48,932 nucleotides of DNA from a virus. The position numbers were made by a program, and so were the translations under genes. Each line of letters opens with the position of its first letter. Within the stretch, counting starts at the first letter, position 1. Location: IMG/VR virus record IMGVR_UViG_3300047408_000317, positions 1-48,932 of that record. One strand, 5' to 3'. This document shows, piece by piece, positions 1 to 48,932 of the stretch. The notes beneath the pieces were generated by a model. The model searched no databases, was not told the DNA's origin, and saw only the letters and a program-made list of their open reading frames with translations.

Positions 1-1
1 G

Positions 2-1252
2 CTCGCCCTGATGGACGGCGCGGTGGTCGAGGCCACGATGACCTATCTGCGCGCCGGCGTGGCGATGAACACGTTGAAAGAGGTCTACGGACTCACCGCG
101 ACCCAGGTGAAGGCGCTCGAGACCGCACAAAAATCCTACGAGGCCACGCTGAAAGAAGTACAGAAGGTCGAGGAGGCGAAGAACAGCGCGTCCCTGAAGG
201 CGCTCGAAGACATCAACATCGGCCAGGCCAAAGCGAACAAGCAGGCGATGGACGACACGCTCCACTCGCTCACCGAGACCGAAAAATTGTGGGTCGACTA
301 CTACGACCGGGTGGACGCCGCGACGCTGAGCGCGACCGACTACAAAAAGCTGAAAGTCAAAGAGTGGTTCGACAACGAAGTCCTCAAGCTGAAGGACGAC
401 GATGCGAACTGGATGGCGCATTACGACGCGTTGTACGCGACCGCGCAACAGCGGATGGGTGAAATCACGGACCAGAGCAATCACTACGTCCAGGACACGA
501 AGAAATTTCTCGGCGATCTCGAAGGCGGTCCGGGCGGATGGGAAGACACGTTTGCGCACACACTGGCGACCACGCATAGCTTCAAGGATGCCGCGAAGGC
601 GGTGTTCGGTGAGCTTGAGACCGACGTCCTCAATATTTTCGGGGACCTGCTCTCGAACCTTCTGAAGGGCTTCTTCGCGCCGATGGAAGCCAAACTCGGG
701 TCCCTGCTGGCGCAGGTGCTCGGCGTCGAGTCGCAGGCGAGCGGGTTCGTCGGCCCCACGCAGCCGGGGACGCCCTGGTGGCAGGTCATTGCCGGCGGCG
801 GCGGCGGGGCCAGCGGCAGTGATCCCACGCAACCGGGCGGCGGCCAGGGCATCGGCGTCGGGATTGGCTTGCCCTTTCACGATCCGTACGGCGGCGGCGG
901 CGCCGATCCGACCGGCAGCTCCGGCCAACAGGGCAGCCCGACAGACTATCCCGCCTACGCGAAGGGCGGCATCGTGTACGCCGCCGGTGGGTGGATGCGG
1001 CCGCAGGGCACCGACACCGTGCCGGCGATGCTGACACCCGGCGAGCGCGTGCTGACCGTGCAGGATACGCGGACCTTCGAGCGCGCGGGAGGCCTGGGCG
1101 CGCTGCGCGGCGGCCAGATGGGTCCCGCGTCGTCCGGACTCGAAAGCCGGATCGACGCCCTGCACGCCACGATCAAGCGACAAGGCGATCAGCTCGCCGC
1201 CCTCGTCCAGATGCAGCCGCAGATGCTGCGGCACGCCATGAGGGGCGCGTAG
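2..1252 (+). CDS. tail tape measure protein, C-terminal part (5' truncated by window edge)
   Basis: The frame is open from the first bases, so the start lies outside the window. The visible 416 residues are an alanine- and lysine-rich helical part (residues 1-180), a low-complexity Gly/Pro stretch, and a closing segment with AKGGIVYAAGG and GTDTVPAMLTPGERVLTVQ. That Gly-rich 'GTDTVPAMLTPGE' signature is typical of the C-termini of phage tape measure proteins, which set tail length and pass through the tail tube. It is followed without a gap by tail-tip genes, as in lambda, where H precedes M-L-K-I-J. The stop overlaps the GTG start of the next gene. Confidence 0.85.
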   Translation, partial: LALMDGAVVEATMTYLRAGVAMNTLKEVYGLTATQVKALETAQKSYEATLKEVQKVEEAKNSASLKALEDINIGQAKANKQAMDDTLHSLTETEKLWVDYYDRVDAATLSATDYKKLKVKEWFDNEVLKLKDDDANWMAHYDALYATAQQRMGEITDQSNHYVQDTKKFLGDLEGGPGGWEDTFAHTLATTHSFKDAAKAVFGELETDVLNIFGDLLSNLLKGFFAPMEAKLGSLLAQVLGVESQASGFVGPTQPGTPWWQVIAGGGGGASGSDPTQPGGGQGIGVGIGLPFHDPYGGGGADPTGSSGQQGSPTDYPAYAKGGIVYAAGGWMRPQGTDTVPAMLTPGERVLTVQDTRTFERAGGLGALRGGQMGPASSGLESRIDALHATIKRQGDQLAALVQMQPQMLRHAMRGA

Positions 1253-4155
1253 TGGCGACGACGCTGTCGATCCGCGCGCAGCTCGCCGGCAACTACGCCG
1301 CGCTCGTGCTCGCGGATGGCCCGGTCGGGTACTGGCGGCTGGGGGAGAGCGAAGGGTACGCGCAGGCGGTGCTGTCGGACGGGCCGTTCGGGTTCTGGCG
1401 ACTCGGTGACGCAAGCGGTACGGTCGCGACCGACAGCAGTGGCAACGGCCGGAATGGCACCTACAACGCCGGCACGACCCTGAACGCTGACGGTGCGCTG
1501 TCGGATGGTAGCAAGGCGACCGACTTCAGCGGCGCGCCCGCCGCGAACGTCACGAACACGAACACGCTCGCGGCGATTACCGGCGCGTGCTCACTCGAAG
1601 GTTGGTTCAACGCCGACACGGTTGCCGCGGGCCTCTTTCATGTGATTTGGATTTCGTCGTCAGGGGACAGCTACATCGCGATCAACACCGTCGGCGGGAT
1701 CACCAGCGCCTTCTCCCTCGGCGGCCTCTCGCGTTCGATCGCCAGCAGTGCCGCGCTCGTCTCGACCGGCGCCTGGTATCACATCGTGGCGACGTGGGAC
1801 GCTGACAAGATTCGTCTCTACGTGAACGGGGCGCTAGTGAACACCAGCGCGTCGTTCGTCGGCGCGCTCTCGCTCGGCGCTGGAACGTTCCGCATCGGCA
1901 CGAACAACGGCGGCGGTGAAGCGCTAGATGGTCGCATCGACGAAGTCGCCGTTTACAACTACACGCTGAGCATGCAGCAGATCGCGAACCACTACGCGCT
2001 GCGGACGTCGACGATCGCAACCGTAGCCGCCGCGACGGTCGCGGACAGCTCAGGCAACGGGCGCACGGCCACGATCGCCGGCGGCGTGACGCTGCAGCAG
2101 CCGACGCCGCAGCCGGACCTGAACACGGCGGCGCTGTTTGATGGAGTCGCCAGCTACGCGTCAGTGCCGACGTACGATGCGGCCGCCGGCCGGACGGCTA
2201 TATCGCTCGAGGGGTGGGTCAACCACAACGGCGCGGCGTGGAACGCTGTGCAGGCCGAAATCTTCCTGTCGCTTGGCAGCACCGGTCACTACATTTCGGT
2301 CAACTCCTTCGGCGCGTTGTGCTCGCTGCGAATCAGCGGCACACAAAATCTGCTCCAAAGCGCTGCTACCGTGCCCACGACGGGATGGCATCACATCGTC
2401 ATGACGTGGACGAGCGGCGATGTGATGCGGATCTATCTCGACGGCGTGCTGAGCAATACGAGCGCCGTGTTTAGTGGCACGCTGGATTCAGCGCCCGGGA
2501 TCACACTCGGCGCGTTCAGTTCCGGCGCTGGGTTCCGGCTCGCCGGAGCAGCCGACGAGTTGGCCGTCTACCCCTACGCGCTGACGGCCGCGCAGGTGCT
2601 GAACCACTATGTGTCCGGCAGCTGGACGGACCTGACCAGCGATCTCACGACCGCGCCCATCCGGATCACCCGCGGGTTCCAGAGCACCGCGCCGGACGAC
2701 CTGGTCGCCGCGCCGGCGTCGCTGCAGTTCGGGCTCGACAACTCGGTCCACAATGCCGGCGCGACCCGGAGCTACTACTCGCCGGACTCGACGAGCAAGC
2801 GCACCGGGTGGCAGACAGGTATCCGCGTCCAGTGCCGGGTCACGGCGAACGGGACCACGCGCACGCGGTTCGACGGGTGGCTCGATGTCACCACGCCACA
2901 AGCCGGGCTCTTCGAGGATCAAACGGTCGCGTGCCTGGCGATCGGCTGGCTGGGCCACGCCGCCACGGCGCTCGCGACCGGTCTCCCGGCCCAGATCGCG
3001 AAGCGCGCGGATCAATTGATCGCGGCGCTCGTCGCGGTGGTCCCGTTTCAGCCGCCGGCGACGTCCATCGCGACCGGGCTCGATACGTTCCCGGTCGCCT
3101 TCGATGATCTCGATCCGACGACCTCCACCGTCAACGACGCGCTCGATTCCGTGGTCAAGAGCGGCTTCGATCGCCTCTACGAAAAGGCGGACGGTACGCT
3201 CGTGTACGAGACGCGTGCGACCCGCGAGATGCCCGCGCCGAACGTGTTGACGCTCACCGACCTGTCCTCGAGTCCGACGCCGGGCCTCGCGCTCACGGCG
3301 GTGCCGGCCGAGCGCCGGCGCGACGCCATACGCAACCGCTTTCAGGTCACGGTGCATCCGCGGCGGCTCGACGCCGCCGCCGTCATCCTGTATGCGTTAC
3401 AGATCTCCGGGGCGACGGCCGCGATCCCGCCCGGCGCGACGGTCACCTTCGGCGGCGCGTTCGTGGATCCGACGCAGGCGAGCCAGCAAGTCGGCGGCTT
3501 CAACACGCTGATCAGTGACGGGGCCGGCGGAAGCGTCATCGGGACGAGCGGCAGCCTCCCGACGGGGGACTACGCGTTCGGCAGCAGCGCCGGCGGCACC
3601 GACTTGTCGGCCGCGTGTCCGGTGACCGTCGCGTACGAAATCGGGCAGGTCACCTTCACGGTCACCAACACCGCGGCGGTCCCCGCGATCCCCTCCAAGC
3701 TGCAATGCCGCGGGCAGGGCATCTACAACTACCAGACGGTCACTGCGACCGAGGCCGACACGTCGAGCCAGGGCGTCGTGGGCCAGAGCACGGTGACGGT
3801 GAATTGCCCCTACCAGGCCGATCCCTACTTCGCGCAGGCGGCCGCGCTCTATGGCTTGAACCTCTACGGCCCGTCGCGCACGTTCCTCGATCAAGGCGTG
3901 CAAGCGTTTGTGCACGCCGGCGACGAGGTCAGTATGGACACGCTGCTGCAGCGCGAGATCAGCGACGCGATCGCCATCACCGAGACCCTGACCGGCCTGA
4001 ACGCCGGCAACTACTGGATCAACGCGGGCGTCGAGGAATACGACGAACGCACCAACGCGACGTTCACGCTGATGCTGACGCCGCGCGATGTGACCACGTA
4101 TTTCACGGTGGACGTCTCGACCCTCGATGGGCCGGACGTGCTGGCCGCCATCTAA
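1252..4155 (+). CDS. tail protein with two LamG-type lectin domains
   Basis: 967 residues from the GTG that overlaps the previous stop (TAGTG). Two related concanavalin/LamG-like repeats fill roughly residues 25-245 and 255-460. Each has a 'YWRLGE/FWRLGD' entry, a DSSGNGR motif, a 'SLEGW' strand and a 'W(Y/H)HIV(A/M)TW' strand, and ends near 'NHY'. The remaining 500 residues resemble a tail-hub or distal-tail protein, with 'RITRGFQS' at the start and many short beta strands. LamG folds usually bind glycans, so the protein probably sits at the tail tip and contributes to surface recognition. The duplication of the lectin domain is directly visible. The hub role is inferred from position after the tape measure gene. 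Confidence 0.75.
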   Translation: MATTLSIRAQLAGNYAALVLADGPVGYWRLGESEGYAQAVLSDGPFGFWRLGDASGTVATDSSGNGRNGTYNAGTTLNADGALSDGSKATDFSGAPAANVTNTNTLAAITGACSLEGWFNADTVAAGLFHVIWISSSGDSYIAINTVGGITSAFSLGGLSRSIASSAALVSTGAWYHIVATWDADKIRLYVNGALVNTSASFVGALSLGAGTFRIGTNNGGGEALDGRIDEVAVYNYTLSMQQIANHYALRTSTIATVAAATVADSSGNGRTATIAGGVTLQQPTPQPDLNTAALFDGVASYASVPTYDAAAGRTAISLEGWVNHNGAAWNAVQAEIFLSLGSTGHYISVNSFGALCSLRISGTQNLLQSAATVPTTGWHHIVMTWTSGDVMRIYLDGVLSNTSAVFSGTLDSAPGITLGAFSSGAGFRLAGAADELAVYPYALTAAQVLNHYVSGSWTDLTSDLTTAPIRITRGFQSTAPDDLVAAPASLQFGLDNSVHNAGATRSYYSPDSTSKRTGWQTGIRVQCRVTANGTTRTRFDGWLDVTTPQAGLFEDQTVACLAIGWLGHAATALATGLPAQIAKRADQLIAALVAVVPFQPPATSIATGLDTFPVAFDDLDPTTSTVNDALDSVVKSGFDRLYEKADGTLVYETRATREMPAPNVLTLTDLSSSPTPGLALTAVPAERRRDAIRNRFQVTVHPRRLDAAAVILYALQISGATAAIPPGATVTFGGAFVDPTQASQQVGGFNTLISDGAGGSVIGTSGSLPTGDYAFGSSAGGTDLSAACPVTVAYEIGQVTFTVTNTAAVPAIPSKLQCRGQGIYNYQTVTATEADTSSQGVVGQSTVTVNCPYQADPYFAQAAALYGLNLYGPSRTFLDQGVQAFVHAGDEVSMDTLLQREISDAIAITETLTGLNAGNYWINAGVEEYDERTNATFTLMLTPRDVTTYFTVDVSTLDGPDVLAAI

Positions 4156-4165
4156 GGAGTCGAGC

Positions 4166-5353
4166 GTGCCGAGCTGGGTGACCCCGCTGTCGTGGACCTT
4201 CAAGCTGATTCCGACGTTCACCACGCTGAACACGGAGATCCGCGACAAGCTCCTGTTCTTCAAAACACTGGTCGACGACAGCGCGAACCTGGCGCTGCCG
4301 GCGCGGACGACGCTGACGCTCGCGACGGACGCCTGCACGCCGACGCAGAACGCGCACGCGATCGACACCGAGGCGGCGGCGGCCACCGATGACCTCTCGA
4401 CGCTGACCATCGCCGGAAATATCCGCGCCGGGCATCTCCTGATTCTCACGGCGGCGAACTCCGCACGCGTCCCGACGGTCCGCAGCGGCATCGGCAATAT
4501 CCTCATGGCCGGCGGCGACTACGGCCTCGACGGATCGAAGAACGCGTTCCTGCTCCTGCAACTCGTCGGGACGACGTGGTTCGAGATCACACGCGCCGTC
4601 TACAACAGCGGCGGCACGAACCGGGCCGAGACGGGGACGGGCAATATTACCGCGATGGCATTGCCAGCGGGGCCGGGCCCGCTGACGATCTACATGAACA
4701 ATGCGTCGCTCGCGACCATTCAAGGCATCGCCGCGGGACTCGTCGGTCAAACGCTCACCATTCACAGCGTCAACGCGGAGGTGCGGCTCGCGCATCAGGA
4801 CGCGAGTGGCACCGCGCTGGGCAAGCTGTTGAACTTCGCCACGTCGGGGCCGTCGGCGTTGGCCCCGGGGGCCGGGTCCGCCGTGTACGAGTACGACACG
4901 TCACTGCGGTGGCGGCTCGTACAGCACGAGCAGGGCGCGCCGATCAGCCTGGTCGGGAATTATTCGACGACGAACATTACCGCGACGGGTGGGAGCGCGT
5001 CGCTCACCCCGGTCGCGCCGGCGCAGTGTACGTATTACCTCAAAGGTCGGATGCTGCATTGGCACTTCCAGATGTCGGGCGCCACGCTGGCGGCGGGCCC
5101 AGCGACGACGATTCAGCTGAAATCGCCCGGTCCCACGGTCGGCGGAGTCGCCGGGGCCGGCTATCAGTGTCTCTTGCAAGACTTCTATCCGGCGGTCATC
5201 CGCGGGCTCGATAACGGCACCACCGTGCTCGGCATGTTCGAGACCAACGCGGGGTCACAGAGCGTGCAGTGCCGCACCGGGTTCCTCGGCGGCGGCTGGG
5301 CCAACTCCGCCAGCCTCAACATCGAGTTCAGCGTCAGCTATCCGATCGTGTAG
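4166..5353 (+). CDS. putative tail fibre or tail-tip structural protein
   Basis: 395 residues from a GTG start preceded by AAGGAG. The N-terminus ('PSWVTPLSWTFKLIPTFTTLN') is followed by a 'NTEIRDKLLFFKTL' helix, a pattern common at the base of phage fibre proteins. The rest is Gly/Thr/Ala-rich and beta-strand-like, with a 'LLQLVGTTWFEI' segment similar to short trimeric fibre repeats. Position directly after the lectin-bearing tail protein supports a structural role at the tail tip. No enzymatic motif is visible. The fibre assignment is an inference from composition and context. Confidence 0.55.
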   Translation: MPSWVTPLSWTFKLIPTFTTLNTEIRDKLLFFKTLVDDSANLALPARTTLTLATDACTPTQNAHAIDTEAAAATDDLSTLTIAGNIRAGHLLILTAANSARVPTVRSGIGNILMAGGDYGLDGSKNAFLLLQLVGTTWFEITRAVYNSGGTNRAETGTGNITAMALPAGPGPLTIYMNNASLATIQGIAAGLVGQTLTIHSVNAEVRLAHQDASGTALGKLLNFATSGPSALAPGAGSAVYEYDTSLRWRLVQHEQGAPISLVGNYSTTNITATGGSASLTPVAPAQCTYYLKGRMLHWHFQMSGATLAAGPATTIQLKSPGPTVGGVAGAGYQCLLQDFYPAVIRGLDNGTTVLGMFETNAGSQSVQCRTGFLGGGWANSASLNIEFSVSYPIV

Positions 5354-5380
5354 TCATTTCTCGAAGGAGAGTCACCCGCC

Positions 5381-5803
5381 ATGCGCGCTCTGATGCAGTC
5401 CGTCACGATCGTCGAACAGAAAGCCGCGACCGCCAACCGGCTCGACATCCAGGCCTTCACGGTCGACGCCGTCGCGAAGCTCGTGACGATCACGGGCCGC
5501 GGCGTGCACGTCGACGCGGACGGGCAGACGCTCGGCGCCGATCGGCTGCCCGAGATCCGCGTCGCCGACGATGACGTGTACGTCTTGATGGCCGCGGGCG
5601 CGCAGAACATCACGGTGAACGTGCTGACCGCGCTCGGCGTGGCGCCCGCCCTGATCGCGCAGGTGGTCGCCGGCTGCACCGCGCAGCCGCAGGCCGCGGC
5701 CGACGCCTACTACACCGGCACGCGCGATGCGCTCTACGACGCGGTCGAGCGCGCGCTCGTCGGCTGGGGCGCCGTCGACGCCGTCCCGAAGGACGCTGTC
5801 TGA
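5381..5803 (+). CDS. hypothetical tail-region protein
   Basis: 140 residues with a good ribosome-binding site (GAAGGAG, about 12 nt upstream). The first half reads as beta strands ('QAFTVDAVAKLVTITGRGVHV'), the second as helices rich in Ala and Asp. It shares no motif that I recognise. It lies between the fibre-like gene and a membrane protein gene and overlaps the latter by 1 nt, so it belongs to the late tail operon. Function unknown. Confidence 0.7.
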   Translation: MRALMQSVTIVEQKAATANRLDIQAFTVDAVAKLVTITGRGVHVDADGQTLGADRLPEIRVADDDVYVLMAAGAQNITVNVLTALGVAPALIAQVVAGCTAQPQAAADAYYTGTRDALYDAVERALVGWGAVDAVPKDAV

Positions 5804-6177
5804 TGACCGCCCTGAACATCTACGCGCAGGAGCTGCCGGCCGGGCTGCTGGAGCGCCTCGCGCGGTTCGAGCGCCGCCAGCAGCAGGATGAAGGCCGGCG
5901 CGCCAGCGATCACGACGACGGCGGGCCGTCGATCGACTGGACCTGGCGTCATCTCGGCGCGTTGACGGCCGCCGGGCTTTTTTTGTTCACGCTCGGCATG
6001 AACTGGCACCGGATCGACGCGCTGACCGACACGGTGTCGACCCAGGCGCAACGCAACGCCGAAGACCACGCGACCTTCGCCCGTCAGCAGGCGATCGATC
6101 AGCACTTCGACAGCCTGCAGCGGCAGATCGAGGACCTGAAAACCTATCTCGTGCGCGATCGCGCGAGGACGCGGTGA
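5803..6177 (+). CDS. single-pass membrane protein with C-terminal coiled coil
   Basis: 124 residues. An acidic and basic N-terminal stretch is followed by one hydrophobic segment around residues 50-68 (LGALTAAGLFLFTLGMNW), then a helical tail with heptad-like spacing (residues 70-120: 'LTDTVSTQAQRNAEDHATF...LQRQIEDLKTYL'). This build is seen in phage spanin- or holin-like accessory lysis proteins and in tail-associated membrane proteins. Nothing in the sequence decides between them. It is translationally coupled to the previous gene (TGATG). Confidence 0.6.
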   Translation: MTALNIYAQELPAGLLERLARFERRQQQDEGRRASDHDDGGPSIDWTWRHLGALTAAGLFLFTLGMNWHRIDALTDTVSTQAQRNAEDHATFARQQAIDQHFDSLQRQIEDLKTYLVRDRARTR

Positions 6178-6366
6178 TGCGGTAACACCATCTTCGATCG
6201 GCAACGCGCCGCCTCATGACCGGCGCGGGCTCCTCGGCTACGAGCCGTCGATCGATCACAAAGCCACCGCGAACACGGCCACGTTCGCTTCGTCACCCTC
6301 GCTTGGGAAGGTTCAGGGTGATCGAGCGGGCGTGGCCGGTTTCGTTGGTGGGGACAAAAGGACAGC

Positions 6367-7737
6367 ATGAAATCCGTTCTCCGTCTCGTCGCCGCCGCGC
6401 TCCTCTCGACCTCGTGCGGCGCGCTCGCCGGCGGGCCGATCCGCGTGGCGCCGCCGACCGTCTCGATCGATCCGGTCTACACGTTCGGGATCGTGGCGTG
6501 CGGCGTGCCGGTGCCGACCACCGCGTCCTGCCCGGCGCCGATCGCTGGCGCGACGATCGAAGTCCAGCACCTCGACGGCTGGGTTTCCGCCATCGCGAAC
6601 GGCGACGGCTTCGCGCTGCTGCACGCGAGCATCCCGTACAGCGCGGTGCGGATCTCGGCGGACGGCTTCGTCACGCTGACGGCGAGCATCGAGCCGCCGA
6701 CGATCGACCAGACGAACGTCACGTTCTCGCTGACCCCGGACGTCCCGCCGCTGCCGGCGCCGCCGACGCGCGACGAGATCCTCCAGGTCCATCTCACCTT
6801 CCAAGGGCTGTATTGCGACACGGTGCAATTCGGGCGGCTGCCCTGGTTTGAAGCGGCGTTGCCGTGGCTCGCGCCGGCGGATCGCGCCCGCTGCTACGCC
6901 GCGAAGCACGCGTCCCCCGCCTGGGGACCCGGCGGCGATACGCACGCGATCATCAACCTGCCGAGTGGGCCGCCGCTCTACGACGAGCCGGGGCAACCCT
7001 ACAGCGCGGATCGCTTCCCGGCGCTCGACTGGACGGCCGGAGGCACGCACATCGACGGACGCCTGGCGGATCTGATCGCGGAAGTCGCGCGCGCCGGCTT
7101 CAATCGGCAACTGCTGTTCCTCGGTGGCGACGACGGGGCACGCGGCTTCCCGATCGCGATGGCGCAGTTGGACCTCGTCTATCAGGCGCTCCGCGTCGAG
7201 AGCCCGTACGGCGACCTTGGCGGCTACGTCGTGCCGTTCCCCGGCTGGGACGGCGTCTTCTACGGCTACACACCGGACCAGGTCGCGCAGTGGGGCGCGA
7301 AATGTCGCCGGCTCTTTCTGTACTGCGGTCTCGAGCATCAGCCCGGGCGCATCCCGGTCGGCGAGGGCGGCAGCGATTACCTGCCCGGCGGCCGGATGAC
7401 GACGTTCGATTTGCTCCTCGCGGAGTTCGACGGGCCGAACGATCGCACCTGGCGCGCGACGGCGCGCGGACCTCGCGACTATCCCGGCAATCAGATCTGG
7501 CAGATCGCCGCACGGATGCTCGGCCCGTTGTATCGCCGGCCGGACGATCAGCCGGCCGACGCCGACAGCGCGACGCCGCCGTTCTACCTCGCGCCGGCGT
7601 CGCCCCGCGGGCCGTACGTGCACTGCGCCTTCGAATGGATTGGCGAGTACTTGTTCGTCCGCGACCGCGAGACGGTCGAGCAGGTCGACGTCGACCGGAC
7701 GTATTTCAAATCGCTCGGCTACAGCTGCGGCGGGTAG
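6367..7737 (+). CDS. secreted protein of unknown function, possible receptor-binding or hydrolase
   Basis: 456 residues beginning with a signal peptide (residues 1-22, hydrophobic core LRLVAAALLSTSCGALAG). A Cys after 'LSTS' might make it a lipoprotein, but the lipobox is poor. Residues 35-125 look like a small beta domain with a Cys pair. Residues 130-456 look like an alpha/beta domain with aromatic strands such as 'LLFLGGDDGARGFPI' and 'YVVPFPGWDGVFYGY', a style seen in glycoside hydrolase-like barrels. No catalytic pair can be named. It is unusual for a phage tail-region protein to carry a signal peptide, so surface display or host modification is possible. Confidence 0.6.
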   Translation: MKSVLRLVAAALLSTSCGALAGGPIRVAPPTVSIDPVYTFGIVACGVPVPTTASCPAPIAGATIEVQHLDGWVSAIANGDGFALLHASIPYSAVRISADGFVTLTASIEPPTIDQTNVTFSLTPDVPPLPAPPTRDEILQVHLTFQGLYCDTVQFGRLPWFEAALPWLAPADRARCYAAKHASPAWGPGGDTHAIINLPSGPPLYDEPGQPYSADRFPALDWTAGGTHIDGRLADLIAEVARAGFNRQLLFLGGDDGARGFPIAMAQLDLVYQALRVESPYGDLGGYVVPFPGWDGVFYGYTPDQVAQWGAKCRRLFLYCGLEHQPGRIPVGEGGSDYLPGGRMTTFDLLLAEFDGPNDRTWRATARGPRDYPGNQIWQIAARMLGPLYRRPDDQPADADSATPPFYLAPASPRGPYVHCAFEWIGEYLFVRDRETVEQVDVDRTYFKSLGYSCGG

Positions 7738-7787
7738 AGGGGTCGGCATCGTCGGACACGTCAGTCAATGAAGGAAGAGAGAGTCAG

Positions 7788-8213
7788 ATGGGCGCATTCA
7801 ACATCAACATCACGGGCGTCGGCGGACACGGGTGCGAGCGCAAGGCGAAAGCAGGCGAGAAGTTGTACGGGCGCTGCGGACGATTCACCTGTCCGGACTG
7901 CATGGCGTACGACTTCGTGCAGCGGCTGAAGCAGGCCGGGATGGTGCGCGAGGGCGACACGGCGACGGGGCAGGAAGTCGTGCATTCGTCGGCGTGCTCG
8001 GCCACGCTCGAAGACTGCACCTGCCATGCGGTGCCAGCCGGAGCCGAGATCTACTACACCGACCACGAACATCGTCTCGTTGAATCGCCGACGCCCACCG
8101 GCAAGACGTTCTGGCGCGTCAAGCATCACGCGACGTTTACGCACTGGCCGCACTCGCCGGCGACGGTCATCGACGACATGCTGAAGAACGAGCGGAAGGC
8201 AGGCTCGTTCTGA
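7788..8213 (+). CDS. Cys/His-rich small protein
   Basis: 141 residues from an ATG preceded by AAGGAAGAGAGAG. It has many Cys and His residues: CERK, CGRFTCPDC (residues 30-38), 'HSSACSATLEDCTCHA' and several HH pairs. These probably bind zinc and act structurally. No known domain is recognised. An upstream ATG at 7768 is out of frame. It lies between the secreted protein and the holin candidate. Confidence 0.6.
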   Translation: MGAFNINITGVGGHGCERKAKAGEKLYGRCGRFTCPDCMAYDFVQRLKQAGMVREGDTATGQEVVHSSACSATLEDCTCHAVPAGAEIYYTDHEHRLVESPTPTGKTFWRVKHHATFTHWPHSPATVIDDMLKNERKAGSF

Positions 8214-8215
8214 GC

Positions 8216-8398
8216 ATGTTCCGCGAGGCCCTGCGCGCGCTGCTCGTCACCGCCTTGCGCTGCCCGCGCTGTGCCGCGGCGAATCGACCCGGCGCGACCT
8301 CCATCGAGATCGACCAGACCGCCTCGCGCGGCTACTGCGGCGTCTGCCGCTGCGAAGGCCCGCTCACCAGCTTTCAACCTCCGAAGGAGCACCCATGA
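8216..8398 (+). CDS. small zinc-ribbon protein
   Basis: 60 residues. Two Cys pairs, CPRC (residues 16-19) and CGVC (about 42-45), make a zinc-ribbon. The start follows the previous stop by 2 nt and the stop overlaps the next start (ATGATG region), so it is part of the same operon. Role unknown; such ribbons in phages usually bind nucleic acid or stabilise small folds. Confidence 0.55.
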   Translation: MFREALRALLVTALRCPRCAAANRPGATSIEIDQTASRGYCGVCRCEGPLTSFQPPKEHP

Positions 8399-8754
8399 TG
8401 CCGACTGATTCGATTCCCACGCCGCCGAGCGCCGTCGTCGTCAGCGGCACCGCCTACACGATGGGCCAGACGCTGCAGACCAAGCATGGCCAGCCGGACA
8501 TCGTCATCACCGTCATCACGCCGCTGGTGGCGATCCTGGTGCGCGCCGCGAAGGCGTACCTCCAGACGCTGCTCGGCTTGCTCTCAGCGAGCGCGTTCGG
8601 GATGGCGGCGACGGTCCTGCCGGCCGGCGATTTCCTGCACACGCTGACGATCTGCGCCGGCCTATCGGTGGCCTCCGGCGTTATGTCGCTGCTGACGAAC
8701 GTCTCGGTCCTGCTCACCGCGCTCGGGGATCGGTTCCCCATTCTCAAAACCTAA
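8395..8754 (+). CDS. holin candidate, multi-pass membrane protein
   Basis: 119 residues with three hydrophobic stretches: about 38-55 (IVITVITPLVAILVRAA), 58-78 (LQTLLGLLSASAFGMAATVL) and 84-108 (LTICAGLSVASGVMSLLTNVSVLL). The N-terminus is polar and the C-terminus short and charged. This matches a class I holin layout. It is preceded by GGAGCACCC and can start at either of two adjacent ATG codons (8395 or 8398). No endolysin gene is recognised nearby, so the lysis assignment rests on topology and size only. Confidence 0.5.
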   Translation: MMPTDSIPTPPSAVVVSGTAYTMGQTLQTKHGQPDIVITVITPLVAILVRAAKAYLQTLLGLLSASAFGMAATVLPAGDFLHTLTICAGLSVASGVMSLLTNVSVLLTALGDRFPILKT

Positions 8755-8767
8755 AAGGCATCCGCAC

Positions 8768-9394
8768 ATGAAAATGATCCGAGTCGTCGTCGTGTCGATC
8801 GTGCTCGCCGGCTGGACGGCATCCGCCTGCGGCCCGAAGCAGTATCACACCGCGGTCGTCGCGAACACGTCGATCGCCCAGGCGATCTTCGCCGTGCAGG
8901 ATGCGGAGATCGCGGCGCACACCGCCGGCTTCATCACCGCCGACCAGCACGCCGTCTACAAGGCCCAGATCCTGACGCTGCTGCTGGCCGGCGACGATCT
9001 CACGCTGGCGCTGAAAGACTGGAACCCCTCGCTGCCGGTGCCGGCGAACGTGGGCGCGGCGATGGGGAACGTGCAGCGGCTGCTGACTGATCTGCAGCTG
9101 AACTCGCCGCAGGCCACGGCGCTGCTGTTCACGGTGCAGACGGTGCTGAGTGTGCTGCGAGGGGTTGGGGTGCTACCAGCGGCGAACGACGGTGCAGAAG
9201 CGCGCGAAGGCCGGATCGTCGTCGAGGTCGTCGGGGTCAGCCAGCGACAACGCGAACGACCAGGCGGAAAACGCGGCGGCGGCGCGCTCGGCGGCGCGCT
9301 CCATCGATTCGCAGAAGGCGCGGAGAGACCGCTCGAATTCAGGCTGCAGCTCGCCGTCGGTCATGCGCCGATTCTACGTCTGGAGGTGGCGTAA
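8768..9394 (+). CDS. putative lipoprotein, C-terminal third doubtful
   Basis: Residues 1-22 form a lipoprotein signal (VVVVSIVLAGWTASAC, lipobox SAC). Residues 25-140 look like an ordinary helical protein ('ITADQHAVYKAQILTLLLAGDDL'). After about residue 140 the translation turns Arg/Gly-rich and looks non-coding, while the opposite strand carries a more protein-like ORF (9173-9364). Either the gene was extended by a frameshift or the two strands both code. The stop forms TAATG with the next gene, which argues for the long form. The role may be spanin-like or surface-related, but this is not shown by sequence. Confidence 0.55.
   Translation: MKMIRVVVVSIVLAGWTASACGPKQYHTAVVANTSIAQAIFAVQDAEIAAHTAGFITADQHAVYKAQILTLLLAGDDLTLALKDWNPSLPVPANVGAAMGNVQRLLTDLQLNSPQATALLFTVQTVLSVLRGVGVLPAANDGAEAREGRIVVEVVGVSQRQRERPGGKRGGGALGGALHRFAEGAERPLEFRLQLAVGHAPILRLEVA
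9173..9364 (-). CDS. possible antisense small ORF
   Basis: 63 residues (MTDGELQPEFERSLRAF...) with balanced, acidic, helical composition (AFCESMERAAERAAAAFSAW; DPDDLDDDPAFARF). It lies opposite the 3' third of the plus-strand lipoprotein gene, whose translation there looks unnatural. No purine-rich ribosome-binding site is visible upstream and no minus-strand partner genes are adjacent. It may be a shadow of GC-rich codon bias. Listed as a candidate only. Confidence 0.25.
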   Translation of the reverse strand: MTDGELQPEFERSLRAFCESMERAAERAAAAFSAWSFALSLADPDDLDDDPAFARFCTVVRRW

Positions 9395-9573
9395 TGGTCA
9401 GTGGTCCCGCAATAGCCGTCGTCCTCGCCGTCGCGCTCGCGTGGTTCGTCGGCACGGAAGTCGTCGACGGCGCGAAGTGGCTCGGCAAGGAAGCCAAGAA
9501 GGGCGGGGCCGCGATCGTGCACGTCCTGAAGAAGATCCCGCACCCGCATCACGAGGACACCAATGATGATTGA
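9394..9573 (+). CDS. small membrane-anchored protein
   Basis: 59 residues, start overlapping the previous stop and preceded by GGAGG. One hydrophobic segment at residues 5-20 (PAIAVVLAVALAWFVG) is followed by a basic amphipathic tail (KWLGKEAKKGG; HVLKKIPHPHH). The stop overlaps the next start by 11 nt. A role in lysis or membrane interaction is plausible but not proven. Confidence 0.55.
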   Translation: MVSGPAIAVVLAVALAWFVGTEVVDGAKWLGKEAKKGGAAIVHVLKKIPHPHHEDTNDD

Positions 9574-9787
9574 TCCGAATCCGTCGACCCTCGACAAGCT
9601 CCTGACCCTGACCGGCAAGGCCGCGATCTTCATCCCGGTCGCCGGCCAGTTCGTCCAGATCGCCGCCGTTGGCCTGCACGAGCTCGCGGCGTTCCTCGAC
9701 ACGTCCGGGGCGGACCTGACGGAGCTCGACAAGACGCACGCCGACTATCAGCGGCGCATCGCCCTGGCCAAAGATCCGACCGCCTGA
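9563..9787 (+). CDS. small hypothetical protein
   Basis: 74 residues. A weakly hydrophobic central helix (GKAAIFIPVAGQFVQIAAVG, residues 18-37) is followed by a charged helix. It overlaps the preceding gene by 11 nt, suggesting coupled translation. No family recognised. Confidence 0.55.
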   Translation: MMIDPNPSTLDKLLTLTGKAAIFIPVAGQFVQIAAVGLHELAAFLDTSGADLTELDKTHADYQRRIALAKDPTA

Positions 9788-9789
9788 CC

Positions 9790-10074
9790 ATGGTTCCGCC
9801 GATCTGCCCGATGTGTGAGCAGGACGGCGTCCATCCGTCGTCCGACGCGTGCGCCGCCGCGCTACGTCTCGCGATCAGCGCCTACGCGCGCCGGCTGTCG
9901 CGCCTCCACCCCGAGGAATTCCTGGCCCGCTGGACTGCGTATGGGGTGGCGTTCGGACTCTGCGCCCGCACGACGAGGCGGGCCGAGCCGCGCGACCGGG
10001 GCACGGGCGAGCAGCTCGGTGCAGCGTTCCTCGCGATCGGCGAGCGTGCGTGTCGGCGGCATGACGAAGGGTGA
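9790..10074 (+). CDS. small hypothetical protein with N-terminal CxxC
   Basis: 94 residues. A CPMC pair at residues 6-9 and Cys at about 20 hint at a metal-binding N-terminus. The rest is Ala/Arg-rich and helical. It is the last gene of this plus-strand run and converges on the minus-strand operon 47 nt away. No function can be assigned. Confidence 0.45.
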   Translation: MVPPICPMCEQDGVHPSSDACAAALRLAISAYARRLSRLHPEEFLARWTAYGVAFGLCARTTRRAEPRDRGTGEQLGAAFLAIGERACRRHDEG

Positions 10075-10121
10075 GTCTACCGAGGGAGTCCGAGGCCAGC
10101 TGTCTCGAACAGCACAGGCGT

Positions 10122-10412
10122 TCAGCGGTCTAACAGGCGCAGCAGGGCATCGAGCGTCTTGACGGATGCGCCGGGGAGCGCGGCATCGATCGTCGCGATG
10201 TCGGCGGCGCCGCGGGCGTTCCAGGTGAGACGGAGCTGCTCGGCGATCGCGGCCTTCATGAACTCACGCACCGAGGGCCAGCCGAACGCGTGGCAACTCA
10301 AGCAGGTGTCGCGCTCGGCCGTCACGGCGATCTGATGACTGCCACAGCGTGGACACCGCAGGTCGTTGACCGCCGCCTGTGCGATCTGTTCGAAGTCGGG
10401 AGATTCAGGCAT
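10122..10412 (-). CDS. MPESPDF-family small protein with zinc ribbon
   Basis: 96 residues. It starts MPESPDFEQIAQ, the same opening as the next two genes upstream in the operon. Residues 20-42 carry two Cys pairs (CPRC and CLSC) forming a zinc ribbon. The downstream part has 'AAIAEQLRLTWNA', which matches 'AEIAEQLRLVWHA' in the neighbour, so the genes share ancestry. The start overlaps the neighbour's stop as TAATG. Function unknown. Confidence 0.6.
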   Translation of the reverse strand: MPESPDFEQIAQAAVNDLRCPRCGSHQIAVTAERDTCLSCHAFGWPSVREFMKAAIAEQLRLTWNARGAADIATIDAALPGASVKTLDALLRLLDR

Positions 10413-10924
10413 TAGCGGGCCTCAACTTTCGCGATGGCGGCGCGAGCGGCATCGATCCACTCCAGCCGGCCGATCGGATAGGCCGTGGTCTCATCCGCCG
10501 TCATAAACTGCATGACTTGTCGGACGAGTTGAAGCAGCGCGTCGCGCTCGCCGACCAGCCCTTCCGCAATCTGTTTGTTCTCGCGGCTGTTGGCCTTCCA
10601 CTGCTCGACGACCGCGTTGATTCGATCAGCGAGTCCGAGGGTGACGAGCTGCCAGCCATCGTGGCTGCGGGTCGGCACTTGTGTCGTGGTCGGCGCCTGG
10701 TGGCGGTCGAGCGCCTGATGCGCGGCGTTATTTTCGTCCTTGAGATGCTTGACGAACGTCTCGTGCTGGCCGCCTGCGTCGAAGCCGGCGTGCCACACGA
10801 GCCGCAGTTGCTCGGCGATCTCAGCTAGTGCCCTATTGATCGCGAGGCGGTGCGATTCGTCGTCGGTGACGATCGTCGTGATCATGCTCCGCGCGATCCA
10901 ATCGAAGTCGGGGGTCTCAGGCAT
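10412..10924 (-). CDS. MPESPDF-family protein
   Basis: 170 residues starting at MPETPDFDWIARSMI; an upstream in-frame Met adds 13 residues but lacks the family opening. It contains 'LAEIAEQLRLVWHAGF', shared with the 10122-10412 gene, and a C-terminal helix 'RLEWIDAARAAIAKVEAR'. Its start overlaps the stop of the upstream gene (TGATG). No catalytic or DNA-binding motif is recognised. Confidence 0.55.
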   Translation of the reverse strand: MPETPDFDWIARSMITTIVTDDESHRLAINRALAEIAEQLRLVWHAGFDAGGQHETFVKHLKDENNAAHQALDRHQAPTTTQVPTRSHDGWQLVTLGLADRINAVVEQWKANSRENKQIAEGLVGERDALLQLVRQVMQFMTADETTAYPIGRLEWIDAARAAIAKVEAR

Positions 10925-11148
10925 CAGCGCTTTTCTCTGAACGGCCGCGCGCGATCCAGCCACACAATCGCATCGCCGTGCGCCATGCCTTTGGCGCGCA
11001 GCTCGCCGTAGCTCACGACGTCGCGGTCATCGAGGCTGGCGAGATCGTGACGTTCCTGCAGCTCAATCCGTTCACATAGTTCAGTCACGACAGGATCGTT
11101 CGCGAGCATCTCTCTCATGCGCTGATCGAAGTCGGGGGACTCAGGCAT
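10924..11148 (-). CDS. MPESPDF-family small protein
   Basis: 74 residues opening MPESPDFDQRMREML, the third copy of this N-terminal motif in a row. The rest is charged and helical (ELCERIELQERHDLASLDD). The start was placed at the shared motif; it overlaps the end of the upstream gene by 8 nt. Function unknown. Confidence 0.55.
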   Translation of the reverse strand: MPESPDFDQRMREMLANDPVVTELCERIELQERHDLASLDDRDVVSYGELRAKGMAHGDAIVWLDRARPFREKR

Positions 11149-11401
11149 CAGGCGGAGACTCCGGGTTGAGTCGAGTGTTGAGCCGGGCTTGCCACTCGTC
11201 GAGGCGCGCGCGGGCGACCTGATTCGCCGCGATGATCTCATCGATCCGGCGCCGACTCTCCTCGAGGTCTCGCAACTGCGCCCGTACCCGCGCCTGGAAG
11301 TCGTCGGGATCATCCGTCAGCCCGAGTCCGACGAGCGGGCGTCGCGGCGGGACGACCGGCGGCGCCGCGGTCTGCGTGGCGAGCGGGCGATCGTTGTTCA
11401 T
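11141..11401 (-). CDS. small coiled-coil protein
   Basis: 86 residues. A proline-rich N-terminus (residues 10-25) leads into a long charged helix (DDFQARVRAQLRDLEESRRR ... RARLDEWQARLNTRL) likely to form a coiled coil. The start overlaps the upstream stop as ATGA. Function unknown. Confidence 0.5.
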   Translation of the reverse strand: MNNDRPLATQTAAPPVVPPRRPLVGLGLTDDPDDFQARVRAQLRDLEESRRRIDEIIAANQVARARLDEWQARLNTRLNPESPPDA

Positions 11402-11547
11402 GGCTTCTTCGCCGTCTTCTTCCGCGGCCGGCCGCCGAGTCTCCCGTTCGCGGCGCTCGCTGCCGCTTTCGCCGGACTCGTTTTGCCTCGACTCGCCAGT
11501 CCGCCGAGCCGGCCCCGCGCGGCTGCTGTCTTCACCGATCGCGCCAT
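11398..11547 (-). CDS. small basic Gly/Arg/Lys-rich protein
   Basis: 49 residues from ATG 11547 (a longer form from 11616 would run into the promoter). It has GRLGGLASRGK and GRLGGRPRKK, a duplicated glycine/arginine motif seen in many small phage and plasmid nucleic-acid-binding proteins. It is the first gene of the five-gene minus-strand operon (11547 to 10122) and may act as an early regulator. No fold can be named. Confidence 0.45.
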   Translation of the reverse strand: MARSVKTAAARGRLGGLASRGKTSPAKAAASAANGRLGGRPRKKTAKKP

Positions 11548-11565
11548 GCCCCGCAGTGTAGCATA

Positions 11566-11608
11566 GCTGTAGGTTTCTCTTGACATCTGCTGTAGGTTTC
11601 CGCATACT
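11566..11608 (+). promoter_or_regulatory. promoter with direct-repeat operator
   Basis: TTGACA (11580-11585), a 17-nt spacer and CATACT (11603-11608) form a sigma70-like promoter. The 12-bp word GCTGTAGGTTTC occurs at 11566-11577 and 11589-11600, flanking and entering the promoter with a 23-bp offset, so a repressor bound there would block transcription. The expected transcript start falls on or next to the ATG at 11615, so the message may be leaderless. Confidence 0.55.
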
Positions 11609-11614
11609 CTCGGC

Positions 11615-11869
11615 ATGACGGTCCTCGTGAGCGAACTGTATCAAGCGCTCCTCAAAGCCGGCGTGGACGACGCGACGGCGCAGGCCGCGGCGAAGTCCGT
11701 CATTGCGATCGAGGACAAGGACGCGCTGGCCACCAAGGCCGACCTCGCCGCGTTGCGGCTCGATTTTGCCGAGTTCAAAGCGGAGCTGACGAGAACCACG
11801 ATCACGACGATGCTCGCCATGACGGCGATCTTCTCCGCGATCTCCGCCGCGCTGCGATTCGTGAAGTAG
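11615..11869 (+). CDS. DUF1640-like coiled-coil protein with C-terminal membrane segment
   Basis: 84 residues. Residues 1-30 (LYQALLKAGVDDATAQAAAK) match the entry helix of the DUF1640/coiled-coil family. They are followed by a charged helix (DKDALATKADLAALRLDFAE) and a terminal hydrophobic segment (TMLAMTAIFSAISAALRF). Proteins of this type are often found beside toxin or phage regulatory genes but have no settled role. It is read from the strong promoter immediately upstream. Confidence 0.6.
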   Translation: MTVLVSELYQALLKAGVDDATAQAAAKSVIAIEDKDALATKADLAALRLDFAEFKAELTRTTITTMLAMTAIFSAISAALRFVK

Positions 11870-11883
11870 TCGAAGCAAGAAGC

Positions 11884-11917
11884 GGCGCCGCCCGGTGCTA
11901 GAACACCGAACGGCGCC
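11884..11917 (+). terminator. strong stem-loop after the DUF1640-like gene
   Basis: GGCGCCG (11884-11890) pairs with CGGCGCC (11911-11917), and inside it CGGTG (11893-11897) pairs with CACCG (11904-11908) around a 6-nt loop. It lies 14 nt after the stop at 11869. There is no T tract, so it may act as a terminator needing a factor or as an RNA-stabilising hairpin. Confidence 0.5.
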
Positions 11918-11971
11918 AACGCACCCGTCAACCGAGGCTAGTCGGTCGCCGAGCTCGCCCATAGTCTAGAG

Positions 11972-12002
11972 GGAGCCCTGCCACCCGGCAAAGAGAGGCT
12001 CC
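11972..12002 (+). promoter_or_regulatory. hairpin covering the ribosome-binding site of the 12005 gene
   Basis: GGAGCC (11972-11977) pairs with GGCTCC (11997-12002), with an inner TGCC/GGCA stem. The purine-rich AAGAGAG that would serve as ribosome-binding site lies in the internal loop just before the ATG at 12005. This could dampen translation. Based on visual pairing only. Confidence 0.3.
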
Positions 12003-12004
12003 TG

Positions 12005-12214
12005 ATGATCCTGAAGACGTTCCATCCCGACGTCGCGCCCTTCGCGCAGATCTTGCTCGATGGGCTCCCGGTGAAGCTCCCAATTCGGCTGACCCCGAGT
12101 GAACTGGCGACCTGCGTCACGTTGCTCGGTAAAGGCTGGACCCTGAAACAGGCGATCGATCGGATTCAGGCGCAGCGACCCACGTTGCCGTTCACGCCGC
12201 CGGAGGCCGCATGA
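12005..12214 (+). CDS. small hypothetical early protein
   Basis: 69 residues with no recognised domain. A 'RLTPSELATCVTLLGKGWTLKQAID' helix pair could be a helix-turn-helix-like fold but is not diagnostic. Its stop overlaps the next start by 4 nt (ATGA), so it heads a tightly coupled run of genes extending to 14036. Confidence 0.55.
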   Translation: MILKTFHPDVAPFAQILLDGLPVKLPIRLTPSELATCVTLLGKGWTLKQAIDRIQAQRPTLPFTPPEAA

Positions 12215-12555
12215 ACATGAAGCACTTCGACGCGCGGTGTCCGGATCGGACGTGCGCCCGCCCGATGATCCTCACAGCCGACTGCGCCCGTTGCCCTCGC
12301 TGCGGCGTGATTGTTTTGTTTCCGTCGGCCGCGACCGCCGCGCTGATGGCCGCCAACGTCCAAGCGCGTGCGTTGACCGCGGTGCAGAACCCAGACGTGC
12401 AGCAGGGCATCAATGCGTGGCGGGCGGACGACGCGTACTGGGACGGCGCCGGTTATCGCCTGAAATCGGATCGGCGGCGGCGCGCGGCCTGGAGCAAGGC
12501 CGTCATGTCGGTCTATCCAGACTGCGACGTCTTCCGCGCCTCGGAGGCCGCATGA
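12211..12555 (+). CDS. zinc-ribbon small protein
   Basis: 114 residues. An N-terminal Cys cluster (CPDRTC, then CARCPRCG at about residues 25-32) suggests a zinc ribbon, followed by an Ala-rich helical part ending in a basic stretch (KSDRRRRAAWSK). Translationally coupled at both ends. Function unknown. Confidence 0.55.
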   Translation: MNMKHFDARCPDRTCARPMILTADCARCPRCGVIVLFPSAATAALMAANVQARALTAVQNPDVQQGINAWRADDAYWDGAGYRLKSDRRRRAAWSKAVMSVYPDCDVFRASEAA

Positions 12556-12953
12556 GCCGCTGGGCGATCGACCCACCCGACGACGACGCGTACGACGTTC
12601 GACACGACAAGACCGACTGTGCCGACTGCGGCCGTCCCGCTGAAGCCTGGCTGTGTGAGACCTGCTCTGATCAGCGCGAAGCCTGGGCCGCGGCGACCGA
12701 ACTTCGCATGGCGGCTATTCACGTTATGCAGGAACGACCGGCCCTTGTGAATAACATCCCCGTCATCGACGTCGCGCTCGTGCCGATCGTACAAGTTGGA
12801 TCCACCTTGGATTCAACTGGGGTCGTCGACGTGGCGCTCGTGCCGATTCAAATGGGGGTGAACCCCCAACCGGCGGCGGACGCGCGATTCCTGAAACGGA
12901 TGGCGCGGGCGATCCTCGCCGCGGACTTCTCGAACATCAAGGATGTGGCGTGA
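12552..12953 (+). CDS. Cys-rich small protein with internal repeat
   Basis: 133 residues from the ATG overlapping the previous stop. CADCGRP and CETCSDQ (about residues 24-42) form a zinc ribbon. The eight-residue phrase VDVALVPI occurs twice, separated by 24 residues, indicating a short internal duplication. Function unknown. Confidence 0.5.
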   Translation: MSRWAIDPPDDDAYDVRHDKTDCADCGRPAEAWLCETCSDQREAWAAATELRMAAIHVMQERPALVNNIPVIDVALVPIVQVGSTLDSTGVVDVALVPIQMGVNPQPAADARFLKRMARAILAADFSNIKDVA

Positions 12954-13339
12954 TGGCTGACAACGACGGCGGACAGGCGTTTCCGGTACCGGCCGGCAAC
13001 TTTAGTGGCGGCGAGGCGTGGTCGCCCGACTACGGCATGTCGCTGCGGGACTACTTCGCCGCGAAGGCGCCTATCCCGGACGAGGTCCTGAGCGACGCGA
13101 TCGACACCACGCCGCACTTGACAGATGCGCAGCCGAAGCTCGCGCGTTGGTGCTTTAGCTGGGCGGACGCGATGCTCGCCGCTCGCGCGACACCGACGGC
13201 CGATCCGACCAAAGCACTCATCGCCGCGGCGCCGGAGCTGCTCGCGGCGTGCAGGTTCGCACTCGACACCTTCAAGGGTGCCAACGACGACGAACGCGCG
13301 GTGTTCCTCGCCGCCATTGCGAAAGCGGAAGGCCGCTGA
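12953..13339 (+). CDS. phage protein with GMSLRDYFAAKA motif
   Basis: 128 residues. It has 'DGGQAFPVP' followed by 'YGMSLRDYFAAKAPIP', a signature of a small family common in temperate phages of proteobacteria and others, with no known function. The C-terminus (LLAACRFALDTFKG) looks like a helical domain also found in phage early genes. The stop overlaps the next start (TGATG). Confidence 0.65.
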   Translation: MADNDGGQAFPVPAGNFSGGEAWSPDYGMSLRDYFAAKAPIPDEVLSDAIDTTPHLTDAQPKLARWCFSWADAMLAARATPTADPTKALIAAAPELLAACRFALDTFKGANDDERAVFLAAIAKAEGR

Positions 13340-13611
13340 TGGCTGAACTCCTTCGCGCCGACGGCACCCGCGAGACCATCACGCCGAAGAACGGCACCGA
13401 CTTTCAATTCAAGGGCGAAGCCTACGACCTGATCGGCACGGACATGATCGAGATCGTGCCGACGCACGACGGCCGGATTCTCCTGATCGATGAAAACGGG
13501 AAGCTGAAAGAGAAGCCGATCAACGTCGCCGCGTCGCGGCTCTATCGGTTCAACGAACACGCGGTGATCGTCGGCGACGCGATCGTCTGCAATGACTCCG
13601 AGGTGGTGTAA
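13339..13611 (+). CDS. DUF3846-like protein
   Basis: 90 residues. The stretch IEIVPTHDGRILLIDENGKL, followed by 'PINVAASRLY' and 'VIVGDAIVCND', follows the DUF3846 pattern (polarity, 'liDEegk', 'N..A', 'GdvvvcG') seen in phages and plasmids of many bacteria. The function of that family is not known. It is coupled to the genes on both sides. Confidence 0.65.
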   Translation: MAELLRADGTRETITPKNGTDFQFKGEAYDLIGTDMIEIVPTHDGRILLIDENGKLKEKPINVAASRLYRFNEHAVIVGDAIVCNDSEVV

Positions 13612-14036
13612 TGCCGATCGAGGATCTCCCCACCCTCGGCGAGCTGCAGGCGACCCCGCGCGCACGCCGGAAGGACCAACTCGGATCTAAGTTGGATCGC
13701 GCGATCGACGCCAAGGCCGCGCGGCTGCTCGATCAGAAGTTGTTGCGGCAGTGGGCGCGGGCCGTGAAAACGCGCGATCAGTGGAAGGATCGCAAAACGA
13801 AACGTCGCGTCCTCCGCACGCTGAACCTCGACGCCGATCGCGCCGAAGCCCATCACATCGTGAGCAAAGATGACTGGACCGTCCGGCATGACGTGCGCAA
13901 CGGCCTGACGCTCAGCCTCGCCACCCACATCGCGGTGACCGACGGGAAATATCGCATCGAAGGGACCGCGTGGTTCCGGATCAAGGGCACGCGCTACATC
14001 GACGGCACGTTCCCCGTGACCTTCGTGCGGACGTAA
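13611..14036 (+). CDS. HNH endonuclease-like protein
   Basis: 141 residues. The core 'EAHHIVSKDDWTVRHDVRNGLTLSLATHIAV' (residues ~82-112, split here for reading) shows the paired His of an HNH motif, the Asn after 'VR' and a distal His. No zinc-binding Cys pairs flank it. HNH proteins nick or cut DNA; in phages they often lie near packaging genes or travel as homing elements, but here the gene ends an early operon next to the attachment site. Whether it is active is unknown. Confidence 0.65.
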   Translation: MPIEDLPTLGELQATPRARRKDQLGSKLDRAIDAKAARLLDQKLLRQWARAVKTRDQWKDRKTKRRVLRTLNLDADRAEAHHIVSKDDWTVRHDVRNGLTLSLATHIAVTDGKYRIEGTAWFRIKGTRYIDGTFPVTFVRT

Positions 14037-14226
14037 TCACGTGTCATCACTCGAGGGCCGATAAGCAAGACCGCGCCGCGGGCTCCGTTTCTAGAGCGTC
14101 CCGTGGAAAGGCAGTTCGGCCGGGTGTGCGACGGACGGTCACGTGTCAGCACACCATCTCTCGGCTCGGCGCCAACAACGACCCGTACGGCGGCGCGCGT
14201 GTCTCAGGCATGCCAGGCGATTCCGA

Positions 14227-14529
14227 TCAGCGCGTCGAGCCCACGAGCGGTGTCTGGCCCGTCGTCGTGCCCTCGAGCTGCGACGGCAGGTAGGCGTTGT
14301 TGGGGGCGCCGACGACGTCGGACAGCGCGACGAGCGCAAAGGCCCCGGCGTTGTCCTCGCAGAGGAAGCCCGGCGAGGCGTCCGGGATATTCACCGGGGT
14401 GATCGCCGTGACGGGCAGGCCGTTGACGGTCCCGAGGATCGGGTGCGTCATGTCCCGGCCCCAGGTAACCGGTTCGGTGCTGTGCGGCGCGGCGGTGGAA
14501 CTGATCTGGTACTCGCGGAGTGACTTCAT
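14227..14529 (-). CDS. hypothetical protein beside the attachment site
   Basis: 100 residues with a clear ribosome-binding site (GGAGGT, 9 nt upstream of the ATG). Sequence is Thr/Pro/Gly-rich and beta-like ('PILGTVNGLPVTAITPVNI', 'NAGAFALVALSDVVGAP'). No family recognised. It sits alone between the HNH gene and attP and could be a lysogeny-expressed cargo gene. Confidence 0.5.
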   Translation of the reverse strand: MKSLREYQISSTAAPHSTEPVTWGRDMTHPILGTVNGLPVTAITPVNIPDASPGFLCEDNAGAFALVALSDVVGAPNNAYLPSQLEGTTTGQTPLVGSTR

Positions 14530-14563
14530 ACGTGGGTGACCTCCGGTTCAGGAGTCTATACCC

Positions 14564-14589
14564 GCGAAACCTTACCGCCGCACCTTACC
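14564..14589 (+). other. integrase arm-type sites, left arm of attP (predicted)
   Basis: The octamer ACCTTACC occurs twice, at 14569-14576 and 14582-14589, 13 bp apart. The 13-mer GCGAAACCTTACC (14564-14576) is repeated exactly at 14740-14752 on the other side of the tRNA-derived core. Paired direct repeats flanking a core are the usual arrangement of integrase arm-binding sites. Confidence 0.5.
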
Positions 14590-14625
14590 ATCGTGAAAAA
14601 GCATCAATGCGTGCTTGAGTTCGAC

Positions 14626-14675
14626 GCAGCCTCCGAAGCTGTAGGCCAGAGGTTCGAATCCTCTCGGGCGCACCA
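14626..14675 (+). other. attP core: 3' half of a tRNA-Arg(CCG) gene
   Basis: The sequence folds as the 3' part of a tRNA: anticodon stem GCAGC/GCTGT around loop CTCCGAA (anticodon CCG), a 5-nt variable loop, T arm AGAGG-TTCGAAT-CCTCT, acceptor strand CGGGCGC, discriminator A and encoded CCA. The 5' acceptor strand and D arm are absent upstream. Temperate phages carry just such a 3' fragment to restore the host tRNA on integration, and the integrase gene ends 24 nt away. Phage genes lie on both sides, so this is attP rather than a prophage end. Confidence 0.75.
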
Positions 14676-14698
14676 GTTTCTCTCTGGAATCATCGGCC

Positions 14699-15988
14699 TC
14701 ATTTCCGCAGTGTCCGGACACGACGAGACCGTTTTGGGGGCGAAACCTTACCACCCCCCTTACCGGGGCGCCGGACCGCCGCGGGCGCTTGAGCGGCGCG
14801 CCGCGCGACCCGCGACAGCTTCGAGACCGACGCCACCTGGTGCTCCTGAATGGCGGCCTGCGCGTAGCGCGCGCTCTGCTCGAGCGTGGCGTGGCCGAGC
14901 AGATCCTGCACGAGCTTGAGGTTCTGCGTCAGGCGGAAGACTTCCGTCCCGAACGTGTGCCGGGTCAACTCGTAGAGGCTCAGCGTCTCCGGGATCGGCG
15001 GCAGCCGCCGGGCGGCGCGGGCTTTGTTCGCGGCCCGGATCGCGCGCTTGATCGATCGGCCCAGCGACGTCGCGGAGAACGGCCGATTCGCGCCCAGCGC
15101 AAAGAAGCGCTTCAGGACGGGCACCGCAGCCGGCATCAACTGCCGCGGCGTCACCTTGCGCCGCGCCCGCGCGCGCCGCGAGCGCCGGCCCTTCGCGCGC
15201 TTCGGCGGCGTCACGGTCAAGAGATCCCAATTGACGTGCGTCGGCTGCAGCTGCCCGAGCTGCTTCGGTGGACAGCCGGTCACGAGCATGGTCTCGAACC
15301 GGATGCGGCTCAGCGAGCCGGCTTCGCGGACCTCGTCTTTCTTCGAGCGGGTGACATCCGGCATGTAGCTGAGGATTTCGTACGCGAGCGCGAACGTCTG
15401 GCCCTTCGGCAACTCGTCGGGCGGCTCCGCCTCGTCGACGTCGCGCACGGGGTTCTTCGCGTGCAATCCGTCCAGCACGGTGAACAGGTTCTCGAGCGCG
15501 CGGAGCCGATGATTGACGGCCGACGCCGAGAGCGGCCGCGCGTGCGTTTCCCAGCGCGCTTTCTCGCCCGGCGGTTTGACGAGCACGCGGCGCGGCCCGA
15601 CGGTCAGCCATTGGTCGCGCTGCGCGCGGATCTCGTGCGGCTGGATGTCCGTCCGCGGCCGTTCACCGAAGAGCGCGGCCCACTCACGAATGTGTTTGCG
15701 GCGATCCTTGATCCCGACCATCGTCTGCACGGCCTCGAGGTAGGTCTCCGCGTCGGCGAGAAAGCCCTCGCCGACCGGGATCGGATCGTCGCCTTGCTTC
15801 TGGCGCGCTTCGACGCGGCGATCCTCGCGCCAGGCCTGCATCTCTTTGATCGAGGGTTCGTACGTCGGCGTGCGCGTGAACCGCTTCGATCGGACGCGGC
15901 CCGTCGGATAGCCAGGCCAGGGCACCCAGACGAAGACGCGGTACCCGGTCGCCGTGCGGACGATGCCGGTGGGGAGGGTACGGGCCAT
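14699..15988 (-). CDS. int: tyrosine-family phage integrase
   Basis: 429 residues. An N-terminal DNA-arm-binding part and a SAM-like core-binding helix region (about 90-200) are followed by the catalytic domain. In it 'YELTRHTFGTEVF' gives the second Arg and His, 'LLGHATLEQSARYAQA' the last His and the nucleophilic Tyr. The usual first Arg (in TGxR) is replaced: the segment reads TGCPPKQLGQL. I recall similar Pro-containing variants in some phage integrases, so it may still be active. The C-terminus is strongly basic. It ends next to a tRNA-derived attP core, which fixes its role as the integration enzyme. Confidence 0.85.
   Translation of the reverse strand: MARTLPTGIVRTATGYRVFVWVPWPGYPTGRVRSKRFTRTPTYEPSIKEMQAWREDRRVEARQKQGDDPIPVGEGFLADAETYLEAVQTMVGIKDRRKHIREWAALFGERPRTDIQPHEIRAQRDQWLTVGPRRVLVKPPGEKARWETHARPLSASAVNHRLRALENLFTVLDGLHAKNPVRDVDEAEPPDELPKGQTFALAYEILSYMPDVTRSKKDEVREAGSLSRIRFETMLVTGCPPKQLGQLQPTHVNWDLLTVTPPKRAKGRRSRRARARRKVTPRQLMPAAVPVLKRFFALGANRPFSATSLGRSIKRAIRAANKARAARRLPPIPETLSLYELTRHTFGTEVFRLTQNLKLVQDLLGHATLEQSARYAQAAIQEHQVASVSKLSRVARRAAQAPAAVRRPGKGGGKVSPPKRSRRVRTLRK
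14740..14764 (+). other. integrase arm-type sites, right arm of attP (predicted)
   Basis: CCTTACC occurs at 14746-14752 and 14758-14764, the first within an exact 13-bp copy of the left-arm word. This pair lies inside the last codons of the integrase gene, where the protein has a basic, probably unstructured tail. Confidence 0.45.
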
Positions 15989-15998
15989 CAGTCTCCAG

Positions 15999-16688
15999 CT
16001 ACTGGCGGACCTCCGCGAAGGACCAAACCACGCCCAGCGAATTCGTGATCGCCACCACGCCGCCGGTAGTCAGGTAGATCCCGTCGGACACTGTCCGCGA
16101 ACCGAACGTCGCCGACGTGCCGATGATGTCGTTGACGACCAGGTGGCCGCCGATCGTGACGATGAAGTTCGAGGAATTCCCAGTGTAGGTGCCGACGATG
16201 TGGATGCGCGTCACGGTCGTCGGCATGTCGAACACCGTGTTGCCGGATCCGTTCGCGGTGAAGAGCGGCGCATTATTGATCCCGACGCCAGAGACATTGA
16301 TCGCCGCGCCGCCGCTGGTCTGGTCACCCGTGACCGAGAGCACGTTGGAATAGAACTGGGCGATGGTCGGGGTGAACCGCACGGTGACGGTCTGCGAGCC
16401 GCCCGGTTGGACCGTGCCGGTCAACGGGCTGGCGGTGAACCCGACCGCGCCGGTGCCCCCGGCGGCCGTGAACCCGGTGTAGGTCAGCAGGGCATTCCCG
16501 CTGTTCCCGATCGTGAACGTGCGGGTCGGACTCTCGCCGATGTTCACGTTGCCGAAAGCGAGGGCCCCGGAGACGGTGATGATCTTCGTGGGCGTGGCCG
16601 TCGTGACTGGCGTCGGCGCGGTCGTGGACGACGAGCCGCAGGCGCTGATGAATGCGGCGATGGCGAGCACAGAGAGCAGTCGTTTCAC
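15999..16688 (-). CDS. exported lipoprotein with ASH-like beta domain
   Basis: 229 residues from GTG 16688, chosen because it begins a perfect lipoprotein signal (KRLLSVLAIAAFISAC). Residues 40-130 resemble the ASPM/SPD-2/Hydin ('choice-of-anchor D') beta domain: LAFGNVNIGES, then FTIGNSGNALLTY and VTVRFTPT. The rest is a second beta-rich part. It lies 10 nt upstream of int on the same strand and between int and the repressor, a position where prophage-expressed conversion genes are often found. Surface exposure in the lysogen is inferred. Confidence 0.65.
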   Translation of the reverse strand: MKRLLSVLAIAAFISACGSSSTTAPTPVTTATPTKIITVSGALAFGNVNIGESPTRTFTIGNSGNALLTYTGFTAAGGTGAVGFTASPLTGTVQPGGSQTVTVRFTPTIAQFYSNVLSVTGDQTSGGAAINVSGVGINNAPLFTANGSGNTVFDMPTTVTRIHIVGTYTGNSSNFIVTIGGHLVVNDIIGTSATFGSRTVSDGIYLTTGGVVAITNSLGVVWSFAEVRQ

Positions 16689-16822
16689 TTCAGACTTTCT
16701 ACTGACCGATGGATGACCGAGAGAGCAGGAGACAGAGACGCGGGTAACAGCGGCGTCGATTGAGCGCGCACGTACACGGCGTCCAGAACGGAAAGTGATC
16801 ACTCAGGAGAATCGGACGGCGC

Positions 16823-17284
16823 TCAGCCTACGCCGCCGCGACGGCGACGAGATTGCTCCTTCTTCGGCTCCTGAGTCGCCGCGCGACTCCGAAGTAGGGT
16901 CGCGATCGTCAGTCGCACGAACGACTTTTCGTCCGCGGTGAACATCGGCCAGTGGGTTAAGAGGTCCTGCACCGCCGTGTCCGTGACAGGTTTCTCTGGC
17001 CCATAAAGCGATTCGATCAAGTCCGCGATTTCACCCTTCCCGGCCGCGCGGAGGACCGCCGACGCCGGCTCACCGGACAATTTCGCGAGCCGTAAGCAAT
17101 TCGTGGCGTTGAACGGAAATTTGTCGGAGCCATTCAGGGCACGACTGAGCCGTGACGCGTTGATGCCGATCGCTCTCGCGAGCGCCTGTCGAGACGGGAA
17201 CGTCTCGGCGATTCGATTCAGTAGCTCCTTAAAGTTGTTCAACAGGCTCCAACATACGGAGCCGCTTGCTATGGCCGCAACCAT
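16823..17284 (-). CDS. XRE-type helix-turn-helix repressor candidate
   Basis: 153 residues. Residues 18-62 (ELLNRIAETFPSRQALARAI ... INASRLSRALNGSDKF) form a lambda-repressor-like helix-turn-helix. A helical middle (CLRLAKLSGEPASAVLRAAG) and C-terminal helix follow; there is no peptidase S24 domain, so SOS self-cleavage is not expected. It is transcribed away from the Cro-like gene at 17356 across a short shared control region. It is the best candidate for the lysogeny repressor. Confidence 0.65.
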   Translation of the reverse strand: MVAAIASGSVCWSLLNNFKELLNRIAETFPSRQALARAIGINASRLSRALNGSDKFPFNATNCLRLAKLSGEPASAVLRAAGKGEIADLIESLYGPEKPVTDTAVQDLLTHWPMFTADEKSFVRLTIATLLRSRAATQEPKKEQSRRRRGGVG

Positions 17285-17355
17285 AGCGTAACGGTTAGGG
17301 CGGCCACAACATATATATTTGACAGTACAGACAGATCCGACGTAAGGTGACGGCC
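17285..17355 (+). promoter_or_regulatory. divergent control region between repressor and early operon
   Basis: A 71-bp gap separates the two regulator genes. It has the most AT-rich tract nearby (ACATATATATTT, 17309-17320) and a rightward TTGACA at 17319-17324; a -10 box 17 nt on is poor. GACAG occurs twice around 17321-17335. This is where repressor operators would be expected, but no clear palindrome is visible. Confidence 0.45.
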
Positions 17356-17622
17356 ATGGCAGTAAAGACAGGGCCGATTGATGGCGCCGACATCGTTGAA
17401 CGGCTCGACGCCGTGCGGCTGTCGAACGATTGGTCGTTTCGACAGCTGTCGGCCGAAATGGAACGTGTCGGGATCACACTGTCGGCTCAAACCCTCCACC
17501 AGCTCCTAACGGACCGCGAGGCCAAACCGTACGACCGCACGCTGCACAAGGTTCGTCGCTATCTCGACGAGCGCAAGAGCGCAAAGCGGTCCACCCGAAA
17601 GCTGAAGGGTCGCGCCGCATGA
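17356..17622 (+). CDS. small helix-turn-helix regulator (Cro-like position)
   Basis: 88 residues from ATG 17356, with AAGG 8 nt upstream; a GTG 9 nt earlier is a less likely start. Residues 20-60 (SNDWSFRQLSAEMERVGITL, then SAQTLHQLL) read as a helix-turn-helix. The C-terminus is very basic. It is the first rightward gene opposite the repressor, so it probably has the Cro role. Its stop overlaps the next start (ATGA). Confidence 0.6.
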   Translation: MAVKTGPIDGADIVERLDAVRLSNDWSFRQLSAEMERVGITLSAQTLHQLLTDREAKPYDRTLHKVRRYLDERKSAKRSTRKLKGRAA

Positions 17623-17879
17623 GCCCTCAGTCCGGCCCGCGTCGCCTGACCCATCTCTTCGCCGGCGTCGTCCCGGAGCGCGACTGGCTGACGATGCCGC
17701 AGCTCGCCGAGCACGGCAAGTTCATGGCGAAGGACGGGATTCATTTCAGTCCCGAAGCCGCGCGGAAGTTCGTCACCCGCCATCGCGATTTGGCGCGCGG
17801 CCATCGCGGCCGGCACCTGATCGTCGACCGCGCGGTGTTCGACCGCTTCGTGATGAGCACGCAACGGAAGTCGGCCTGA
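17619..17879 (+). CDS. excisionase-like small DNA-binding protein candidate
   Basis: 86 residues. 'DWLTMPQLAEHGKFMAKDGI' and 'FSPEAARKFVTRHRDLARGH' suggest a winged helix or MerR/excisionase-like fold that reads DNA with a helix and a short basic segment. The gene overlaps the Cro-like gene by 4 nt. Function as excisionase or early activator is inferred from size and position. Confidence 0.4.
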   Translation: MSPQSGPRRLTHLFAGVVPERDWLTMPQLAEHGKFMAKDGIHFSPEAARKFVTRHRDLARGHRGRHLIVDRAVFDRFVMSTQRKSA

Positions 17880-17883
17880 CGGC

Positions 17884-18309
17884 ATGGCCCCTAACATCGG
17901 TCCGCCGGCCGCGTCAACGCCAGTCCGGAGTGTGGACGTCGGCCGACCGCGTATGGCCAAGGCGACCGTCGCGGGACCGCGAGTCGAGACGCCGGTCCAG
18001 CCCGGTCCATCGGCCGGACGCGCCTGGAGCGCGGCGACGAAAGACGCGCTCATTCGCCACTTCGGCAGCCTGAAAGCGGCCGCGATCTCGATGGGGAACT
18101 ACGACCCGTCGCAGCTCACGCGCGATCTCGACACCGGCAAATTCAAATCGGAACGGTTGGACCTCTGCGACGACGCCGCGAAGGCCTTTATCAGCACCGC
18201 CGTGGCGGACGCCTTGGCGGACCGCGATCCGAAAGCGCGCGTGCGTCGGCTGATTCGGGAGAGTCGGCGCCTCCTCGACGAACTCGCGGAGGCGGTCGCG
18301 GCCGCCTAG
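17884..18309 (+). CDS. hypothetical early regulator
   Basis: 141 residues. The first 45 are Pro/Val/Arg-rich and disordered. Residues 50-85 (ATKDALIRHFGSLKAAAISM, GNYDPSQLTRDLDTG) resemble a helix-turn-helix with 'SLKAAA' and 'PSQLTR' helices. The end is a charged helix. Third gene of the early rightward run, so a CII-like regulatory role is possible but not shown. Confidence 0.45.
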   Translation: MAPNIGPPAASTPVRSVDVGRPRMAKATVAGPRVETPVQPGPSAGRAWSAATKDALIRHFGSLKAAAISMGNYDPSQLTRDLDTGKFKSERLDLCDDAAKAFISTAVADALADRDPKARVRRLIRESRRLLDELAEAVAAA

Positions 18310-18319
18310 TAAACGAAAC

Positions 18320-18357
18320 GGCCGTCAGGAATGCCCGCGAGAACATCCCTGACGGCC
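18320..18357 (+). terminator. terminator-like inverted repeat
   Basis: GGCCGTCAGG (18320-18329) and CCTGACGGCC (18348-18357) are a perfect 10-bp inverted repeat with an 18-nt loop, 11 nt after the stop at 18309. There is no T tract on either strand. It separates the regulator genes from the downstream operon and is probably a transcription control point. Confidence 0.5.
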
Positions 18358-18391
18358 CACCCGACCCGCGGCGTCTGGAGCGCCGCACGCC

Positions 18392-18823
18392 ATGTGTAAC
18401 CGCAATTTACCAATCGACATTCTTTGCGTCGGTCACCGATCTGACGTAGGCGCAGCCCTCGGCCGTGCTCTCGTCGTTGGGTTGTGTTGCGCGCTCCTCC
18501 TGCTCGCGGCCGCGACGGCGCAGGCGCAGGACGGCCGATCGCTGACCGCCGCGTCTGTGGTGCTGACCGCCGGCAGCACGGCCGACCTGGCGACGACGCT
18601 CGCGGCGCTGCGTCAACCGGGCGCGTACGAGCTGAACCCGCTGCTCGCGCAGGGCGGCACGGTCGGCCTCGTCCTCGGCAAGGCTGTCACGACGGCGGCG
18701 CTGCTGTGGGCGATGCGGTCGCTGGCGCGGCGAGGGCATCCGACCGCGGCGCGCTGGATCGGCTTCGCCGGCGGCGGCGCGCTCGGCGCGGTCGCGGTGC
18801 ACAACGCGCGGCAAGGGTCATGA
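18392..18823 (+). CDS. small membrane protein
   Basis: 143 residues. A hydrophobic stretch at about 23-46 (ALGRALVVGLCCALLLLAAA) ends in AQAQ like a signal peptide, and a further hydrophobic helix lies at about 88-110 (GTVGLVLGKAVTTAALLWAM). 'YELNPLL' before the second helix is typical of small DUF-type membrane proteins. Its stop overlaps the next start. Function unknown. Confidence 0.5.
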   Translation: MCNRNLPIDILCVGHRSDVGAALGRALVVGLCCALLLLAAATAQAQDGRSLTAASVVLTAGSTADLATTLAALRQPGAYELNPLLAQGGTVGLVLGKAVTTAALLWAMRSLARRGHPTAARWIGFAGGGALGAVAVHNARQGS

Positions 18824-19146
18824 GGGCGGAGAAGCCGGTCTGTCAATCCGGGCGGAAGTGGATCCGCGATCGCGTCCTGCGGGAGACCGGCGACAAGTAC
18901 GGACTCGCCGCGCTCACCGGGCAAGACGCGCCGGCTCTCTCGGCGTTTGTTCATCTCGTGCAGCTCTGGGGCAACAGCGACCAACACGGCCGGCAGTGCG
19001 CGATCGTGGCGATGTATCACACCGTCCAGGCGATGCAGCCGTCGACGCGGCATCTGGCGCGGGCAGGCATTCCGCACGTGCTCGACTGGAGTCACGAGGA
19101 TCAGATCTGGGCGCAGATTGAACTGCACGGGCTGGCGGTCACATGA
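18820..19146 (+). CDS. hypothetical protein
   Basis: 108 residues from the ATG overlapping the previous stop. Helical with conserved-looking aromatic and His residues (FVHLVQLWGNSDQHGRQCAI; VLDWSHEDQIWAQIELHG). I do not recognise a family. It overlaps the next gene by 4 nt and lies between two membrane protein genes. Confidence 0.55.
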   Translation: MRAEKPVCQSGRKWIRDRVLRETGDKYGLAALTGQDAPALSAFVHLVQLWGNSDQHGRQCAIVAMYHTVQAMQPSTRHLARAGIPHVLDWSHEDQIWAQIELHGLAVT

Positions 19147-19463
19147 CCCCTCCACCCTTGTCGCAGGTGATCGCGGTCGGCGTGCTCTGGATCGTCACGG
19201 CCGTGAATGTCGGCCTCGGCGTCGAGGACGTCGCGGTCGGCCGCTATGAGGCGGCCGCGCTGCAGTCGATCGTCGTCGCCGCCTGCGCCGCGGGGCAGTG
19301 GCTGCTGCCGACGGTGCACGCGTGGCTCGACGCGAAGCGCGGCGAAGCGGTGGCGGAGCGGCGGATGTCCGAGATCGCGCTCGCGCAGATAGAGCAGCAG
19401 GTCCGCAACGGCGAAGTGATCTTCGGCCTGCGGATGACGAAACCGGGGGATCGCGCAAATTGA
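19143..19463 (+). CDS. two-pass membrane protein with charged tail
   Basis: 106 residues. Two hydrophobic helices at about 7-27 (SQVIAVGVLWIVTAVNVGL) and 36-55 (YEAAALQSIVVAACAAGQWL) precede a charged helix (DAKRGEAVAERRMSEIALAQ). The layout would suit a membrane-anchored phage exclusion or holin-like protein; nothing decides. Confidence 0.5.
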   Translation: MTPPPLSQVIAVGVLWIVTAVNVGLGVEDVAVGRYEAAALQSIVVAACAAGQWLLPTVHAWLDAKRGEAVAERRMSEIALAQIEQQVRNGEVIFGLRMTKPGDRAN

Positions 19464-19550
19464 AGAAGAGGGGAGACCACAGCGGCAGGTTCGGCGCCGC
19501 GGCCTCCCGCGACCGACGAGAGCACTCAGACCGTCTGGAGCGGTCGAGCA

Positions 19551-20387
19551 ATGGGTATTTTAGCAGAGCTAGAGACGAGAGGCGCACGGAATGGTGTACG
19601 GCGCGACGGTCGACCGCGAGAGTTTGGGGCGAAAGCGTCCGCGTCTATTAGTAGGGCCGAAAAAGATCATGCGACCGACCGGTTACATGATCGGCGACTT
19701 TCGCCTACTGCGGTCGCGTACCTCCGCGTGTCGACCGAGGAACAGGCGATCTCCGGGCTGGGGCTCGACGCGCAGCGGGCCAGTCTCTACGGGAAGGCCG
19801 CCCAGCTCGGGCTGCCGCTCACGGTCTGCGAAGAACCCGCGATGTGTGGCGCGGCGGCGCTGGAGGATCGGCCCGTGCTGATGCAGGCCGTGGCGGCGCT
19901 CGGCCGCGGCGATGTGCTGCTGGTCGCGAAGCGCGATCGCCTCGGGCGGGATTTTCTGGAGGTCGGCCTGATTGAACGACTCGTGAAGAAACGCGGCGCG
20001 CGCGTCGTCTCCGCCGCCGGGGAAGGCACCGCCGATGACGAACCGTCGAGTGTGTTCACGCGGCACGTGATGGATGCCGTCGCCGAACTGGAACACGCCC
20101 ACATTCGCGCGCGCACGAAGGCCGGCCTGACGGCGAAGCGCGCCCGCGGCGAACGTGCCGGCACGATCCCGTTCGGTTTTCAACTGGCGGCCGACGATCC
20201 CGACCACCAGCGGATCGAACCGGCGCCGGTGGAGCAGCGTCTGGTCGCGCAGTTTCGCGCGTTGCGCGCCGCCGGCAAGACCTACGCCGAAATCGCCGCC
20301 ATCGTGACCGCCGCCGGCGCCACCACGCGACGGGGCACGCCCTGGCGGTTTCAGTACATCGCGCAGATGTTGAAGGTGCGCGCATGA
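19551..20387 (+). CDS. serine recombinase (resolvase/invertase family)
   Basis: 278 residues. 'AVAYLRVSTEEQAISGLGLD' (about residue 54 on) is the catalytic N-terminal motif with the nucleophile Ser; 'VAKRDRLGRDF' carries the conserved Arg pair. The C-terminal part (PIEQR-like 'PVEQRLVAQFRALRAAGKTY ... AAIVTAAGATTRRGTPW') is a recombinase linker and helix-turn-helix. The first 50 residues before the fold are atypical, yet no later in-frame start exists. The stop overlaps the start of a tyrosine recombinase gene. Short for a phage serine integrase, so resolution or inversion is more likely than integration. Confidence 0.8.
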   Translation: MGILAELETRGARNGVRRDGRPREFGAKASASISRAEKDHATDRLHDRRLSPTAVAYLRVSTEEQAISGLGLDAQRASLYGKAAQLGLPLTVCEEPAMCGAAALEDRPVLMQAVAALGRGDVLLVAKRDRLGRDFLEVGLIERLVKKRGARVVSAAGEGTADDEPSSVFTRHVMDAVAELEHAHIRARTKAGLTAKRARGERAGTIPFGFQLAADDPDHQRIEPAPVEQRLVAQFRALRAAGKTYAEIAAIVTAAGATTRRGTPWRFQYIAQMLKVRA

Positions 20388-21013
20388 GCGGCTGGGTCTC
20401 TCAGTGGAAACAAGCCAAGGTTCTTGAGGCGTCACAGGAAGGCGCGTTGCTGGCGCACGTGGGCACCACCGCCTATCCAGACCGGAATCGGCTGATCGTG
20501 TTGCTGTCGTTCAAGGCCGGACTGAGGGCCATTGAGATCGCGAGCCTGCGCTGGCCGATGATGACGGCGGTTGACGGTAGCGTGGATGTGGTCATTGCGC
20601 TGCCTGACGACGCGGTCAAGGGACGCCGCGGTCGACTGGTCCCCCTCCACGCGGAGGTGCATTCCGCCCTCACGATCCTGCGCCAGACCGAGGAACCGAA
20701 CGACTTCGTCATTCGGTTTCGTCGCGGATCACGCGACCGCGTCACTCGGTCCCATGCCGTGCAGGCGCTGTTCCGCGGGTGGTATCGCGCGCTGCGGTTC
20801 GGCGGGGCGTCATCACATAGCGGACGGCGCACCTTCTCGACCCAGATGGCGCGTCATCTCCCAAGTGCCTCGATTCGCGATCTCCAAGTGCTCCTGGGAC
20901 ATACCGAGCTTTCGAGTACGGGCCGGTATATCGATCCGAATCCGGAAGTGCATCGGCAGATTGTGGCGCTGACCGCGATCAAGCCGGGTGACCGCAAGGT
21001 GGCCCGCCGATGA
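20384..21013 (+). CDS. XerC/D-like tyrosine recombinase
   Basis: 209 residues, essentially a bare catalytic domain. All signature residues are visible: Arg in 'FKAGLRAIEIASL', His and Arg in 'SSHSGRRTF', His in 'LLGHTELSSTGRYIDP' and the Tyr six residues later. No full N-terminal core-binding domain is present. It is coupled by ATGA overlap to the serine recombinase gene. Possible roles are dimer resolution of a plasmid-like form or control of a DNA switch. The true integrase is more likely the gene at 14699-15988 by its attP. Confidence 0.8.
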   Translation: MSGWVSQWKQAKVLEASQEGALLAHVGTTAYPDRNRLIVLLSFKAGLRAIEIASLRWPMMTAVDGSVDVVIALPDDAVKGRRGRLVPLHAEVHSALTILRQTEEPNDFVIRFRRGSRDRVTRSHAVQALFRGWYRALRFGGASSHSGRRTFSTQMARHLPSASIRDLQVLLGHTELSSTGRYIDPNPEVHRQIVALTAIKPGDRKVARR

Positions 21014-21207
21014 TCACCAGCGCGCCCGACACGACGTTCGCCGCCCGCCGGCAACAACTTCGCGAGTGCATCGCGAAGATGGCGACGGCGATCGCAAGCG
21101 GGGACTGCACCCCAGAGCGCGTCGAGCTCGCTGCGCTCGTGCAGATTTGTCAGGAGCACTTTCTCCCGGTCGAAGCCGCGCGCGTGCGGCGCTGGATGGC
21201 GCCATGA
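21010..21207 (+). CDS. small helical hypothetical protein
   Basis: 65 residues. One likely helical bundle (RRQQLRECIAKMATAIASGD, then VELAALVQICQEHF). Overlaps both neighbours by 4 nt. No family recognised. Confidence 0.5.
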   Translation: MITSAPDTTFAARRQQLRECIAKMATAIASGDCTPERVELAALVQICQEHFLPVEAARVRRWMAP

Positions 21208-21404
21208 GAGCCTCCGCCCGCATTCAGGTCGTGCTCGACGTGCCGATCCTCGATACCTGGCCCGATGGGACCGACATCGCCGAGATCCGGCAACAGGCGA
21301 TCGCGTCAGGGCTCGCGCGGTTGAGCGAGATCTTCACCGGCGTCGAGCGGCCCCGGATCGTCGGGGACCCGAAGGTGACGATCGTACTGGTCGAGGATCT
21401 GTGA
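21204..21404 (+). CDS. small hypothetical protein
   Basis: 66 residues, beta-alpha-beta looking ('RIQVVLDVPILDTW', 'GLARLSEIFTG', 'KVTIVLVEDL'). Coupled on both sides. Unknown function. Confidence 0.5.
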   Translation: MRASARIQVVLDVPILDTWPDGTDIAEIRQQAIASGLARLSEIFTGVERPRIVGDPKVTIVLVEDL

Positions 21405-21706
21405 TGCCGACTGAGCCCGTCGCCGCGGCGCCGCTGGATCCCCGTGAGCAGCTCTACGCCGCCGTCAAGCACACGCTCGATCAGATTCAGGAAAACCCTG
21501 ACGTGCGCTACTACTGCGGCTGGGGGTCGCAAATCTTCTATCTACTCATTCGCGCCGAAGCCGCGCATCTCGGCAAGCCACTCGACCAGATCGAGACCGA
21601 ACGCCGGAAAGATCGGCAGCCGTCCTATCGACGGCGTAAACCGGAAGTCCTACGCCTCCGCGATCAACTCGACGAACTTCGAAAAGAACTGGATGGGGTG
21701 CGATGA
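21404..21706 (+). CDS. small hypothetical protein
   Basis: 100 residues. A middle segment with aromatic residues (DVRYYCGWGSQIFYLLIRAE) and a highly charged C-terminal helix (EVLRLRDQLDELRKELDGVR) that may dimerise as a coiled coil. Coupled at both ends. No family recognised. Confidence 0.5.
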   Translation: MPTEPVAAAPLDPREQLYAAVKHTLDQIQENPDVRYYCGWGSQIFYLLIRAEAAHLGKPLDQIETERRKDRQPSYRRRKPEVLRLRDQLDELRKELDGVR

Positions 21707-22038
21707 GCCGAGGAGACGCGGTGAACCAGCGACACCGGACGCAGGTTCTCCGTCCCCATCCGTTCAAGGTGACCGCGGCGCAGCTCGCGCGGGCGCAGCG
21801 CTGGCCGATCGGCCAAGCCGTGACCGTGACCAAAGACGATGGATCGCAGATCGCGACGAAGACGCGCTGCGCACCCTGGAAACTCGGCGGCACCTGGGTG
21901 GTGATGGTTGACGGCATCAGCGGCGGCTACGCGCTCGCGCGCGTCGTCGAGCGGTGCGATCACAAGTTCATCGACTCGACGTCGTGTCTGAAATGCGGTT
22001 GGACGCCACCAGCCGCCGCGGACGTTTACCAGGGATGA
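21703..22038 (+). CDS. small protein with C-terminal zinc motif
   Basis: 111 residues. Beta-like core (GQAVTVTKDDGSQIATK; GGTWVVMVDGISGGYALARV), then 'CDHKFIDSTSCLKCG' with Cys/His spacing suited to zinc. Function unknown. Overlaps the membrane peptide gene downstream by 4 nt. Confidence 0.5.
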   Translation: MSRGDAVNQRHRTQVLRPHPFKVTAAQLARAQRWPIGQAVTVTKDDGSQIATKTRCAPWKLGGTWVVMVDGISGGYALARVVERCDHKFIDSTSCLKCGWTPPAAADVYQG

Positions 22039-22178
22039 AGATTTTCGTCGGCGTCGTCGTGTCGTGCGGCGTCGCGGTCCTCGCCCTCTGGTGGTGGGTG
22101 ACCCGGATCCCGACCGACCGGCGTGACGAAGTGTCGCAGGCCTGGATCAACGAGCACAAACGGGAAGGGAGGCACTGA
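22035..22178 (+). CDS. small single-pass membrane protein
   Basis: 47 residues: MKIFVGVVVSCGVAVLALWW is a membrane segment, followed by a polar tail rich in charged residues. It sits in an unbroken overlap chain between its neighbours, which supports translation. Role unknown. Confidence 0.5.
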   Translation: MKIFVGVVVSCGVAVLALWWWVTRIPTDRRDEVSQAWINEHKREGRH

Positions 22179-22336
22179 TGCGAGTGATGCCGGTCGCCAG
22201 CGACGCGGACGACGACGGCGACGACGACGAACAGCCGATCAACCCGCGCGACAAGGGCGACGACGACGGCCAGGAGTACGGCGACCCGCGCGACGCGCGC
22301 GACGAACGCGACACGGACGGGGATTCGGAGCGGTAA
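22178..22336 (+). CDS. very acidic small protein
   Basis: 52 residues, of which about half are Asp, Glu or Arg, with Asp dominating (DADDDGDDDEQ; DKGDDDGQEYGDPRDARDE). No hydrophobic core is visible, so it is likely disordered. GGGAGG precedes the start. Highly acidic small phage proteins are sometimes DNA mimics that block host DNA-binding enzymes; this is a guess from composition. Confidence 0.45.
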   Translation: MRVMPVASDADDDGDDDEQPINPRDKGDDDGQEYGDPRDARDERDTDGDSER

Positions 22337-22352
22337 TCAGCAGGAGCACACG

Positions 22353-22511
22353 ATGTCACGTGACGAACTCAGGCAGGCGGCGATTGACTGTTTAGCGAAG
22401 GCGTTCAAAGGGGAATCGCTGAAGGGCGGCCCTGACGGCGCGGACGTCCCGTCGCACGTGGTGCAGGCGGCGGTCGCGATTGTGTTGACGCCGGACGAAT
22501 CAAAGCCGTAA
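22353..22511 (+). CDS. small hypothetical protein
   Basis: 52 residues with a CAGGAG ribosome-binding site 9 nt upstream. 'ELRQAAIDCLAKAFKGESL' and 'VVQAAVAIVLTPDE' read as helices. It is the last gene before a 236-bp gap that leads to the replication initiator; the gap shows no clear promoter or coding signal. Confidence 0.5.
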   Translation: MSRDELRQAAIDCLAKAFKGESLKGGPDGADVPSHVVQAAVAIVLTPDESKP

Positions 22512-22747
22512 GGAGCGCGGTAAGGAGCGACCACGACAGCACGGCGGGGCAACGGGGCTGTCATCGATCGACTTGTAGACGCACGACGAGACCACCCACG
22601 CGCGGCAGCTTTGGTTCTGAGGCCAGGGCCGCGCGAGGGCGGAGTTCCGATCGTGTCACGGAGCTGCGGGATGGGAACTGCCCCTGAGTGTAGCAAGACC
22701 CTTTTTCGAGGCGCAAGAGCCGGCGTCGTCCGTCAGGAACCTGACCG

Positions 22748-23698
22748 ATGAGACGTCTGTCGATCCTCGAGCAACGGATCGTCTGGACGCGGTTCGAACG
22801 ACAGACCGACAAGGACGTGCTGCGGGCGATGGCCCGGTGGTTCTGCTGGCGGGCGGATGGCACCTGTCGCAGCTTCTACGTCCCGGAGTTGTCCCATAAG
22901 GCGGGCGTGGCGCTGCGATCGACGGAGCGGGCGCTCGAGCGCCTCGAGGCGGACTGGTGGATCGACGTGCTGGCGCGGCGGCATCGGCATCCGACGATGT
23001 ATCGCATCCACGTCGCGCGGTTGGCGACCGCGGATCCGGAGGCGTTGTCCGCCACTCTGGCGGACAGATCGGATTTTGACCGCCACAGTGGCGGACAAGA
23101 CGACGAGTGGCGGACAAGGAATGGGCCTGATTCTGAAAAAGTGGCGGACCAAAGTACAGAAGAAGAAGTACGTACCGAGATCCGTACTCCTGCTGCTGAT
23201 CGTACGTTGGTCCGCCAGAGTGGCGGACAACCTGGCGGTCAACGCCCGGAGCATCCCGACGTCGCCGCGTTTCTCGAATGGGCCGTCGCCACATATCCCC
23301 TCCACGCGCACGGCGCGCACCTGGTGGTCGACCGCGAGCGCGACGGGCACTTGGTGCACGGGCTGCTCGAGCATTACCCGCTCGAGCGCCTCCAGGCGAT
23401 GACGGTGCGAGGCTGGACGATCGAGGCGGACGGCGATCCGACGAGTCATGCGTCCTGGATCGCGCGCAGTGATCGGAGCCTCCGCGTCATCCGACACAAG
23501 GCGGCGTTCCTCGAGCGCGTCGTCGTCGGCGCGCAGCAGTTGACGTTCGGGGCCCTCGAGCCGGTGAAGTTGACCGCCCGGGAGATCCAGGAGGCGAAAG
23601 AGATTCACCACCGGTGGGGCTACTGTCGCCACGAAGAGCCCCACGACAACTGGAAAGACTGCGTGCGCGCGATCGCGCTGGCGAGGCACATCGGATGA
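22748..23698 (+). CDS. replication initiator-like protein
   Basis: 316 residues. Residues 40-90 (FYVPELSHKAGVALRSTERA, LERLEADWWIDVLARR) form a winged helix-turn-helix like those at the start of phage O/RepA-type initiators. A polar linker follows (residues 98-165) that is encoded by a cluster of iteron-like repeats, as in lambda O where the origin lies inside the gene. The C-terminal helical part (VVDRERDGHLVHGLLEHYPL, LTAREIQEAKEIHHRWGYC) would contact host replication proteins. No ATPase or primase motif is present. The stop lies within the first degenerate half-repeat of the array that follows. Confidence 0.65.
   Translation: MRRLSILEQRIVWTRFERQTDKDVLRAMARWFCWRADGTCRSFYVPELSHKAGVALRSTERALERLEADWWIDVLARRHRHPTMYRIHVARLATADPEALSATLADRSDFDRHSGGQDDEWRTRNGPDSEKVADQSTEEEVRTEIRTPAADRTLVRQSGGQPGGQRPEHPDVAAFLEWAVATYPLHAHGAHLVVDRERDGHLVHGLLEHYPLERLQAMTVRGWTIEADGDPTSHASWIARSDRSLRVIRHKAAFLERVVVGAQQLTFGALEPVKLTAREIQEAKEIHHRWGYCRHEEPHDNWKDCVRAIALARHIG
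23045..23242 (+). repeat. iteron cluster, predicted replication origin
   Basis: The word TGGCGGACAA or close variants recurs in both orientations: inverted pairs at 23046-23066 (3-nt centre), 23076-23098 and 23207-23230, single copies at 23108-23117, 23142-23152 and 23233-23242. All lie in the part of the initiator gene that encodes a linker. Repeated, oriented sites inside an initiator gene are typical of phage origins. Between the outer groups is a stretch with GTAC repeats (23155-23206). Confidence 0.65.
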
Positions 23699-23960
23699 CG
23701 GAGCCAAGCGCAGGGAGCGCACCACAAGTGCAGAGCGAGCCAGAAAAGTGAAGAGCACCAGACGTGTAGAGCGAGCCGTTCCTCGGGAGTGCACCAAAAC
23801 AGTCGAGCGAGCCATAAGTGGTGAGGGGCACCCAGACGTACAGAGCGAGCCAGAAAGTCGAAGCGCACCAGCGTTCAAGAGCGAGCCATGAATCAAGAGC
23901 GCACCAAGCACGTTGAGCGACCCATGTCAGGCGAGGGCACCAACTTCTCCGAGGACGGAC
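23697..23960 (+). repeat. TIGR-like array 1 (upstream of tas)
   Basis: Fifteen 10-bp half-repeats occur every 18 bp (two steps of 18+1). Two types alternate: R1 GAGCGAGCCA (e.g. 23733, 23805, 23843, 23879) and R2 GAGCGCACCA or variants (23715, 23751, 23787, 23861, 23897, 23933). The 14 spacers are 8-9 nt and all different. R1+spacer+R2+spacer is 36 bp. The first unit (to 23706) is degenerate and overlaps the initiator stop; the last (GAGGACGGAC, 23951-23960) is degenerate and includes the likely ribosome-binding site of the tas gene. Confidence 0.9.
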
Positions 23961-23964
23961 CTAT

Positions 23965-24807
23965 ATGAGCGACACCGAACACCCGGACGACTACCGCGGC
24001 GTCGAAGCCGTGACGCGACTCTCGCGCGATTTGAAAAAGGCCGCGCAGACCCTGTCGCCCGACGAAGCGCGGTACCTCGTCGATGCGTACTACCAGATGC
24101 AGGGTGACCGGATCCGCTCCGCCAACCAGGTCCGCGCCCTGACCGCGAGCGAGGAGCCGCATCAGACGATCGCCTGGCTGGCCGACAACGCCGGCGTCCT
24201 CGAGCGGTCGATTGCCAGCGCGCTCGACGCGTATTCCAAGGCGTCGCGGGTCGGTCAGTGGGCGCGCTCGATCGTCGGCGTCGGGCCGGTGATCGCCGCC
24301 GGTCTGCTCGCGCACATCGACATCACGAAGGCGCCGACGGCGGGGCACATCTGGCGCTTTGCCGGCCTCGATCCGACGGTCAGCTGGGAGAAAGGCCAGC
24401 GGCGGCCGTGGAACGCGTCGCTCAAAACGCTCTGCTGGAAGATCGGCGAATCGTTCGTGAAGGTCTCCGGGAACGAGGACGACATCTACGGCCATCTCTA
24501 CGTCGAGCGGAAGGCCTTCGAGCAGCACCGCAACGACGCCGGCGCACTCGCGGACCAAGCCGCGGCGAAGATCGCGAAGTTCAAGATCGGGAAGTCGACC
24601 GACGCGTACAAGGCGTACGCCGCGGGGAAGCTGCCCCCAGCGCACGTGCACGCGCGCGCGAAACGCTGGGCGGTGAAGTTATTCCTCGCGCATTTTCAGG
24701 CGGTCGCGTATCGCGATCACCACGGGACGGACGCCCCGAAGCCCTACATCCTGACGCAGGAGGGCGGCCACGCGCACGAGATCGCCGTCCCGAACTGGCC
24801 GTTCTAG
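23965..24807 (+). CDS. tasA-like: Tas-like protein: IS110/Nop-type RNA-binding protein without nuclease
   Basis: 280 residues. The N-terminal third is helical (VTRLSRDLKKAAQTLSPDEA). Residues 102-137 (SIVGVGPVIAAGLLAHIDI, then AGHIWRFAGLDP) match the helix-hairpin core of the IS110/IS116/IS902 C-terminal domain, which is structurally akin to the Nop domain of box C/D RNPs. Conserved basic stretches follow (RRPWNASLKTLCWKIGESF, 146-164; HVHARAKRWAVKLFLAHF, 227-244). The N-terminal DEDD nuclease of IS110 is absent, and there is no RuvC or HNH motif. Lying between two 36-bp-period arrays, it fits the Tas proteins of TIGR-Tas systems, nuclease-less type. Older pipelines would call it a transposase. 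Confidence 0.85.
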   Translation: MSDTEHPDDYRGVEAVTRLSRDLKKAAQTLSPDEARYLVDAYYQMQGDRIRSANQVRALTASEEPHQTIAWLADNAGVLERSIASALDAYSKASRVGQWARSIVGVGPVIAAGLLAHIDITKAPTAGHIWRFAGLDPTVSWEKGQRRPWNASLKTLCWKIGESFVKVSGNEDDIYGHLYVERKAFEQHRNDAGALADQAAAKIAKFKIGKSTDAYKAYAAGKLPPAHVHARAKRWAVKLFLAHFQAVAYRDHHGTDAPKPYILTQEGGHAHEIAVPNWPF

Positions 24808-25620
24808 CCATGGCTGAAGAGCGCACCATTCATCAGGAGCGAGCCAGGTCTCGAGAAGCGCACCAAGGAAGTCGAGCGAGCCACGGTGAATGAGGGCACC
24901 ACAAAGGCCGAGCGAGCCAGCCCCTATGAGAGCGCCAAACTCTACGAGCGAGCCATGTTCAGAGAGCGCACCACTAATGGAGAGCGCGCCAAAGTTAATG
25001 AGCGAGCCATTGGGCTCGAGCGTACCAAGTTCTTTGAGCGAGCCACTAGAAGGAAGGGCACCAGACAGAGGGAGCGAGCCAGTATCGAGGAGGGCACCAA
25101 GAAACCGGAGCGAGCCACATTCGCCGAGCGCGCCAAGTTGAACGAGCGAGCCATAGATGTGGAGCGCACCGAGAGGGCTGAGCGAGCCATCAGAAGAGAG
25201 CGCACCAGAATGTCGGAGCGAGCCGCGCCCGTTGAGCGCACCAGTACGCAGGAGCGAGCCATTGATGCGAGCGCACCAACAACGACGAGCGAGCCGGGGA
25301 TGATGAGCGCACCACATTGAAGGAGCGAGCCATCGACCATCAGTGCACCGTAGACCGCGAGCGAGCCACAGCAGTGCAGCGCACCAAGAAGAACGAGCGA
25401 GCCAGATATACGGAGCGTACCAAAGCGAGGGAGCGAGCCAGCGAGAAAGAGCGCACCAGTGTAGAAGAGCGAGCCACCAGGTTGGAGCGCACCAAAGTAA
25501 TTGAGCGAGCCACTGGAAGAGTGAGCACCAGTTCTATCGAGCGAGCCATAGGCGTTGAGCGCACCAGCAGCAGCGAGCGGGCCAATCACTGCGAGCGCAC
25601 CAAGATAGCTGAGCGCGAAA
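24801..25620 (+). repeat. TIGR-like array 2 (downstream of tas)
   Basis: Forty-six half-repeats at 18-bp spacing over 820 bp, with 45 unique spacers (43 of 8 nt, one 9 nt ending 24855, one 7 nt at 25262-25268). R1 GAGCGAGCCA is exact in 18 positions; R2 is looser, with GAGCGCACCA in 10 and forms such as GAGGGCACCA, GAGCGTACCA and CAGCGCACCA elsewhere. Both ends decay: GTTCTAGCCA at 24801 (over the tas stop) and GAGCGCGAAA at 25611. The R1/R2 alternation slips once at 24982-25009, where GAGCGCGCCA precedes an R1. About 22 potential two-spacer guide units. Confidence 0.92.
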
Positions 25621-25631
25621 GGACAACCGGG

Positions 25632-25754
25632 ATGAGCGCCTATCTCTGTGTCTGGATCCCGGTCGCGATCTGGCTCGACGTCGACGGCGTGCGGCACACC
25701 ACGCCGGTGCACCTGTTGTGTAGTTCGGTCCCGTGGAGGCGACGACGACGATGA
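25632..25754 (+). CDS. small hypothetical protein after array 2
   Basis: 40 residues (MSAYLCVWIPVAIWLDVDGV...), starting 11 nt past the last array unit. Hydrophobic N-terminus and an Arg-run end. The stop overlaps the next start (ATGA), the usual coupling in this genome. Longer upstream readings through the array are spurious. Unknown function; association with the array is positional. Confidence 0.4.
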   Translation: MSAYLCVWIPVAIWLDVDGVRHTTPVHLLCSSVPWRRRRR

Positions 25755-26065
25755 GCACGACGAAGGCACGCCGGGTGATTCCCCTCACGCCGGTCGACGA
25801 CCGACCGATCTCCGCCCGCGTGCGGCGGAGTCTCCGGATCAGCGATCAGCATGCCCGGGACAACGCGCGCACCCAGATCGCGTATCACGGACCCGGGCGC
25901 ACGTTCGGCGAGCTCGCGATCGGCGAGTGCTTCACCTGGCCACCGCCGATGCCTCGCGGGTCCGAGCCGATCGTCAAAGTCGATGCGACGCACTACGCAT
26001 GGAGCCGCGGCCGCGGGACGGCAGAGTCGTTCTATCGCGTCGAGACGTGGGAGCTGCCGGCATGA
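25751..26065 (+). CDS. hypothetical protein between TIGR block and HerA-like gene
   Basis: 104 residues from ATG 25751 (an earlier in-frame ATG at 25733 would overlap more). 'RTFGELAIGECFTWPPPMPR' and 'IVKVDATHYAWSRGRGTAES' resemble small phage proteins of beta-type fold with no known function. Overlaps both neighbours by 4 nt. Confidence 0.5.
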   Translation: MSTTKARRVIPLTPVDDRPISARVRRSLRISDQHARDNARTQIAYHGPGRTFGELAIGECFTWPPPMPRGSEPIVKVDATHYAWSRGRGTAESFYRVETWELPA

Positions 26066-27930
26066 CGAAGCCGCTGCGTCTCGCGAAAGGTCTCGTATTG
26101 CCGGCCGACGCCGTCACGCAGACCTTCGCGATCTTCGGCAAGCGCGGGTCCGGCAAAACGAACGGCGCGACCGTGCTCGTCGAGGAGCTGCTGAAGGCGC
26201 ATCTCCCGGTCGTCATCCTGGATCCGGTCGACGCCTGGTGGGGCTTGAAGGCGAGCTTCGACGGCAAGGGACCGGGCTTTCCAATCTACGTGTTCGGCGG
26301 CGCGCATGGCGATCTCCCGCTCGAGCCGACCTCCGGCGCGCTGATCGCGAACGTCGTCGCCACCGAACGGCTGCCCATGATCCTGTCAATGAAAACGTGG
26401 GGTGTCGCCGAACGCGCGCGGTTCGTGACGGACTTCGCGAAGCAGCTGCTGCAGGTCAACAAAGAGCCCGTGATGATGGTGCTCGAGGAAGCCGACGCGT
26501 TCATCCCGCAGCGGCCGGCGAAAGGCGAAGAGGCGATGCTGGGCGCGATGGATCGCCTAGTGCGCTGGGGCCGCGGCTCCGGCGTCGGCTGCACGATCGT
26601 CACGCAGAGAAGTGCCAAGGTCAACAAGGACGTCACCACCCAGGCCGAGACCTTGATCGCGTTCCGTACGACCGGGCCGCAGGACCGCGACGCGATCGAC
26701 GGCTGGATCAAGCATCACGCCGGCGACGAGCGCCGCGAGGAGGTCCTCTCGACGTTGCCGGCGCTGCCGACCGGCACGGCCTGGGTGTGGAGTCCGGAGT
26801 GGCTCGAGTTCTTCGGCCAGGCCGCCTTCCGCCGGCGACAGACGTTCGACTCCGCGGCGACGCCGAAGGTCGGGCAGAAGGTGCGGCCGCCCAAGCAGCT
26901 CGCCGCGGTCGACCTCGAGCAGCTCCGCACGCAGATGGCGGAGACCGTCGAGAAGGCGAAGGCCGAGGATCCGCGGGAGCTGAAGAAGACGATCGCGGAC
27001 CTGAAGAAACAGCTTGCCGCTAAGCAACCGGCGCCGGCGGCGGTGAAAGGAAAGACCGTCGCGGCGCTGACGGACGCCGACCGCGCGCTGCTTGGAAGAC
27101 TTGGCGCGGCGCTCGAGACTATGGCCGAGACCCTGAAGAGCGCCGAGCAGGGCCTGTCCGTTCGAATGGGCGAGCGCATGGCGAAGGCCGTTGCGGAGTT
27201 CAACGCCGGGCTGGACCGCGTGATCGATGCGCCGCGCCACGAGTTCGCGAAACTGCTCGAGCAGAAAGGCTTCCAGAAGATCCTCGGCAAGCTCTCAGCC
27301 CTGAGCCCTCAGCCATCAGCTCACGATTCCCGCCGCCCTGCAGTCTCGAGGGCCGTACCACCGACTGGCCGATCCTCGGCCGCGACTCGCCCGAATGAAA
27401 CGCGAGCGCCGAGAGGGACTGACGGGTCGGGTGCGGCGGGAGACGTCTCACCGGCACGCCAGAAGATCCTGAACGGCTTGGCGTTCCTCGCCGGCATCGG
27501 GGTGCCGAGCGCCGACAAGACACAGCTGGCCCTGATCGTCGGCGTCAGTCCGACCAGCGGCGGGTACTTCAACAATCTTGGGGCGCTGCGCTCGTCGGGG
27601 CTGATCGAGTATCCGACCGGCGGCACGGTCGCGCTTACCGCCACGGGCGCCGGCATCGCCTCCACCGATGGCGTGCCGTCTACGACACGCGAGCTCCACG
27701 ACGCCATCCGGGCCAAGCTGCCGCCGGCGAAATGGAAGATTCTCGAGACGCTGATCAGCGTCTATCCAGCGTCTCTGACGAAAGAAGACCTCGCCGGCGC
27801 GATCGCCGTCTCTCCGACGTCGGGCGGCTACTTCAACAATCTGGGCTCGCTGCGCAGCCTCGGACTGATCAGTTATCCGCGACCGTCGGAAGTCGCCGCT
27901 CAACCGGTGCTCTTCCTGGATGAACGCTGA
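26062..27930 (+). CDS. HerA/FtsK-like P-loop ATPase with duplicated winged-helix tail
   Basis: 622 residues. Walker A GKRGSGKT (26-33) and Walker B VMMVLEEADAF (137-147), then 'IVTQRSAKVNKDVTTQAETLI' (sensor and arginine region), place the first 270 residues in the HerA/DUF87 branch of DNA-pumping ATPases. A coiled, Lys/Glu-rich linker (about 300-345) leads to two copies of a winged-helix unit (about 468-530 and 558-605), each with VSPTSGGYFNNLG and a 'LRS.GLI.YP' wing. HerA proteins move along double-stranded DNA, often with a nuclease partner; none is evident here. Possible role in replication, recombination or defence. Confidence 0.8.
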   Translation: MTKPLRLAKGLVLPADAVTQTFAIFGKRGSGKTNGATVLVEELLKAHLPVVILDPVDAWWGLKASFDGKGPGFPIYVFGGAHGDLPLEPTSGALIANVVATERLPMILSMKTWGVAERARFVTDFAKQLLQVNKEPVMMVLEEADAFIPQRPAKGEEAMLGAMDRLVRWGRGSGVGCTIVTQRSAKVNKDVTTQAETLIAFRTTGPQDRDAIDGWIKHHAGDERREEVLSTLPALPTGTAWVWSPEWLEFFGQAAFRRRQTFDSAATPKVGQKVRPPKQLAAVDLEQLRTQMAETVEKAKAEDPRELKKTIADLKKQLAAKQPAPAAVKGKTVAALTDADRALLGRLGAALETMAETLKSAEQGLSVRMGERMAKAVAEFNAGLDRVIDAPRHEFAKLLEQKGFQKILGKLSALSPQPSAHDSRRPAVSRAVPPTGRSSAATRPNETRAPRGTDGSGAAGDVSPARQKILNGLAFLAGIGVPSADKTQLALIVGVSPTSGGYFNNLGALRSSGLIEYPTGGTVALTATGAGIASTDGVPSTTRELHDAIRAKLPPAKWKILETLISVYPASLTKEDLAGAIAVSPTSGGYFNNLGSLRSLGLISYPRPSEVAAQPVLFLDER

Positions 27931-28415
27931 TGCCAAAGCCTTCCCTGAAGACGGCCGCCGGCGTCTGTCGCTTCTGCGGCTGCTCGGCGTTCGACGCCTG
28001 CGAGGTCGACGACGGGTTCGGCTGCTATAGCGATCCCTGCGCGTGGGTCGATCGGAAGCGCGATCTCTGCACGGCCTGCGCGCCCGCGGCGAAGGCAGAA
28101 GCGATCGCGCTGAAGACGCTGGCGAAGGCCGGGTATCGATCGGATCACCGGACCTTGAAAGCGTCGCTCGACTTCGTGGCGGCGTTTCATCGCGGGTTTG
28201 TCGTCGGGTGGTTTGACATCAGCCGGCGCAGCCCGTTGGGCCGGAATCCGTTCCTTCACACCGACGGCCGCGTGCGGGGGCGCGAGTTTCACCTACTTGA
28301 GGCGTGGGATCTCGGCTGGCGCGCCGGGGCAGACAGCTCGCGGGCGTATGTGCGGGTGTGTGGACCGATCGCGAATGCGCCGCGGCGAGAAATACTTCGG
28401 AGCGGACGGCGATGA
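27930..28415 (+). CDS. Cys-rich zinc-binding phage protein
   Basis: 161 residues. The N-terminus has CRFCGCSAFDAC, a second Cys-Trp group ('CYSDPCAW') and LCTAC, a pattern I associate with small phage proteins of unknown function that accompany DNA metabolism genes. Residues 60-161 are helical. Coupled to HerA-like gene and the HTH gene on either side. Confidence 0.6.
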   Translation: MPKPSLKTAAGVCRFCGCSAFDACEVDDGFGCYSDPCAWVDRKRDLCTACAPAAKAEAIALKTLAKAGYRSDHRTLKASLDFVAAFHRGFVVGWFDISRRSPLGRNPFLHTDGRVRGREFHLLEAWDLGWRAGADSSRAYVRVCGPIANAPRREILRSGRR

Positions 28416-28996
28416 CGCGGCCCGCGGACTTGCCGTTCACCGAGCACTTCCAGCAGTTGCCGTGCCGCGTCCGCGCGAAGTACATCGGCGCCGGCTGCCG
28501 GTGCATGTTGTGTCGCGCGGCGAACAGCCGGTACGAAACGATGCGTGCCGCAGCCCGAAAGCGCGGGGAGTGGAACGGGCTCGTCTCGGCCGACGCGGTG
28601 CGCGCGCACCTGTTCGCGTTGTCGGACGCCGGTGTCGGCTACAAGAGTGTCGCCGCGGCGGCCGGCGTCGGGCACACGACGCTGATGAAGATTCGCGCGG
28701 GTCGGAAACTACATCTGCGCCGCCAAACGGAGCGCCGCATTCTCGACGTCGATCAATCGTGCATCGCCGACGGCGCGCTCGTGGACGCGCGACCCGCGAT
28801 GCGGCTGATTCGGTCGCTGCTGCGCGAAGGCTATCCGGCGCTCCGCCTCTGTCGGTTTCTCGGCTACAAGGGGCAAGGCCTGCAGTTCAACGATCGGCGG
28901 ATGACCGCGCGCAACGCGCTGCGCGTCGAGCGTCTGTATCGCGAACTGATGGCCGTCGACGGGGACATCTCGTTGGCCGGTCGACCACCGGCGTGA
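28412..28996 (+). CDS. helix-turn-helix DNA-binding protein
   Basis: 194 residues. It begins with a Cys-rich segment (GCRCMLCRAANSRYE) and then 'GVGYKSVAAAAGVGHTTLMK' (about 80-100), a helix-turn-helix, and basic 'RQTERRILDVD'. The same arrangement is known in a family of phage DNA-binding proteins that are common in actinophages. A regulatory role for the downstream small-gene operon is likely but not shown. Confidence 0.65.
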   Translation: MTRPADLPFTEHFQQLPCRVRAKYIGAGCRCMLCRAANSRYETMRAAARKRGEWNGLVSADAVRAHLFALSDAGVGYKSVAAAAGVGHTTLMKIRAGRKLHLRRQTERRILDVDQSCIADGALVDARPAMRLIRSLLREGYPALRLCRFLGYKGQGLQFNDRRMTARNALRVERLYRELMAVDGDISLAGRPPA

Positions 28997-28999
28997 TTT

Positions 29000-29245
29000 A
29001 TGTTCGTCTTTTTCTCAGAACTCGGGGTCGCTGTGGCCGTGGGAAGCCTGGCGATCGTGGTGCTGGTCGGGATCGTGTGGCGGAGACGTACTCGCCGTCT
29101 TCGCGCGCGGCCTCGGCCAGCATCGCCCGAGGCGGTCGATCACCAACCGACCCTCGCCGCACGCATCCGCGAGCACGACCGCCTCGACGCCCTGCGGAAG
29201 ATCGCGGCGAGCGACTACCGCAAGCAAACCCGGCACGGGGAGTGA
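29000..29245 (+). CDS. single-pass membrane protein
   Basis: 81 residues. Membrane helix at residues 5-27 (FSELGVAVAVGSLAIVVLVG), then a basic cytoplasmic-type tail (WRRRTRRLRARPRP). Unknown function. Confidence 0.5.
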   Translation: MFVFFSELGVAVAVGSLAIVVLVGIVWRRRTRRLRARPRPASPEAVDHQPTLAARIREHDRLDALRKIAASDYRKQTRHGE

Positions 29246-29247
29246 CG

Positions 29248-29454
29248 ATGCCGAAGAACGCGAAACACTACCTCGCCGTCCGTCGACGCGATGCCGTGTA
29301 TCGCAACGCGCACGTCGCCGGCACACTCGTCACGCCCGTCACCGCACCGCGAGAGAGTTGGTGGACGACCGCGAGTCGGGAGGGCTTCACCCAGCAAGCG
29401 AGTCGCGCGCCGCGCGCCTACGAACCGACCCACGCCCGGCGCGAGCAGGAGTAA
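29248..29454 (+). CDS. small basic hypothetical protein
   Basis: 68 residues, rich in Arg and Ala with 'KHYLAVRRRDAVYRNAHVAG'. No motif. Start preceded by GGGGAG. Function unknown. Confidence 0.45.
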   Translation: MPKNAKHYLAVRRRDAVYRNAHVAGTLVTPVTAPRESWWTTASREGFTQQASRAPRAYEPTHARREQE

Positions 29455-29460
29455 GACAAG

Positions 29461-29766
29461 ATGAACACGCGATCGCCTCTCACCCCCGCGGAGCGAAAGA
29501 CGTTTCCCATTGGCGCCGCGGTCCGCTACAAACCCGGGTTCGGCGTCTACGGCTTCGAGGACTGTCTTGAAGCGGACGGCCGACTGCCCGGCGTGGTGCT
29601 CGGCTACACCCACACGCGGATCCGTCTCGAACTCACCTTGACGCAGCGCCGCGGGCAGACCGTCCGACGATCCGTCAACGTCGAGAGTGTGATCGGTGCT
29701 CCACGTGGAACGTCCGACACTGTCGGATCTGTTCTCCAAGGAGGGAGCGTAAATGGCGGCGCGTAA
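29461..29766 (+). CDS. hypothetical protein
   Basis: 101 residues. Compact beta-like segments (FPIGAAVRYKPGFGVYGF; GVVLGYTHTRIRLELTLTQ) suggest an SH3-like or KOW-like small barrel. Near its 3' end lies a CACGTG palindrome (29697-29712). Overlaps the next gene by 14 nt. Confidence 0.5.
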   Translation: MNTRSPLTPAERKTFPIGAAVRYKPGFGVYGFEDCLEADGRLPGVVLGYTHTRIRLELTLTQRRGQTVRRSVNVESVIGAPRGTSDTVGSVLQGGSVNGGA

Positions 29767-30120
29767 GGACCTCGCCGCGCTACGGGCGAGGTCCACTGAA
29801 GAATATCGGCGGCAGGAGGAGGAGCGACGTCGGCAGGAGGAGGAGCGACGCCGACAAGAAGAGCAACGTCGATACCGGGAGTTCGTGGGCCTCCGGGCGA
29901 TTTGTCGGCGTCGCACGAAGACGCTGGTCCGTAAGGGCCTCTTGGTCAAGGCGCCCTGCGAGTGCTGCGACGCGACCGAGGTGCAGGCCCACCACGAAGA
30001 CTACGAGCGCCCCGAGCACGTGCGGTGGCTGTGTCGACCACATCACGACGCCGTGCACCATGAAGGGCTGATCCTCCCGGTGAAAGAGGGTCGATGAGCG
30101 ACAACCTTCCACGTGGAACA
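29697..30120. repeat. pair of CCACGTGG palindromic sites
   Basis: CTCCACGTGGAACG at 29699-29712 and TTCCACGTGGAACA at 30107-30120 share the 11-bp core TCCACGTGGAA. The second is close to the parS consensus of ParB proteins (TGTTTCACGTGAAACA), but no parA or parB gene is visible. Both lie near gene ends or starts, so they could be regulator sites. Confidence 0.3.
29753..30097 (+). CDS. HNH-like zinc protein with repetitive charged N-terminus
   Basis: 114 residues. Residues 15-40 are a run of RRQEEE-type repeats encoded by a 21-bp tandem repeat (29815-29865), probably one long helix. Then 'CECCDATEVQAHHEDYERPE' and 'WLCRPHHDAVHH' give the CxxC plus His-His pattern of a small HNH or recombination-endonuclease-like zinc fold that is common in phages. 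Nuclease activity is not assured. Confidence 0.55.
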   Translation: MAARKDLAALRARSTEEYRRQEEERRRQEEERRRQEEQRRYREFVGLRAICRRRTKTLVRKGLLVKAPCECCDATEVQAHHEDYERPEHVRWLCRPHHDAVHHEGLILPVKEGR

Positions 30121-30711
30121 TCGCCGCCAAATGACGGCGTGGCGGCGACGTTGGCGGCGACGGTGGCGGCGTCGCACACGGTTGACGATGCCGCGGCCAT
30201 TCTGGGCTGTTCGAAGCGCAGTCTGGAACGCCACGCGCGCACGTGGGGCATCGCGAAGTACCCGCGGCCACAGGCCGGCTCACCGCCGATTACGGTCTAC
30301 GACCCTGACGACGTCGCCCGCGTCGCGTCTGAGCGCCGCCAGGGGCCCGCGCCGCACGTTCTACCGGTCGGCGCGGCCGGCAACGGGAATGGACACGGCT
30401 CGCTGATCGAAACCCGGGCCCGCGGCGCCTTTTCTCGACGTGAGGCCGACGACCCCGTCACCCAGGTTTTCGCGCTGTTCCTCCGGGCGCTCCAGTCTCC
30501 GCCATCGCCGCCAGTGGCGGAGACGGTGGCGGAGAGTGCGAATCCGTTTCTGACCCTGGCGGAAGCGGCGGCGTACCGGCATGTGTCGGAGCGGTTGGTG
30601 CTCCGGTGGATGCGCACCGGGAAGCTCGACTTCGAGCGGGAACCCCGATCGCAATGGACCGCGGCGGATCGCGGCTGGCGGATTCGACTGAAGGATCTGG
30701 AGGCGCTGTGA
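30094..30711 (+). CDS. two-helix-turn-helix DNA-binding protein
   Basis: 205 residues. Residues 27-52 ('HTVDDAAAILGCSKRSLERH') form one helix-turn-helix. Residues 152-205 ('FLTLAEAAAYRHVSERLVLR', 'WMRTGKLDFER') are an excisionase/MerR-like domain. The linker is low-complexity. It likely binds DNA as a regulator of this operon. Overlaps both neighbours by 4 nt. Confidence 0.6.
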   Translation: MSDNLPRGTSPPNDGVAATLAATVAASHTVDDAAAILGCSKRSLERHARTWGIAKYPRPQAGSPPITVYDPDDVARVASERRQGPAPHVLPVGAAGNGNGHGSLIETRARGAFSRREADDPVTQVFALFLRALQSPPSPPVAETVAESANPFLTLAEAAAYRHVSERLVLRWMRTGKLDFEREPRSQWTAADRGWRIRLKDLEAL

Positions 30712-30995
30712 CAGCTGATCTTACACGCGAGCTTCAGAAGTGTCGCCGCTGGAGGGTCTCCGGTTACGGTGAGATTCGCGCGTCGTTCAACGCGTGGGCT
30801 ATTCGCCCAGACCGGCGCGGGGTTGCGAGTGTGCGGGTGCGCTGTGGCAAACACGAAACGATCGAGGCGATGGTCTGGCGCGGGCTCGCGGAACTAAATC
30901 GGCGGTTACTCGACGGCATGCCGAAGCCGAAGCCGGAGGTCATCGCGCGGCGGAAACTCCGGGACGCGCCGTCCGTATCGAGGTTTTTGAATTGA
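30708..30995 (+). CDS. hypothetical protein
   Basis: 95 residues from a GTG overlapping the previous stop. 'SFNAWAIRPDRRGVASVRVR' and 'CGKHETIEAMVWRGLAELNR' look like a beta-alpha fold with a conserved Trp. Unknown function. Confidence 0.5.
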   Translation: MTADLTRELQKCRRWRVSGYGEIRASFNAWAIRPDRRGVASVRVRCGKHETIEAMVWRGLAELNRRLLDGMPKPKPEVIARRKLRDAPSVSRFLN

Positions 30996-31137
30996 CACGT
31001 CAGCCGCACCGCGTCCCGGACGACCGGATCGCGGAAGAGATCGCGGCGCTCGACAGCTACCTCGATCCGGGTCGACGTCGCCGGTGCCGTGTCCGACGTG
31101 TCGAGGCGAACGGCGGACGGAGTTGGAGGCGCGCTGA
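30992..31137 (+). pseudogene. possible small gene broken by a frameshift
   Basis: A TTG at 30992 overlaps the previous stop and opens about 27 sensible codons (PHRVPDDRIAEEIAALDSYL). A -1 shift around 31070-31080 then gives 'PVPCPTCRGERRTELEAR' and a stop TGA at 31135-31137 that overlaps the next start. Each half fits the coupling pattern of this operon, but no single frame spans it. It may be a decayed or programmed-frameshift gene, or coincidence. Confidence 0.2.
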
Positions 31138-31514
31138 TGCGCAACATGAGCTTCGCGCTGACGACGGCGCAAATCCGCAACCGCACGAAGACGGTGACGA
31201 GGCGCATCGGCTGGACCTTTCTCAAACCGGGCGATCGGCTGCGCGCCGTCGTGCAATGTCAGGGCTTGAAAAAAGGCGAGCATGTCGAGGAACTGGCCCT
31301 CTTGCGCGTCGAGAGCGTGCGCGTCGAACCGTTACGCGCGCTGCTCACCGATCTCGACTATGGAATCGCGGAGGTGAGACGGGAGGGCTTCGCCGGGCCG
31401 CCGCTCTATTCGAGTCCACTCGCGTTCGTCGAATTCTTTCAGAACACCCATCGGGCGAAGGCACGGCCGGGGCTCGATGCACCTGTAACGCGCATTGCGT
31501 TCAGCTATGTGTGA
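31137..31514 (+). CDS. ASCH domain-like phage protein
   Basis: 125 residues. 'SFALTTAQIRNRTKTVTRRI', 'WTFLKPGDRLRAVVQCQGLK', 'KGEHVEELALLRVESVRVEP' and 'GIAEVRREGFAG' are the run of motifs seen in phage ASCH-type proteins. ASCH domains bind RNA or modified bases. ATG 31137 follows TTGGAGG; an upstream ATG at 31089 is less likely. The protein was read with high confidence, its partner is unknown. Confidence 0.7.
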   Translation: MRNMSFALTTAQIRNRTKTVTRRIGWTFLKPGDRLRAVVQCQGLKKGEHVEELALLRVESVRVEPLRALLTDLDYGIAEVRREGFAGPPLYSSPLAFVEFFQNTHRAKARPGLDAPVTRIAFSYV

Positions 31515-31746
31515 GCGGGTCGCGATGCCCGGCGGCGGCGTGGCGATCGTCTGCGGAATCCGGCGACGTCGAAAGCGCTGCACGTACTGCCGGGAGTGGG
31601 CAGAGTACGAATGCGATACGTGCGACGTCCCGCTCTGTCGACGCTGCCGGACTCACGTGCCGCCGAACCAGGACTATTGCCGGACGCATCGGGCGGAGGC
31701 GCGCGCCGCCGCGGCCACGTTACGGAAAGATCTACAGGCAAGCTGA
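31507..31746 (+). CDS. zinc-finger small protein
   Basis: 79 residues. CTYCREWAEYECDTCDVPLC, RRCRTH and CRTH supply at least eight Cys/His in a B-box/RING-like spacing. It probably binds two zinc ions. Overlaps the previous gene by 8 nt. Function unknown. Confidence 0.55.
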   Translation: MCERVAMPGGGVAIVCGIRRRRKRCTYCREWAEYECDTCDVPLCRRCRTHVPPNQDYCRTHRAEARAAAATLRKDLQAS

Positions 31747-31928
31747 TGCCGATCACCCGTGAGGAGTTACACGCCCGGTCCTCGGCGCTCGATCTCTTGC
31801 AGGCCGCCCGCGGCGCGTGGCATCTCTGCCAATCGTTGTTGGCGACGCGGGAAGGCCCGACCGACGATCTGATTCGTGAGGTCGCGAACGCGCTCGCCGC
31901 GGCGATTAGAAAAGCGGAGGCGCGCTGA
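31746..31928 (+). CDS. small helical hypothetical protein
   Basis: 60 residues. Two predicted helices (REELHARSSALDLLQAARGA; DDLIREVANALAAAIRKAEA). Both ends overlap neighbours by a single base (TGATG). No family recognised. Confidence 0.5.
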   Translation: MPITREELHARSSALDLLQAARGAWHLCQSLLATREGPTDDLIREVANALAAAIRKAEAR

Positions 31929-32233
31929 TGGCGGAGACGGACAGCGTCCGGCGGTTCCTCGTGACCGCGCCCGATGACCACCTCCAAGCGTTTCATCTCG
32001 GGGTGTCCTTCACCCTCAACGCCATCGAGCGCCGCGGGCAGACCGTGTTCTACACGTGCATGGCTGAGGACGCCGCGTTGCCGTTCGAGGTCGCGGTACT
32101 GGCCGACGTGACGCTGCAGGAACTGGAGATCGAGGCCGACGACGAGGTCTATCCGGTGCGGCATCTGGGATCGCATGGGCTGACGTGGGTGCGGCCGTCC
32201 GCTGCGCCCGCAAAGAAAGCGAAGGCGCGGTGA
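31928..32233 (+). CDS. hypothetical protein
   Basis: 101 residues. Beta strands alternate with acidic turns (FTLNAIERRGQTVFYTCMAE; EVAVLADVTLQELEIEADD) and the C-terminus is Lys/Ala-rich. No motif recognised. Confidence 0.5.
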   Translation: MAETDSVRRFLVTAPDDHLQAFHLGVSFTLNAIERRGQTVFYTCMAEDAALPFEVAVLADVTLQELEIEADDEVYPVRHLGSHGLTWVRPSAAPAKKAKAR

Positions 32234-32514
32234 CGGAAAAAGCTGAACCCACCCGCGAACAGATCGCCCAGGACTACGCGAGGGCACTGGCGATCATCGA
32301 TAGCCTGCGCTGCGTCAACGCGGCGCTGCTCGACGCGCTGAATTGTGAGCCGTGGCACTGGGTCGGACAGGCCTGCGACGAGGAAGCCTGCTTTTGGTGC
32401 AACGCGAAACGCTTCAGCCGACCGACGGACGAAGCCGCGCACGAGGCTGATTGTCCGTGGGCCAAGCTGAGCCCGCACGCGACGGCGGTGGCGCTGCGGA
32501 AATATCTGGAGTGA
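32230..32514 (+). CDS. small zinc-binding hypothetical protein
   Basis: 94 residues from a GTG start overlapping the previous stop. A helical N-terminus (REQIAQDYARALAIIDSLR) is followed by 'CFWCNAKRFSRPTDEAAHEA' and 'DC', a C2HC-type zinc knuckle. This motif recurs in phage small proteins of unknown role. Confidence 0.55.
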   Translation: MTEKAEPTREQIAQDYARALAIIDSLRCVNAALLDALNCEPWHWVGQACDEEACFWCNAKRFSRPTDEAAHEADCPWAKLSPHATAVALRKYLE

Positions 32515-32516
32515 CC

Positions 32517-32864
32517 ATGACGACTGACGAAGCCCGCCTCCGCGCGCACAACCACGCGATGGCGCACGATCCGGTGTATGCCGCGACGATGCGCCGCCTC
32601 GCGATGGAAGCCGCCGCGCGGCACGCCCCCCTCAAGGAGCGGCTGCGTCGACGTCGAGCGATTCGCCGAGCGCGCTGGCTCGAAGGCCGGGCGTTTCGCG
32701 ATCGGCTGCCGCTGCCGCGGGTGTGGGCGCGCGGCCGTCGTTGGCGATCCTTCCTGACGGAGGAGGGCTTCTACGACTTTGCCGCTGACGTCCGCGAGTT
32801 GGTCTGTGAGCCCGTCCAGTTCGATCGCGTCGCGATGTGGGCAGATCCGCGAGAACGGTTATGA
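32517..32864 (+). CDS. basic hypothetical protein
   Basis: 115 residues. Arg-rich middle (KERLRRRRAIRRARWLEGRA; WARGRRWRS) would bind nucleic acid. Ends with a compact segment (FYDFAADVRELVCEPVQF). Unknown family. Confidence 0.45.
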   Translation: MTTDEARLRAHNHAMAHDPVYAATMRRLAMEAAARHAPLKERLRRRRAIRRARWLEGRAFRDRLPLPRVWARGRRWRSFLTEEGFYDFAADVRELVCEPVQFDRVAMWADPRERL

Positions 32865-33070
32865 CGCTCGCCGAATGGACCGAGATCGTCGTGAACGAGC
32901 TGCGTGAGCTCGGCTACGACGTCAGCATCTATCAAGGCTTTCCACTCGTGAAGCGCCCGACGGATTGGGACGCTGGCGTCCGACTCTTGAAACTCTCGCT
33001 GTCGGTCGCCGTCGACAAGCGCATCTACGCGGAGGGGATGTTATTCGTCCCGGCTGGGAGTCCGAGCTGA
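32861..33070 (+). CDS. small hypothetical protein
   Basis: 69 residues. 'WTEIVVNELRELGYDVSIYQ' and 'LLKLSLSVAVDKRIYAEGML' suggest an alpha/beta fold. Overlaps previous by 4 nt and next by 1 nt. Unknown function. Confidence 0.5.
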   Translation: MTLAEWTEIVVNELRELGYDVSIYQGFPLVKRPTDWDAGVRLLKLSLSVAVDKRIYAEGMLFVPAGSPS

Positions 33071-33378
33071 TGACTGATCAGCCCGACTATCGCGCGCACC
33101 TCCGCCGTCGCCTGGTGGAAACCGGCGTGCCGGCGTCCCTTCATGACGGCCTGACGGAGTACTTCGCCGCGCGTCGGCCGGTCGGATCGTTTCTGACCGC
33201 GGCGTTGTCGAACGACTTCGGTCAAGTCTGTATGCGCGCCGATCACGAGAATCGCTTCTGGCTCGTCGAGATCGCGCGGTTCCTGGTGTTCTATGTGCCA
33301 GCCGACGCCTGGGGATCGAAAGAGGCCGTGGACGCCTGGCTCGCGGATCCGGAGCCGGTCCCGGAGCCGTTCGAATGA
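33070..33378 (+). CDS. small hypothetical protein
   Basis: 102 residues. The segment 'LHDGLTEYFAARRPVGSFLT' and 'ALSNDFGQVCMRAD' is reminiscent of small phage proteins of the DUF-type but no name is secure. Last gene of the long rightward operon; it converges on the Ku operon with 15 nt between stops. Confidence 0.5.
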   Translation: MTDQPDYRAHLRRRLVETGVPASLHDGLTEYFAARRPVGSFLTAALSNDFGQVCMRADHENRFWLVEIARFLVFYVPADAWGSKEAVDAWLADPEPVPEPFE

Positions 33379-33393
33379 CCAGACGACCAGACG

Positions 33394-33750
33394 TTACGTG
33401 TGAATCCCGTCCGCTTCATCGCGCCACGGCACGTAGTCGTCGACGTCAGGCGCGAGAATCGGGCGCGGATGGACGGCCTTCGCCATCCGGAACGTTGGCT
33501 CGGCGGGTCTGACTGGCGGCGGGCGATCGCGCGGGCGATAGTGCTTCGCGCGCAGCGAAATACTCAATTCGTCACATTGACCAGACGGCTTGACGACCGG
33601 TGGTGGTGCGACCGCCGCCGCCAGCGCGCCCTGGAGGGCGGCGCGAATCTTCGCGAGTCCCTGCAGGGCCGCGGTGCGCGGGCCCGGGCCGACGAGCGCG
33701 GCCGCCTCCGCGATCGTCAAGGCGACAAAAATCCGCCCGGACTCGTGCAT
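33394..33750 (-). CDS. hypothetical protein, end of Ku operon
   Basis: 118 residues from ATG 33750, chosen because the upstream gene ends 17 nt before it. An Ala/Leu-rich helical N-terminal half (IFVALTIAEAAALVG; LAKIRAALQGALAAA) is followed by a Pro/Arg-rich tail (RPRDRPPPVRPAEP). Function unknown. Confidence 0.4.
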   Translation of the reverse strand: MHESGRIFVALTIAEAAALVGPGPRTAALQGLAKIRAALQGALAAAVAPPPVVKPSGQCDELSISLRAKHYRPRDRPPPVRPAEPTFRMAKAVHPRPILAPDVDDYVPWRDEADGIHT

Positions 33751-33767
33751 GGCCCCCTTGACGACAG

Positions 33768-33929
33768 CTAGCCAGTGATGCCGACGGCGCGTTCCCACGC
33801 CGTGTGTTTCACGGTGTTGAGCACACGATGGCCGGTGACTGACGACAGGAAAAACAGCACCGACGCGGTGAACGCCCACGGCCGACTCACCACCGGTTGC
33901 GCCCAGCCGACTCCAAACCATGTCTTCAT
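33768..33929 (-). CDS. small membrane protein after Ku
   Basis: 53 residues with one hydrophobic segment (PWAFTASVLFFLSSVTG, residues 17-33). Its start overlaps the Ku stop as ATGA, so it is translated from the same message. Function unknown. Confidence 0.45.
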   Translation of the reverse strand: MKTWFGVGWAQPVVSRPWAFTASVLFFLSSVTGHRVLNTVKHTAWERAVGITG

Positions 33930-34771
33930 GAGGCCCTCTTTCGTGTGACCGGCAGCGCCGCCTTCGCCGGCAGTTTCTTCACCGCCTCCAGGCTCATCAC
34001 CAGCGCATCGCGGAAGTGCATGACGGTCGGCGCCTGTACGGGCGGAATCACGATCTCCTCACCCGCGATCTTGGCGTCGATCAGCCGGCGCAGGTCAGCC
34101 TGATACTGATCGGTGAAGTCGGCCAGGTGCAGCGCGCCGGTGCGCGCGGCGATCACCTGGCGCGCCAGCGCGACCTCCTTCGGGTCGACGTCGACGGCGA
34201 GGTCCCCGATCGTCGCGACATCCCGAATCTCGCCCGCGTGGTGCAGCGTGTGCAGCATCAGGATCGGCGTCGTCGCCGTCCATCCAGGCCACGCGGCTGG
34301 CGACAACGGGCGCACGGCCACCAAGTACTCGCGGCCGTACAGCGCGAGCTTCCCGATGCCGACCGTGTCTTTCATCCCCGCGCTCATCACGGCATACGCG
34401 TCGCCGGCGGGCCCGCCGTCCGGCGCGAGGTAATAGGTCCGATCGATGTAGAGCGGATCGAGCGCCGCGGCCGGCGCGAACTGCAGCAGGTCGATCACCC
34501 GCGTCGACTCCGGCTTCACCGCGTCGAGCTCGTGCTCGTTCAGGATGACGTACCGGCCCTTTTCGAATTCGAAGCCCTTCACGATCTCCGCGCTCGGCAC
34601 TTCGCGCTTGCAGCTCGTGCACCATTTGCGCTGCGTCACCCGCGTCTGACAGTCGTCGTGGAGTTGGTTGAACGACAGCGACTCACTGTTCTCGGTGGCG
34701 GGGAACACCTTGATCGGAATCCGGACGCGGCCGATCTGCAGGACGCCTTTCCAGGTCGGACGCGCGCTCAT
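33926..34771 (-). CDS. ku: phage-encoded Ku DNA end-binding protein
   Basis: 281 residues from ATG 34771. 'MSARPTWKGVLQIGRVRIPI', 'SFNQLHDDC', 'KWCTSCKREVPSAEIVKGFE' and 'YVILNEHELDAVKPEST' are classic bacterial Ku features, continuing with 'IDRTYYLAPDGG', 'REYLVAVRPLSPAAWPGW' and 'TLHHAGEIRD'. The beta-barrel ring that threads onto DNA ends is complete and the length is normal. No LigD gene is present in the window, so it may borrow a host ligase, protect or circularise phage DNA ends, or block exonucleases. Ku is known from a few mycobacteriophages. The gene is in an operon with a helix-turn-helix regulator. Confidence 0.9.
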   Translation of the reverse strand: MSARPTWKGVLQIGRVRIPIKVFPATENSESLSFNQLHDDCQTRVTQRKWCTSCKREVPSAEIVKGFEFEKGRYVILNEHELDAVKPESTRVIDLLQFAPAAALDPLYIDRTYYLAPDGGPAGDAYAVMSAGMKDTVGIGKLALYGREYLVAVRPLSPAAWPGWTATTPILMLHTLHHAGEIRDVATIGDLAVDVDPKEVALARQVIAARTGALHLADFTDQYQADLRRLIDAKIAGEEIVIPPVQAPTVMHFRDALVMSLEAVKKLPAKAALPVTRKRAS

Positions 34772-35031
34772 TGCCGCAGGTCCATGCCGCCGACGGCCAT
34801 CTGGATCGGCTGCAGCGCGGCCCCGAACGTGTGCGACACGAGTGTCACCGGCACGCCGGCGTTCAGCAGGATCAGATCGTTCGGCGTCGGCTGCCACTGC
34901 GACACGACCCGCCCGTCCGGCGTGACGAGCGACGGCAGCGTCTGATACTCAGGCTGATGCTCCGCGATCGCGACCTCGCGTGTGCCTGGCGGCAGCAGGA
35001 ACAGCGCCGAATTCGGATGAATGATGTCCAT
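34768..35031 (-). CDS. hypothetical protein upstream of Ku
   Basis: 87 residues; start chosen just after the stop of the regulator gene. Beta-like with 'PDGRVVSQWQPTPNDLILLN' and 'GVPVTLVSHTFG'. The stop overlaps the Ku start (ATGA), so the two are coupled and may act together. No family recognised. Confidence 0.5.
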   Translation of the reverse strand: MDIIHPNSALFLLPPGTREVAIAEHQPEYQTLPSLVTPDGRVVSQWQPTPNDLILLNAGVPVTLVSHTFGAALQPIQMAVGGMDLRQ

Positions 35032-35035
35032 GCGA

Positions 35036-35266
35036 TTAGGCGCTTTCCCGCAGCTCGCGCGCGTCGGTCTGGCGGCGCGCCGGCGCCGTGCGGCGGGCGT
35101 TGATGAACGCCTCGAGATCCACTTCGTCGACCCGAAAGCGCGTGCCGATGCGGACGGCGCGTAATTTCCCTTGGTGGATGAGCTGCCGAATGTACGGGGA
35201 GTCGTACCCCAGCCGGCGCGCGACATGGGACACCTCAAGCAGGGGCGCGCGGTATTTGGTTGTCAT
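35036..35266 (-). CDS. excisionase/MerR-type DNA-binding regulator
   Basis: 76 residues. 'LEVSHVARRLGYDSPYIRQL', 'IHQGKLRAVRIGTRFRV' and 'VDLEAFI' are the standard HTH_17 (excisionase-family) pattern. First gene of the Ku operon, so it may autoregulate it; it could also be an excisionase. The 183 bp upstream (35267-35449) separate it from a divergent gene and hold no clear promoter. Confidence 0.7.
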   Translation of the reverse strand: MTTKYRAPLLEVSHVARRLGYDSPYIRQLIHQGKLRAVRIGTRFRVDEVDLEAFINARRTAPARRQTDARELRESA

Positions 35267-35449
35267 GGGTCCTCTCTAGTGTGTTCGAGTCCTACGGCGT
35301 GTGCCGACCGGGTGTGACGTGTTCCGACGCCGCCTGAGCACTTAGCCGACGCGGGCGCGTCGCGCTGCCCCGGATCTCGCGCAAGCTCTCTGCCACACCC
35401 CTACAACCGTTCGTCCGGATCCTGCGCGTGCGGAGGCACCTCAGCCGCT

Positions 35450-35668
35450 GTGTCCACATCAGACCAGGAGCCCATCGATCTGCGGCCGGGTCGGTCGCCG
35501 CTTGTCACCACGACGGCGACGACGGTGACGTTCGAATTGCGTGTCGTCGGCGGCGAGATGCGCGACGGCCTGTTTGTCCCCACCCCACGTACGCGCCTCG
35601 TCATTCAGTGCGATCAAGACGGCCACATTGGCGTGCGCATCGCCGAGAGCCGGACGGCCGGCGCATGA
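35450..35668 (+). CDS. small hypothetical protein before terminase
   Basis: 72 residues from a GTG, with CGGAGG 12 nt upstream. Beta-like (TTVTFELRVVGGEMRDGLF; TRLVIQCDQDGHIGVRIA). The 116 bp between it and the small terminase gene are where cos would be sought. Confidence 0.4.
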   Translation: MSTSDQEPIDLRPGRSPLVTTTATTVTFELRVVGGEMRDGLFVPTPRTRLVIQCDQDGHIGVRIAESRTAGA

Positions 35669-35784
35669 CGAGCCAGGTCCCACGCGTCGCGCCGCGAAAC
35701 CCGGGGGGCCCCTGCGGCCACGCGGCTGGAGCGGGTCTAAACGACCGCAGAGAACCTCTAGGCGTCCGCGGACATTAAGGGCTA

Positions 35785-36342
35785 ATGGCTAATACCCGAC
35801 CCCGGACGCGTGCTGCTCGAGCGACGCCGACGGCGCCAGCCGTGGCCGTCGCCGCCGCCGCACCACGCCTGACTCGTCGCGAGCTCGCCGAGGCGATGGG
35901 TGTCGTGATGATGACGATCACGAAATGGGAAGCGCGCGGCATGCCGGTGCTCGAGCGCGGCCGCCCTGGCAAGCCGTCGTACTACGACCTCGAGGCCTGC
36001 GAGGCGTGGAAGGCGGCCGTCGAGGAACAGGCGCAGGCCAGTGGCACCGTCGACGTCGCCAAAGAGCGCGCGCTACGCGAGCGGGCGCAAGCCGCCCTCG
36101 CGAATCAGACGTATCAGATGCGATCCGGCGAGCTGTTGCCGCGCGCCGAGGTCGAGCGCCAGTGGGAGGCCGAGATCCTCGCGGTCCGGACGAAGCTGCT
36201 GCAGATCGCGCCGCTGTTCGCCGAGCGCGTCTATCAGGCGGCCCTGACTGACGGGATTCCTGGCGTGGAACGGCTGCTGGGCGACTGCGTCGATGAGGTG
36301 CTGCGCGAATTGTCCGGCGTCCAGGACGGGGCGATCGCGTGA
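35785..36342 (+). CDS. terminase small subunit, Nu1-like
   Basis: 185 residues. After a Pro/Ala-rich start, 'LTRRELAEAMGVVMMTITKW' (residues 31-50) is the winged helix-turn-helix of lambda Nu1-type subunits, followed by 'GKPSYYDLEACEAW' wing and a long helical part that would assemble with the large subunit. It overlaps the large-subunit gene by 4 nt. The protein recognises the packaging site and positions the cutting enzyme. Confidence 0.8.
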   Translation: MANTRPRTRAARATPTAPAVAVAAAAPRLTRRELAEAMGVVMMTITKWEARGMPVLERGRPGKPSYYDLEACEAWKAAVEEQAQASGTVDVAKERALRERAQAALANQTYQMRSGELLPRAEVERQWEAEILAVRTKLLQIAPLFAERVYQAALTDGIPGVERLLGDCVDEVLRELSGVQDGAIA

Positions 36343-38249
36343 CGACCGACGTCCTCGTCGGCATCGCGTCCGACGACACCGCGCGCGTGCAGGCCTCGCT
36401 GCGGCGCGCGAAGGCGAGTTACGCGCCGGCGCCGCGGCTGACGATCTCCGAATTCTCCGCACGCGAGATCGTCGTGACGTCGGGCCCGCTCGCCGGCACG
36501 CGCTGGCGCAACGACTTCGCGCCCTACCAGGTTGGCATCATGGACGCGCCGCTCGAGGACGGCGTCGAGATCGTCGTGGTGATGGGCTCGTCGCAGTGGG
36601 GCAAGACGGCGATCGCGGTCAACGTCGTCGGGTATCACATCAAACACGACCCGTGCACGATTCTGATCGTCGAGCCCACGCTCGATCCGATGGCCACCGA
36701 CTTTGCGACCAACCGGCTCGAGCCGGTGATCGCCGCGAGCCCGGCGCTGCAGGACTGCTTCAACAAGAAGAAGTCGAAGGACGCGCAGAACACCAAGCTG
36801 AACAAACGGTTCCGCGGCGGGTCTCTGGCGCTGGCCGGCGCCAATTCGGCGGCGTCGCTGGCCGCGCGGCCGACGCGGCTGCTCATCCTCGACGAGGTCG
36901 ATCGCTATCCCCTCGAGCTGCCCGGCGAAGGCAACACGCTCGCGATCGCCATGAAGCGGACGACGACGTTCCGCCGGCGCAAGCGGATCCTGATGCTCAG
37001 CTCGCCGACGATCGAGGGCGCGCCGATTCACGACTACTACGAGCGTGGCGATCAGCGGAAGTACTTCGTGCCGTGCCCGGAATGCGGCTTCATGCACCCG
37101 TTCGAGTGGGCCAACGTCAAGTGGCGGAACGACGATCCGGCGACCGCGCGCCTGGACTGCCCGGGCTGCGGCCACGAGCTCGACGATGCGGCGCGCATCG
37201 CGGTGCTGGCGCGCGGCGAGTGGCGGCCGACGAATCCGACGCGACGTGAAAAGCGGATTGTCTCGTTCCATCTCTGGGAAGCGTACTCACCGTTATCGTC
37301 GCTCTCGGAAATCGTCGCGAACTTCCTGTCGGCCACCAAGAAAAAGAAGGCCGGCGATCGCAGCGAGCTGCACACCTGGCAGAACACGACGCTCGGCGAG
37401 CCGGTCCCGCCCGATGACGGCGAAGGTGTCGAGTCGAGCTCGCTGCTGCTGCGGCGCGAACCCTCGGTGCCTGACGTCGACGTGCCGTACGGCGCCTGCT
37501 GTCTGACGATGGGCGTCGACGTCCAGGACGACCGGCTCGAGCTGCTCGTGATCGGCTGGGGGCCGGGCGAAGAATCCTGGATCGTCGACCGCGACACCTT
37601 GCCGGGCGACACCTCGCAGCCGGGGCCGTGGGCGCTGCTCGACGCGGTCCTCGATGCGCCGTATCGCCACGCCGGCGGGCAACTGCTCCACATTCAGGCG
37701 ACTTGCATCGACTCGGCCGGGCACCGCACGACGCTGGTCTACGACTGGGCGGAGAAGAAAGCCTCCCGGCGCGTCTACGCGATCATCGGCCGCGATGGCC
37801 AGCGCCCGATCGTCTCGTCGCCTTCGCCGAAGAAGTGGGGCCGCAATCAGCGCCAGGTGCCGCTCTACACGGTCGGCGTCGACGCGGCGAAGGGGCTGGT
37901 CATGGACCGGCTCAAAGTCACCGAGCGCGGCGCCGGCTACGTGCACCTGCCGGATGCGGCCTGGTGCGACGAGGAATTTGCCGCGCAGTTGGTCAGTGAG
38001 CGCTTGGTGCGCCGCAAGGTGCGCGGGCTGCCGGTGCAGGTCTGGAAAAAAATCCGCACCCGGAACGAAGCGCTCGACTGCGCGGTGTATGCGACCGCGG
38101 CGATGCGCCTGCTGAATCCGCGCCTCCAGGTGATGGCGCAGCAACTCGCCGCGACGAGCCGGCCGCCGCCGGCGCCGGGCGCGCCCGCGGCCCCGGCGGG
38201 CCCGACGTCGCGGCGGTCGCGCGTCAACCGGAGCAGTTACTTGTCATGA
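36339..38249 (+). CDS. terminase large subunit, lambda GpA type
   Basis: 636 residues. Walker A-like GSSQWGKT (83-90) and Walker B LLILDEVDRY (181-190) define the packaging ATPase. Two Cys pairs (CPEC at 246-249, CPGC at 274-277) form a zinc element typical of the GpA family. The C-terminal nuclease begins near 385 (MGVDVQDDRLELLVIGWG), with the catalytic Asp residues. It cuts concatemeric DNA at cos and drives it into the prohead. Length is close to lambda A (641). Confidence 0.93.
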   Translation: MTTDVLVGIASDDTARVQASLRRAKASYAPAPRLTISEFSAREIVVTSGPLAGTRWRNDFAPYQVGIMDAPLEDGVEIVVVMGSSQWGKTAIAVNVVGYHIKHDPCTILIVEPTLDPMATDFATNRLEPVIAASPALQDCFNKKKSKDAQNTKLNKRFRGGSLALAGANSAASLAARPTRLLILDEVDRYPLELPGEGNTLAIAMKRTTTFRRRKRILMLSSPTIEGAPIHDYYERGDQRKYFVPCPECGFMHPFEWANVKWRNDDPATARLDCPGCGHELDDAARIAVLARGEWRPTNPTRREKRIVSFHLWEAYSPLSSLSEIVANFLSATKKKKAGDRSELHTWQNTTLGEPVPPDDGEGVESSSLLLRREPSVPDVDVPYGACCLTMGVDVQDDRLELLVIGWGPGEESWIVDRDTLPGDTSQPGPWALLDAVLDAPYRHAGGQLLHIQATCIDSAGHRTTLVYDWAEKKASRRVYAIIGRDGQRPIVSSPSPKKWGRNQRQVPLYTVGVDAAKGLVMDRLKVTERGAGYVHLPDAAWCDEEFAAQLVSERLVRRKVRGLPVQVWKKIRTRNEALDCAVYATAAMRLLNPRLQVMAQQLAATSRPPPAPGAPAAPAGPTSRRSRVNRSSYLS

Positions 38250-38455
38250 TGCCCGAACCCCATCCGGCGCCGTCGTCGTTGCCCAGTCCCGCCCGATCGA
38301 AGGGCGGCCGCCCGAAGAAGCGCCACACGTCGGTCGTCAACGTCCGGATCCCGGATCACATCTACGACGCCTACTGCAAGACGTCGCACCGCACCGACCT
38401 GGACGTGCGCACGATCATGCGCCACGTGCTGACCATCTACGCGCCGAAGGCCTGA
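38246..38455 (+). CDS. small ribbon-helix-helix-like protein
   Basis: 69 residues. A basic 'KGGRPKKRHTSVVNVRIPDH' is followed by a helical segment (IYDAYCKTSHRTDLDVRTIM), the arrangement of ribbon-helix-helix regulators. Lies between terminase and W, a position held by small adaptor or regulatory genes in related phages. Confidence 0.5.
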   Translation: MMPEPHPAPSSLPSPARSKGGRPKKRHTSVVNVRIPDHIYDAYCKTSHRTDLDVRTIMRHVLTIYAPKA

Positions 38456-38475
38456 GTTGTCGTAGCCCAAAACCC
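38454..38475 (+). repeat. dispersed 22-bp element, copy 1
   Basis: A 22-bp stretch containing GTAGCCCAAAACCC (38462-38475) is repeated with one mismatch at 43952-43973. Both copies lie in the gap just before a head gene (W here, protease there), starting at or soon after the previous stop codon. Confidence 0.6.
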
Positions 38476-38511
38476 GACGCCCGCTCCAATCTGAGCGACC
38501 ATCCGAACCAC

Positions 38512-38712
38512 ATGGCGTATTCCCAGACGGACCTCGACACCATTCGCACCGCGATCGCGAAAGGGGAGCTGCGCGTCACCTTCGCGGACCGCAGCGTCGA
38601 GTACCGCTCGATCGACGATCTCTTGAAGGCGGAGTCCCACATCGCCAACGCGCTCTCCCTGGGCACCCGCAGCAAGCAGTCGTTCGGCACCGCGAGCAAA
38701 GGCTTCTTCTAA
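38512..38712 (+). CDS. head-tail joining protein, gpW-like
   Basis: 66 residues. 'YSQTDLDTIRTAIAKGELRV', 'FADRSVEYRSIDDLLKAE' and the C-terminal helix follow the lambda gpW pattern and its length (68). gpW binds the portal before the tail joins. The next gene, the portal, starts at its last base, exactly as in lambda W-B. Confidence 0.85.
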   Translation: MAYSQTDLDTIRTAIAKGELRVTFADRSVEYRSIDDLLKAESHIANALSLGTRSKQSFGTASKGFF

Positions 38713-40523
38713 TGGCCGCTCGAGGGGCCGCGAAGGCGGCGCCCGGCATCCGGGCGCGTCGGCCGGCCGCGACGCACGCGGACCGGGCGCTGAAGGCGCC
38801 GTCGTCAAAGGCGCCCCTGCGCCCGCGCAACAGCGCCGGCGTCACCTACGAGAGCGCGGCGCAGACGCGTCGCACGCGCGGCTGGAATGCGCCGACGACG
38901 TCGCCGAACACGTCGCTCCTCTATAGCATCACGACCCTGCGCGATCGCTCGCGGTCGGCAGTCCGCAACAACGGCTACGGCAAGGGCGCGATCGATCACC
39001 TGGTCACGAACATCATCGGCACCGGCATCAAGCCGATGTCGCAGGCCACGGATCCCGCGCTGCGCCGGCAGATTCAGGAACTGTTCACCCGCTGGACCGA
39101 CGAGAGCGACGCCGACGGCCTGCTCGACTTCTACGGCCAGCAGGCGCAAGCGGTGCGCGGCTGGCTCGTCGGCGGCGAAACGTACACCCGTCTGCGGCCG
39201 CGGTTCGTGTCGGACGGCTTGTCCGTGCCGCTGCAGCTGCAGAACATCGAGCCGGAGATCTCGCCGGCCGGCTACAACGATGTGCTGGCCAACGGCAATC
39301 GGGTGCGCGCGAGCATCGAGTTCGATCCGATCGGGCGGCGCCTGGCGTACTACTTCTACCCGCAGCGGCCCGGCGACCTGATGGACTACGACCCGTCGCA
39401 ATTGCGGCGCGTGCCGGCGGAAAGCGTTGCCCATCTCTACGACCCCGTGCGCGCCGGACAGATTCGCGGCGAGCCGCACCTCACGCCGGCGTTGATCCGC
39501 CTGTTTGATCTGGACAAGTTCGACGACGCGGTGCTGCTCGGGCAGCAGCTCGCGAATATGTTCGTGGCCTTCCTGTCGCGGCCGTCGAACGCCGGCGACG
39601 CGCAGGAAACGCAGCCGCTCACCGGTCTGCCAACTGAGATCGACCCCACGGGCCAGCCGCAGCTCAGTCTCGAGCCGGGCATCTTCCAGGAATTGGGACC
39701 CGGGGAGGATGTGAAGTTCTCGACCCCGCCGCAGGTCGGCGCCGCCTACGTCGACTTCACGCGGCAGCAGCTCTATCACGTCGCCGCGGCCGCCGGCGTG
39801 CCCTACGAAACGCTGACCGGCGATCTCTCGCGTGTGAACGACCGGACCGTCCGCGTCATCCTCGCCGAGTTCCGCCGGCGCGTGATGATGTGGCAGCACC
39901 AGATCGTCGCGTATCAGTGGTGCCGGCCGGTGTATCAGGGATGGCTCGACCGCGCGGTCCTCGCCGGCGCGTTGCCGATTGCCGCCGCGGACTACGCCGC
40001 GCACCCTGAAGACTACGCCGCGGTGAAATGGGTGCCGCAGGGCTGGCCCTACATCAACCCGGTGCAGGACATCCAGGCCTCGAAGGATGCGGTGCGCGCC
40101 GGCTTCTCGTCGCGCTCGGCCGAGGTCAGCAGCCAGGGCGAGGACGCCGAGGTCATCGACGCCGAGCAGCAGGTCGACAACACGCGCGCGGACGCGGCGG
40201 GCCTGCGCTACGACTCGGATGGGCGTCAGGCGACGACGCCGAAGTTGAGCAGCGATCCGGCGACGCCGCCGGATCCGACGATCACCGAGACGACGCCGGT
40301 GACCAACGCGGCGCCGCCGATGACCTTCACGATCCCGGTCACCGTGCACGCCAACATCAACGAGGGCGCGATCCAGGCGCCCGTGACGCTGGCCGACGGC
40401 GCGGTCCAGACCGACGTGCACGTCACCAACGGCGGCCGCACGGTCAAGACGATCCGCCGCAACGCGGCCAACCAGATCACCGCGATCGTGGAAGAGCCGG
40501 ACGAGACGGCTGCCGATGGCTAA
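38712..40523 (+). CDS. portal protein, lambda gpB type
   Basis: 603 residues. 'SPNTSLLYSITTLRDRSRSA', 'VRNNGYGKGAIDHLVTNIIG', 'TGIKPMS' and 'QNIEPEISP' belong to the lambda B/HK022 portal family. Portal crowns form the DNA entry channel. The last 100 residues (from 'SRSAEVSSQGEDAEVIDAEQ') form a longer tail than in lambda. Sits directly after W and before three inserted genes rather than next to the protease. Confidence 0.92.
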   Translation: MAARGAAKAAPGIRARRPAATHADRALKAPSSKAPLRPRNSAGVTYESAAQTRRTRGWNAPTTSPNTSLLYSITTLRDRSRSAVRNNGYGKGAIDHLVTNIIGTGIKPMSQATDPALRRQIQELFTRWTDESDADGLLDFYGQQAQAVRGWLVGGETYTRLRPRFVSDGLSVPLQLQNIEPEISPAGYNDVLANGNRVRASIEFDPIGRRLAYYFYPQRPGDLMDYDPSQLRRVPAESVAHLYDPVRAGQIRGEPHLTPALIRLFDLDKFDDAVLLGQQLANMFVAFLSRPSNAGDAQETQPLTGLPTEIDPTGQPQLSLEPGIFQELGPGEDVKFSTPPQVGAAYVDFTRQQLYHVAAAAGVPYETLTGDLSRVNDRTVRVILAEFRRRVMMWQHQIVAYQWCRPVYQGWLDRAVLAGALPIAAADYAAHPEDYAAVKWVPQGWPYINPVQDIQASKDAVRAGFSSRSAEVSSQGEDAEVIDAEQQVDNTRADAAGLRYDSDGRQATTPKLSSDPATPPDPTITETTPVTNAAPPMTFTIPVTVHANINEGAIQAPVTLADGAVQTDVHVTNGGRTVKTIRRNAANQITAIVEEPDETAADG

Positions 40524-40917
40524 GAATTTCAAGCGCAGCACGCGGGCGCTGACCGCGGAAGCCAACGCGGTCTGCGCGCTGCTGCCCAACGGCTCGCTGC
40601 GGATCTACAGCGGCACGCAGCCGGCGACCGCGAATACGCCGATCACCGACCAGGTCCTCCTGGTCGAACTGCGCTTCGGCGCGCCGGCGTTTGCGGCGGC
40701 GGTGCTCGGCGTGGCGACGGCGCGGCCGCTGGCCCCGGCCGACGCGATCGCCAGCGGCGACGCGACCTGGTTCCGGACGGCGACGGCGGATGGGGACGAC
40801 CTGACCGACGGGAGCGCGGGTCTGGTTGACTGCGACATGACGATCTCCAAGATCGCGATCGTCGCGAATGCCCAGGTCAGCATCGCGTCCATGAAGTACA
40901 CGGCGAACCCCGGGTAG
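40516..40917 (+). CDS. small structural protein of head region
   Basis: 133 residues. 'LLPNGSLRIYSGTQPATANT', 'LLVELRFGAPAFAAA' and 'ASGDATWFRTATADGDDL' match a small family found in phages with lambda-like heads and no known role, probably a decoration-type beta protein. Overlaps the portal end by 8 nt. Confidence 0.6.
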   Translation: MAKNFKRSTRALTAEANAVCALLPNGSLRIYSGTQPATANTPITDQVLLVELRFGAPAFAAAVLGVATARPLAPADAIASGDATWFRTATADGDDLTDGSAGLVDCDMTISKIAIVANAQVSIASMKYTANPG

Positions 40918-40929
40918 CGCGCCCCTTCC

Positions 40930-41235
40930 ATGGCTTGGCCTTTTGCGAGCGTCAGCGCGCCGAACGGCGACACCGGACCCGGGACCGCGCTCCCGACCAG
41001 CGCCGAGGCGTTGTCCGCGAATCCGTTGTGGTTGATCGGGGCGGTGTTCACTAACACCAACGCCGCGCAGCGCACGGTGACGCTGACCGACAGCAGCGGC
41101 GCGATCGTTGATGAATTCGTGGTGCCCGGCGGCGCCTCACCCGACCCGAAGGAATACCCGTTCCGGCCGCTGACCGGCCTCAAATGGCTCGCGAGCGGCG
41201 CCGGCGTGGTCGGCCATCTGTGGTGGTACGAATGA
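40930..41235 (+). CDS. small beta-rich structural protein
   Basis: 101 residues. 'SANPLWLIGAVFTNTNAAQR', 'TVTLTDSSGAIVDEFVVP' and 'HLWWYE' look like a compact beta sandwich. The stop overlaps the next start (ATGA). Extra gene relative to lambda; possible head decoration or accessory. Confidence 0.5.
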   Translation: MAWPFASVSAPNGDTGPGTALPTSAEALSANPLWLIGAVFTNTNAAQRTVTLTDSSGAIVDEFVVPGGASPDPKEYPFRPLTGLKWLASGAGVVGHLWWYE

Positions 41236-43553
41236 CGCGCACCTGGTGGATCGCGGTGGTCCTCTCGCTGCTCTCGGTCGCGCGCGCGGGCGCGCAAACG
41301 CCGGTGGTCGCGAAAGTGATCGACGTCTCGACCGGTGTGACGACCGACGTCGGCGACGCCACCGACCACGCGATCCGCGTCAAGCAGGTCCCGGGCGGCA
41401 CCGTCTGGACGTTCAACTGGACGCAGCTGCTCGGCGCGGCGCCGTCGGCGACCAACCCGATGCCGTCGCGGCTGACGGACGGCTCGGTGTTCATCGACCC
41501 GCGATCCATTCGCGTGTTGACGAGCAGCGACGTCGTCACGGTGGTGCAGCCCACCGGCACGAATTTACATGTGGTCGTCGACGCCGCGCCTACGACCACC
41601 GTGACCGGGACGTTCTGGCAGGCGACACAGCCGGTGAGCGGCACCGTGACGACGACGCCACCCGGGAACGCCAGCACGAACCTCACGCAGTTGGGCGGCG
41701 CGACGCTGACGATCGGCCAACAGCTCGCGGCCGCGTCGATGCCGGTCATCCTGCCGTCGGCGACGGTGACCACACTGACGCCGCCGGCCGCGATCACCGG
41801 CTTCGCGCTCGAGGCCGGACACCTGGCAACGATCGACACGTCGACGGCGCGTCTGCCGGCGCAGGGGCAGGCGCTGGCGGCGGCGTCGCTGCCGGTCGTG
41901 CTGCCGGCGGCGCAGATCACCACCCTCACGCCGCCGGCCGCGATCACCGGCTTCGCGCTCGAGGCGGGCAACATCGCGACGGTCGCCGGCGCCGTGACGT
42001 CGTCCGTGATGCAGGCCAACGTCAAACAGGTCAACGGCGTCACCGTCCTCACCGGCACCGGCGCGACCGGCACCGGTGCTCAGCGCCTAACCGTCGCCGT
42101 TGACAGCGCGACCGTGGCGGGCTCAGCCTCGCTGCCGGCCGGTACCAACGTGATCGGCCACACCATCAACGACTCCGGCTCGACGACGGCGGTGACCGGC
42201 AACGTCACCGCGGTGCAGGCGACCGGCACGAACCTGCACATGGTCTGCGACAGCGGCTGCAGCGCCGGCGGCTCGTTCGCTGACGCCGCGGCATTCACCG
42301 CCGGCACGACGTCGATCTCGACCATCGGCGCGCTGTTCGACGACACACCGCCAACCGCGATCGTCGCCGGTCATGCGGCGGCGCCGCGCATCACGACGAA
42401 CCGCGGGCTGCACGTCAACCTGCGCAGCGCCGCGGGCGCGGAACTCCCGCTCCCGGCCGCGCTCGCGGCCAACGGCGGCCTGAAGATCGAAGGCGTCGCC
42501 GGCGGCGTGGCCGTCCCGGTCAGTGGCACGTTTTTCCAGGGGACGCAGCCGATCAGCGGCACGGTCACGACGACGCCGCCGGCGAACGCGTCCTCGAACG
42601 TCGCCCAGATCGCCGGCACGACGACGGTGACCGCTGGCGTGTCTGGACTCCTCGCGATCGGCGGCAACGTCGCCAATGCTGTCACCGCCACCGCGAACCC
42701 GGTGCCGATCGGCGGCGTGTTCACGACGACCCCGGCGACACTGACCACCGGACAAACGGCCACGTTCCAATTCACCGCCGCGCAGAACGCGAAGCACGAT
42801 CTCACCACGATCGCTGGAACCGCGCCGACGACGGTGGGGAAGCTCGACATCAAGGGCGCCGACGGCGACGTGTTCGTCCGGCAGGCGACCGGCACGAACC
42901 TGCACGCGGTCCTCGACACGACCTCCACGACCGCGGTGACGCAAGCGACGGGGACCAACCTCCATGCGGTGCTCGATACCACGTCGACCACCGCCGTCAC
43001 CCAGGCGACGGCGGCCAATCTCAATGCCACCGTGACGCAGCAAACGCTGACCAAGGGCACGCAGGGCGCGACCGGCATCTCGACGCAGGATCTGAAGGAC
43101 GCCGGCCGAGCCTCGGTCATGTACACCGCCTCAGTGGCCTCAACGGCCGTCGCCGAGACACTGATCACCTTGACGAAGTCGGTCGGACTCGCCGCGACGA
43201 CGACCTGCAGCTCGTGCACGATCACCACCGGCAAGACCTTCCGGATCCAGGCCATCACCGCCACGGTGCGCAACAGCACGGGCACGACGGCCTCGGCGGT
43301 GGTGACCCTGAACCTCCGGGCCGCCGTCGCCGGTGCGACCACGACCGCCTCGCCGTTACAGATGCACTACATTTCGACGGTGCCGGCGAGCACGGTACCG
43401 ACGGTGCTCCCGACGATGCTGATCGCGGACGGCTTCGAGATCGCCAGCAACGGCGCGACCAACACCTGGGGATTGACGATCATCCATCCGCAGTGGGTGA
43501 CCGCCTCGGTGGTGGTCACCTTCGACATCACCCTGATTGGGTACGAGTACTAA
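41232..43553 (+). CDS. exported repetitive beta protein, virion or surface accessory
   Basis: 773 residues from ATG 41232. Residues 1-22 form a signal peptide ('WWIAVVLSLLSVARAGAQ'). The rest is Thr/Val/Ala-rich beta structure with repeated phrases: 'TLTPPAAITGFALEAG' twice (nt 41773-41820, 41920-41967), 'FWQATQPVSGTVTTTPP' and a variant, and 'QATGTNLHAVLDTTSTTAVT' in tandem near 42880-43000. These features resemble fibre-like or adhesin repeats. Its place between portal and protease is not part of the lambda plan, so it is an added gene; whether it reaches the virion or the host surface is unknown. Confidence 0.6.
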   Translation: MTRTWWIAVVLSLLSVARAGAQTPVVAKVIDVSTGVTTDVGDATDHAIRVKQVPGGTVWTFNWTQLLGAAPSATNPMPSRLTDGSVFIDPRSIRVLTSSDVVTVVQPTGTNLHVVVDAAPTTTVTGTFWQATQPVSGTVTTTPPGNASTNLTQLGGATLTIGQQLAAASMPVILPSATVTTLTPPAAITGFALEAGHLATIDTSTARLPAQGQALAAASLPVVLPAAQITTLTPPAAITGFALEAGNIATVAGAVTSSVMQANVKQVNGVTVLTGTGATGTGAQRLTVAVDSATVAGSASLPAGTNVIGHTINDSGSTTAVTGNVTAVQATGTNLHMVCDSGCSAGGSFADAAAFTAGTTSISTIGALFDDTPPTAIVAGHAAAPRITTNRGLHVNLRSAAGAELPLPAALAANGGLKIEGVAGGVAVPVSGTFFQGTQPISGTVTTTPPANASSNVAQIAGTTTVTAGVSGLLAIGGNVANAVTATANPVPIGGVFTTTPATLTTGQTATFQFTAAQNAKHDLTTIAGTAPTTVGKLDIKGADGDVFVRQATGTNLHAVLDTTSTTAVTQATGTNLHAVLDTTSTTAVTQATAANLNATVTQQTLTKGTQGATGISTQDLKDAGRASVMYTASVASTAVAETLITLTKSVGLAATTTCSSCTITTGKTFRIQAITATVRNSTGTTASAVVTLNLRAAVAGATTTASPLQMHYISTVPASTVPTVLPTMLIADGFEIASNGATNTWGLTIIHPQWVTASVVVTFDITLIGYEY

Positions 43554-43565
43554 CCCGAGCCCGCG

Positions 43566-43949
43566 ATGAAGCTCGCCACCCGCTGGTTGTTCTTCTACGG
43601 GTCGGCGGCGTCGGCCGACGCTGTCACCGGGACGGTGGCGGTCACCGGCGCAGCGGCCAGCTGCGCGATCACCGCCGTCGAGACGCTGCCGGCGACGTCC
43701 GGCGCCTCGACGCCGTTCGTCCGCGGCGCCCGGCCGATCGATCGGCGCAAGCTCGAACAGCCCACCGTCCTGATCCGCACCGTGGACGCGCAGGCGGCGC
43801 CGGCCTCGTGCCAAGCGCTCGCCACCGTCACGATCCCCACGCTGACCGCGGCGGTGCAGCTGCGCGCCGCGGCCGCCGACGTCGACAGCCACGCCACGAT
43901 CCTCTTCCTGGACGACGACGAGACGCTGCTGCTGATCGCGGCGGCGTGA
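43566..43949 (+). CDS. small hypothetical head-region protein
   Basis: 127 residues, beta-rich (DAVTGTVAVTGAAASCAITA; AVQLRAAAADVDSHATILFL). Shares the Ala/Thr-rich style of the preceding gene. Function unknown; third gene inserted between portal and protease. Confidence 0.5.
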   Translation: MKLATRWLFFYGSAASADAVTGTVAVTGAAASCAITAVETLPATSGASTPFVRGARPIDRRKLEQPTVLIRTVDAQAAPASCQALATVTIPTLTAAVQLRAAAADVDSHATILFLDDDETLLLIAAA

Positions 43950-43951
43950 CC

Positions 43952-43973
43952 GAGTTGTTGTAGCCCAAAACCC
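43952..43973 (+). repeat. dispersed 22-bp element, copy 2
   Basis: Second copy of the 22-bp element (one mismatch to 38454-38475), starting 3 nt after a stop and 37 nt before the protease start. Confidence 0.6.
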
Positions 43974-44009
43974 AGCCTTGGCGCGGACTCGTGTGATTCT
44001 GCCTCTCAC

Positions 44010-45080
44010 ATGAAAGTCGCCCGCCAGTGGTACCGCTTCGAGAATGCCGCGGCCGATCCGTCCGTCGCGGAACTCTTCATCTACGGCGACATCGGCGAGT
44101 CGTACTGGAACGACAACGCGGTCACGGCGATCCAGTGCCTCAGCGATCTCAAGGCCCTGCCGTCGACCGTCTCGAAGATCGTCGTGCGCGTGAATTCGCT
44201 GGGCGGCTCGTGCTTCGATGCCGCGGCGATCGCGAACGCGCTGCGCGAACAGGCCGCCAAGGGGCGCACCATCGAGACCTCGAACGACGGGATCGCCGCG
44301 AGCGCCGCCACGGTCATCCTCATGGCCGGCAGCGTCATCCGGATGGCCGACAACGCGATCCTGATGGTGCACAACCCCGACACAAGCCTCTACGGCAACG
44401 CCTGCGAGCTGCGCAAGATGGCCGACACCCTCGACGCCATCCGCAACACGATCGTCGCCACCTACCAATGGCATTCGTCGCTGTCCACCGAGGCGCTCAT
44501 CGCCCTCATGGACGCCGAGACCTGGATGGACGCCGACACCGCGATCGCCAACGGCTTCGCGACCGAGAAGGTCGAGGGCCTGAAGGTCGTCGCGAGCCTC
44601 GATCGGCGGACCACCGCCACGCTCACGATCCCGGACCAGTTCAAAGCCCGCGTCGAGGCGCTGCTGAAGCCGGCCGACCCGACGCCGGCGGCGCCGGTCG
44701 TCGCCTCTGCCACCGACGTCCTGACCCGGGTGCAGGCCGCCGGCCTCGACCTGGCGTTTGCGAGCGCCCTCGTCTCGGCGGCGCTGCCGCTCGAGCAGGT
44801 GACCGCGCGCATCGCGACCGCGAAAACCGAACAGGCGCAGTCGGCCGCGCGCGTCGCCGAGATCCGCGCCCTCTGCGCGACGGCGAAGCAGGCCGACCTG
44901 GCCGACACGTTCATCACCGGCGGCCTCAGCGTCGACGGCGTGCGCGCCGCGCTGACACACGTCACGGCGCAGCTCGACCGCGTGAATCCGATCGACGCCA
45001 GCCTCCAGCCGGAGACCGGCACGGCCACCGTCCGCATCGACACGGCGGCGGTCTACGCCGCCCGCAATCACTCGAAGTGA
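44010..45080 (+). CDS. ClpP-type prohead protease (with possible scaffold C-terminus)
   Basis: 356 residues. Ser98 in 'DGIAASAATVILMAG' and His121 in 'AILMVHNPDTSLYG' are the catalytic pair of the ClpP-like phage protease family, with 'KIVVRVNSLGGSCFDA' before them. The C-terminal 150 residues are helical, alanine-rich (SALVSAALPLEQVTARIATA) and resemble the scaffold part (lambda Nu3) that overlaps gpC. It matures the prohead. Gene order protease-D-E is as in lambda. Confidence 0.9.
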   Translation: MKVARQWYRFENAAADPSVAELFIYGDIGESYWNDNAVTAIQCLSDLKALPSTVSKIVVRVNSLGGSCFDAAAIANALREQAAKGRTIETSNDGIAASAATVILMAGSVIRMADNAILMVHNPDTSLYGNACELRKMADTLDAIRNTIVATYQWHSSLSTEALIALMDAETWMDADTAIANGFATEKVEGLKVVASLDRRTTATLTIPDQFKARVEALLKPADPTPAAPVVASATDVLTRVQAAGLDLAFASALVSAALPLEQVTARIATAKTEQAQSAARVAEIRALCATAKQADLADTFITGGLSVDGVRAALTHVTAQLDRVNPIDASLQPETGTATVRIDTAAVYAARNHSK

Positions 45081-45088
45081 AGGAGCCC

Positions 45089-46384
45089 ATGACCACTCGC
45101 CCCTTGTTCCGCCGCGTCTTTCTGCCTGCGCTGCTCTCGCTGCTCGTCGGGTACCTCGTGATGCCGGCGCTGAGCATCGTCCGCGTCGATGCGCGCGGGA
45201 TGGGCACCGAGCACGCCTCGCCGTGGCGCACGCGCGCGAACGGGATCGCCGCGGCCGTCGCGTCCACGCTGGCGCTGGCGCTCACGTTCCTCGGCCGACT
45301 GCATCGGCGCCTCGAGCAGATGTCTCGATCCCCGCTGTTCCGGCCGGCCGTGGCCCTCGCGATGCTCGCCCTGGTCGCACTGGTCGACCACAAGGCGCTC
45401 TTCGCGGCACCCTTCATCTTTGGCGCGACCGCGTCGGAAGGTCAGCACGCCGGTGAGTTCCTCCTCGAGGAGCGCATGGAAGCGGGCCGGCCGAGTCGCG
45501 AGAACATCACCGTGCTGTCGGGCCAGAACCTGAAGGCCGGCGCGGTCATCGGCCGCGTCAACAAGGCGGCCGGTCGCGTGTCGACCCCCGTCGTCGTCGG
45601 CACCGGCAACGGCACCGTCAGCTTGGTCTTCGCGGGCCCCGAAGTCGAACTCGGCAACTACGTGCTGACCTGCACCGCGGCCGTCGCCAACGGCGGCGTG
45701 TTCTCGCTGACGACCCCCAGCGGCAAGGCGATGGTCCCGCTCACGATGACGCCGGGCGGCGGCGGCACGACGGTCTACGCCAGCCGCCACCTCAATTTCT
45801 CGATCACGGATGGCGCGACCGACTTCATCGTCACCGACGCGTTCACCTTCGTGGTGAGCACCACGGCGCCGGTCGCGATCGGCACCGGCAACGGCACGAT
45901 CTCTGGCCTGTCGCTCGGGCCCGACGCCAAGACCGGCAACTACCGCGTGGAGTGCATCGCCGCGATCACCAACAGCGGCACGTTCAAGGTCGCCGATCCC
46001 GGCGGCGCGATCGTCGCGGTCGGCACGATCGTCGCGGGCGCCGGCGGCACCCTGGTGCTGGCGGGACAGCGGCAACTGAACCTGACCGTCACCGACGGCG
46101 CGACCGACTTCGCGGTCGGCGACGCGTTCAACGTGACCGTCTACAACAACCTCGCCGGCGGCAAAGTCGTCGCGTGGGATCCGCTGACGTTCGACGGCCG
46201 CAGCATTTCGGTCGGCGCGCTCTACGACAACGTGGATGCGACGCTGGCGGATACGGCCGGCGTGATCATCACCCGCGATGCGACGGTCGACCGCGCGGGC
46301 CTGCAGTACACGGCGGGTCTCTCCGCCGCCGACAAGAGCGGCGCTGAAAACGACCTCGGCAAACGCAACATCATCGTTCGGTAA
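45089..46384 (+). CDS. head decoration protein D-like, with membrane-segment N-terminus
   Basis: 431 residues after an AAGGAG site. Residues 125-180 ('GQHAGEFLLEERMEAGRPSR', 'VLSGQNLKAGAVIGRV') and 335-431 ('AWDPLTFDGRSISVGALYDN') are the lambda gpD fold, split by two tandem inserts that start 'VGTGNGTVS'/'IGTGNGTIS' (about 171 and 267). The first 120 residues carry hydrophobic helices (LFRRVFLPALLSLLVGYLVM; ALAMLALVALVDHK), which a capsid protein should not need. An internal ATG at 45319 would give a shorter product. Role: stabilises the filled head by trimer binding. Confidence 0.8.
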   Translation: MTTRPLFRRVFLPALLSLLVGYLVMPALSIVRVDARGMGTEHASPWRTRANGIAAAVASTLALALTFLGRLHRRLEQMSRSPLFRPAVALAMLALVALVDHKALFAAPFIFGATASEGQHAGEFLLEERMEAGRPSRENITVLSGQNLKAGAVIGRVNKAAGRVSTPVVVGTGNGTVSLVFAGPEVELGNYVLTCTAAVANGGVFSLTTPSGKAMVPLTMTPGGGGTTVYASRHLNFSITDGATDFIVTDAFTFVVSTTAPVAIGTGNGTISGLSLGPDAKTGNYRVECIAAITNSGTFKVADPGGAIVAVGTIVAGAGGTLVLAGQRQLNLTVTDGATDFAVGDAFNVTVYNNLAGGKVVAWDPLTFDGRSISVGALYDNVDATLADTAGVIITRDATVDRAGLQYTAGLSAADKSGAENDLGKRNIIVR

Positions 46385-46403
46385 CGAGGGAGATACAGAC
46401 GCC

Positions 46404-47393
46404 ATGCTCGACGTATTCAAGTCCAACGCGTTCGGTACGGTCTCGTTGACCGACGCCTTCCTCAAGAAGCCCTACCAGCCGCGCCGCCTCGGCGCGCTGG
46501 CGTACTTCCGCGAGAGCGGCATTCCGAACACGACCGCCGTGGTCGAGTACAAGAACAAGCAGCTCTCGCTCATCACGAGCAGCCCGCGCGGCGGCCCCGG
46601 CACCGTGCTCGGCGCCGCGAAGCGCACTGCGAAGAGCTTCCTGATTCCCCATTTCGAACGCGAAGCCAAGATCATGGCGGACGAGGTCCAGGGCCTGCGG
46701 GCCTTCGGGGCCGAGAATGACCAGGCCTCCGTCCAGGCGCTGGTCGACGACCGCATGGCCGAGCTCCGCCCGATGCACGAGACGACCCTCGAGTACCTGC
46801 GCATGGGCGCGATCCAGGGCATCATCCTCGACGGCGACGGCGCGACCCAGCTGTTCAATCTGTTCACCGAGTTCGGCATCACGCAGCAAACGTTGAACAT
46901 CGTGCTCTCGAACGCGACGACCGACGTGCGCGGCAAGTGCGTCGCGATCGCGCGTCTGTCGGAGTCGGCCCTCGGCGGCGACATGGTGACCGGCTACCGC
47001 GGGTTCTGCGGCGACGCGTTCTTCGACGCGCTCGTCGGCCAGGCGACCGTGCAGACCTCGCTCCAGTACCAGGAGAGCAAGCTCCTGCGCACCGACCTGC
47101 GCGCCGGCTTCGAGTTCGGCGGCATCACCTGGGAAAACTACCGCGGCAGCGTCGGCGGGGTGAACTTCATCGACACCAACACCGCCTACGTCGTGCCGGA
47201 AGGCACGTCGATCTTCCGCACCTACTTCGCGCCGGCGGATTTCATCGAGGCAGTCAACACGATCGGCCTGCCGCTCTATTCGAAGATGGTCGTCGACGAC
47301 GAGCTGCAGCGCTGGGTCAAGCTGCACACCCAGTCCAACCCGCTGGCGATGTGCCTGCGGCCGGACGCGGTCATCAAGATCACCAAGAGCTAA
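46404..47393 (+). CDS. major capsid protein, lambda gpE type
   Basis: 329 residues from ATG 46404 (GAGGGAG upstream). 'LTDAFLKKPYQPRRLGALAY', 'TTLEYLRMGAIQGIILDGDG', 'YRGFCGDAFFDALVGQATVQ', 'FEFGGITWENYRGSVGG' and 'VPEGTSIFRTYFAPADFIEA' are typical of the lambda E family (HK97 fold). Length is close to lambda E (341). It forms the icosahedral shell. Confidence 0.95.
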   Translation: MLDVFKSNAFGTVSLTDAFLKKPYQPRRLGALAYFRESGIPNTTAVVEYKNKQLSLITSSPRGGPGTVLGAAKRTAKSFLIPHFEREAKIMADEVQGLRAFGAENDQASVQALVDDRMAELRPMHETTLEYLRMGAIQGIILDGDGATQLFNLFTEFGITQQTLNIVLSNATTDVRGKCVAIARLSESALGGDMVTGYRGFCGDAFFDALVGQATVQTSLQYQESKLLRTDLRAGFEFGGITWENYRGSVGGVNFIDTNTAYVVPEGTSIFRTYFAPADFIEAVNTIGLPLYSKMVVDDELQRWVKLHTQSNPLAMCLRPDAVIKITKS

Positions 47394-47397
47394 GGCC

Positions 47398-47742
47398 GTG
47401 GGAGACAGCCGACCGTCGATGGCCGCGGCGCTGTCGGCGTTCGGCGTCCCCGCGACGGTGACGCGGCCGGCGCCGAACAACACTCCGCTGCCCACGACCG
47501 GAATCTGGATGAGTCCGACGGCAGACTCCGAGCCGTTCGGCACCGATTTCCAGAAGCTCGGGACGCGCAAAGTGCTGGCGCTGCCGCGATCGGCGGCGCT
47601 GCCCAGCGTACCGCGCGGCACGATCGTCGTCGCGCCAGAGATGCTCGGCGCGGCCGCGAAGACGTGGCGCGTCGACGGCTATGCCGGCCCGGCCGAACCC
47701 GATCAGCTGCGGCTGTTCCTCGTCGATACCGGGAACGGATAA
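47398..47742 (+). CDS. head-tail joining protein, gpFII-like
   Basis: 114 residues from a GTG 2 nt after the capsid stop (the whole frame is open). Lambda FII has 117 residues and lies in the same place after the E-FI pair. 'RSAALPSVPRGTIVVAPEML' and 'WRVDGYAGPAEPDQLRLFLV' read as short beta strands. The identification relies mostly on position, as sequence matches are weak. Confidence 0.6.
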   Translation: MGDSRPSMAAALSAFGVPATVTRPAPNNTPLPTTGIWMSPTADSEPFGTDFQKLGTRKVLALPRSAALPSVPRGTIVVAPEMLGAAAKTWRVDGYAGPAEPDQLRLFLVDTGNG

Positions 47743-47747
47743 GCCGC

Positions 47748-48344
47748 ATGCCCATCGCGCTCGAGGGATTCGACGCCGCCACGACCGACTACCGCGCCAT
47801 GCCGGATCGGATCCGTAACGCGACGGTGCGCTCGCTGAACCGCGCCATCGTCAGCGGCCAGGTCGCGACCGCGCGTCTGATGGCCGCCGACACGGGACTC
47901 AAGGTCGGGCTCGTCAAGGCGTCCTTCGTGTTGTCGAAGGCGAGCGTCGGCAACCCCGAGGCCTCCGTCCGGGCCAACGACTTCAAACGGCTGCCGCTGA
48001 TCAATTTCAACGTCAAGGACTCCGGGTCGAAGCTCACCAAGGCGCTCGGCGGCGGGGTCAGTTACACGATCGGCAATGTCCGGAAGGCGATCGCGAATGC
48101 CTTCATCGCCGTGATGACGAGCGGACACCGCGGGGTCTTCGTGCGTGTGGGCAAGAAGCGGCTCCCGATTCGCGAGCTGTACGGCCCGTCGCTCGGCAAG
48201 GTGTTCTACAAGTTTCAGGCCGCCGGCCAGGCGCGCGCGACCGAAGCGTTCCTCGCGAACTTCGAGCACGAGCTCGGGCGCCTGGGCCTCAACGCCAGCG
48301 AGATCCTCGGCGAATCGGACGACACCGCTGATGCTGCCGAGTGA
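47748..48344 (+). CDS. minor tail protein Z-like
   Basis: 198 residues. 'IRNATVRSLNRAIVSGQVAT', 'ARLMAADTGLKVGLVKASF', 'VKDSGSKLTKALGGGVSYTI' and 'FIAVMTSGHRGVFVRVGKKR', then 'LPIRELYGPSLGKVFYKF' follow the pattern of phage minor tail protein Z. It caps the tail tube for joining. The order FII-Z-U is lambda-like. Confidence 0.85.
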   Translation: MPIALEGFDAATTDYRAMPDRIRNATVRSLNRAIVSGQVATARLMAADTGLKVGLVKASFVLSKASVGNPEASVRANDFKRLPLINFNVKDSGSKLTKALGGGVSYTIGNVRKAIANAFIAVMTSGHRGVFVRVGKKRLPIRELYGPSLGKVFYKFQAAGQARATEAFLANFEHELGRLGLNASEILGESDDTADAAE

Positions 48345-48804
48345 ATACCAGGCGATCGCGGACTTGAAGACGGCCCTGCTACAGATGTCGGTGGCCGGCG
48401 GCTACCACTTCGACATCGCGGCCGCGGCCGTGAAGCTCGATCCGAATTGCGACGTTGAATCGTTGATTGCGCCAGGGGGCCCACGGCCGTTCGTCGTGAT
48501 CGAGGTCAAGAAGGACAGCTGGTCGTTCTCGCCGGCGAAGCGCTGCAACATCCTGCTGCCGGTGACGATTCACTGGGTCAGCGACTCGACGCCGACCGAC
48601 GACGTGAGTCGGCTGCTGACGTTTTTTCAGGGCTGCGCCGACGTGGAACGGGCGATCGCGGTCGATGTGAGCCGCGGCGGCCATGCGATGGACACGCGCA
48701 TCACGGGACGGTCGTATGCGACGGCGCTGGACGGCGCGCAGGTGTGGGCGATGGTCGACGTCGACCTGCCGACCAGACGCGTGTACGGGCAGCCGGACGC
48801 GTAG
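48331..48804 (+). CDS. tail terminator, gpU-like
   Basis: 157 residues. Overlaps the Z-like gene by 14 nt. 'EYQAIADLKTALLQMSVAGG' helix, 'RPFVVIEVKKDSWSFSPAKR' and a final strand-rich part fit gpU, which ends tail polymerisation. Assigned from order more than from sequence identity. Confidence 0.55.
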   Translation: MLPSEYQAIADLKTALLQMSVAGGYHFDIAAAAVKLDPNCDVESLIAPGGPRPFVVIEVKKDSWSFSPAKRCNILLPVTIHWVSDSTPTDDVSRLLTFFQGCADVERAIAVDVSRGGHAMDTRITGRSYATALDGAQVWAMVDVDLPTRRVYGQPDA

Positions 48805-48817
48805 GAGAAGGAACTCG

Positions 48818-48932
48818 ATGGCGACCATGAAGCGATGCCTGGCGCAACTCAGTCTGTCCGGTCCATGGGGATCGGAACCGCTGCAGCCTGGCATGGAGAT
48901 CGACCTCGCGCGCCAGTTACTGCCGGCGCGCG
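48818..48932 (+). CDS. next tail gene, 3' truncated by window edge
   Basis: Begins MATMKRCLAQLSLSGPWGSE after an AGGAGAAGG ribosome-binding site and runs off the end with 38 residues visible. In lambda the next gene would be V (major tail protein), but too little is visible to name it. Confidence 0.5.
   Translation, partial: MATMKRCLAQLSLSGPWGSEPLQPGMEIDLARQLLPAR

Follow-up and report, generated by a model that had tools for sequence, protein, structure and literature searches.

The window analysed here, a 48,932-nt stretch of viral DNA (IMG/VR record IMGVR_UViG_3300047408_000317), carries a locus that almost certainly belongs to the TIGR-Tas family and, within it, to the TasA type. Taking all data together, the explanation that accounts for them best, and very probably the right one, is a TIGR-TasA system carried by a temperate tailed phage. 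The locus is a further, large member of this known kind rather than a new kind. The analysis supports this reading through the array itself, the family and fold of the protein, covariation in the repeats, turnover of the guides unit by unit, and the matches of two guides from a sister prophage in Acidobacteriaceae bacterium KBS 96. TIGR-Tas systems were described in 2025 by Faure et al., with TasA as the commonest effector type; neither natural targets nor a role for TasA could be named in that work (PMC12045711). The features of the locus, in window coordinates, are as follows.

23700..23956, plus strand: upstream TIGR array, seven guide units (edge - spacer A - loop - spacer B)
23843..23888, plus strand: guide unit GAAAGTCG / GCGTTCAA, kept in the two nearest relatives, L002 and L003, at other array positions
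23965..24807, plus strand: tasA, encoding a 280-residue Nop-domain protein with no nuclease domain
24806..25615, plus strand: downstream TIGR array, 22 guide units
24982..24991, plus strand: extra half-repeat GAGCGCGCCA between the loop at 24964 and the edge at 25000, where strict alternation is broken
25108..25153, plus strand: guide unit CATTCGCC / AGTTGAAC, kept in L002 as well

Two repeats of 10 nt each, GAGCGAGCCA (edge) and GAGCGCACCA (loop), alternate in these arrays and form a unit of 36 nt. When the window was searched for the pattern edge-N8-loop-N8-edge with up to three mismatches, 25 matches were obtained, all on the plus strand between positions 23697 and 25584; the same search in 100 dinucleotide-preserving shuffles of the window gave none. 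Exact parsing yields seven guide units upstream and 22 downstream of tasA, 29 in all, plus one odd half-repeat. These data bear out the first-pass annotation, which had described two arrays of alternating 10-bp half-repeats with a 36-bp unit around a protein gene and had put the number of potential guides at about 29. Small corrections concern the alternation and the spacers of about 8 nt that it had also described: most spacers do measure 8 nt, but a few have 7 or 9, one loop in the upstream array is 12 nt long (23823-23834), and the extra half-repeat interrupts the order. Edge repeats are near-perfect across the 22 downstream units, and some degenerate repeats occur, chiefly in the upstream array.

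The assignment of GAGCGAGCCA as edge and GAGCGCACCA as loop is based on the array ends, where a 3' half of GAGCGAGCCA opens the array and a 5' half closes it. The upstream array begins with a 5'-truncated edge (GGAGCCA, at about 23700) directly past the stop codon of the upstream gene, and finishes at 23951 with a 3'-truncated edge (GAGGAC...; GAGGACGGACCTATATG) approximately 10 nt ahead of the tasA start codon; judging from its position, this last edge may act as the ribosome-binding site of tasA. The downstream array opens with the 5'-truncated edge AGCCA (24806-24810), which overlaps the TAG stop codon of tasA, and closes with the 3'-truncated edge GAGCG (25611-25615). The assignment also follows from the ability of GAGCGAGCCA, unlike GAGCGCACCA, to form an extra C4-G7 pair, and from its being the commonest edge consensus in the TIGR-Tas family. 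Consensus scans revealed no promoter or terminator for the window locus, nor any terminator-like site past 25615 on the plus strand, and an Rfam search gave no relevant match.

The tasA product scores 209.1 bits against the NCBI model NF052498 TIGR_Tas (title, "TIGR-Tas system RNA-guided endonuclease"), well past the cut-off of 100, and matches phrog_4285 with an E value of 2e-50; TasA is absent from the PADLOC listing. In Pfam, only Transposase_20 rises above cut-off (residues 101-139, E 3e-5), a segment common to IS110. A profile of 37 relatives run against the PDB retrieves TasR (9mty, E 5e-22) and TasH (21kl, E 2e-14), ahead of IS621 (8wt6, E 1.7e-4). Structure comparison gives the same order: with the AlphaFold model (pLDDT 87.5) as the Foldseek query, the top 11 PDB matches are all TasH or TasR (E 6e-8 to 5e-5), and members of IS110 come next, at E values near 0.04. 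The first long helix of the model, a coiled-coil, begins at residue 32, which leaves no room for an N-terminal nuclease; as it is without a nuclease domain, the protein is of the TasA type. Identity as an IS110 transposase was considered and rejected: the NCBI IS110 model gives 26.8 bits against a cut-off of 140, the match is confined to residues 55-139, and there is neither a DEDD (RuvC-like) catalytic domain nor a full-length match. Altogether, the 280-residue, nuclease-less protein with an IS110-like domain noticed at first pass, and the TIGR-Tas-like reading built on it, stand up to family models, profile search and predicted fold. The phage carries integrase genes, so the label "temperate" given to it at that stage is fair.

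A scan of IMG/VR recovered 80 viral relatives of the window TasA. Nearly all have dual-repeat arrays of 34-37 bp units beside or near the tas gene, and in one branch the loop repeat measures 8 nt and the unit 34 bp. Bacterial and archaeal assemblies contributed 20 more loci, many with arrays; among about 1,000 genomes of Acidobacteriota, Pseudomonadota and the Halomonas family, no cultured host was found beyond the two known. In published tigRNAs, a box C/D pair forms in both repeats and a second pair in the edge only (PMC12045711). Covariation in 57 array consensuses agrees with this distinction. Edge positions 3 and 8 form a standard pair (G-C, A-T, T-A or G-T) in 55 of them and positions 4 and 7 are paired in 54, whereas positions 4 and 7 of the loop are mostly A.A or C.A, that is, unpaired.

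The guides turn over fast, and as whole A-loop-B units, since the units common to near relatives are few and entire. The TasA proteins of L002 and L003 are both 89% identical to that of the window; two of the window's 29 units recur in L002 and one in L003. Each recurs whole (A, loop and B), at other positions of the array and among other repeat variants. Likewise, spacer pairs common to divergent arrays span the loop in 58 cases as against 29 spanning the edge. Spacers have a GC fraction of 0.49, compared to 0.65 for the phage, so phage-like sequence is not an obvious source for them. Near-duplicate units, one to a few bases apart, were seen in arrays other than the window's. A Propionivibrio array, for example, contains GAAATAAC and GAAGTAAC, each paired with CACTGGTA.

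We envisage that the arrays would be transcribed on the plus strand along with tasA and that, by analogy with described systems, the transcript would be cut within the edge repeats to give 36-nt guides of the form AGCCA - A8 - GAGCGCACCA - B8 - GAGCG. Each guide would be bound by a TasA dimer, its spacers A and B pairing with opposite DNA strands; the target would therefore consist of A and, after it, B in reverse complement. This geometry, with 0-2 bp allowed between the two halves, was worked out from published data on the 8-nt 3' overhangs and on which strands pair (PMC12045711). For the window units kept between relatives, the predicted targets are GAAAGTCGTTGAACGC and CATTCGCCGTTCAACT. 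The nuclease-less TasA would bind, open and bend the DNA, thereby blocking transcription or replication; non-cleaving RNA-guided DNA binding by the window system is highly likely. The purpose would be to silence satellites in competition with the phage.

Candidate targets were found in KBS 96, whose 6.7-Mb scaffold carries a sister TasA prophage with a six-unit array. Guide 2 of this array (TAAAAGCA/TTCGATTC) predicts the target TAAAAGCAGAATCGAA, which has a single exact match (16/16) in the genome, at nucleotides 26-41 of an 86-codon excisionase-like gene (phrog_66). This gene lies in a satellite-like element that guide 5 (CTCCAGGT/ACTTACAA) matches as well: in the O-like replication gene of the element, 14 of the 16 bases agree without interruption, and both mismatches fall at the start of spacer A, on its bases 1 and 2. 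Mismatches of the six guides against this element are, in order, 4, 0, 5, 4, 2 and 3, and no match was found on it for guides 1, 3, 4 and 6. As a control, 1,021 guides of other arrays were compared to the element: none matched with zero or one mismatch, four did so with two, and none had 14 contiguous bases. Thirty mispaired combinations, edge-spanning pairs and other geometries always left at least three mismatches. None of 72 control targets had an exact match in the KBS 96 genome, and no match within two mismatches occurred in 236 kb around other integrases. Assuming equal base frequencies, we estimate that chance alone would give approximately 0.2 exact cognate matches over the nine host genomes tested. 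Since an exact match alone is not rare, the weight rests on the second guide within the same 10 kb. Multiplying 0.2 by about 0.02 (a second guide within two mismatches in the same element) gives a conservative joint chance of about 0.004, a figure that leaves out the mobility of the element and the location of the matches in early genes. We regard the match as probably marking a true target; coming from the sequence of one genome, it is a good lead, not proof.

The element itself spans about 10.3 kb. It starts at a tRNA-Glu gene, followed by an integrase and an HTH repressor; divergent from the repressor are the excisionase-like gene and the O-like replication gene, together with genes encoding the small subunit of a terminase, a capsid protein and a prohead protease. 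At the opposite boundary, reading by eye shows what resembles the 3' end of a tRNA, which suggests the attachment site. In the part of the open reading frames that was scanned, one structural protein shows weak tail-family matches. Capsid-forming satellites (cf-PICI) are small integrated elements with an integrase, regulators and their own capsid and small terminase genes, lacking genes for the large terminase and tail. Compared with the TasA prophage region, the element shows 68% identity in the capsid protein (over 352 residues), 48% in the protease and 58% in the end of the O-like protein. At the guide-5 site, the homologous replication gene of the prophage has a different sequence; within the 60-kb prophage region, the best matches have four mismatches for guide 5 and three for guide 2. 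The shared genes and the spared homologue fit a phage that protects itself from a parasite drawing on it, and the shared genes suggest that the KBS 96 prophage may be the helper of the element. We propose, tentatively and at slightly less than even chances, that phage TIGR-TasA is an anti-satellite system: nuclease-less TasA, with guides that change rapidly, would silence the genes that capsid-bearing satellites use early, for excision and replication, and would leave the homologous genes of the phage alone. That satellites are the general target of TIGR-TasA, including for the window phage, we hold with the same reserve, as a possibility just short of an even bet. If the reading is correct, KBS 96 holds the first natural targets of any TIGR system.

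Searches elsewhere yielded no target that we would claim. The 29 guide pairs showed no excess over shuffled pairs in the array-masked window (self-targeting), whichever geometry or pairing was used, and neither did the guides of the window and its relatives in the flanks of the relatives' loci. No excess of cross-targeting was observed in the contigs, complete or almost so, of six relatives or in 426 kb of satellite-capsid relatives. In 1.29 Mb of relatives of the window capsid and O-like protein, the window guides had no exact match; one-mismatch matches numbered 2 (1.3 with shuffled pairs) and two-mismatch matches 23 (10.1 with shuffled pairs), an excess that is not claimed. Exact scans of IMG/VR with the two conserved window guides and KBS 96 guide 2 gave 2, 21 and 33 scattered matches with no co-occurring guides, and the matches of the two window guides look like background. 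Palindromic or direct-repeat targets, sought as similarity between A and B, remained at z < 2 and are not claimed either.

The guides of an ordinary TIGR-TasA system could be aimed not at satellites but at other phages, serving superinfection exclusion or competition between phages. Inter-element competition is among the roles proposed by the published authors (PMC12045711), and the near absence of common guides between the closest relatives is what arms-race targeting of phages would be expected to produce. Moreover, an L002 guide (TCAGGTTT / ACCTGAGC) matches L301, a related phage contig with no detected array whose O-like protein shows 56% identity to that of the window, once exactly and once with one mismatch. 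This target, however, is ranked as weak because its internal repeat (TCAGGT twice) makes chance likelier, and for all guides together exact matches in relatives and capsid relatives do not exceed those of shuffled pairs. We consider phage targeting rather unlikely. A role at chromosomal sites of the host, in gene regulation or as an aid to integration, appears improbable. Assistance to an integrase was proposed on the ground that TasR bends its target DNA by about 180 degrees (PMC12045711), and chromosomal matches do exist: 15 of 16 bases in a GC-rich, ccmF-like gene of Halomonas NO4 and, among six metagenome-assembled host genomes, one exact cognate match, in a non-mobile context of the L092 genome. 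Both were judged to be chance, as such matches are single, fall in unrelated housekeeping-type genes and occur at about the frequency expected by chance; in addition, 29 varied and fast-changing guides are a poor fit to a fixed integration site.

It is very improbable that we are dealing with a relic, decayed or non-functional, or with a repeat of protein-coding or structural nature instead of a guide array, even though some repeats are degenerate, mostly upstream, and the consensus scans found neither promoter nor terminator. Against this stand the near-perfect edges of the 22 downstream units and the state of tasA, which is intact in the window and retains 45 invariant residues among 37 relatives. 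Furthermore, base-pair covariation across phages and the conservation of whole units in divergent arrays show that the arrays are under selection.

Published dual-repeat TIGR arrays consist of two alternating repeats of 8-12 nt, with spacers of 8-9 nt and up to 12 (PMC12045711). Like TIGR-TasA systems, which are carried by phages and proviruses, the window locus has a solo Nop-domain protein beside a dual-repeat array with a 36-nt unit, truncated edges at the array ends and box C/D-like covariation. It departs from the usual TIGR-TasA in having 29 units instead of 5-15, an array on each side of tasA, one extra half-repeat and no terminator seen; a Rho-independent terminator past the array is typical of published TIGR arrays, not defining (PMC12045711). 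The window motifs read GA...CCA, as against UG...CCA in TasR arrays. The window TasA is linked by tblastn to Salicola phage CGphi29, the SpTasH locus of the original study, from whose array 36-nt RNAs were measured (PMC12045711); the CGphi29 protein, AGH31812, scores 118.9 bits against NF052498. Read directly, the CGphi29 array has an edge (AGCGAGCCA) and 8-nt spacers near-identical to those of the window, and SpTasH is 28% identical to the window TasA over the 177-residue Nop part. SpTasH differs from the window in its N-terminal HNH nuclease, in its loop (AAGACAACCA) and in an array that ends at a terminator-like hairpin. IS110 transposases (IS621, ISCro4) possess a related Nop/RNA-binding domain, detected by Pfam as Transposase_20; unlike them, the window TasA has no DEDD catalytic domain, is accompanied by no bridge RNA and fails the NCBI IS110 model.

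In conclusion, the window adds to the family a large, well-formed TasA system with 29 guides, and the family's edge repeats prove nearly invariant across many phages. The part that goes beyond routine annotation is the lead in KBS 96, a first hint of natural TIGR targets. Since this cultured bacterium pairs a prophage array with a satellite-like element, the question of targets is directly testable there. A precedent exists in phage ICP1, which encodes a CRISPR-Cas system aimed at its satellite, PLE. The machinery of TasA is unrelated to that of ICP1, no cleavage is expected of it, it has no adaptation genes, and its proposed role comes from one genome; in that role, both would be phage-borne RNA-guided systems directed against a satellite.

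Across all arrays, T or A is favoured as the first base of the spacer and G is rare; in GC-rich phages, spacer GC content lies far below that of the phage. Arrays in L016, L037, L038, L094, L095 and L096 have units of 34 or 35 bp, with a loop repeat of 8 or 9 nt (e.g., GAACATCA, GATGTAGCA), and the edge repeat stays GAGCGAGCCA. Near-duplicate guide units within one array were found at three places:

L091, 5700-6000
L096, 4868-4945
L097, 1458-1700

These units are one to a few bases apart, as if they provided cover for variants of one target or were the product of unit duplication.

The window phage carries three recombinase genes, two for tyrosine integrases and one for a serine resolvase; the latter overlaps the second integrase gene (the two plus-strand entries below). 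Other features of the window are listed with them:

14702-15988, minus strand, recombinase gene
19551-20387, plus strand, recombinase gene
20384-21013, plus strand, recombinase gene
23044-23230, repeated inverted sequences of the CCGCCACTCTGGCGG type, within the O-like replication gene
26062-27930, plus strand, HerA/FtsK-like ATPase gene (matched by PADLOC HerA models)
33926-34897, minus strand, Ku protein gene (PF02735, E 3e-38)
36339-38249, large terminase gene

Relative to the array, the ATPase gene is downstream and has the same orientation; it is distinct from the true large terminase gene. Ku is a bacterial double-strand-break end-joining factor. The inverted repeats, upstream of the array, resemble replication-origin iterons; similar ones occur at 6227-6408 in the O-like gene of the related phage contig L301.

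In the acidobacterium KBS 96, two guides of the TasA prophage match an element within the same genome:

L105, 11900-20000, plus L106, 1-2200 (KB906767.1, about 6,321,900-6,332,200), tRNA-Glu element of ~10.3 kb

This element encodes a capsid, a protease and a small terminase of its own, and looks like a capsid-forming satellite in an acidobacterium.
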